From Polychytrium aggregatum (Eukaryota; Chytridiomycota; Chytridiomycetes; Polychytriales), in assembly GCF_025602895.1 (NCBI RefSeq), contig NW_026516446.1, positions 1 through 40,335 on the forward strand: a stretch of 40,335 nucleotides of DNA, written 5' to 3'. Below the pieces are notes generated by a model. The model worked only from the letters and a program-made list of their open reading frames with translations. It made no database searches and was not told the DNA's origin. Numbering within the stretch: the stretch's first letter is position 1; each line of letters starts with the position of its first letter. Shown one piece after another: positions 1 to 40,335 of the stretch. The position numbers and the translations under genes are program-made.

Positions 1-12
1 GACCATAAGAGC
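1..12 (-). other. 5' end of a probable second tRNA-Val gene, cut by the window edge
   Basis: The minus strand here reads GCTCTTATGGTC, identical to the first 12 bases of the complete tRNA-Val(CAC) gene at 8899-8970. Only the acceptor strand and the start of the D arm are visible; the rest would lie outside the window. It may be a full gene or only the end of the duplicated block. Confidence 0.5.
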
Positions 13-223
13 TTGTCCGGAAATCGCAATTTCCATATATGACCCCTGGATAATCGCCACAGAATATTGCCTCTTGCTCCCAAATTCGTGTGGGTCGTTG
101 CGTCTGGCGACCCCTACCTCCACCCGCCGCCTGTTGGCTCAGCCGTTCGGCCAGCCAACTATGGCGTAATGAGCATGTCTCCTGCTGTCTATTTTGTCCT
201 GTCCTGTAACCTATCCATAGGTC
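1..223. repeat. Left copy of a 223-bp inverted repeat
   Basis: This stretch is the reverse complement of 8688-8910. By eye there is one mismatch (position 215 against 8696). The first 12 bases are the complement of the first 12 bases of the tRNA-Val gene at 8899, so the repeat very likely continues left of the window into a second tRNA-Val gene on the minus strand. The retrotransposon 3' end abuts the inner edge at about 224. An open frame crosses both copies, but it has no ATG at its start and resembles no known protein. Confidence 0.9.
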
Positions 224-443
224 GGTCAATGGGTGGGTCTTTATTAAGACTTTGCCTTAGCGTCCCTGGCGGGCTCTGGCACTGGGTGTGGGCTTTGCCA
301 ACCAGGACATTTTACAATCGTCACTGCGGCGATGTCAAGTTTCGCCGAACTCATCTATTCAGTGACAGTTTGGAATCTGCAGCTCCGACTTCCATGTCCA
401 GACTTGTGCTGATGTATGCCTGTGGCATTACTTCCTCAGGCTC

Positions 444-3400
444 CTACTGTCGTGCGTGGCGTATCCGAGGGATTGGCGTCCACGACAGACATTCAGTTGC
501 GATGTCATCCAACACCGCCACGACATCCAGCCAGATCGCTGGTCTGTTGTTGAGGATTCGTTCGCGTTTGGCTCGCCATTTGCTCAGTTTTTCCTGGTCG
601 ATGGTGGCTGGTCTTGCGGGCACTCGAGCCAGTTTGGGGAGTGCGTCGATTGCAAGGTCGATGTACGTGATGCCTTCGGGGATCCTCGCAGGGTGTACAT
701 ACTGCTCGAGACGGTTCTTGGCTCGGACACATTCCGACGCATGTTTCCTGTTCACGGGAACTTTGGGACCATTGGGTCCGGGCTTCCTGCACGCTCCATC
801 AGGTTTGGGAGGGAAGCCTCCGACCCGCCAGAGAAACATTCTTCGGGCTTGAGCGACTGATATCACTGGCATCCGTGCGGTCAGGATAGGGTCTCCATCC
901 CATTTGTAGGTGCCTGCGATCGACATCACCTTGCTTGGGTTTCTTTCCTTTTCGTAGAAGCGCATAATCATTGCCTTCTTGATGGGAACGCCTGTTCCTG
1001 TCCCCTTCTCGAATAGGGCCGGTCTTGAATGCTCTGGGAAGGTTCTGTGCTGCTGTTCCAGCTCTTTCCAGGTGGCGTTTCCGGTCAGCTTGGAGAGGAT
1101 CCTTTTGTTTGTATCCCTTGCTGGGAGCTCCGCAATGTGTCTGAGCACCTGCGACGTGAGGAAGCCTGGGTCGCCTCTGCGATCGTACCAGCGGCCGAAG
1201 CACTTGATCGTCAGTACTTGTTTCCGAGTTGACATAGAGTATATCCCCGTGACCGCCTGTATCGCCGGCCCGGATATGTTGTGGCGGATGTTGAGGGCGG
1301 ATCGAAGTGTCTCCATCATGCATCGTTGCAGATCGTTCATCGTGGGTCCGCTCAGATTGATGATGGCAAGGCCGTATTCCAGACGCGGTCGGACAAAGGT
1401 CTTGTATATCTTGACTATCAGTCCGGGGTAGATGGATTTGCTGAATATCCCGTGCTTTCTGAGCTCCTTGGTTTGAAGCTGGGCCTTGTGTTTGAGCTTG
1501 CTTGCATGGGCTTCCACGTCAATGCCTTCGGGGCCGAATTGCACCCCAAGATATTTGAAGGTGGAGCGGACAAACTCGAGCGGTGTGTTGTTGAGGATGA
1601 CAGGTGCCGGGTTGGCCTCTGCCGTTGTGACTTCGCATTTGGCTGGCGCGAACATGTAATGATGCTCCGCCGCATGCGCTTCGGATATCCTGATGAGGCT
1701 CTGCAGGTCTGCGTGATCTTTTGCAATCAACGCCATATCATCGGCGTACATGACGTTGTTGATGATAAGATCTCCTATTCGTGGCGAGGCGATCGCCCGG
1801 AGACGTTGTGAGAGGTCGTCCATGAAGAGGCTGTAAAGGGTGGGAGAGAGGACCGATCCTTGCAGCAGCCCCGTCTCAAGCCAGTATGGCTTGGAGCTGG
1901 TGCCGCTCACCAGGACGGTGGTGCTCACGTCGTCAAAGAGAGCACGGAGGATGCGGACCGTGTGCGCGGGAACGTTCCGGTTCTCGAGCTTGGGCCAGAG
2001 CAGCTGACGATCGACCGAGTCGTAAGCGGCCTTGATGTCCATAAAGGCAATCCACGGAGTGTGTCCGTCGTTCATCATCATTTTAACAATGGTGTCGAGT
2101 GCAAAGACCTGGTCCAGGGTCCCTCTGTTGTTGCGGAAGCCTCCTTGGGAGATGTCGATGGCGCCCATCTCCTGCTGCAGTCGGCTGTGAATGATTCGTT
2201 CAAAGACCTTTCGGACGACCTGCAGAAGCGATATTGGCCTGTAGGTCTTGATGTCGGCTTCTTCGCCCTTCTTCTTCCAGATCGGGTGGTTGGTGGCGAC
2301 ATTCCACTCTCGAGGAACGACGCCGGTCCATAGGCACCAGCTGAAAAGCTGACACAGCCATTCGGAGACGTGATCTGTGACCGGGTGCAGGAGCACGGCG
2401 CTGATCCCGTCCGAGCCGGGTGCCTTGCGCTTGCCCGTGTGCTTTATGGCAGACCGTACTTCATTTGCGGTGATTTCGTGGGCACTGGTTCGGCTGAGCA
2501 ACACCTCTCGTGGTAACGGGGTGTTGTTTTTCTCTTGGACACCGTGGCGACTGGAGACATTACCAAAGTGCGTTCGGTATCGCTCCATGCTCTCCTGATC
2601 GTTTGGGAGGATCGACTGGTTGAAATAGCCACTCCTGATCTTGTTCCTCTTGCTGATTTCTTTGAGCAGATCGGTGTCTGATTTGGTCGAGAGGGACTGC
2701 GCCCAGGAGTTGTAAAAGTCTTGCTTTTGTATCCGGATCCGTTGTTTCAGGACGCTATTCCAGTGCCTGTAGTCGGCCATGGCCCGCAGCTGCAGCCTTG
2801 AGCCTTGCGGCAGCTGGTTGATCAGTCGATATGCCGCGTTCCGTCTTCTCTTGGCATCCGCCATTTCCGGGGTCCAGAAGCCGTTTTGTGGGACCGGGCC
2901 GTTTTTCTTGCGCTTGCCAATCACGATGCTGGCAACCGTTGTGATGTGGTTTTGGATGATATTCCACCCTGACTCGACGAGGGCCACGGCTGCTTCGTAC
3001 GCCATTGGTCCATCTTCTTGCGGCAGCCGGTTTCCCAGCCGAGTGATCTGTTCGACGACTGTCGGGTGGTGTTCTTGTATGGCCTCCGTGTACTGCTCGA
3101 GCACTTCCGGGTCCTCGAGCTTTTTTGTCCGCCACACGAGGATTGGTGGCCGTTTGGGCTGCTTCGCAACATCCCACTCGAGCTCCATTGCAACCACACG
3201 GTGGTCGGAGTTGCACGTATCGTTGAAGTGGACCAATGCCGACTTGATCTGGTTGATAAGGGCCGTGGACGCAAAGAACAAGTCGAGGACCGAGTTTTGC
3301 GTGTTTCGTCCCCTTGCGACGTGGGTCCAGTGTTGGCCATAGGGATTGGATGAGTCGACAAACTTCAAATGGCCTTCGTTGATGGCGCTCAAGAGTGGTC

Positions 3401-3935
3401 TGAGTCGGCCGTTGTATATTTCTGTATCCCTGGTCATTCTTCCCATGCGGGTGTTAAAGTCGCCCATGATCACCGAAGGGATGGGAGCGTCCGTCTTGGT
3501 GGTGTTGTTTTTGATCACCGAGACTGCTTCTCTGAACTTTCGCAGTTCAGTGGCGTCGGCCGAGAGTGCAGGTCTGAGGTAGAAGGAGCCAAAGACGATG
3601 CCTCGGAACTTGAACCAGATGCTCGTGTGATGAGGTCCAACGCGGAAGTTGCTAAAGTCTTCGAGGTTGGTGGTTTTCGGGTTCCGAATGAGGGCGATTC
3701 CTCCGGTGCCTCTTGCGAGGCCGTCGACAGAGACATATGGCTCTCGGGTTTCGAAAACTATGAGGTTCTTGTAAGGTCCGATGGATTGCTGTGGTTTGAG
3801 CCACGTTTCCTGCACCGTTATAAAGTCGAGGTCTTTTGCTTTTACCATTTCGATAACCTCGTGTATAGAGGTTTCAAGTCCGCAGACATTCAGGGTCGCG
3901 AACCTAACAGTGGGCGTAGGTTGGGGCTGCATCAT
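444..3935 (-). CDS. LINE ORF2: APE-type endonuclease and reverse transcriptase
   Basis: A 1163-residue polyprotein. The N-terminal 250 residues form an exonuclease-endonuclease-phosphatase domain with the motifs LNVCG, QETWL, GDFNTR and SDHRV, which supply the metal-binding and catalytic residues that nick target DNA. The reverse transcriptase follows, with YRPISLL, QGGFRNNRGT, the FMDIKAAYDSVD block (first catalytic Asp), LLQGSVLSP, and the YADD catalytic box near residue 730. The C-terminus has a C...H-x3-C cluster (CRK ... KHASEC) like the zinc knuckle of many LINE ORF2 proteins. No RNase H domain was recognised. The start ATG overlaps the ORF1 stop as ATGA, so translation is probably coupled by reinitiation. 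The frame is open throughout and the protein could be active. Confidence 0.93.
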   Translation of the reverse strand: MMQPQPTPTVRFATLNVCGLETSIHEVIEMVKAKDLDFITVQETWLKPQQSIGPYKNLIVFETREPYVSVDGLARGTGGIALIRNPKTTNLEDFSNFRVGPHHTSIWFKFRGIVFGSFYLRPALSADATELRKFREAVSVIKNNTTKTDAPIPSVIMGDFNTRMGRMTRDTEIYNGRLRPLLSAINEGHLKFVDSSNPYGQHWTHVARGRNTQNSVLDLFFASTALINQIKSALVHFNDTCNSDHRVVAMELEWDVAKQPKRPPILVWRTKKLEDPEVLEQYTEAIQEHHPTVVEQITRLGNRLPQEDGPMAYEAAVALVESGWNIIQNHITTVASIVIGKRKKNGPVPQNGFWTPEMADAKRRRNAAYRLINQLPQGSRLQLRAMADYRHWNSVLKQRIRIQKQDFYNSWAQSLSTKSDTDLLKEISKRNKIRSGYFNQSILPNDQESMERYRTHFGNVSSRHGVQEKNNTPLPREVLLSRTSAHEITANEVRSAIKHTGKRKAPGSDGISAVLLHPVTDHVSEWLCQLFSWCLWTGVVPREWNVATNHPIWKKKGEEADIKTYRPISLLQVVRKVFERIIHSRLQQEMGAIDISQGGFRNNRGTLDQVFALDTIVKMMMNDGHTPWIAFMDIKAAYDSVDRQLLWPKLENRNVPAHTVRILRALFDDVSTTVLVSGTSSKPYWLETGLLQGSVLSPTLYSLFMDDLSQRLRAIASPRIGDLIINNVMYADDMALIAKDHADLQSLIRISEAHAAEHHYMFAPAKCEVTTAEANPAPVILNNTPLEFVRSTFKYLGVQFGPEGIDVEAHASKLKHKAQLQTKELRKHGIFSKSIYPGLIVKIYKTFVRPRLEYGLAIINLSGPTMNDLQRCMMETLRSALNIRHNISGPAIQAVTGIYSMSTRKQVLTIKCFGRWYDRRGDPGFLTSQVLRHIAELPARDTNKRILSKLTGNATWKELEQQHRTFPEHSRPALFEKGTGTGVPIKKAMIMRFYEKERNPSKVMSIAGTYKWDGDPILTARMPVISVAQARRMFLWRVGGFPPKPDGACRKPGPNGPKVPVNRKHASECVRAKNRLEQYVHPARIPEGITYIDLAIDALPKLARVPARPATIDQEKLSKWRAKRERILNNRPAIWLDVVAVLDDIATECLSWTPIPRIRHARQ

Positions 3936-5269
3936 TTGCGGGGAGGAGTGGTTCCTTCGCGTCCGCCTTTTTCTTGGCGGCCTGGTTTGTTGCGAGCCAG
4001 TTCCTTCGCCTTAGCAGTGATCTGCTCGGCGACGGCTGGGTCGTTCATCTTCCGTTGGTACAAGGTCGCCGTGAGGAGGTCATTGGATTCCGCACATATC
4101 CTGGCAGCGCGTTCAATGAAGCTCTTGATTTGGAGCTTCTTGGACTCCTTCTCGGCCTCGGTGATCTTCGACACGTCCATGTGTGCGACTTCAGTGAATT
4201 TCATGTCCGTAATGTGCTTCAGGAATTCATCCCTCAAGCTCTTGTCCCTGAGAACGAACTCACAGACGCTGTTGTTCACAAAGCTGATATTCAGGATCTG
4301 GTTGGTGGCGAATCCCTTCTCCTTGAAAGCTTGTCTGATAGTGCGGTAGCTACCCCGAGGGATACCCTTGACGTAAACCCAAGCGGCGTTGTCCATCCTA
4401 TCCTTTAAGGGTCCTTCCTCGACAGGGACCGAGGATCTGATCATCCTGAATGGCGTGGCAGTCTTGGGCACCAGCCACTTGCCGTCGGTGGGGTCACGGC
4501 CGCGGAGGATGGCGCCGATGGCCTCGTTCTTCTTGCCGGCATCGGCCTCCTGGTGGACTTTTTCGAGCGCCGCCAGCTTGCGCGCGTCGATTGTCTTGTT
4601 GTCTGGCTGCTTCTTGGCACCCCGCTGGGCGGCTGCTGCGTAGGATGTCGGAGCTGGGCGTTCCGAGATGGCCCGGGACGCATGCTCCAGCTCGGAGGCG
4701 AGCGTCTGCATGCACTCGGTGGCGCTCTGGGTCAGGGCCTTGATTCTAGCAGCTTCCTCGGGCTTGCTGAGGTCCAGCTTGGCGAGTTCTTCGTTAATCT
4801 TCTGAGCTTTCTTGAGAAGCTCACTCTGGATGTGCTGAAGCTGCTGTTGGGGACTCTGCTTCTTGCGCATGTCGGTGGCGCAGACGCGCTTCCCGACAGC
4901 CCTGGCATCGGCGAGGGAGGCCCGTTGTTCGAAAAGCTTCCATCCGGCTTCGTCATGGCGGGTCATCAGGCCCCAGAATACGAGGATGGAAAAATGCTTC
5001 CCGCATTCTTCCACCTTGGTGGCGGCGTCCGGGCTCATCAGCATGTTCTTGCAGACGACCGAGTGCTGGGCGTCGTCGATACGCCAGGCGGGGGGTTTGC
5101 TCCCTCTGCAACGGGAGCATTGAACTTGGTCTGCCTTCAGAGCGAAGACAAACCTAAAGCGGCGGTAGGTGATGTCTTTGAAATCGACCGGGATGAAGTC
5201 CTGGTCGCTGAGAGTGTTGTTCTTGGCCTTCTCGATTCTCGAGAGGGCCCACATCTTTTCCTCAACCAC
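3932..5269 (-). CDS. LINE ORF1: zinc-finger, coiled-coil RNA-binding protein (5' end missing)
   Basis: About 445 residues are visible, beginning at a GTG (5267-5269). The frame stays open further upstream to about 5290, so the true start is absent. The N-terminal part has a cysteine/histidine cluster (CSRCRG ... QHSVVCKN ... CGKHF) that could bind zinc. A Gln/Leu/Lys/Glu-rich stretch with coiled-coil character follows (about residues 135-195). The C-terminal half has a region (AAWVYVKGIP ... CEFVLRD) that resembles the RNA-binding fold of LINE ORF1 proteins, then a basic tail. ORF1 proteins coat element RNA and aid integration; that role is inferred from position and layout because the sequence itself is poorly conserved. 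It overlaps ORF2 by 4 nt. Confidence 0.75.
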   Translation of the reverse strand: MVEEKMWALSRIEKAKNNTLSDQDFIPVDFKDITYRRFRFVFALKADQVQCSRCRGSKPPAWRIDDAQHSVVCKNMLMSPDAATKVEECGKHFSILVFWGLMTRHDEAGWKLFEQRASLADARAVGKRVCATDMRKKQSPQQQLQHIQSELLKKAQKINEELAKLDLSKPEEAARIKALTQSATECMQTLASELEHASRAISERPAPTSYAAAAQRGAKKQPDNKTIDARKLAALEKVHQEADAGKKNEAIGAILRGRDPTDGKWLVPKTATPFRMIRSSVPVEEGPLKDRMDNAAWVYVKGIPRGSYRTIRQAFKEKGFATNQILNISFVNNSVCEFVLRDKSLRDEFLKHITDMKFTEVAHMDVSKITEAEKESKKLQIKSFIERAARICAESNDLLTATLYQRKMNDPAVAEQITAKAKELARNKPGRQEKGGREGTTPPRK

Positions 5270-5275
5270 GTCGGG

Positions 5276-5505
5276 CGGAGAAGCACTGGGCCCTCTCGAT
5301 CCTCAAGAAGGCCAAGAGCAACACTCTCAACGACCAGGACTTCATCCCGGTCGATTTCAAAGACATTACATACCGTAGATTCAGGTTTGTCTTCGCCCTC
5401 AAGGCAGACCAAGTTCAATGCTCCCGTTGCAGAGGGAGCAAACCCCTCGCCTGGCGTATCGACGACGCCCAGCACTCGGTCGTCTGCAAGAACATGCTGA
5501 TGAGC
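5276..5505 (+). pseudogene. Inverted fragment of a second LINE copy (ORF1 5' part)
   Basis: Read on the plus strand, this encodes the same zinc-finger segment as the start of the minus-strand ORF1 (NTLNDQDFIPVDFKDITYRR onward, then CSRCRG and KNMLMS), with a few substitutions such as SNTLND in place of NNTLSD. The two copies meet head-to-head at about 5273 with almost no spacer. Homology stops after KNMLMS at about 5505, 113 bp before the Sel1 gene start. The divergence argues for two separate insertions rather than one twin-primed inversion. Confidence 0.85.
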
Positions 5506-5618
5506 CAATGCCGCTTTGCTTGCCTCTTCCCCCCGTTCCTTCGCTTCATCACCCCGTTCCGTCGCCCTGTTCCGTCAGCCTGTTCCGTCGCCCCTCCCAC
5601 GCTGTCCCCATCGCAACC

Positions 5619-7175
5619 ATGTCCGCCAATGCCCACCCCTCCATCGGTCCAACTCAGCCATCTCCCAGACCGTGCCCAGACATCTTCACCATAATCTGCT
5701 GCAACGACAGCTTCCAGCTCGCCCTCAGCCTCGCCGACATCGAGACCCTGCTCCTCGTCTGCAAGCGGGCCCAGCCACTCCTGGACTCCAAAGTGAATCG
5801 GCTTCGACACTGGTGCAAGGAGAACCGGCTGCACTCTCCAGACAGGCCGCTGCCGGATCTCATCTCTGCCAACGACTTGATTGCCATCTCGCTGCACTAT
5901 GGCGGCCAAGAGACTGCCGACCGATCCTGGCTCGTTGCCTTGGCTGACCAGGGAAACCCTGCTGCGTCATATCTGCTGGCACGAATCCTGCAAGCCAATC
6001 TCGCTCACCGGCAGCCAGTGACTCGGTCCAAGCGGCGAGAAACTCAACAAGAAATCGCCCAGCACCTGGAAACGGCTGCCAACGCAAAGCATCCAATGGC
6101 ACAATTCCACCTGGCCCACTCCTACCGCAACGGACTCGGAGTCTTCCAAGACTACACCAAGGCCGTCGAGCTGTACCGCACACTTGCAGATCGTGGGATG
6201 CCTCAGGCTCAAATCGCCCTTGGCTGCTGCTATGAAGGCGGCGAGAGTGTCGACCAAGACTTTGACACAGCCATTGAGTGGCATTCCAAGGCCGCAGATC
6301 AAGGCAGTGAAGACGGTCGACTCCATATCGTGTTCCTCCGTGGCTGGCTCTCGTTCATCGGCCATGGTGTCGAACAGAGCGACGCCGATGCCTTCAACCG
6401 CTGGCAGGAGGTCAGCCCTCAATCCACCGACCCGGTCATCAAGCCCATCGCCACGCACATGGTTGGGTGGATGCACTATCTCGGCCGGGGTACTGTGCGT
6501 GACGAGCAGAAGGGAGTCAAGATCATCCGGGAGAACAGATCGGATGAGTTTCCCTTGGGAGAAGAGGAGTGTCTCGCTGGTGAAAGTACGAACGTACGTC
6601 CCGACTCCAGCATCCTCGCATCTCGAAAATTCGTCGAGCTGTGCCAGCTGGGATCAGAGCAAGATTGGCTGTGTCGGCACCTCACTGCCGTGTGTCTGGT
6701 TCACGGAGTCGGAGTTCCGGAGGACCAAGTGACGGCCGCAGGCATCTTTGAGCAGCTCGCAAACGACGGTCATAATGACAGCCAGGTGCAGTTGAGAACA
6801 ATGTATTTCTATGGTCGAGGAGTGGAGCCAAACCTCACAAAAGCATTCCAGTGGTGCCAACAAGCTGCAGACCAAAACAACTCCTTTGGACAGTGGATGC
6901 TGGGTACCTGTTATCGCCGGGATGACCCAATCTTCAAAGACTTGATCAAGGCCGCCCAGTGGTTCCACAAGTCGGCCGAACAGTGCAATCGGTATGGACA
7001 AGACTCTCTTGGCTACTGTTACCGATCTGGTGAGGGTGTGGCCAGAAATCTCCATACCTCCCGCTTCTGGTTCAATAAGGCCGAAGATCAAGGTATCCAC
7101 CACGCTTGGCACAGAGTCAAAGTCGTTCATCGAGATTCCAACACCCGAAACAAACGAGTATGTCGGATTCAGTGA
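5619..7175 (+). CDS. Sel1-like repeat protein
   Basis: Single-exon gene for 518 residues. The start ATG (5619) has a good context (gcaaccATGtcc); the frame is open further upstream but that part derives from the LINE fragment and C-rich repeats. The first 100 residues are not recognised. From about residue 110 to 505 there are several helical repeats of the Sel1/TPR-like type, for example HLAHSYRNGLGVFQDYTKAV, LGCCYEGG, MYFYGRGVEPNLTKAFQW and LGYCYRSGEGVARN. Each has the A/G-x-x-x-Y/L-x-x-G-x-G-V signature followed by a D-x-x-K/T-A helix. Such repeats act as protein-binding scaffolds. The family is often expanded in fungi, and a specific partner cannot be inferred. It sits inside the repeat-rich block between LINE remnants and the tRNA-Val repeat. 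Confidence 0.88.
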   Translation: MSANAHPSIGPTQPSPRPCPDIFTIICCNDSFQLALSLADIETLLLVCKRAQPLLDSKVNRLRHWCKENRLHSPDRPLPDLISANDLIAISLHYGGQETADRSWLVALADQGNPAASYLLARILQANLAHRQPVTRSKRRETQQEIAQHLETAANAKHPMAQFHLAHSYRNGLGVFQDYTKAVELYRTLADRGMPQAQIALGCCYEGGESVDQDFDTAIEWHSKAADQGSEDGRLHIVFLRGWLSFIGHGVEQSDADAFNRWQEVSPQSTDPVIKPIATHMVGWMHYLGRGTVRDEQKGVKIIRENRSDEFPLGEEECLAGESTNVRPDSSILASRKFVELCQLGSEQDWLCRHLTAVCLVHGVGVPEDQVTAAGIFEQLANDGHNDSQVQLRTMYFYGRGVEPNLTKAFQWCQQAADQNNSFGQWMLGTCYRRDDPIFKDLIKAAQWFHKSAEQCNRYGQDSLGYCYRSGEGVARNLHTSRFWFNKAEDQGIHHAWHRVKVVHRDSNTRNKRVCRIQ

Positions 7176-8687
7176 TGACTGTACCCCCAATCAAATTTAA
7201 CTGCACAGAGCAACCATTCAAGTTGCTTCATCTTGGTCTAGTCAACCTAAGTGCTGTGAAGATGCAAGGCTTGTTACAACCCTAAACGACACCTGCCTGG
7301 AACCTGGGTCATGTGTTCTCCCTGCTTGCCTCTCATATATAGCCTTCGACCCTCCAAGCCCCTGGTCTCCCCTGTCCTTCGTTATCTTGTTATGGTCGCC
7401 AATATATGTGTTTTCACGGTGACTACAGGCCTTAGATCATCCCCTCCGCCAGAGCCCTCGTAACAAGGCTGTTCCGATGATATAACACTGACTGAATATC
7501 GTTGTTGCGGGCGAACAATATATCCGAATCGCATAATAGCGGTATCTCAAAACATACCCATATACTGATAACTAAGTAACTAGGCTGCAGCTCGAGCGTA
7601 ATTTTGTCAGAGCCAGAGGTTTCCCTCGGAAGGGTCGTCGTGACGACCCTCTTTGTGGTTCTGGATCCGATCATTGGGACTTTACTCCCCGGACTGCAGA
7701 TGTCTTGCTTGGCTTGAGGTTCAAGTTGCCTGATTGGGTTCAATGCCCTCCTTTTGTCGTCAAAGCCCGCTGGCAAGATACCAAAATAGCGCACCAGCCG
7801 ATCCGGTGCTTGAGCATCCCAGCGTGGTTCATGCAGCCGATCATATCCAAAAGCATCGTGCTGCCCATGCAGTCACAATGGCAGACGGCTCGACAGAGAT
7901 CTTGTCGGGCGACACGGAGCTATTCCTGAACTTTGACAATGATGATCTCAGTGGCCGTGTTGGTGGCTAATGACGTTATATCAGCTATCGCTTACTGGCT
8001 ATTGACTCGGCCGATTGGTGCTTTGATGCCTCTACCGATTGGTGCTTTGATGCCTCTACCGATTGTACTCACGACGGGTAAGATGTTGTGATGTACTTGT
8101 TGACTCGCCTGCTTTGGTGTCTTTCTCTTCCGACTTTGTGTCGGAGAATTCCGCAGGCTTTCTCTTTTCCATTTCCAAGTATCAAACATTGAATACAATC
8201 TGGATCCGAGTCGGAGAGCCATCGGGTCAGATAGTAGTGCGTCAGAAGGCGAAGGTCTCCCAGTTGACTTTTGTGGCTCTGTCGTCGATTTATCTCTCTC
8301 GGACGCACGTATATGTCGGTGGTGGACTAGGTCTTCCTTTGAACCTGGTTTGGGCGGTCGAATTTGTGTTGGAAGGGCGAGAGCATTTCCGGACGATCTC
8401 GGGATGGCGTGCATATTTGCAACAAGGCTGAGCAGACCTGTGGTAAAATGAGTGAAAAAGAATACGGTTTGTACAATCCGATCAAGTGAATATGCCCCCA
8501 AGTGTTAGCATCTGGCCTTAACTGGCGCTATACCTATCAAGAATGGATAGACTGTCAGCAAGAAGTCGGCCGATTCACACGGCAGATTCAATAGCATCGG
8601 ATTCGCGATCGTGGCGCATATCGTGGCGTTTGATAAAATCAAGTGCGAGGAGGATAGACTGATGTAACACCTCGTGGCAAAGCAACT
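7176..8687. other. About 1.5 kb with no recognisable gene
   Basis: No conserved protein or intron-exon pattern was found. A perfect tandem duplication of a 24-bp unit (ccgattggtgctttgatgcc plus four bases) lies at 8011-8065. A short plus-strand frame near 7734-7970 has a faintly retroelement-like segment but is too weak to annotate. The region probably holds decayed mobile-element DNA. Confidence 0.4.
8011..8065. repeat. 24-bp tandem repeat, 2.3 copies
   Basis: Two identical 24-bp units followed by the first 7 bases of a third. It lies in the gene-free stretch between the Sel1 gene and the inverted repeat. Confidence 0.9.
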
Positions 8688-8910
8688 GACCTATCGATAG
8701 GTTACAGGACAGGACAAAATAGACAGCAGGAGACATGCTCATTACGCCATAGTTGGCTGGCCGAACGGCTGAGCCAACAGGCGGCGGGTGGAGGTAGGGG
8801 TCGCCAGACGCAACGACCCACACGAATTTGGGAGCAAGAGGCAATATTCTGTGGCGATTATCCAGGGGTCATATATGGAAATTGCGATTTCCGGACAAGC
8901 TCTTATGGTC
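8688..8910. repeat. Right copy of the 223-bp inverted repeat
   Basis: Reverse complement of 1-223. It covers the 5' flank of the tRNA-Val gene and its first 12 bases (8899-8910), so the repeated unit is tRNA-Val plus upstream DNA. It may be a segmental duplication carrying a tRNA gene, the arms of a larger palindrome, or a fold-back assembly join at the sequence end. Confidence 0.9.
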
Positions 8911-8970
8911 TAGTGGTATGACGTGTCCTTCACACGGATAAGGTCCCCAGTTCGATCCTGGGTGGGAGCA
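8899..8970 (+). tRNA. tRNA-Val(CAC)
   Basis: A complete cloverleaf: 7-bp acceptor (GCTCTTA with TGGGAGC, including two G-T pairs), D arm GTC/GAC, anticodon stem TGTCC/GGATA with loop TTCACAC (anticodon CAC), 5-base variable loop, T arm CCCAG-TTCGATC-CTGGG, discriminator A. No intron. The B-box GTTCGATCC is intact. Confidence 0.95.
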
Positions 8971-8985
8971 AAGATAATCTTTAAC

Positions 8986-9067
8986 GACAGCTTAGCCAAG
9001 TGGTTACGGCGTTGGACTTGAAATCCAATGGGCTTTGCCCGCGCAGGTTCGAACCCTGCAGTTGTCG
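8986..9067 (+). tRNA. tRNA-Ser(TGA)
   Basis: A class II tRNA with a 7-bp acceptor (GACAGCT/AGTTGTC), anticodon stem TTGGA/TCCAA around loop CTTGAAA (anticodon TGA), a long variable arm (TGGGCTTTGCCCG), T arm with GGTTCGAACCC, and discriminator G, all typical of serine tRNA. It starts 15 bp after tRNA-Val and has no intron. Confidence 0.96.
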
Positions 9068-9081
9068 CAACGACGATCACA

Positions 9082-9085
9082 TTTT
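9082..9085 (+). terminator. Probable RNA polymerase III terminator
   Basis: The first TTTT run downstream of tRNA-Ser, 15 nt past its 3' end. There is no TTTT in the 15-nt spacer between the two tRNA genes, so this could end a shared transcript. Confidence 0.55.
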
Positions 9086-9865
9086 GCCTTTTCTTTCCGC
9101 TGGCCTGCCGGTTTCGATCTTGCTTGCCAAAGGCATTTTGATTTTTGAGATGCTCGCTTGTTCGCTTGCTACTTTGATCTCGCCTGCGAGTACGTGTTTT
9201 GGTATCGTGGATTGCCGGCGGTTGCTTTGTTCTCAAGGACTTGCTGTCGATTCTTGGTGTATGTAGCTGCTCTTGCTTCTGCCTTCCGGCTCCCCGTATT
9301 TGAAAGTGCCCTGGCCTACATACACCCTCCGATTATTAGATACACCTCTACCCTAACATTCCCGCACTTCGTTTTTGGGCGCTGTGCCGAGATCGATGCC
9401 GTGTTGGTTTCCGCCGTCTATATATTTCGGTGCGGAGTCCGATCGTTTGCCACAAGCTTGGTCTTGGTGGCCCTGTGGCCGGTGAGTGGTCCGATAGGGG
9501 CCGGGTTGATCAAAGTCGGTCGTCGCGTCCGAGGATCACAGCCAAGCGATTTAGCATCAACGCCGATTTGGCTCTGGGCCAACAACATCTGGGCCAACAA
9601 CATCTGGGCCAACAACATCCGGGCCAACAACATCTGGGACCGGCCCGTTCGTCGTCGGTCACCCTACCAGTCGCCCTGCAATTGGTTGCGTCATGCGGCT
9701 GGCTGCATCCTCGTCTCCAAGAGTGGCTCTCTTTGCCGCTACGCTTCCGCTGTGAACCTTCCAGGCATGAGGCAGCGATTCCATATTTGTGTTGTATGTT
9801 TTTCAGGATCCATGTATTTGGCATTATTCGCCCCTGCCTTGGTCGGCTTCTCAACCAGCTTTTCA
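9086..9865. other. Intergenic, tRNA-Ser to MRPS8
   Basis: No conserved protein was found. The open frames here are crossed by a 15-bp tandem repeat (9575-9634) and look incidental. The region should contain the 3' UTR of MRPS8, which is transcribed towards it. Confidence 0.5.
9575..9634. repeat. 15-bp tandem repeat, 4 copies
   Basis: Four units of tgggccaacaacatc, the last with t to c at its first base. It translates to a repeated five-residue unit in any frame, but nothing else supports coding. Confidence 0.93.
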
Positions 9866-10339
9866 TCAAGCCGCCATACACAGAACCTCACCACCGACTT
9901 CCTTGCTCAGAGCGTCTTTCAATTCCAGAATTCCATACTTCGTTTTCAGTATCGTAATGTGGCCGACTCCTTGTGGACGGAGCAGAGGCGACGCTCGTCG
10001 AGCAGAGGCGATCGCCTTGAGCTCAGGGACCGAAGCAAATACTTTGCGCGATGGCTTTGAAATCGTTGACATCTTCTTTAGGACGGGCTCTCCCTCGTGA
10101 TACTTGAGGTCCATCCAGATTTTTCGACGAGCGATGTTGTCTGGTGTCACCGGTACTACTGAACCGGTGTGGTAAGGCCCTTTGTCGTCACCGCTCATGT
10201 AGGATGAGATAAACCCTTCATCGTACAGAATATGGGCAATCGATCGGTTCACATTGGTGTAAGGGACGGCAATCCGTCGAAATCGCCAACGAAAGCTGTT
10301 TTGAATCTGGGAACAGAGATTGGCAACGTTGGCGCTCAT
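9866..10339 (-). CDS. MRPS8: Mitochondrial small-subunit ribosomal protein uS8m
   Basis: Single-exon gene for 157 residues. The family pattern is clear: an N-terminal helix MSANVANLCSQIQNSF, the SIAHILYDEGFISSY segment, then PSRKVFASVPEL, and the C-terminal uS8 signature with GHITILKTKYGILELKDAL followed by GGEVLC. uS8 binds the central domain of small-subunit rRNA and is an early assembly protein. The divergence from cytosolic uS8 and the bacterial-type S(K/T)PSRK motif indicate the mitochondrial form. The start ATG (10337-10339) gives a normal family N-terminus. It is divergent from SmB across about 930 bp. Confidence 0.9.
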   Translation of the reverse strand: MSANVANLCSQIQNSFRWRFRRIAVPYTNVNRSIAHILYDEGFISSYMSGDDKGPYHTGSVVPVTPDNIARRKIWMDLKYHEGEPVLKKMSTISKPSRKVFASVPELKAIASARRASPLLRPQGVGHITILKTKYGILELKDALSKEVGGEVLCMAA

Positions 10340-11271
10340 TCTGGGTTTGAAAGTTCGGCGTCCGGCTGCTGAGTTTGATGGTAGTGGATCTGATCTGTTG
10401 GTCCGAGTCGGAGGTTTCGATCGTTAGTGCCGTTCTGCGATGCTATGTTTTCTGTCGGTATTTTCCGTCCGCGGAAATGCCGGCTCGCTCCGAATCCAAG
10501 GAAACCGCCGAGATCAGCGCAGTGAACCGAGTTTCGCTTGCGATACCGGTGCTGGCATCATTGCTCGGCACTCATTTGAACTTGTCCTATCGCTGTTTGA
10601 TCGCTTTCAGCATCCATCCGCAGCTTATTCGTTTCTCATGGCCCTCTTTCATTTGGGCTCCGGATCTCGGCAGTGATCTCGCACAGATGCTCCTCGTTTC
10701 AAAAGTTGCTCTCCACCCCCCCCTTCGCTGGGTTTCGGCCGCGAGTTTGTCCCCCAAATATCCGCTTCCTGGCTGTTCCCGTTATGTATGCCCATGTGGC
10801 CGTATTTCCCTCTCCAGGGCATGACGAGCAACGGTCCTGGCAGCCTTGGTGTCGTCCTGTGGCCAGGCTCCAGTCCTGCATCTCACCCTGAGCTCGTCTC
10901 ACTCTGTGCGTCACACTGATTCAAAGCTGCTGCCGTCGCCTACCTCTTCCGATGCAAATGAGTCGAGTGCGTCTGCTTGCGTGTTCGTCTGTCGAGGCGG
11001 CTCGCGGTGCTTGATCTGGGCCGATCGTGCTGCTGTCGCCCTTCGTCTTTTTTTCTTCGTGGCTGCGTGTTCTGTGGTCACGTTGCTGGCTCCAGCCGCC
11101 CTCGAGCCCACTCCAGCCAGCTCCTGCCTCGCCGCTTTTCTTGCTGGGACGGCCGTGCCGCGGCGCAACGAGATCTCGGCAGTTTCGCTGATCGGGCTCT
11201 GTTTGCTCCCGACGCCCGCCGCTCGTCGACCTTCCTGTTCACCGTGGTGCCGTGGACCAGCAGCCTCAGCC
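10340..11271. promoter_or_regulatory. Divergent intergenic region between MRPS8 and SmB
   Basis: About 930 bp separates the two divergent starts and must hold both promoters. It has a C-rich run (near 10718) and a T-rich run (near 11048). No convincing TATA box was seen. Long open frames cross it but none resembles a protein. Confidence 0.4.
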
Positions 11272-12515
11272 ATGGTGCGTGCCGTCGTTGATCTCTTCAA
11301 CCATTCTCCGATCCTATATTGGTCGGCCTTGGCGTCATCCGCCAGCATCTGTCATATCGCCCCGCGCGGTCGCTGCACTCCGGTTATCCATCCCCACTGG
11401 CGTCCCTGCCCGCATGTCTCAACTCACTCCGTTCCGCTTGCATCGATCATCCAGTCGATTTCAAAGACATCAAAGATGCTGCAGTTTCTCAACTGTCGGC
11501 TAAGAATCACAATTTTGGATGGAAGGACTTTGATCGGACAAATGCTCGCCTTCGACAAGCATATGAATCTGGTGCTTTCGGACTGCGAGGAGTTTCGAAA
11601 GATCAAGCCAAAGGGACCCGTCCCGGCTGGTCAGCCCGATCGTGAAGAAAGAAGAACTCTAGGACTGGTTGTCCTGCGTGGAGAAACGATCGTCAGCATA
11701 AGTATCGAAGCCCGTCTCCCCTCGGCAGACGAAAGCAAGTCAAAAGCAGCCAGCAGCGGCCCTGGTCTGGCCCGTTCCGCTGGGCGAGGCGTGGCCATCG
11801 CTGCTGCCCCGGCTGGTATTCCCGCCGGTAAGTCTCTTGTCGACAGATTGTGTTCGACGCTCACGAAGCCGTCGCGCCAATGTTCGTTGTTATCACCACC
11901 TCCAGCGCTTGTCATCTCAAACACCATCGCACCTTCCCCTCCATGTCGACAGCACTTGCCGGCCCTGTTCGCGGTGTTGGCGGCCCTGGTATCCAGCAGA
12001 TGCAACCTGCTGGCCGAGGAAACTTTGTGGCCCCTCCCGTCGCATACGGACGTCCCCCCATGCCTGGCCCTCCCGGCCCTGGAGGTCTTGCGCCGCGCCC
12101 TGGTCCTCCTATGATGGGCGGTGCCCCTCCCATGCCGCCCTTTGGTCGTGGTGGGCCTCCACCAGGCTTCCGTCCTCCGCCCGTAAGTCCCGTTGTGTCT
12201 TGTCGGTCCCTATGCTGATCTGGCTTCCGAGAGTGTGACCAACCCTGCATTCCACTACTTGCTCCATTTATAGGGTATGCCCATGGGTGGGCCTCCTCCT
12301 GGATTCCCAATGGGCGGTGTGCCTCCACGACCGGGGTAAGTTATCTGTCTGCTTTTCGGATCGTTGTGTTTGGAGACATCGTCGTTCTGCGGTCTATCTT
12401 TGGACTCTTGTGGATTCGATCTGACTGATCTAATCTGATGCTTTGCCCTCCGTTCAGATTCCCTCCCGGTCCTCCTCCTGGCTTTAGACCGGGTCCCCCT
12501 CCCCCGCGATCATAA
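11272..12515 (+). CDS. SNRPB: Small nuclear ribonucleoprotein SmB/SmB'
   Basis: Proposed exons: 11272-11274, 11455-11827, 11953-12182, 12274-12335, 12458-12515 (241 residues). Exon 1 is only the ATG, followed at once by gtgcgt; exon 2 then restores the family start [11 protein letters not shown]. The Sm fold is clear: Sm1 motif [20 protein letters not shown], the SmB-specific [11 protein letters not shown], and Sm2 motif [14 protein letters not shown]. The C-terminal tail is Gly/Pro/Met-rich, with [11 protein letters not shown] as in animal SmB and PPPGFRPPP repeats. SmB is one of seven Sm proteins forming the ring on U1, U2, U4 and U5 snRNAs. All introns are GT-AG and phase-consistent. The start exon is the least certain part; the alternative is an internal start at MLQF. 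Confidence 0.92.
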
Positions 12516-13313
12516 GCTTCAATCTTCACGAAATGCACCGCGGCATCCTGTGTTGATAGCCAGCGGCAACAGCATCCTGGATCTTGAATACACACACACG
12601 TCCGTCAAATGCATTTACATCGCTCACGGGCCACTCACAATCCTTCGATTCCGTAGTGCTGCACTGCGGCGTTCCAACTCGATCCCGTGGAATGCTGCCC
12701 ATTATCAGCTCGGGAGCACTGCCCCTCCCCTCATTCTGTCTGCCTGCGATATCGTATTTAATCGATCCTGCGGTGGATCTCCATGGGCGAGATCGACTTG
12801 CACATTGCGTGCCTGTCCTTTGGCTGCATCGATGTGACAATCTATTGATCGATTTGCACCGACTCCATAAACTATGGCATGAGCACGCACGGGGTACTGG
12901 AGCTCGCTGATCGCACACATTTTTTGATTAACCCATACAGATCACCTTCCCTCTGACGATGGTGGTGGTGGTGGTGGTGGTGAAACTGCTTGAAACTGCT
13001 GGAGAGCCTCAAGCCACAGAGACTTGTCTTTGGGCAACTGCCAAACAAATGTGTACCCACACTCAGAATCAATAGTTTCTCAACAGCGAGATGCTCCATG
13101 CAGCCGAGAGCCATGAGAGAGCCGTAAGCCCGTCCCCAACACCGAGGGCTTCGAAAGCAGGGCGGGTTTCGCGACGAGGCCACAGGCCGAGGGCATCCAT
13201 TCCCGGCCCCGCCCATTTTTTTGCCGCTCCCTCCTCGTGGGCTCGAGGGCAGTCGTTCGCTCGCCAACATCTTACAGCCCAACCGGCTTCGTGGTGATCG
13301 TCCATTGCCTCTC
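12516..13313. other. Intergenic, SmB to TRIR-like gene
   Basis: No gene was recognised. A (TGG)n microsatellite lies at about 12958-12983. Read in reverse it makes a polyhistidine run in an otherwise featureless open frame. Confidence 0.45.
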
Positions 13314-14281
13314 ATGGCTGAACGCAGCGAGTCTTCATCAGCGGCGGCGCCGACTGCATTATCGCCTTTGGCTGGGCCGGTAAACAAGTTCAGGTGAGCT
13401 TTCTAGCCTGGCCCCGTCCGTCGCTTTCCATGGTTGCGCTCTCATGGTCGGCCTGTCGCTTTCCGCTTCGGGGACAAGTCCGCCTCACACGGCCTCCGAT
13501 GGCCAAGTTGCTGGTGTCGATTAACACAATTATATATTACTCAGCAACGACGGATCATTCCTGCGGCAGTTCAAGCGAAGCCAGCTCGTTGAAAAGGACG
13601 AGGAAACCAAGAAGAAGGAGGAGCTTCAAGCGTCGGTATCTCTGATCCCTGCTATGAGCCCTTCCTTTGGATTGCGTAGATCCCAAGATCACCCTTCCAG
13701 CGGGATACCTGATTACTAATGAGCCGGAGTCGTTTGCTGTTGGCTCCCCGTGTTTGAAGACTTGAGCCCTTCGAGGACTAACCCACATGATCTGCTGCCA
13801 TACTATGTCCTCCATCGATCCTGATCGACTACGCTACCACCTGCACCGCACGATGTCGTGTACCCAGGAAAAAGAGTTTCGATTCTGCATTCGTAAGTTA
13901 TTCCGTATTCTCTTGCATGGGTGAAAAGCGGCCTGATTCGTCCGGCGCGGTAAACTGCTGGATGCCCCTGCAGCTGAGGAGGCTTAAAGGATGTGGAATC
14001 CGAGTGATCTGAAGTCAAACGGACCCGAGGCTCGACTGCCGTATCCGAGCTCTGGTCTGACTCCTTTGCTCGTGGCTCATGACATCGGCGGCTTTTGGGC
14101 ATTTTAGAAATCTCGGGGCAAGCGCAAAAAGGTCGTCGTCAGCGTCGACTCGGTGGCGAAAAAGTCAAAGACCCAGGATCTCGATTCCAAGGAGGCAAAC
14201 GCCTACCTCCAGGAGATGCAGTCGTACTCGGATCGCCTCACTGTCGGCAGCGGCAGTGGTGTGCGTCCCTTGGTCAAGTAG
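13314..14281 (+). CDS. TRIR: TRIR-like protein (telomerase RNA component interacting RNase family)
   Basis: Proposed exons 13314-13393, 13545-13635 and 14108-14281 give 114 residues with all phases consistent. The conserved features match animal TRIR (C19orf43): PVNKFSNDGSFLRQFKR near residue 22 (animal VNLFANDGSFLELFKR), a Lys/Glu-rich helix, a basic GKRKK segment, KKSKTQDLDSKEANAYLQEM, and the C-terminal RPLVK. Animal TRIR is a small nuclear protein reported as an exoribonuclease acting on telomerase RNA; applying that role to a fungus is inference. The third intron boundary is phase-correct, but the 472-bp second intron could hide a further small exon because animal TRIR has more sequence there. 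The gene ends about 160 bp before the Fanzor relic. Confidence 0.78.
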
Positions 14282-14444
14282 GGCCGAGCGGGCTCATTAG
14301 CCAAGATCCGAGAAATCATCAAGCTTGTTGCCCCGAGGGCGTTGCCGGCCCCGGCAATGTGTGGCTCATTTGGCTGGTAGCTGTTGATAATGCTGTCGTG
14401 GCTTCATGCTCTGAATCGAGTCTGCGATGTCTGCTCGAGGGATG
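14282..14444. other. 3' flank of the TRIR-like gene
   Basis: Short spacer with no recognisable feature, leading into the Fanzor relic. Confidence 0.4.
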
Positions 14445-14735
14445 TTTCTCGGGAATTCAACACGATTGCTGTTAGGAGTGGATGCCCCAGCTGCCTTACA
14501 GTTACTGGGATGTCTAGTTTTCGGATCGACAACCAAATGATCTGTGGTCTCGTAACATGGTCTGCTGACCAAGACCATCTTCGGAGTGTCCAAGAGCACC
14601 CACACCCACTGGAGAATAGGCGACGCAGCATGATCGCCGTGTGCAGGGCGATTGTGAAGACCCGCGGTCTTCGTTCCGAGGTTGCAGATTTCGATAGTCT
14701 GAGATGCTGCTTTCGAGCTTGGGCGTTTCATTGAG
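14445..14735 (+). pseudogene. Degenerate 3' end of a Fanzor gene
   Basis: The translation begins with EFNT, then a broken zinc-finger segment (SGCPSCL), and after scrambled sequence has MIAVCRAIV, matching the intact Fanzor's NEFNTSQLCSKCL and MITVCRSIV. The DNA agrees: gatcgccgtgtgcagggcga at 14630 pairs with gatcacagtatgcaggtcga at 18595, and the gcggtcttc...gagg...tgc block just before the stop occurs in both. The catalytic NRD segment is recognisable as aat-agg-c-gac, broken by an extra base. Nothing upstream of the zinc finger remains. It is on the same strand as the intact element and about 300 bp before it. Confidence 0.75.
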
Positions 14736-15027
14736 GATACGACGACCCACTCCCAGGAGAGACTTTCGTCTTCCTACATCCTTGCGCTTCTCAACATTTG
14801 CATCCTCCCACTCCGGCCGCCGAATATCAGCCAGTCGACTGCTGACAACGTCACTTCGAGCACAGACATCTGATAGCGGCAGCAAATCGACCAATCAAAG
14901 CCCTCCCAAAAGTTCATTGGGCACCTGCAGCATCATGGCTGTGTCAATAGGATGGCCAATCAATCCCTTTGTACACCAGACGGGTGTTTATTGTGGGTGG
15001 TGGATGTGTGTCCGCCCCAGTTCATTA
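14736..15027. other. Spacer between the Fanzor relic and the mariner-type element
   Basis: No gene recognised. It ends in TA (15026-15027), the presumed target-site duplication of the adjoining transposon. Confidence 0.4.
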
Positions 15028-15054
15028 CAGGCAATCCAATAAAAACGGGACACC
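15028..15054 (+). repeat. Left terminal inverted repeat
   Basis: CAGGCAATCC followed by AATAAAAACG and GGACACC. Its inner 14 bases (AAAAACGGGACACC) match the right end exactly, and the outer CA also matches. TA precedes it. Confidence 0.82.
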
Positions 15055-15110
15055 CGGGTTTTTGACCATTGATCGAATATTTTGTTACCCAATGTTATCG
15101 CGCGCTGGCC

Positions 15111-16045
15111 ATGACCATTCGCCACACATCCGACTTTCGCACCGCCGCATTGCGATGCTACGCCCTCATCCATAGCCTGCGTAAGGTCGCCTCCATATTC
15201 AGTGTATCCAAGAGCACCATCCATCGATGGCACCGAGGATGCAAGCTGGATGACCCATCCCGGGTCCCAGCTCGCAGATCCACTTTCTTCGAGCAGGCAT
15301 GTCCAGTCATTCGCACCCTGATTGAACAGGACCCGTTCCAGACTGGTCCTGTGTTGCGATGCAAGCTCGAGTCCATCCTCCAGAGGAAAGTATCACTCTC
15401 ACTCTGCCACACTGCCATCCACCGAGCAGGTCTCTCACACAAGAGGAGCCACACACCTCTACAAGTCCAAGCGACTGGATGAGCGAGTGGCACAGTTCAG
15501 GGACCAGGTCCGCTCCATCGACCCACGACGATTCGTCTTTGTCGATGAGACAGGGATCAGGAGATCCATTTTCCCTCTCTACGGATACTCACCGAAGGGT
15601 GCTCCGCTTCGCCAGCGCAATCACATGAAGCACAAGTCCGTCTCGGCTGCATTTGCCATCAACCACTCTGGTGTGCTGCATCGCATGTACATCCCCACAT
15701 CATTCAAGACACACTCGATGGTCGAGTTCTTTGAGCGAGCGAGCTTCCCAGACGACTCTGTGATTGTGATGGACAATGTCAGCATGCACAAGACACGGGC
15801 TGTCCTGGACTGCATCGAGCGCCGAGGATGGTCAGTGATCTTCACCCCACCTGCTTCACCCGACTTCAATCCCATCGAGAACTTCTTTGGGATTGTGAAG
15901 CATCCAGTACAGGAAGGCAGCAGCGCTGAATGCGTCCGAGGGATTCAGGGTCGGGATGGTGACCCTGTTCGAGTCCGTCGTGCGGAGGGTGCTTCCAGAT
16001 GTCTTCCCACGGCTGATTGAGCGAGCGATGCGCTTCTGGGGTTGA
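15111..16045 (+). pseudogene. Tc1-type DD34E transposase with two frameshifts
   Basis: Frame one (ATG at 15111) gives the N-terminal helix-turn-helix half: SLRKVASIFSVSKSTIHRWH, a DNA-binding domain for the terminal repeats. It fails in a CA run (15449-15457), where a lost CA explains the shift. The next frame carries the DDE catalytic domain: Asp in VFVDETG (codon 15544), Asp in VIVMDNVSMHK (15772) and Glu in NPIENFFG (15877). The second Asp and the Glu are separated by 34 residues. An extra G near 15912 moves the C-terminus (ALNASEGF ... RLIERAMRFWG, stop 16043-16045) into the third frame. All catalytic residues are present, so this is either recent decay or sequencing error. Confidence 0.88.
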
Positions 16046-16162
16046 GTTCCCTCCAATCAAGCCGCCGTTCTCACGTTCACATCCCTGGCTTGAACCTCTC
16101 GGCGATTTTTGAACAGGGTCACTTCCCCAACCAGCCCGCAAAGACGGGCTCCTGCTCTCGGG

Positions 16163-16169
16163 TATAAAT
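16163..16169 (+). promoter_or_regulatory. TATA box of the Fanzor gene
   Basis: TATAAAT lies 127 bp upstream of the Fanzor ATG, in the 250-bp gap after the transposase. It suggests the nuclease has its own RNA polymerase II promoter inside the transposon. Confidence 0.6.
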
Positions 16170-16295
16170 GCCACACCTTCGTCCTGCTGCTTTCTTCCCT
16201 CATCTCGCCTTGATCTGATCATCGCGCTATTGTACGATAAAAAAGTCTCTGCTCTGACCAGTACCACTGGCAGGCACCCAGCACCCTCTGCCCCC

Positions 16296-18668
16296 ATGCC
16301 TCCGAAGCGTAAGGGTACCGGTGATGGCCAGCCTCGGCCACCCAGGCCCAAGAAAGCCAAGTCACAGTCGGAGCCTGTCTCTGGTTCGTATTCTGACCCC
16401 ACGCATGCTTGGTCGTCTGTTGCTCCGTCGCTCACCACCACTGCTTCTGCAGATCCAATGGATGTCGATCCCACCGAGCCTGGTCCATCTACTTCCTCGA
16501 GTACCGGCAAGCGATGTCGCCAGTGCGATGGCACCGATCACGAACGTTGCAACACTAGCAAATGTCCCAAATACCGGCCCCTCAAGAGTTCTGTCGTCCC
16601 ACTCGTGGATGGAAGGTCATCCGCCCCTCAGTTCAGCTGCTTCAAGCAGACGATGGATGGCTGTTGTCTCAATCCCGCTCTCCGCGACAAGATCCAGGCC
16701 ACCGTCGAGGCCATGACCCAGATCCAGTTCGAGGCATCCAGGCTGCTCAACCTGCACATCCTCCGGTGCATCGAGCAGGATATTCCCGTCCCCGTCATCT
16801 CCAGGGCCACCCCTGCTTTCATCCGCCAATGCTTCACGATTGTCGAGGCCGATGCCCTCTCGACGGCCAGGGACACCAAGAAATACAACGAGCATCTGGT
16901 CGCTTCCTTTCGCGACTATCAGACCACTCGGCACGCAGACCTGCCTCCGGCCCCTCGTCTGCCTGATGGTGCTCACAGTCAGCTTCTCACACTGGCTGTC
17001 AATGCCTATGCCACCAACTGCACCACCCACCTCGATCTGGCCTACTGGCGACTCCTTCGCCGCTTCTGCGCTGCCGTCTTCCCAGCCAACAAGCACAAGC
17101 ACGAAGCCATCGAGGCTTGTCTTGAGCTCTTAGAGAAACCAGGGCAGACTCCACCCAAGGCCGATCTCGAGTTCCTCTATCCCGAGTTTGGTCACGTCCT
17201 GGACGAGTTTCGGTACAGCAACGACCAGGACCGCTTCCGGGCCCTCCATCGCCTCTCACACCATGTGAGAATCCTCGCCCGGGACAAGATGGTCGACAAT
17301 GTCCACAAGTGGATCGACTGTGACATGCCCGCCCTCCGAGTCACCGAGCTGCAGCGCCAGGCCAAGCTGGACGAGCTCACTACCCAAGGCATTCCCTCCG
17401 ACGACAAGAGGTTCACCACGGCCAAGTCTGAGCTCGGCACCACCAAGTCCAAGATCAACAAGCTGGCCGCCAGACTCAAGTGGGCTCTCAAGCAGCTCGC
17501 TCTTGACACTCCTCCGGCCGTGTGCACGATGGTTCCTCTATGCACTGCCACGGCCAAGTATGTCAAGATTGACACGGTCACTCTCTGGGAACTCCTGGGT
17601 CCAAAGAAGCGCCTTGGACTCACCAGGGACATGCTCAAGGAAGAAGGTGAGGACGGTGTCAACAACCAGGATCGTCTCCGGCGCAGTTGCTTCAAGCTGC
17701 GTAGTTCCCTCTTCCAAGAGCGGGTCAGGGACAAGAAGCTGTTCAACTACGAGATCAGCACCGATGGCATTGGATGCACCATCGGTCTCGTCAAGTTTCT
17801 GCCTCGAACCGATCACACCGAGACTTCCGAGCCTCCTCCGACTGCCGAGCAGCGCATCCAGGAGCACATCGGCAGCCCAGACCCCGATCGCACCACTTGG
17901 ATTGGCATCGATCCTGGAGTCGGCTCCATCTTCACGGCGGTCATCCAAGCACCGGGCCACCAAGACGAGGTGGTCTCATTCTCCAATGGCCACTATCAGC
18001 ACATGTGTGGCCATACGTCCAACACAAGGTGGCACAACACCATGAAGTATCGACTCAGCATCGAGACCTGGATGTCGTCCACCCCCTCGCCCAAGGTGTC
18101 GTCCTCGGAGGCCTTCAAGGTTCATCTCACCCATGTCCTGCGACCGGAGCTGCGAGTGCAGCTCGACTTCCACCTTGGCAAGAAGGCCCGTCACCATCGA
18201 TTCACGGGCCACAAGAGACGCCAAGTGGCCGTCGACAGGATGTACAAGGCCGTCCTGAAGCACGCCCCGATACGGACCGATGTGGTGATCGCCTTTGGCA
18301 ATGCATCATGGCGACAGGGCAAGGGCTATGCATCCAGCCCTCGGAGGCAGCGGTTCGCTCGGTACTTTGAGCAGTTCGAGCACCACCGACGCCGTCCCAA
18401 TCACCATCATGGAAGCGTCAAGGTAGTCTCGACGAATGAGTTCAACACCTCGCAATTGTGCTCCAAGTGCCTGGAGCCAGTTCGGTTGGAAGGACTCGAT
18501 GCGCCCAGTGTTGCGAATTCCCACTTTGTCAGGAGCTGCAAGAATCCCAGCTGCCGGACAGTGTGGAATCGCGACGTCAATGCGGCGCGCAACATGATCA
18601 CAGTATGCAGGTCGATTGTGGAGATCGGAGAGCGACCGGCGGTCTTCACTCGGAGGCTGCCAAAGTGA
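16296..18668 (+). CDS. Fanzor: TnpB/Cas12-related RNA-guided DNA endonuclease
   Basis: Intronless gene for 790 residues, starting at the first ATG of a frame open from further upstream. The N-terminus is basic and resembles a nuclear localisation signal (MPPKRKG ... RPKKAKS), followed by a cysteine/histidine knuckle (CRQCDGTDHERCNTSKCP, about residues 72-89). The middle is helical and unrecognised by eye, as expected for the REC and wedge regions. The C-terminal third is RuvC-like: D539 in IGIDPGVGS (RuvC-I), a position near A666 in VVIAFGNASW where TnpB has Glu but Fanzors do not, an alternative glutamate E715 in STNEFNTSQLC, and D760 in WNRDVNAARNM (RuvC-III). A zinc finger uses C722, C725, C748 and C753. 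Characterised Fanzors cut DNA guided by an omega RNA encoded at the 3' end of their own gene. All expected catalytic residues are present, so this copy may be active. It lies in the same orientation as the transposase. Confidence 0.95.
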   Translation: MPPKRKGTGDGQPRPPRPKKAKSQSEPVSGSYSDPTHAWSSVAPSLTTTASADPMDVDPTEPGPSTSSSTGKRCRQCDGTDHERCNTSKCPKYRPLKSSVVPLVDGRSSAPQFSCFKQTMDGCCLNPALRDKIQATVEAMTQIQFEASRLLNLHILRCIEQDIPVPVISRATPAFIRQCFTIVEADALSTARDTKKYNEHLVASFRDYQTTRHADLPPAPRLPDGAHSQLLTLAVNAYATNCTTHLDLAYWRLLRRFCAAVFPANKHKHEAIEACLELLEKPGQTPPKADLEFLYPEFGHVLDEFRYSNDQDRFRALHRLSHHVRILARDKMVDNVHKWIDCDMPALRVTELQRQAKLDELTTQGIPSDDKRFTTAKSELGTTKSKINKLAARLKWALKQLALDTPPAVCTMVPLCTATAKYVKIDTVTLWELLGPKKRLGLTRDMLKEEGEDGVNNQDRLRRSCFKLRSSLFQERVRDKKLFNYEISTDGIGCTIGLVKFLPRTDHTETSEPPPTAEQRIQEHIGSPDPDRTTWIGIDPGVGSIFTAVIQAPGHQDEVVSFSNGHYQHMCGHTSNTRWHNTMKYRLSIETWMSSTPSPKVSSSEAFKVHLTHVLRPELRVQLDFHLGKKARHHRFTGHKRRQVAVDRMYKAVLKHAPIRTDVVIAFGNASWRQGKGYASSPRRQRFARYFEQFEHHRRRPNHHHGSVKVVSTNEFNTSQLCSKCLEPVRLEGLDAPSVANSHFVRSCKNPSCRTVWNRDVNAARNMITVCRSIVEIGERPAVFTRRLPK

Positions 18669-18765
18669 TCTGATCTATTTATTGTGGCTTTGCTTGACGC
18701 ATGCCATCACATACTACATGTTCATGGAAACGGCTGTGGTGTCCCGTTTTTTTCTGAATATAGTG
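18669..18765 (+). ncRNA. Candidate omega (guide-scaffold) RNA region, extending into the Fanzor 3' end
   Basis: In characterised TnpB and Fanzor loci the omega RNA covers the 3' end of the nuclease gene and the transposon right end, with the guide taken from the flanking DNA. The equivalent region here is the last part of the ORF plus these 97 bp, up to the right terminal repeat. The prediction rests on position only; no strong hairpin was identified by eye. Confidence 0.35.
18738..18765 (-). repeat. Right terminal inverted repeat
   Basis: On the minus strand it reads CACTATATTCAG, seven A, then CGGGACACC. It matches the left repeat in the outer CA and the inner AAAAACGGGACACC. TA follows at 18766-18767. 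Confidence 0.82.
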
Positions 18766-18810
18766 TAAAAGGGCCATAACAACACAATATGCCGCCTCAT
18801 TTGCGATCGA

Positions 18811-21800
18811 CTAAAGACGATTGTTTGCCCGGAGCCGAGCTGATGAGCGGGTACCAACCCTGCCCATATCTCGGGGCGCCGGGAGCAGCGATCGACGGGC
18901 GACATGTCCGCCGATCTTGCCGCCTAGCCCCGATTCTGGCTCCGAAATGCCCTCCATTCCGGCTCCCGCTGTCCCCTTGGATCGTGTTCGTGTCTGGATG
19001 CAGTCCACAGCCGCCTCGATTTTGGGGTCCAATCCAGCATTGGTTTTGCGGCGCAGGGGGCGTCTTTGAGTCGCTGCCGAGTCGGAAGTCGTCAGTGTCA
19101 TTGGTGCTCCTCCCCAAGGAGGCGGCATCATAGTGCTTCGAGGGTCGAAAGTACTGTCGGCTGGACGAATCGAGAGCTGGGCCCCGATATTGGACATGGA
19201 TCCGGCTCCAAGCTGGGCAGCTCCGAACGGGATGGAGCTGGGAGGCGGAGCAGATGCCTTGGCTTCGAAAGTAAACATTGTCGCACTTGGCGCTGGCATC
19301 TGTGTGGCCAGAGCTGCGGTGCCGATTGGCTGCGGTCCAAGCTGGGTCGACCAAGCCGCCGGACCTGGGGCCTTGGGCTTTCTCTTTGCGCTCCCTGGTG
19401 CCACCATAACGGGAATCAGGGACTCCCGTGCCCGATTTCGAGTGGTTCTTCTCATCGGGCTTGAGCGGATCGGCCCTCCGCCGGAGCTAGCAGAGGCAGC
19501 AGCCAGCGCAGCAACCCGATGCCCGGCATTTGTCGGTGTCTTAGTCGCAGGTGGATTTGCTGGGGCATCGCGTCTGTGGCTTGCCACTGGAGTAGCGTCG
19601 CTATCGGCATCCGCCATGCCGTCGGGCTCATGAGCGGCAATGCGGCGCTTCTTTGGTGCTGTCGGCGTCTCGTCGTTGTCGCACTCCATCTGGTCGCTCG
19701 CCGATCGTTTGAATGAGGCATGCTCGTCCGCAGATGAGGAATAAGAGCTGAAGTGATTCTCGATGCTGCTTTTGATGGCAGCGGTTGCGTCGCCGCCAGC
19801 CGAGTCCGGCTTGGGTTCTGGGTCTTGAAGGTCGCTCACCATCAGTGCTCGGAGTCGCGACTCGAGCATGGTCGACCGTCGATGTTTCTTTGCCGGAGCT
19901 TTGGCATGCTCGATTCGTTTGTTCTGTCGATCGAGCACCTCGTCGATCAGCAGCGACGTTTCCTGGTCGTCCTGGAGGCTTACAACCTCAGCAATGACGC
20001 CCGCTACCTGATGGATGATATTCCCGGTAATGATAGTGATGGTGGTTCACCGTGATTGTTGTTGTAAGCATCGAGTGCATGTCAATCGACAGAAATGTGT
20101 AGCCATGATCTCCTACCATATTTTGCATCCAGGCTGCGGCTGCAGTTCTACTGCGACTCTGACATATCGATATCAAGTCCCAACCATTCCGTGGTACTTA
20201 CATTAGCCATCATGTCCTCGGGCATTGCCATGAGCATTTCGTCGTTGTGGCTGTGAGCGATCTGCGCCATCTCCTCTAGTCCTTGGATCGCGGCAAGCTG
20301 ACTCGCAGAGAGCTTGTCAACTGCAGTTGTCCGCTCGGTCGCGATGCCACGGAGAACTTCTAGCTTCAATGTCAGTTGCGAGTTTTCCGACATGACCTCC
20401 ATCAACATGATTTCCTTCTTGACATTTTCGCGATCCACTTGACTGAGTTTCTGCCAGATGGCTCCATTTTGAAGGTTGCTCAGCTCGTTTCGACCGGCTT
20501 TGATTGCTTCCTCGGCTTGAATCGTGTACTGCCGCAGGTTGGCGCTGTTAAGGTGAAGCTCTTCGCATACACTTAATAGTGAAAGCTGCAGCCGAGACAG
20601 GAGCTCCTCGGCAAGGCCGACAGACTCGCTATTGGTGCACATTGACGAGAGCTTGTCCGCCAGTATCTGGAGCGACTTGAGACGGTGCTCATTTCGCTCG
20701 ATCGAGACCATTGCAGCCGTGAGCTCGAGACGTTTTTCGTCCAGTTTGTAAAAGAGCTGGTGTACTTGTCGAATGAGATCGTGCCCGAACGCGGAGCTCT
20801 CCTCGCTGCTCTCGTTGGGCAGCGATCGAGAGCGAGTTGAGCGATTGCCTTCTGCGGCCTTCCCGGCGCTGGCTTTGGCTGATACCTGACGATCGCGGTG
20901 GGCGATTTCTTCTTTCAGCTCCAGAATTTGTAGATTCAGATCACGGATAATTTTTGGATATTCGGATATGTGGTACTCGACATCAATGTTGTTTTGCGCA
21001 ACAACTGTAGTAATATTCTTGGCCCTGTTTGCGTACTTGAGAGTGTTCTGGGTCTCATCGTAGTGGACGACGGCGGGGCTGATGTTGGCAATCATGACAA
21101 CCTGGGCAGAGACGGTCGCACTGGGTGTTACTCTTGCGGGTCCACTTGTGGCGTGCTCACCAGGGGAGCATCAGCCAGAACACATGGGGATGGACCCTGC
21201 GGTGCTGCTTCGGATTCCCCCCCCCAAGCCGTCGATCAACACCGCCGATCAACGCTGCCAGGATTAGTTTATCCCACAGCAAGCGAATATGCGCCAACCT
21301 TGCAGTTTCCGCCGAGTGAGTACTTGAGTAACCGAGTCAGTTTCGAGTCGCGATAGGGAATGTGATTGGGCTTGTTGCTGCAGAGCGCATTGATACAGTT
21401 TCCAAGGGCAAGCAGCGATCTGTAGGAGATGGGGTGAACCCAAGCGAGGGCACAAGTCAGAGGCTATACTCGATCGAGTCGCATAAGTGTAAATGTAATG
21501 CGCACGTCGAACTCGACGCGCAAGACGCCTCGGCCTAGAGGGTTCGGCATTTTCATGTTCGCTGAGCCCTCTTGAGTCGCGTACCTGTTAATGTTGGCGC
21601 CCTCAAGTTGCCGATCTCCTTTGTTCTTTGTCGCCGAAGCTCGCTGGAGATTGGAGTCCAGCAGATAGAGTCGAGGCAAGGTCAGCAATGATCGGTCTCG
21701 TTCATTTTCGTTTCATTCTCTGTGCAACTGATGTGTGCTCTTCTCAAAGTAATAATAATAATCAACCAGTATTGCTTGGGAAGCCATCAGGAGCTGCATC

Positions 21801-23119
21801 AGGTCCATCGGTGGCAGCATACCTCGCTTCCGGCAAGATCGATGATCGACAGCGTAGCACTCTTCCACACCGCCGTCACGCCGGTGACCTTTTCGCGTGT
21901 CCGAATCCGGATTTGAAGAACGGCGTGGGATCGTGAGCTCACAGCGTTGGCCTCGGTCGGGGCGCGTGTTCTGTTTTCATTGCCCAGGATCAGCATTTTC
22001 ATCACGTCGTTTACGTTCTTTGGGTGGTGTTCCGAGAGCCCTGAAACGAGGACGTGGTTTTCGCTCTCATCTTCGCGAAGATGCAGCGGCGGGCCTTCGG
22101 GAATCAGTAGATCGCGGATGGTTTCGTTGTAGACCTCGAGATATGACACAGTCGACTCGATGATGTGGGTCTTTGAGCGCTGCTCGATGCATCGAAATAG
22201 CTCCTCCATCGTGCGGGAAATGACGCCAGGGTCCGACGGCGTTCCTGCAGGTACCCGAGGGAATGTGATCGAAGGATCGGTTAGTGCTCAAACCCACAAA
22301 CCGTCGCCCAAATAGCCGTCGCAATCGGACCAATGTCCCCATGCCCGTGTTTGGTGCAGCTTGCGTCAACATACTCCGTCTCGTCGTGGTCGCATTTCTC
22401 AGACCGGAGCAAAGATAGTACATACCTGTAATAGTGTGTGTCTTTCCGCAACCTGTGGCTCCATAGGCGAAGACGGTGGCATTGTAGCCCTGCAGGACGC
22501 TGTCGATGAGCGGCTGGACTGTTCCTTCATAGACCTCCTGTTGGCTTGCCTCCTCGGAGAAGACTCGGTCAAAGGAATAGCGGATTTCTTTGTTTCTGCG
22601 ACTACGGTGATCATACGTCCGGATTGACCTTGCTGTGGGATCTTTGGGATCTGATCGTCGACGGTTACGATCGCCAAAGGCGGCGTTTGGTCAAATGCGG
22701 CAATAGCACACAGCGGTCGGTTCATCGACTCTGCGATCACGTTTGCACTCAGATCATCCATCTCCCAACGTGTTGACTGCCCGGGTCTCGCCGCCGAATT
22801 CCAGGCACAGGGCTCCAACGACAGGTCAAGCGGCCATAGAATGCTTGTCCTCATCCTTCGCGCACGAGCTGCATCGATGCCGGCTCTAATCCATACCAAA
22901 TATCAGGACCCGGGAGTCAAGCACTTGAACAAGCCGTTTGAAAGCTGTGTTATTGTCGGTTCCTCCGGAGGAGTACGAGAATGTTGGGTCGTTCATTTCC
23001 ATTCGCTCTTTTGGCAGCAGAGGACGCACTCGGACTGCGACAGTGATCGAGTGATGGACGGACGTTCCGCCGCCTGCTTCGGTGCCGGCGCTGCTTGCTG
23101 AGGCTGTGTTGGACAACAT
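18811..23119 (-). CDS. KIP3: Kinesin-8 family motor (Kip3/KIF18-like)
   Basis: Proposed exons, minus strand: 23119-22897, 22650-22426, 22244-21823, 21643-21585, 21419-21299, 21101-20202, 20007-18811 (1048 residues, all phases consistent). The motor domain is N-terminal: VAVRVRPL near residue 30, P-loop GATGCGKT at 138-145 (Cys where Ala or Ser is common), switch I NAVSSRSH at 249-256, switch II DLAGSE at 285-290, and the neck-linker region [11 protein letters not shown] near 370-380. [23 protein letters not shown] and [12 protein letters not shown] follow the kinesin-8 pattern. A coiled coil rich in Leu, Glu and Lys follows, then a low-complexity basic Ser/Pro/Ala tail of about 400 residues. 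Kinesin-8 motors walk to microtubule plus ends and promote depolymerisation, controlling spindle and nuclear positioning. The stop codon lies only 45 bp from the transposon right end. Confidence 0.93.
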
Positions 23120-23644
23120 ATTGGCTCTTGGTTTCCGGAGGACCTCAGGGTTGCCGCGATGGGATCTGCCTGCTCGGTAGGCACGACGCTCCAGCAGCCA
23201 AGAGTAGACTGCGAGTTGGTAAGAGAGGGAGAGGCCTCCGGGGGCTGGGAACGGCTTGTCTTTTTGGCCGTCCCGCGGGGATCTGGGGCGACGCGCGATC
23301 AGAGGCAAGCTCAGACAGTTTCCATTTCGGGGTCAAATTGATCGGCCATGGCGCAGGTCCGGGAAGCCAAGCGACTTGACAAGACCGAGCATATCGATAT
23401 CGATATCGATATACCATGGAACTGCCCAGAGGGTCGAGTGGATGCACCACACTCCCACATCGAGTGGATGCACCAATCGATCACGGGAGATCGACCAAGT
23501 GTATTCAAGACCATGCTCCCCAAACCAACGAAATCAAAGAGATTGCCAACCAGGACGGGAAACAATCGCATGAGGCCTACGGATCAGCAGGCTTGTGCCG
23601 CCGATGCCAGAAAGTGACTGTTCCGCTTCTGGAGTGACAGTAGT
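23120..23644. other. Intergenic, kinesin-8 promoter side and DTD 3' side
   Basis: The region contains a short ATATCG tandem repeat (23392-23412) and two near-identical gagtggatgcacca segments (near 23436 and 23462). It should hold the kinesin-8 promoter. No TATA box was convincing and no gene was seen. Confidence 0.45.
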
Positions 23645-25308
23645 TCAGCCCCTGATGCGGCTGTCGATGGTCAGGGTCACTGGCCCTTCGTTCACGATGG
23701 AGACTTGCATCATGGCCCCGAAGACTCCATCTGTTTGCAGATGCAGGATCAGGATCAGGATCAGGATCAGGATCAGGATCAGGATCAGGATCAGGATCAG
23801 GATCAGGATCAGGATCAGGATCAGGATCAGGATCAGGATCAGGATCAGGATCAGGATCAGGATCAGGATCAGGATCAGGATCAGGGCCGTTACCAGACGC
23901 ACACATCCCGTCGCGTCAAGACAGCGAGAGTTGTCAATGGCTTTGAGCCGCAATTTCAGCAAGGGTCTTCGCCTCTGCGTCCAGGTCTCGACCTACCCTT
24001 GATTCGCTCAGGGTTGTAGCTCGCTCGCAATTTGTTCAAGAACAGCTCGTACATGTCTCGGCTCTCTGTGCTCTTCATGGCTGGGCGCGGTGTCGTCGGT
24101 CATCAATCTGCTTGCTGCAGCTGCTAGCTTTGAGCGCTTAACGGGCTGGAGCAATCTGGGTCATACCTAGGTGAAAGTCGGGCTTGGATCCTGATGCCGA
24201 GTGAGCGTGCAGTCGATATCATATCTCGGCGTTCACAAAGCTGTCTGGGCCATGCCGGGAGCAGCTCGCCGTATGCAGGATCCCGACTCAGGCCCAGCCC
24301 TGCAGTGATTATGCCCGCCATATTAACCTTTAAATGTGTTGGCGTAGAGCGTAAACTGGCTCACTGTAGTCCGGCGGCGGAATCGTTTGTCCAGGGTGGG
24401 TTCAAGGGAACATGCATGGTTATCACATCGTCCGCCATCATGCGGACTTCCGAACTGCCAACTGGCTGGCCGGAACCGGCGACTCGTGGGGCTGGAGACA
24501 GCCAATGATGTGGGTATAGAGACAGCGCATCATGTGGGCATGGAGCCACGCACCGCAGAGGATCTCAAGGTCGAGATCCATGACCGACTTTTTCCAGAAA
24601 GCTCCATCTTGGTCTTCAAAGACGCGGATGTTGGAGAGTTTCCTGGCGCTGGTCGAGGTGATGCCGCAGGAGGATGAGGGAAAGATCTTCACGATGACCA
24701 GATCGATTCTCTGGCAACCGAACACTTTCCAGATCCCAAAAATGCTGGCCGAGCCAAGCTCTGGTATTTCGACCGCAGGCAAAGTACCTACAGGCGGGCT
24801 GAACTTACCAGTAGTCAAGATCGGCTTCCTGCGATGCCGGCAAGTACGAACCTAGTCGTCAGCATGCCGTCTGTGGCCGATCTGGGGCCGGTCGGTTTTG
24901 AATCTCGGACCGACTCTTGCTCGGCTGCACTCTTCCTGCCGCGCCGGTCGGCACCCACCCACCTGGTCATCGACCTGGGACAGGCCAGAGGTCGGAAGAG
25001 AATGAGCGAATATGTTTGTTGCCGGGTGTGGCAAAGAATCTGCAGCGAGCTGGAGCATCGGCGATCGACACAAGGCTTACCGTAATGCCGACGAGGGCAC
25101 AGATGCCTCGGCCAATCTCGCTCACGACTTGCCCGTCGACTACAGGGACCAGCAAGGAGCAGTGTCGTGTGGGGAGTGAGTATCATGCGGCAGGGGCGCT
25201 GGTGGTGGCTCGCCTCGACGGTCTGGCACGGTCTGGCAGCCGAATGCCATTTGACTGGGTCCGACCTTGGACACTGGCTGAGCTGACTCGCTGCAGAACG
25301 ACCCTCAT
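23645..25308 (-). CDS. DTD1: D-aminoacyl-tRNA deacylase
   Basis: Proposed exons, minus strand: 25308-25266, 25139-25081, 24828-24809, 24648-24554, 24363-24328, 24190-24167, 24080-23997, 23730-23645 (148 residues; yeast DTD1 is about 150). It starts MRVVLQRVSSASVQVDGQVV. The two family signature motifs are present: SQFTLYA (SQxT, exon 5) and NEGPVTL (NxGPVT, last exon), which together form the active site at the dimer interface. Other family features are RVFEDQDGAFWKKSVMD, GSKPDFHLAM and KDGVFGAMMQV. The enzyme removes D-amino acids, and glycine from mischarged tRNA-Ala, as translation proofreading. Exons 3 and 6 are microexons of 20 and 24 nt; both are needed to keep frame and conserved residues. 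A few residues after VGIT appear missing relative to yeast, so exon 3 may be slightly longer or another tiny exon may exist. The last intron holds a long CAGGAT repeat. Confidence 0.9.
23744..23885. repeat. CAGGAT hexamer microsatellite, about 23.7 copies, inside the last DTD1 intron
   Basis: A perfect hexamer array of 142 bp. On the coding (minus) strand it reads CTGATC repeated, ending 14 bp before the proposed 3' splice site at 23731. It is open in every frame, giving DP, QD or RI dipeptide runs that are not real proteins. Confidence 0.98.
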
Positions 25309-25733
25309 GATGACTCCAAACGGGGCGAGGACGAGGGCAGCGATCCGCGATCCAGAAATCGTGCCTTTGCCCGACAGCCAGATCGGTGGCGCGGCTCAAG
25401 CTGGCAAATCAAAAATCGGCTGGTTTGTGGAACATGCGACCATCTCTGCGATGGAGGCCAGCAAGATCGCCCCTTTTTTTTTTCTTGATACGAGACCAGC
25501 GCGACGAGAAGCAGGTATGCAGCGACTGGGCACGACAGGCGATCCGGGACCGAGGCCGGGACCGAGGCCGTGACGACAGTTAGCGGGCCTGCGAGATGAG
25601 CAGTGAGAGGTCACGGAGTTGTATTGCAGGCATCCTTGGTGGATGCGTTGGCCGTCATCTCTGCTCCACATCAATGCTCGACACGGACAGGGCTTCACAC
25701 ATGAATATGTGAGAAGAAGGGAAGGGCGGCACA
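25309..25733. other. Intergenic between INSIG 3' end and DTD1 start
   Basis: The region has a run of ten T at about 25474-25483 and a short gaccgaggccggg duplication (25548-25570). It presumably holds the DTD1 promoter and the INSIG 3' UTR. No gene seen. Confidence 0.45.
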
Positions 25734-26919
25734 TCAACTGTTCTTCTTGTCGGTGTCGACACAGCCGTCGGTGTCCAGCGGATGTGCGAGCTGCCGGCCA
25801 ATCGATCCAAAACATATGGATGATGAGTGGAGAATGCACGGCAGCCAAGAGCGCACTCCGAAAAAGTCGGCCTTGGTGAAGCTAACGGGAGGATGGGAAC
25901 GGAAGCAAACAAAATCAGCTCGGGCACGGCATGGATTTTCAATACTCGCAAGGCAGGCGACGCCGGGAATCGGCATTCGCGCACGGGTGCCATTTTTCCT
26001 CGGTGAAGCGACGACCGGACAGCCCCGCCAAAGGATGCCGGAGAGGGGCTGGATGTGTACCTATAGAAGCCACGGCTGACGAGGAAGAAGACTACCATCG
26101 TTCCGATGATGGCAAACACGGCGGAAACAATGAATCCGTGCAGTGTTCGGTCAAACAGGAACCAAAGGCCGATCGCCAGGAAGGCAAGTGTGATCGAGAC
26201 TTGGATGCTGCTGGTCCACGGGAGTTTCTGAGGGGCAAAGGGAATCCTCAAGTTTGTCAGCCATGGATAAACTTTCGTCTTTTCCAAGAGCCACCCTTGA
26301 GCAGCGACAACTTCCCCATGCACAAACAAATGCATAATGATGCGGATGACTGTCGCTGGCATACCGACGTCGCGTAGTTGACTCCGATAAAGCCGCCGCA
26401 GCATCTAGCGAGGTTGATGGAGGAGGCAGAGTTAGACAACACGGCAGAGTGGACAAGCGGGGCTACGATGCTTGATGCGGGAGCTATGAAATGCTGGTCC
26501 GGCCTAGTAGGGGTGAATCTGGCCTGGTCTGGGTCTTTCTCGCTGCAGTCGGAGAAGCGGATATCCAGAGTGGGGATGGGCGCAGGAAGGGGAATAAACA
26601 AACGCAGGGCCTACCGCAATACACTCGACCACTCCTGCCGCGACGGTCGGCTCTGTGGGGAGGACTTTTGCTTGAGGAAATACGAGTCCAGGGCGGGATA
26701 GACGGTTCCGACCAGCATTGCCGAGAAGCCCCAGGAAATCGGCAGCCACGAGGCAGAGTCGAATAGTGTCGCCGAGGCGGGATACCGGGTGATATTGTGC
26801 TCCTTCTGGAGGTGATCGATGATGATGGAAATCACGAATCCAATGACGAAGAGGATCAGTGCTCGAGCCGGGGCACTCAGGGTTGTTGGATAGTGGGTGT
26901 GGGTGGTCTGAGGAGGCAT
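25734..26919 (-). CDS. INSIG: INSIG family protein (ER sterol-regulatory membrane protein)
   Basis: Proposed exons, minus strand: 26919-26615, 26404-26365, 26227-26061, 25881-25734 (219 residues; human INSIG-2 has 225). It has several hydrophobic transmembrane stretches, for example ALILFVIGFVISIII near residue 15. Family landmarks are LQKEHNITRYP, the SASWLPISWGFSA block, EWSSVLRCCGGFIGVNYA, SITLAFLAIGLWFLFDRT, and the most conserved C-terminal block FFGVRSWLPCILHSSSICFG with IGRQLA. INSIG proteins sit in the ER membrane and bind sterols, SCAP and HMG-CoA reductase to limit sterol synthesis. The yeast relatives Nsg1/Nsg2 stabilise HMG-CoA reductase, so the direction of regulation here cannot be assumed. 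It shares a 506-bp divergent promoter region with LIG4. Confidence 0.92.
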
Positions 26920-27425
26920 CTTAGAGTGTGGAGAGGTGGCTGGAATCGAGTGGAGCACGGGCTGGAGGCTGGTTTCAGAATCGGGTGCGGATGGAATTGC
27001 TGTTCGGGACCGGACAGGGCGGCGCAGGACAGGAGATGGCAGGCCGATGGATATGCTGGTGCGGATGGCTGCGGGAAGGAAGAGTAGCAGTGAGACAGCG
27101 ATTGTGAGCGACAGAGCCGGAGAGTGGTGGGTCTGCAGGAGCGAGGCCCAGCCTTGCCGGCGGAACGAGCCGAGAGCGCGGCGAGAGCGCGGCGAGAAGA
27201 CAGGCGAGAGACGGGGGCAACAAAGACATGTCGCATGCCCAATCGCCGCGCACCTGCCCTTGTCGGCTGGAGCGACAGCCGTGCGCAGCCCGTCCCAGCC
27301 AGCCTGGCTTTTGGCATGTGCTTTGCCGGGCCGCTTCTCTTGGCTCGACTCGGCTCGACTTGGCTCTCAGCTCGGATCTGGCCGCCAGAGCCAAGTGCAG
27401 CAAGCAAGTTCACCCTTGGAACAGC
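26920..27425. promoter_or_regulatory. Divergent promoter region, INSIG / LIG4
   Basis: 506 bp between the two ATGs, GC-rich. It contains gagagcgcggc twice (near 27170-27192) and ggctcgact twice (27343-27361). No TATA box seen. Confidence 0.45.
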
Positions 27426-30400
27426 ATGCAGGCCCCTTCCACAGCCGCAACCGCTCGGTTCTGGGACTTTTGTGTCCTGCTGGAGAAGATCTCCCGCGTG
27501 CCCCCCAAGGCCAAGCGGCTCAAGCTTGACCAGTACATGGGCGAGTGGCGGGCAACCAAGGGAGGCTTCTATCCGGCGCTGCGTCTCCTGCTGCCACAAG
27601 TGAGTCTTTGGCAACCCGTCCGCCATCCGGTTCGGCCCCCCCCCGCAGCATCTGCCACCCTTATATGTCCTCGTTTGCACCCCCGTCGTCCAAATCTGGC
27701 AGCGACACTGACGATGTCGATGTTGATGTCGATGTTGATGTCGATTCCGATTCCGATTCCGATACCGATGCCGATGCCGATTCCGATGACCTATCACCGG
27801 TTGTGCCAACCCGCGCTCTTCAGGCGGATCGAGAGCGAAATGCCTACGGCATGAAGCATGCCACCTTGGCTCTGGTCTATATCGAGGCCCTGGGCATCGC
27901 CAAGGCCTCGCCCGAAGCGCAATCCTGGATCAACTGGAAGAGTCCGCTGAAGGGCTCGCAGGCTGTACGTCATGGCCGGGACGGGAAGCGCTCTTGTCTC
28001 GACAGTGCGACCGAATGTAGCCGTCCTTTGCCTTCCTTGACGCTCTTATTGTTTATCTTGCTTTCCTGCTGCGTGCGTAACCTTTTGCAGGCCGCAGTCG
28101 GCGACTTTGCCCAAATGGCGGAAGACATTCTCGCTCCCCGCAGCTCGGTGCACGCTCCAAGCCGACAATCGATCGAGGATGCCAACACAAGCCTGAATCG
28201 TCTGTGCCAAGCCGCCGACAGGTCAGAGCCCCGAGCCCCGGCAGGCAATCATCGGTGCTCATCTAACCCACAGCATGACTTGGCGTTGCCAGGAATGAGC
28301 AAAGGCAGATCATTGCTGAAATGATAGAGAGCTATTCGCCAAGAGAGCACAAGTGGCTGATCCGGATCATTCTCAAAGGTCAGTCGGCAGCTGAGGCTAC
28401 AGTGCTTGCATTCTTCCACAGCTCGCAACCTAACAAGCGGGCATCGCAATCTTGAATGTCTCTATGCGCTTCCTCTCGCTTGCAACTTCGTGTGGTGGGC
28501 AACGCCGGGCCATGCAGAGCTGAAAGTGGGCATTTCCGAGACCATCGTCCTTCGGACATGGCACCCCGATGCACCCGACCTCTTCAACGTGTGCAGTAAT
28601 CTCGAAAAGATTGCGGCTGAACTCACCGACCCGACCGAGCGTCAGGCGTTCGAAGCGGTAGCTATCCCATGACCACCGGGGCACATTCGATGCGCTTGCG
28701 TCCTTCCTCCTCCTCTCTTCTCCGGCATGGTGATGTTGCCGATATCAACTAACACGCGGCCCGCGGTACAGAAAATCGAGCTATTCCAGCCGTTCAAGCC
28801 GATGTTGTCGCTGCCATCGACCCTCGACTCGATCAAGAAGATGTTCAACGGGAGCGCTGCCAGCAAGCATTCCTACACAATCGAGACCAAACTTGACGGC
28901 GAGCGGATGCTCTGTCACATGAAGAGGGTTCAGAACGGCATCGAGTTCAAGTGGTTCTCAAGGTGGGCTATCGGTTGCGCAGTTGCCGGTGACTTGATCG
29001 AGGGAGATCGGCTGGCGAGTCGGTCCATGTGCTCCGTAGCAGTATTGCTTCGCGGCTGGTTCAATTATTTCGTGTGGCTCTCTATCTGACATGAAGGCCA
29101 TTCTTCGAGGCTTGCTGGAGGGAAGCGGACCGCTGACGCTCATCCTGGTCATTCTGAATCGTTGTCTTCCCCAGAAATGCCACGGACTACACCAAGCTCT
29201 ATGGTGAGGAGTCATAGTTGAAGGGTAGCAACGCCATGCACAGTCCATCCCAGCCAGTCGAATCCCCTCCATTTATCCATGTGTGCTCTTGCTCTTTGCA
29301 GGTTCTACATCCTTGGAGGGCTCCTTGGCATGTCACATCTATGCTTCGTTTTCTTCCCGTGTTCGAGAGTATGTGGTGCAGTCGATATTTGCTTCTGCTT
29401 GATTCTGTGTGCAGCAGAAGCAGTCGTTTTATCTGCCCGAAGTTGGTGCAGCTGACACCCTGCCCTTGTTCACAGTGCCATATTCGATGGAGAGATGATG
29501 GCCTATGACTCTGAGCTGGAGCGGTTTGAAAGCTTTGGGTCACTCAAGACAGCAGCGCTCGGTGAGATTTCTGCTTGCGGCGCATGGTTCCCCAATCGCA
29601 TGCGCCTCGTACCACTTGTCTTCCGCACGACTAGGGTATAAACCACGCAACGTAATTACCCGTGCTTGAGGCTCAAGAGGCGAATTAGGCAGCTACGGCG
29701 GACGGCAGGCGCTCTAGGCAGTCGCAATTCTGACTGGATTCTGACTTGTGGCTCAACCATGTCGGCTTTTTGTTCCCTTCCTTTGTTTTGCAAATGTATC
29801 CACAGATGCTTTGCGAAACGGTAGGTTGGCCCCGATGAAGTCTTTATAGAGGCTTTTGCAGGAGCACTTGATGTCGTTCGCTACGAGGCGACCGTCGACC
29901 AACTGCAGCGTTTGACACCACCACTATCTTCAGGATTCCAGGCGCGCAAACATCCCTGCTTCTTCGTCTTTGATCTCGTCTATCTCAATGGCACCTCCAT
30001 CGTCGACCAGCCTCTCTCTCAGCGGCGTGGCTTTATCCAGAAAATCATTCGTCCTCGCGAGAGCTGGATAGAGGTCCTGCCCCACACCCCAGTGGCCTCA
30101 GCCGAGGAGGTCATCGAACAGCTGGATCTGCGGATGATGTGCCAGGAGGAGGGCCTGATTATCAAGCGAGAAGACTCTGTCTACACCCCGTCTCAGCGGA
30201 CAGAAGGATGCATCAAGCTGAAGCCCGAGTATATGGACCAGCTGTCAGATGATCTGGACTTGCTGATCGTGGCAGCCAAGTTTGGGAGCGGCAAGCGATC
30301 CAAAAAGCTGTCGAGCTTCTTCTGCGCCATCCGCGAGGATGCAGCATCAGGAACACCCACGAGTCAGCGGCGGTTCTTGACGTTTTGCCGGTTCGGATCC

Positions 30401-32317
30401 GGATACGAGTACAGCAAGCAGGAGGAGATTGCACAGGAGGCCCTGGGCCACTGGCGGCCGTACGATCGAACCCGACCACCTGCGTGGCTCATCCATCCTT
30501 TCAAGAGCAAGGAGCAGCCCGACATGGTGATCGATCCGCAGCATTCCCGGATCGTCCAAGTCAAGGCCTCCGAGATTGTCAAGACGGATGTGTACGCCAC
30601 GGGCTGGACGCTGCGGTTTCCACGGTTCGTGAGCATACGCCACGACAAGAGCGTTGGCGACTTGATGTCTCTCGCAGACTTGCACCAGCTGATGCAGGCC
30701 AATCTGGGGCGACTGCAGACTCGGCGGCGAATGCTGCAGTCGAGCGACGATGACGCATCCTTGGAGCGCTCGAAGCGGCTGCGACGGAGCATGGCCACGC
30801 ATTACAAGGTCGCGGCGCAGTATCTCGGCATCGACACCAGCCAAGTCGCCGTCAAGGAGCCCATATTCGAGGGCATGGAGTTTTGTGTGCTTCCGAGTCT
30901 GGATCTCAAAGGCGGCAAGGCCGAGATCGAGCTTGTGGTCGCTGAGCACGGCGGCACCGTAGTGCAGAATCCCATGTACGAAACCAACTACGTGATTTCG
31001 GACCATTTTGGTAAGACGCTCTTGCAGCTTGGCTGGTCTGTGCTCTCGGCCAGCAGCAGTCGAGATGTATCAAAATGCCTCGAGCATCATGTCCGCGATA
31101 TCGAAAGGGATCAGCGGCGCGGTCTAAGTACACGATCACACTGATCAGGGCTCAAGGCAAACAACATTCGGCAGTCAAACCGATTCAACATTATCAAGGC
31201 CAAGTGGATCCTGGACTGCATTGAAGCCAAGGAGCGGTTGCTTGTTGGTCACAAGTACGATACGCCAGTGCGGAGGGTTTTGTTTTGCATCCGGCAGCCC
31301 TGGCTGCAAGCAATGCGCTGCCTGTGGGCACAGGTTGCTCTGTGACCAAGGCGCATCGGGCATGACAGTGCTGACTTTTTGTATTTGTGAATTGACTCGG
31401 GGTTGTCCAGATACTTGCTTCATGCGACCCCGCAGAAGCTGAGGGAGCTCAAGCAGTCTAGCGACCAGTACGGAGACAGCTATACGGATGATGTGGACAG
31501 CGAGACCCTTCAAGCGGTAAGCCTGTGTTTGCCACGTTTGCCATGTTTGCCACGTTTGCCATGTTTGCCATGTTTGCCATGCGCAGTGTATGCAAGTGCA
31601 TGGGCATTGGAATGAAGTGAGACATGTGTTCGTTGACTGATGACTCAAAGCCTCAAAGTGCTTGTTGCTTTGGCCTTCTATGGCGTACTAATTGTCATGT
31701 GTCTACCTCTCTGTGGCGACATGCAGATCTTTGGCGGCATGCGGGCGCTCGATAACAGCACTTTGAGTTCTGCGGAGCGCTCCCATCTGGTCAGCCATGT
31801 CGAGTCCCACTACTTTCCTCTGAGTGCCCCAGGGCATCGCCTCTTTGCCACAGCCGTGGTGTACATCCACAAATTCACGACTCTGCGGATCGCCCGATCG
31901 CTTGTCGACGATCGTGCTCTTGAAAGTCGGACGCCATCGCACTTGACGCTCATTCCCGATGGCGCTGACACCGACGCGGATGCGCTGGTGCACAACGAGG
32001 ATTCGATTCTGCGCTTTGGCGAGATCTTGGTGACGGCCAATGGCGGCCTGACAGTCGGCGTCCTGACCAGGGACGTGACCCACATTTTGTTTGAACGGGC
32101 CCTCGATGAGCCCCGGGCGAGTTTTGAGACACGGCGGCAGTGGAACGAGCGACTGAGGATGGTGCTGGAGGGCCTTGCCGTTTGCAACAACCGGCTGCAA
32201 GGTCGACCGCATCTTGTCACGATGGACTGGGTCGACGAGGCCCTCAAGCCAGTCGATGGGGATCTGAGATTGGTGCTGCCGATCGAGAAGCCGTTTGAGC
32301 CGCGGCTGTGTTCCTGA
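27426..32317 (+). CDS. LIG4: DNA ligase IV (non-homologous end joining)
   Basis: Proposed exons: 27426-27599, 27824-27964, 28091-28221, 28293-28378, 28518-28657, 28772-28962, 29175-29203, 29302-29368, 29476-29561, 29806-29820, 29862-31010, 31149-31254, 31411-31516, 31727-32317 (1003 residues, all phases consistent). An N-terminal DNA-binding domain (FWDFCVLLEKI ... FYPALRLLLPQ) leads to the adenylation domain. K264 in ETKLDGER is the AMP-accepting lysine; IFDGEMMAYD, FFVFDLVYLNG, EEGLIIKRE and CIKLKPEY are nucleotidyltransferase motifs. The OB fold ends near TLRFPRF. Two BRCT domains follow (EGMEFCVLPSL onward, and IFGGMRAL to the C-terminus), separated by DQYGDSYTDD, the conserved XRCC4/Lif1-binding linker. 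The ligase seals double-strand breaks with XRCC4. Exon 10 is a 15-nt microexon next to a 41-nt intron; skipping it also keeps frame, so that exon is tentative. Confidence 0.94.
27713..27790. repeat. Degenerate GATGTC/GATTCC hexamer repeat in LIG4 intron 1
   Basis: About 13 units of GATNNN with variation between GATGTC, GATTCC and GATGCC, ending about 33 bp before exon 2. It lies within the first intron. Confidence 0.85.
31527..31581. repeat. 9-bp TTTGCCAYG tandem repeat in the last LIG4 intron
   Basis: Six units of tttgccatg or tttgccacg starting about 12 bp after the 5' splice site of the last intron (31517-31726). Confidence 0.9.
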
Positions 32318-33030
32318 TCGAAGCGAGGCGGGTCTGTCGCAGTGGCTGCCCGGGTGAGACGGGCATGGCCCGGGAAGCTTCAATACAGCCCACACTCTTC
32401 GGAGTCTTGCAAGCATGCCTCTGGGATTCATGCGAGCGAGAGGCGGGAGTGACTTGGCGAGCGCGCGTGCTGAGGAAACCGCGACGCGGCACAGATCACG
32501 CGTGCGCGACGCGCATGGCTCCTGTGCGTGACACGGCGTCGCACACGGCGACACGGATGGTGGCACACGGACACAGAGTGACACACATGGGCGCATATGG
32601 ACAGTGGTCGGCGCCAGCGCAAATGCAGACCGGCACGGCAGCTGGCGCCGGCGCAGCGAGTGTGTGCGCAGCGCATCTGCCTTCAGGCCCTTCGCGCTCC
32701 TCTCTGGCTCGGCTCGTCGTGGTTTTCTTTTGGACGAGGGCAGTCGACCGACCATCGCCGCGGTTGTTCTCCGTCTGTCTTTGGCTCGTCTGTCTTTGGC
32801 TCGTCTGTCGTTGACTCACCTGTCGCTGACTTGCCCGTCTTTGGCTCGCCCGTCTTTCCTCCCGACTTTGGCAGCCCCCAAGGCCCCCGAAAGACCTTTT
32901 TCCGGCCTCGCTCCCCCCTGCTCGCATTCCTGTGCGTTTGCTCTCCATCCTCCCTGCTCTTTGCGTCCAGCACTCCCGCTGCTTACCCCTCCCCTTCTTC
33001 GCGCAATCGTCTCCTCTGCACGGCTTCATC
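32318..33030. other. Intergenic, LIG4 to the RRM gene
   Basis: No gene was recognised. The 5' part is rich in CGCG and ACACGG. A degenerate pyrimidine-rich repeat (units like ctttggctcgtctgt) lies at about 32775-32867 and may be part of the promoter of the downstream gene. Confidence 0.45.
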
Positions 33031-36000
33031 ATGGATCAGGCTTCCTCCAACTGGCAGCAGCGCCCCAACAAGTCCTCTTGGAACTCGGCCGGCGGCGCCA
33101 ACCCAACCCCCCCTGACTCGCCTCTCCACGCCTGGAACACCCCGCTTCCTGCTTCCCAGCAGCAGCGCCCTTCCAGCACAAGCAACCCCCAGCAGCAGCA
33201 GCAGCAGCATGCCTGGGGGGCTCCGCCCTCTGCCTCGCCGGCCAACCTCGGCCTGCCCAGCGGTGCCTGGAACCCGTCTGCGCCGGCCCCGCAGCAGAAC
33301 CCCCTCGATCCCTGGAACAGCACCCCCACCATCCTGTCGTCGACGGCCTCCGCCACCAGTGGTGTTGTCTCGGCTGCAGGTGCACCCCCCCATAGCCGCT
33401 CAAAGTCCAACTCCGAGTCCTGGGACTCGGCTCAGGTCGTGCGCCAGGCAGACTGGAACGCCCCTGCCGAGGCCTCCTGGAACAAGCCTACCATCGCCAA
33501 GCCCGCCCAGGCCAACTGGGGCCAATCGCCCCAGGCCACTATTCCCTCGGGCTGGGGCTCGCCCACCGCTGCGAGCCCCCAGCAGGCCAACTGGAACAAC
33601 TCCCCCGTAACCCCGCAGCATGCGTCCTGGAACGGCCCTCCGGCAGCCCAGCAGCCGCTGCCTGTGTCGTCCTGGAACCCGCCCGCGGCCTCGGGCCCAC
33701 CGACCCCGCTCCAGTCGAGCTGGAACAGCACTCCCGCCGCTGCTCCCTCCAACTGGAACGCCTCTGCGGCCAACTGGAGCCCGCCTGCCTCCCATCCCCA
33801 GGCCTCGGCCAGCTGGAACGGCGCTCCTTCCTCCCAGCCCATCTCTGCCCCCAAGGGATGGGTTCCGCCCGTCGACTCGGCCGCCGACACCTGGATCAGC
33901 GATCCAAACACCATCACTCTCCAGCAGCTCAACCAAAAGTGGGACGTCAAAGACCCCGCTCCTGCTGCTGCCACTGCTCGCCTCGATGCCGGTGCCCCCG
34001 GCTCCTATCCCAACCATCCCGCCATGGCCCTGGCGCCCACACCCGAGGAGCGCAAGGCCAACGGCTCCTGGAGAAGCGGCAGCAACAGCCTCCCACGCCC
34101 CGCTGATGACGATGCCGAGGGCCGTCTGAGAAAGGCAAAGTCGGCCTCTGGCCTGAACCGCGAGGCTCAGCAACCCGGTCGCCAGGGCAATCGTGCTGCC
34201 ACCGGTGCCAGCACAGGCGCTGGTGCTATTGCCGGCTCCACTCCCGGTCTGAAAGGTACGAGCAGCTCCGTACGCTCTCTGAGTTGCTTGTTGGATGACT
34301 CGGATCCGGCTCTGTTCGAGCCAAGATCGGACTCCATTTCGCCACAATCGGTGGCGGATCCTGCCGCCACTGCAGCCTTCGGGCTCTGCGCCACGAGTCT
34401 CCACTCACAGCTAACCCGCCGTCTCCCTCGCCCTGGTGCTTTGCCAATATACCAACAAACGACTAGGCAAGGATGCTGGCACTCCTCGCGATGTCCGCGG
34501 CAAGGACCCCAAGAGCGCCCAGGCCAACGGCAAGCTCCTCAACCGCCAGCTCGAGGAAGTCAACAAGGCCCTCTCGGGTTCGCCGAGCTCTCCAGATGCT
34601 CTGGTCGTCAACACCGGCCTGGACTCCAAGGGCGCTGATGTCCTGGTAGGTCACGTCGCCACTGGCATTCCCTGCATGCAGCCTTAGTCGCATGGCTCCT
34701 CTCTCTCGACTGATCAATGACGCGCAAATTCACGTCTTCTTGCTCGGGTGAGCAGAAAAAGCAGGGTCGTCCCCACGAGAAGAGCCTCGAGGCCAAGGAG
34801 CATGGCCTTTACATCTACGGCCTCCCTGTGGGCGTCACTGTCCGCGAGCTCATTGAGGTTTTCAGTGTCTACGGTCCCATCATCAACGGTGAGCATGGCT
34901 GGATCAGCAGCATGTTCTTGGCCATCGCGCTCGCTTTGGCACTGGCCCGACAGAGAGTCCTACTGGACAGCAGCATTGCACAGCCTGCTCACTGACACGA
35001 CACTGGCTGTCCTATGCTTCAGTTGGCATTGTCGGCAAGCCCAAACGCCAAGAGCGTGCGTATGCCTTTATCGACTTTGAGACGACTGAGAGCGCAAGCA
35101 GGGCTGTCGCAGGCCTCAAGTCCAAGAATCTCTTTGGAATGAGTGAGCCGCTGGAGCTCCGTCTCCGCGAGACTCCCAAGGCCGCGACCAAGCCCAGCCT
35201 TAAGGAGCCCCGACTCGACAGCAAAGAGGCCAAGGAGACACCCAAGGATCTCTCCAAGGGCCCCAAGCCCGCTGCCTCGGCACAGAGCCAGAGCGACGTG
35301 GTCTTTGACTTCAAGACCCTCCACATTGGCAACCTTCCCCTTACTGTCGAAAAGGTAGGCCGGGCCGCAATCGACGGGTACCTGAGCTCCAAGAACTACA
35401 CGGCTCTGCTACTGCAGCGCCTATCGGCTGCGGGATCTGCCGATGGCGTAGCGATGCTGGACCATTCTGTTGTCGATGGCACAGCGATACTGGGCCATTC
35501 TGTTGTCGATGCCAGCTATCGCCAGTTCCCACCGACACACCCAAATACGCACTAATGCATTGTGTGTACCCCTCTCTTTAACAGGCTGATCTTGAGAAGG
35601 CATTCTCGGTGCACGGCGAGATCCGTCGCCTCCAGCTCGTCCAGCGACCAAAGGAGAAGCGCGCGCTCGCCTTCATTTCCTTCAAGACCGTCGAGCATGC
35701 TGCGGCCGCCATCAAGGCTGCCAAGGGCAAGACTCTCTTTGGCATGACCGAGAGCCTCAAGCTCGACTTTTCCAAGCAGGAAAAGAAGAAATCCACCGAT
35801 GCTGGTGCTGCAGCCAAGGTCGACAAGGCCACCTCCAAGACTGCAGTGTCTCCATCGGATGCCAAGGCGACTGACAAAAAGTCGCGCAAGGAAAAAACCC
35901 AGCGGGTCAACAACCGCACCATTCTCTACATCAAGGAAGTCCCTGCCGAGATCGCCGAGGACGATCTCAAGACCAAGTTTGCCGAGTTTGGCGTCGTCAA

Positions 36001-36805
36001 GACGGTGCACATTGTCCAGCGAGTCCAGGGCACGGCTCCCTATGGCCTGATTATCTTTGACAGGCCCGAGGACGCTACCAAGGCTGCTGCTGCTCGCCTC
36101 TTTGGTGGTCTCTTTGCTCGCCAGCGCAAGGTGCAGGTGTATGACTTGCCTCTGGCCACGACCGAGGAGGACATTCGCTTCTGGTTCCGTGAATCCGGCG
36201 AGGTCAAGACGGTCGAGATCACCAAGCTCGAGTCCGCTGCCGAGAGCCAAGAGGCTCCCGAGGAAACCACCTCCGGCCAAATCGAGTTTGCTCTGGCTGA
36301 CGGAGCTGCACAGGCTCTTGTCCGCGCTCTGAATGTGCGCCTGCCCTTTACCCAGAAAAAGATTCGGGCCGAATATGCGCTGCTCAAGAAGGCCGACGAC
36401 AAGGAAGGCGAGAAGGGCACCGACGGCACTGGGGCTGACCAGCCCGAGAGCCCCAAGGAGGACGAGCCCAAGGACGACGAGAAGGACGAAGACGAAGACG
36501 AGGAGGCTGGCGATGACGAGGACGACGCTCTCGATGCCTCGCAGGAGAAGCTGCAGGAGCCTCTGACCCAGGATCAGCTCGACCACGCCCTCGTCATCGA
36601 CACCGACGACAGCGACGACGACGACGACATCCCCACAGAGTTTGTTGCTCTCGAGGACGTCGAGGCCGAGGCCATTAGCCTGGAGTCTCTCAAGATCGAG
36701 ACGGAGCAGGAGACTGTGCAGGAGATCGTCATCGAACAGGAGCAGACCCAGGCCAGCGCTGACCAGGCTGCCGCCGAGGAGTCCGCCGCCGCTCCCTCTG
36801 CCTAA
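33031..36805 (+). CDS. Tryptophan-rich, four-RRM RNA-binding protein
   Basis: Proposed exons: 33031-34255, 34467-34645, 34756-34888, 35023-35354, 35585-36805 (1029 residues). The first 300 residues are low-complexity with about 20 tryptophans in settings such as SWN, AWG, GWG and NWN, among Pro, Ser, Ala and Gln. A linker (residues 300-510) is charged and disordered. Four RRM-like domains follow: GLYIYGLPVGVTV ... AYAFIDFE; TLHIGNLPLTVEK ... ALAFISF; TILYIKEVPAEI ... YGLIIFD; and a more divergent VQVYDLPLATTEE ... GQIEFAL. The RNP-1 and RNP-2 aromatic positions are kept in the first two. The C-terminus is very acidic (runs of Asp and Glu after residue 900). It binds RNA, but no named family was recognised. 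The N-terminal W motifs resemble GW/WG Argonaute-binding regions, which is speculative. Confidence 0.85.
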
Positions 36806-37498
36806 GCCTCGAACCGACTCTGCAGTCATGCCGGCCCCTCAAGGACCACACAAGGCCCCGATGTTATTCCGTTGCCCGAAGACGGTTTTGTATCCTCCAT
36901 CGCTGGCACACCGACCAGCTCCTTCCATCCCCACCCATCCGCCATTTCCCCCCGCCCACCAGCCGTCTCCACTTTCTGTTTGAGACGGCGATCGTCTTCG
37001 GACCTCGCTCCTGTGTCCCTTGGCTACTACAGCATCAAGGAAGCCAGAATGCCATTCCGCCAAAAGATCTATTTCATAATCAGGAACCGTGTCCCTCAAT
37101 CGCTAATCACTGTTTTTGTCCTGATATATTTCCCTCCGCACGGGGCGTTTCCTTCTTGTCGATTTTATCTCACCACAGCCACAAAAAGCAGCTAGGACTG
37201 AATGTGTTTGCAGTTGCGATTGAGACTGCGATTGTGATTACACTCTCACTGTCACTGTCGCTGTGGCTGTGATTGTGAAGTATCTTATCTGTGGGATCAA
37301 ACATACACATCCTTTTTTTCTGTGGTCTCCCTCAATCCATACCGAATGTCTCCTTTTTCTTGAATGTTCTCTCCAATCTTTCTATCTTTCTCCCCTGGAC
37401 GTTCGCACCTTCCGCCAACAATGAAAAAATAGCGAACCAATCCTGCGTCCATGCTGCGTCCCATTATGAAACGGGACATCCTTGGTTGCTTACTTGAG

Positions 37499-37560
37499 AT
37501 GTCGGTGCCGATGTCGGTGTCGGTGTCGGTGTCGGTGTCGATGTCGATGTCGGTGTCGAT
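37499..37560. repeat. GTCGGT/GTCGAT hexamer repeat
   Basis: About ten units of gtcggt with gtcgat and gtgccg variants, upstream of HDAC3. The open frames through it are low-complexity artefacts. Confidence 0.88.
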
Positions 37561-37600
37561 CTTCGTTTGTGGGCGCCAAAACCAAGCCGTTTGGTTCGAC

Positions 37601-37636
37601 TGGCTGGATTGGCTGGATGGCTGGATGGCTGGATCG
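37601..37636. repeat. TGGCTGGAT tandem repeat
   Basis: About four units of tggctggat / ggctggat, about 110 bp upstream of the HDAC3 ATG. Confidence 0.8.
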
Positions 37637-37746
37637 GCCAAAGCAAACACCGCATCGGTCCGCCGCTTCAGCGAAAACCTCATCTGTCCGCCGGCACCAC
37701 ATCTGAACCGGCCATCCGCGCACCCCCCCCCAATCGCTGCCCAGAG

Positions 37747-40027
37747 ATGCCCAACGGTAGGGGCAACAGCCAGGTTCCGCCAGCAGGCTCACACGACGAA
37801 TCATCGTCGCTCAACCTCAACCTCGCTCAGGCGCACTCCAAAGACCACATCGCCTACTTTCACAACCAGGAGGTTGCCGGCTACCACTATGGCGAAGGTC
37901 ACCCCATGAAGCCGCCGAGATTGGCCCTGACACACAATCTCATCATCGGCTACGGACTGCACAACAAGATGGAGGTCTATCGGCCACGCAAGGCCACGGA
38001 GGAAGAGATCCACGAGTTCCACCGGGCCGACTACATTGACTTTCTAAAGCGGTGTGTCTCTGGCCCTTGCTGTGCGCCGGTCTGGCCCTTGCTGTGCGCC
38101 GGTCTGGCTCTCGATCTATCCCATCGCATTTTATCGCATCGTGTGGTATCATCTCGAGTGATGTCGCATCGCCGATCGAAGGCTTGTTGTGCCTGGCCAT
38201 CGAGCGATCGTCCTGTTATCGGTGCCCTGTATGATCGTGCCGATCTGTCGGGCTGCCTTGGGTCCTGGCTTGGGCGCTGCCTGCTTTCCTCGCGGCTCCT
38301 TTGTCGGGCTGTACGCTAACTCACCCTTCGCCATCACTGTATGCCCGCCTGTCTATGTGTTTGTCTACTGGTCTGCCCATTCGTCCGTCTGACTGATCGT
38401 TTGATCCACGCACCTTTCTCGATCGCCAGGATACGACCCGAGAGCCCCATCTCCTTTCTCAACTTTGGCCAAAAGTTCAACATGGGTGTCGAGGACTGCC
38501 CGGTATTCGAGGGCATGTTTGAGTTCTGCAAGACCTATACCGGTGGCTCGCTCGAGGGCGCCCGAAAACTGGCATCTGGATATAGTGATATTGCGATCAA
38601 TTGGTCCGGCGGACTGCACCATGCCAAGAAGTTTGAGGCCTCGGGGTTCTGCTACGTCAACGATATTGTCCTGGCTATCTTGGAGCTCCTTCGGTACGGA
38701 TACGGGAACAGCGGCCGCCTGGTTTTGTTGCTGTATTTGGCCGAGCGTGCCCTTGATGGCCGCTAGCTGCAAGATGCGACGGCACGATGGGACGATGTCA
38801 GGTCGACACGGGATGTGGATGGGACGCTATGGTGACGGGATGATGCACAACGGGACCGCCGTAGGTCCTCGCACTTTCAGCGGCAGCGACTCGTATGCGG
38901 CCCTCGAGCAACCGTGCTGTCTGGCACAGCAATGTCACCGATCTTGTTGACCGCCCATCCTGACCGTTTGCTACGATCGCCCCGTCCTTGACTCTACTGT
39001 TCAAGGCACTATCCTCGAGTCCTCTACATCGACATCGACGTCCACCACGGCGACGGCGTCCAGGAGGCCTTCTATCTCTCCAACCGGGTCATGACGTGCT
39101 CCTTCCACCGGTACGACGGCGGCTCATTCTTCCCGGGCACAGGCTCTCTCGACGAGATCGGCGCCCGGGCCGGCAAGTACTATTCGATCAACGTTCCGCT
39201 CAACGAATACATCGACGACAGCTCATACGCATACATATTCAAGTCGGTCATGAGCAACGTCATCGAGATGTTCCGGCCCTCGGCAATTGTGCTGCAGTGC
39301 GGTGCCGACTCCCTCGCTGGCGACCGGTTGGGCTGCTTCAATCTGTCCATCAAGGGTCACGGCGAGTGTGTCAAGTTCATCAAGTCCTTCAAGATCCCAA
39401 TGCTGTTGTTGGCGGAGGCGGATACACCATCCGCAACGTTGCACGGTGTTGGACGTACGAGACCTCGATCTTGACCGAGACCATGCTGCCAAACAACCTG
39501 CCCGACAACGAATACTACCAGCACTTTGGGCCGGACTACAAGCTGCATCCGCCCATCGTTGATCCGAACCGTGAAAATGCCAACACCCGCCAAAGCCTCG
39601 ACAGCATCCGCATCAAGATTGCCGAGTATCTCCGGTATCTGAACGGCGCTCCAAGTGTGCAGATGCAAGAAATCCCGCCCGATATCCAGGGTTTCATGGA
39701 ACGCGGTAACTGGGAGGTAGGTGGCACGCCGGCCTGTCCTTGTGGTGGTTCAGTTGGCTCCGCCCCACCCGCTCGCTTGCCGATGCTGTGCAGCAGCATG
39801 CATGGGCAGGGGCAGCCGAACGATGACACCACCCACTTTCCTCGCTGACGCCTTCTGTTCGGCGGCCCATGTGTTAGGTGGACATGGCCGAGGATCACAA
39901 TCCAGACCAGCGAACAGAGCAACAATACGACTCGGAGGGCCACAAGCGCAAGCGAGACCGGGAGCTCGCTGAGTACGATGAGCGCGAGTTCTATTCCAGC
40001 GACCGGGACCAGGATCATGGCTCGTGA
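37747..40027 (+). CDS. HDAC3: Class I histone deacetylase (HDAC3/Hos2 type)
   Basis: Proposed exons: 37747-38051, 38430-38693, 39006-39716, 39878-40027. Class I HDAC landmarks are all present: [37 protein letters not shown] segment [11 protein letters not shown], the catalytic [29 protein letters not shown], the zinc ligands in [22 protein letters not shown], and [14 protein letters not shown] with the catalytic tyrosine. The resemblance is closest to HDAC3/Hos2, the subunit of the SMRT/NCoR and Set3 complexes that deacetylates histone H3 and H4 tails. The C-terminal tail is charged (KRKRDRE ... [11 protein letters not shown]). One base appears missing near 39412 (ttgttggcgga, expected one more G), so the frame breaks just before GGGGYT. 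With that base the protein is about 476 residues. Intron 1 begins with a 22-bp tandem duplication (38059-38102). Confidence 0.92.
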
Positions 40028-40335
40028 TCCCGCTACCGGCGAGCGATCCAGGCTGAGAGCTGAGAGAATGTGAGAGTGCGTGACGGAGTATGCGAGCGAT
40101 GCAGCGGTCGATCGAGCGTGCTGCTTTGGCGATGGTTGGCGACTCTGGTGGGTATCGGCAAGCGCATCAGACATGCAAACCATCATCTCCCCCCCTTCAA
40201 TCCACCCCAATACACATGCATGCAATCCAAGCTCGTCTCAGTCCATTGCGCTCGCTTGGACCTGGCTTGGACATGGCCAAGTGTCGCAGCAAACCAACGG
40301 GCCGTGCGCAGCAGGCGAAAATAGGTCTGTACCAC
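40028..40335. other. 3' flank of HDAC3
   Basis: About 300 bp with no recognisable gene or repeat; presumably the HDAC3 3' UTR and beyond. Confidence 0.45.

Follow-up and report, generated by a model that had tools for sequence, protein, structure and literature searches.

The window, a 40,335-nucleotide stretch of Polychytrium aggregatum contig NW_026516446.1, contains a Tc1/mariner element of 3,738 bp at positions 15028-18765, with imperfect terminal inverted repeats and TA duplications (Table 1). These boundaries agree exactly with those in a preliminary description of the locus, and the TA-flanked inverted repeats named there were found at both ends. A repeat search identified a perfect 14-nt core common to both inverted repeats (15041-15054 and 18738-18751), outside which the two ends differ. 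With up to 3 mismatches allowed, the left end matched 396 times and the right end 276 times in the same 64.7-Mb assembly, while the reversed end patterns, used as a control, gave 0 matches. This recurrence is far beyond chance, and the further copies with the same ends that the preliminary description had named as a check thus number in the hundreds. The TA duplication was present at 68/68 left and 57/59 right independent ends, which fits Tc1/mariner, although most ends in this tally came from a left search pattern that already contained TA. Mean divergence among copies was 3.7%. The window element belongs to a large Tc1/mariner family with genes for a DD34E transposase and a Fanzor.

Table 1 Features of the Fanzor-bearing Tc1/mariner element and its flanks in the window.
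Feature	Position	Strand	Remark
Predicted target-adjacent motif (TAM) (A/T)TTA	15024-15027	+	ATTA in the window copy
Left target-site duplication TA	15026-15027		last two bases of ATTA 15024-15027
Left terminal inverted repeat CAGGCAATCCAATAAAAACGGGACA	15028-15052	+	25 nt in the window copy, 26 nt in most fetched copies
DD34E mariner-type transposase gene	15111-16045	+	broken in the window copy; 310 aa in intact relatives
TATA box TATAAAT upstream of the Fanzor ORF	16163-16169	+	identical in 30/30 copies
Fanzor ORF	16296-18668	+	790 aa, intact
RuvC D539 codon, DPG motif	17910-17912	+	invariant in 30/30 copies, codon checked
Rearranged catalytic glutamate E715 (Ealt)	18438-18440	+	six residues ahead of C722; invariant in 30/30 copies
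C4 zinc finger C722/C725/C748/C753	18459-18554	+	spacing C722-x2-C725...C748-x4-C753
RuvC D760 codon (RD, R759-D760)	18573-18575	+	invariant in 30/30 copies, codon checked
Candidate right-end RNA (reRNA/omega-RNA) scaffold	18600-18767	+	overlaps ORF end; predicted hairpin 18638-18661
Right terminal inverted repeat CACTATATTCAGAAAAAAACGGGACA (given reverse-complemented)	18740-18765	-	26 nt
Right target-site duplication TA	18766-18767	no strand	TA in 57/59 independent right ends
Predicted guide in the right flank, into which the right-end RNA would extend	18768-18787	+	by analogy with SpuFz1 (PMC10432273); length assumed

Compared with intact relatives, the window copy carries two single-base insertions that split its transposase frame into two pieces (15111-15482 and 15625-16020). 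The DDE_3 profile scored 63.1 bits on the second piece and 85.2 bits on an intact 310-aa relative, and 34 residues, counted by eye, separate the second D from the E. The TA duplications, inverted repeats and DD34E motif of Tc1/mariner are thus all present at the level of the family, and the transposase reported earlier at this locus was recognized by its motif but is not a working gene in this copy. Autonomy of the window copy was ruled out by the same two insertions. Among 30 near-full copies, the transposase frame was open in 17, with a dN/dS of 0.21, and the transposase and Fanzor frames were both open in 13.

The 790-residue Fanzor, by comparison, was as complete as the preliminary description had held: its frame is intact and its C-terminal third, for which a match to TnpB/Fanzor profiles had been named as the check, carries the Pfam TNB domain (PF07282; score 38.1 bits, cut-off 26.3). 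The reading as a mariner-type transposon that holds an intact Fanzor is well supported, and neither of the two outcomes that the preliminary description had named as refuting it was observed. The retained RuvC acidic residues, the zinc finger and the separate TATA box described for it were also confirmed. DPG at RuvC1 corresponds to D539-P540-G541 and was invariant in 30/30 copies, and catalytic D539, E715 and D760 were all unchanged in the same copies. C722 of the zinc finger was replaced by R in 2/30 copies, while C725, C748 and C753 were unchanged in all 30. E715, which stands six residues ahead of C722, corresponds to the rearranged glutamate (Ealt) as defined in PMC10711439; the zinc-finger spacing of the window copy is longer than in the search pattern given in that paper. 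The Fanzor motif of PMC3627910, D-X(125,275)-[TS][TS]XX-C4 finger-X(5,50)-RD, was found here as D539, T718-S719, C722/C725/C748/C753 and R759-D760. The ORF was intact in 25/30 copies and contained stop codons in the other 5, no frameshift was seen in any of the 30, and pooled dN/dS was 0.30. Judged by dN/dS, both genes look constrained. A protein search with the Fanzor returned no relative at E<=1e-3, and in a sequence search of solved structures the best match, to the zinc-finger (TNB) end of LaTranC, was not significant (E 0.5). The protein is most likely of Fanzor1 type, as assigned from only its size and mariner setting.

The combination of a Fanzor with a mariner element is already known, and the window family adds another member. 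The system had been presented as a candidate for an undescribed one, but the pairing of Fanzor1 with a mariner transposase within a single element was described in 2013, when Bao and Jurka reported the Fanzor1-bearing mariner elements PGv-1 and PUl-1 (PMC3627910). As in the window family, a single TA-flanked inverted-repeat unit houses both genes, and PGv-1 also encodes a GIY-YIG endonuclease (PMC3627910). PGv-1 and three relatives are given as single-copy (PMC3627910), whereas the window family has hundreds of ends, a comparison by description only, and differs further in having both frames open in 13/30 fetched copies. Spu-1 of Spizellomyces punctatus, which carries SpuFz1, resembles the window family in several ways: its inverted repeats are flanked by TA, its Fanzor is intact, bases upstream of its left end are conserved, and 'ghost' copies without the gene retain the right end (PMC10432273, PMC3627910). 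The two differ in the motif, which is (A/T)TTA here and CATA in SpuFz1 (PMC10432273), in the transposase, which has its own gene here and is absent between the Spu-1 repeats as described in PMC10432273, and in Fanzor length, 790 aa in the window copy and 633 in SpuFz1 (PMC10432273, PMC3627910).

Comparison of the flanks showed a strongly one-sided pattern. Genome-wide, T preceded the left TA in 172/178 exact left ends, whereas the mirror base on the right was A in only 40/210 ends, at the flank background of 21.5% A. When counted over independent insertions, T was found before the left TA in 66/68 and A/T one base further out in 54/68, and T was also present in 9/9 independent short derivatives (279-1,110 bp), all of which lack the Fanzor gene. 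A motif confined to the left flank, a trait of TnpB-like homing and retention, is thus found in this family. Such a one-sided T is predicted by a Fanzor TAM of (A/T)TTA and not by a symmetric preference for TA. In SpuFz1, the measured TAM is CATA, and the CA upstream of the left end is conserved in Fanzor loci as well as in gene-less 'ghost' loci (PMC10432273). In derivatives without the Fanzor gene the motif is no less strict, which fits action in trans and also a preference of the transposase.

The right end was also retained. The independent short derivatives keep at least 166 bp of it, and 166-214 bp were kept in 7/7 derivatives of 279-381 bp examined. Folding of the right end was only weakly better than that of shuffled sequences (z-scores -1.3 to -1.7), with no strong structure signal, and the sequence proved too conserved to show covariation. 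Fourfold-site diversity was 0.035 over the last 158 nt of the ORF; as it was lower still at the ORF start (0.0064), the low value at the ORF end is no proof of a conserved RNA. A conserved right-end RNA structure was therefore considered and set aside.

From these features we infer an RNA guide, nuclease activity, a TAM role for the motif and a role of the Fanzor in retention of the element. In this model, the transposase cuts and pastes the element at TA. The Fanzor would bind a right-end RNA with a 3' part that reads into the right flank and acts as guide. After excision, the Fanzor would recut the empty site, where (A/T)TTA adjoins the guide-matching right flank, and repair templated by a chromosome that retains the element would put it back. 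Copies landing beside (A/T)TTA would thereby be kept, and derivatives without both genes but with the right end may be maintained in trans. Recutting of the empty site followed by repair has been proposed for TnpB-like retention, which differs in relying on single-strand transposition by TnpA rather than DDE cut-and-paste at TA (PMC10432273). We place the probability of the whole model, a mariner family with an RNA-guided Fanzor retaining the element at (A/T)TTA sites, at roughly 0.55. It is supported by the DPG motif, Ealt and C4 finger, the invariant catalytic residues, the open frames and the constraint, by the left-right contrast at the flanks, the nine derivatives and the lack of any observed empty allele, and by the precedent of SpuFz1, whose measured TAM lies at conserved left-end bases (PMC10432273). 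It is weakened by the weak right-end fold and by the outcome of the searches for outside relatives and solved structures.

Fanzors are eukaryotic relatives of RNA-guided, CRISPR-type nucleases. Their biological role was stated as unknown in the 2023 activity paper (PMC10432273), and the sequence marks in this family, both within the copies and next to them, give a hint of what a Fanzor may do for its transposon. Since the family offers open frames for both genes, gene-less derivatives, hundreds of sites and a sharp motif prediction, the idea of retention or homing is directly testable.

The one-sided TTA might instead arise because the transposase forms an asymmetric strand-transfer complex, with the Fanzor as a passenger serving some other role. 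The differences between the two ends outside the core and the motif in derivatives without the Fanzor gene would suit this explanation, but the TA at which mariner/Tc1 integrates is described as symmetrical and a bias to AT-rich palindromes has been reported (PMC5481204), the right mirror base stays at background, and SpuFz1 has the same left-side arrangement with a measured TAM (PMC10432273); we regard it as rather unlikely. The extra T and the A/T in front of it might also belong to the element and not to the target, which we hold to be very unlikely. The T is nearly invariant, and the searches gave no empty site to contradict such an origin. However, the duplicated TA sits cleanly outside the inverted repeats, which would leave a T brought by the element beyond the duplication; the next base is only biased, and six exact left ends lack the T, at least two of them being the two contigs of a single site. 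That the Fanzor is a decaying relic without function, as the stop codons in five copies and the zinc-finger cysteine missing in two might suggest, is hardly credible given the dN/dS, the absence of frameshifts and the invariant catalytic residues.

Joined-flank queries, 58 in all (24 and 34, with the best 40 of 665 and the best 40 of 198 candidates scored), revealed no empty site, and a spanning match would be expected to outrank the half-sites listed; the empty sites that the preliminary description had looked to for confirmation were thus absent from these searches. Missing empty alleles could also be compatible with no transposition since the two haplotypes separated. The recent mobility proposed there fits in part, and against it stand the 3.7% divergence of the copies, the broken transposase of the window copy and the lack of an empty site.

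Some sites represented by two contigs held different copies. In ten contig pairs the adjacent flanks differed by 0.17% and the elements at the same site by 2.47%, and element lengths differed in 8/17 same-site pairs. One pair consisted of a 3,735-bp and a 1,110-bp element, the latter sharing its breakpoints with three 1,110-bp copies elsewhere and differing from its partner at 21 positions in the left 663 bp and at 1 in the right 446 bp. Simple deletion in situ was rejected as its source in view of the shared breakpoints and this uneven divergence.

Such swapping could come from gene conversion, from re-insertion driven by the Fanzor or from a mosaic assembly. Mosaics assembled from mixed reads of near-identical copies are plausible, at somewhat less than even odds. 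Linkage between shared variants is lost within about 25 bp, another repeat in the window (1-5378) shows 49 clustered mismatches in 5.4 kb against contig C364 while unique sequence there differs by about 0.1%, and duplicated contigs may exist only because of their differences. However, base quality looks good, as no N occurs in the window or the examined loci and the 30 Fanzor ORFs are free of frameshifts; the pairs moreover differ by whole deletion classes, and one of the ten is nearly identical (1 difference in 3,738). Ectopic gene conversion of the ordinary kind, acting among the hundreds of similar copies and independent of the Fanzor, could just as well account for the swapping, and is likewise a tentative explanation. 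A non-partner copy at no more than 1 mismatch was found in 30/917 300-bp copy-windows, compared with 4/924 in one linkage-breaking shuffle that kept partners; in 9 of those 30 the same-site partner, unlike that other copy, differs by at least 6, and a different repeat also looks mosaic. Conversion would have to exceed mutation many-fold to give the contrast between elements and flanks, which is not decisive.

A further, unlikely reading takes the same-site pairs as a trace, left in a eukaryotic genome, of homing driven by the Fanzor. The Fanzor would then cut the empty (A/T)TTA site after excision, and repair would start on the occupied homologue within the flanks but, once inside the element, switch to any of hundreds of other copies, deletion derivatives included. 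Sites would stay filled, their contents would be reshuffled and the family would recombine like a sexual population; if real, the swapping would be a population-genomic signature of a retention or homing role.

Fanzor2/IS607 elements of the same genome served as a control for swapping, which says little because these copies are near-identical to one another anyway. The matching contigs C124 and C379 agree almost throughout, L002 and L006 show 9 differences over the first 3.0 kb, and L003 and L007 show up to 7 differences per 200 bp away from the ends. The Fanzor2/IS607-type protein of L003 (476 aa) differs from the window Fanzor in matching OrfB_IS605 and in an N-terminus that appears IS607-like from a motif and a MerR profile match below the cut-off. 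The two proteins are 27% identical in alignment and share DPG, a glutamate just before the zinc finger and a TNB domain.

The preliminary description had placed a transposon carrying a Fanzor gene in the window, and its coordinates proved exact, with the TA dinucleotides, the inverted repeats and the 790-aa ORF all in place. The terminal inverted repeats were imperfect and 25-26 nt long, with a perfect 14-nt core common to both ends by repeat detection. Between them lay a mariner-type transposase gene, then a TATAAAT box and the ORF; the box, previously proposed as the TATA box of the Fanzor gene, was present in 30/30 near-full copies. The proposal of a complete Fanzor with RuvC acidic residues and a zinc finger was borne out by a profile search, in which the Pfam TNB domain scored 38.1 bits (cut-off 26.3), and by the fingerprint D539-P-G, E715 (a glutamate six residues ahead of the first zinc-finger cysteine), C722/C725/C748/C753 and R759-D760. 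The proposed DD34E transposase held as a mariner-type gene, but compared with intact relatives, that of the window copy was disrupted by two single-base insertions. According to the 2013 description (PMC3627910), Fanzor1 and a mariner transposase occur within one element, and the family therefore belongs to an already known kind.

Coordinates of the features in the window and the assembly
Feature	Position	Description
Tc1/mariner element	window 15028-18765	3,738 bp
Flanking TA dinucleotides	window 15026-15027 and 18766-18767	
Fanzor ORF	window 16296-18668	790 aa
L002, L003, L006, L007 (Fanzor2-type loci)	C124:404004-412288 and C379:91328-99612	476-aa single ORF
tRNA-Val (cac)	window 8899-8970	tandem with tRNA-Ser
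tRNA-Ser (tga)	window 8986-9068	tandem with tRNA-Val

Further copies with the same terminal repeats were sought across the 64.7-Mb assembly, and the left and right ends were found within 3 mismatches at 396 and 276 places, respectively, compared with 0 for the reversed patterns. Thirty near-full copies came from one DNA search, in which the best 38 of 1,254 candidates were scored, and shared a mean pairwise identity of 96.3%. The transposase frame was open in 17 of them (310 aa in 16, 326 aa in L018), the Fanzor was intact in 25, with stops in the remaining 5, and both were open in 13; these are best-scoring copies, some being two contigs of one site, so that such counts are biased upward and not all independent. 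Frameshifts were absent from the Fanzor (0/30), in contrast to the indels in 12 of the 13 broken transposases, and pooled dN/dS was 0.21 for the transposase and 0.30 for the Fanzor. D539, E715 and D760 were unaltered in 30/30 copies, and C722 was substituted in two. In three copies (L010, L026 and L028), an in-frame ATG farther upstream gave a Fanzor ORF of 833 aa. Fourfold-site diversity was very low at the ORF start (0.0064 vs 0.035-0.137 in other blocks), approximately at window 16296-16453, or element positions 1268-1425 of copy L012. Among shorter forms, the seven derivatives of 279-381 bp examined retained 97-207 bp from the left end together with 166-214 bp from the right. A further class, of 1,110 bp, carried a single deletion common to four sites. 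These derivatives resemble the 'ghost' elements of Spu-1 (PMC10432273).

Many insertion sites were found on two contigs, probably haplotypes, with nearly identical adjacent flanks. In ten such pairs, the flanks differed at 15 of 8,997 positions (0.17%; at most 450 bp compared on each side) and the elements at 845 of 34,259 (2.47%), not much lower than the 3.7% between random copies; one pair was almost identical (1/3,738). With seven more pairs (82-140 bp a side, 0 or 1 mismatch), both adjacent flanks matched in 17, and lengths differed by at least 18 bp in 8 of these, as in L037/L119 (3,735 vs 1,110 bp) and L071/L125 (~3,614 vs 307 bp). Over 1,400 bp of flank, two of six pairs lost similarity from ~400-550 bp outward, L011/L024 on the right and L013/L029 on the left, over a stretch or up to the limit of comparison. 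The right flanks of L011 and L024 contained unrelated sequence ~550-950 bp from the element amid otherwise matching flanks, GT-repeat-rich on one side and adjoining a related element's right end. Across 24 copies, the linkage of shared variants was down to background within ~25 bp, and 30 of 917 300-bp segments had a non-partner copy at no more than 1 mismatch vs 4 of 924 in one shuffle (L119 excluded). In five pairs, agreement between partners tended to be higher near the element ends. No empty site was found among 58 joined-flank queries.

Repeated excision of the element, recutting of the emptied site by the Fanzor, and repair templated first by the homologue and next by other copies would jointly explain the filled sites, the reshuffled contents and the better-conserved ends. 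We consider such Fanzor-driven homing possible, at a probability of roughly 15%. Ectopic gene conversion of the ordinary kind, or mosaicism in the assembly, would likewise reshuffle copies, and a different repeat, at window 1-5378, also showed clustered differences from its counterpart. This repeat, LTR-like by interpretation and inverted with respect to its counterpart on the matching contig C364, had 49 mismatches in 5.4 kb (unique sequence, ~0.1%). The assembler may also have kept contig pairs separate because of their differences. No swapping was evident in a low-copy Fanzor2 element taken as a comparison, whose copies were in any case nearly identical to one another. No report of such swapping in Fanzor elements was found in the literature searched, which reached few subscription papers.

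The insertion sites carried a one-sided motif. Among 68 insertions (80 collected, 12 with duplicated flanks removed), T directly preceded the left TA in 66 and A or T stood two bases 5' of it in 54, and on the right A followed the TA in 9/58, about background. Exact ends assembly-wide gave T in 172/178 on the left and A in 40/210 on the right, duplicated contigs included. A TA-targeting transposase, if symmetric, should show mirror-image preferences at both ends, and a Fanzor target-adjacent motif (TAM) read from the left flank yields exactly the one-sided pattern found. SpuFz1 offers a direct precedent, with a measured TAM of CATA and CA conserved upstream of the left end (PMC10432273). The one-sided motif and this precedent lead us to predict (A/T)TTA as the TAM of the family. 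The main rival is an asymmetric transposase, and in 9/9 derivatives that lack the Fanzor gene the motif was just as strict. Related inverted-repeat cores (AAACGGGACA or close variants) lay in the right flanks of five insertions (L016, L040, L056, L067 and L101), as if these elements often insert beside related mariner ends.

The genome probably harbours several Fanzor families: the TNB domain (PF07282) had 663 candidates, and the 150 scored were all above the cut-off and fell into several separate classes by score. The second part of the 476-aa ORF is a Fanzor2/TnpB half (OrfB_IS605 35.3 bits, TNB 66.5 bits), and its start combines a MerR-like HTH with a serine-recombinase-like CYARVSS motif, which we take to be IS607 TnpA-like. 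Two copies lie in opposite orientation, ~5.1 kb apart, on both contigs. At L004 (C157:640544-643738), an open 310-aa transposase of the window's family was located near a Fanzor2-type TNB match. In the window, a short dispersed repeat at 23359-23630 had dozens of assembly matches, mostly at 71-87% identity.
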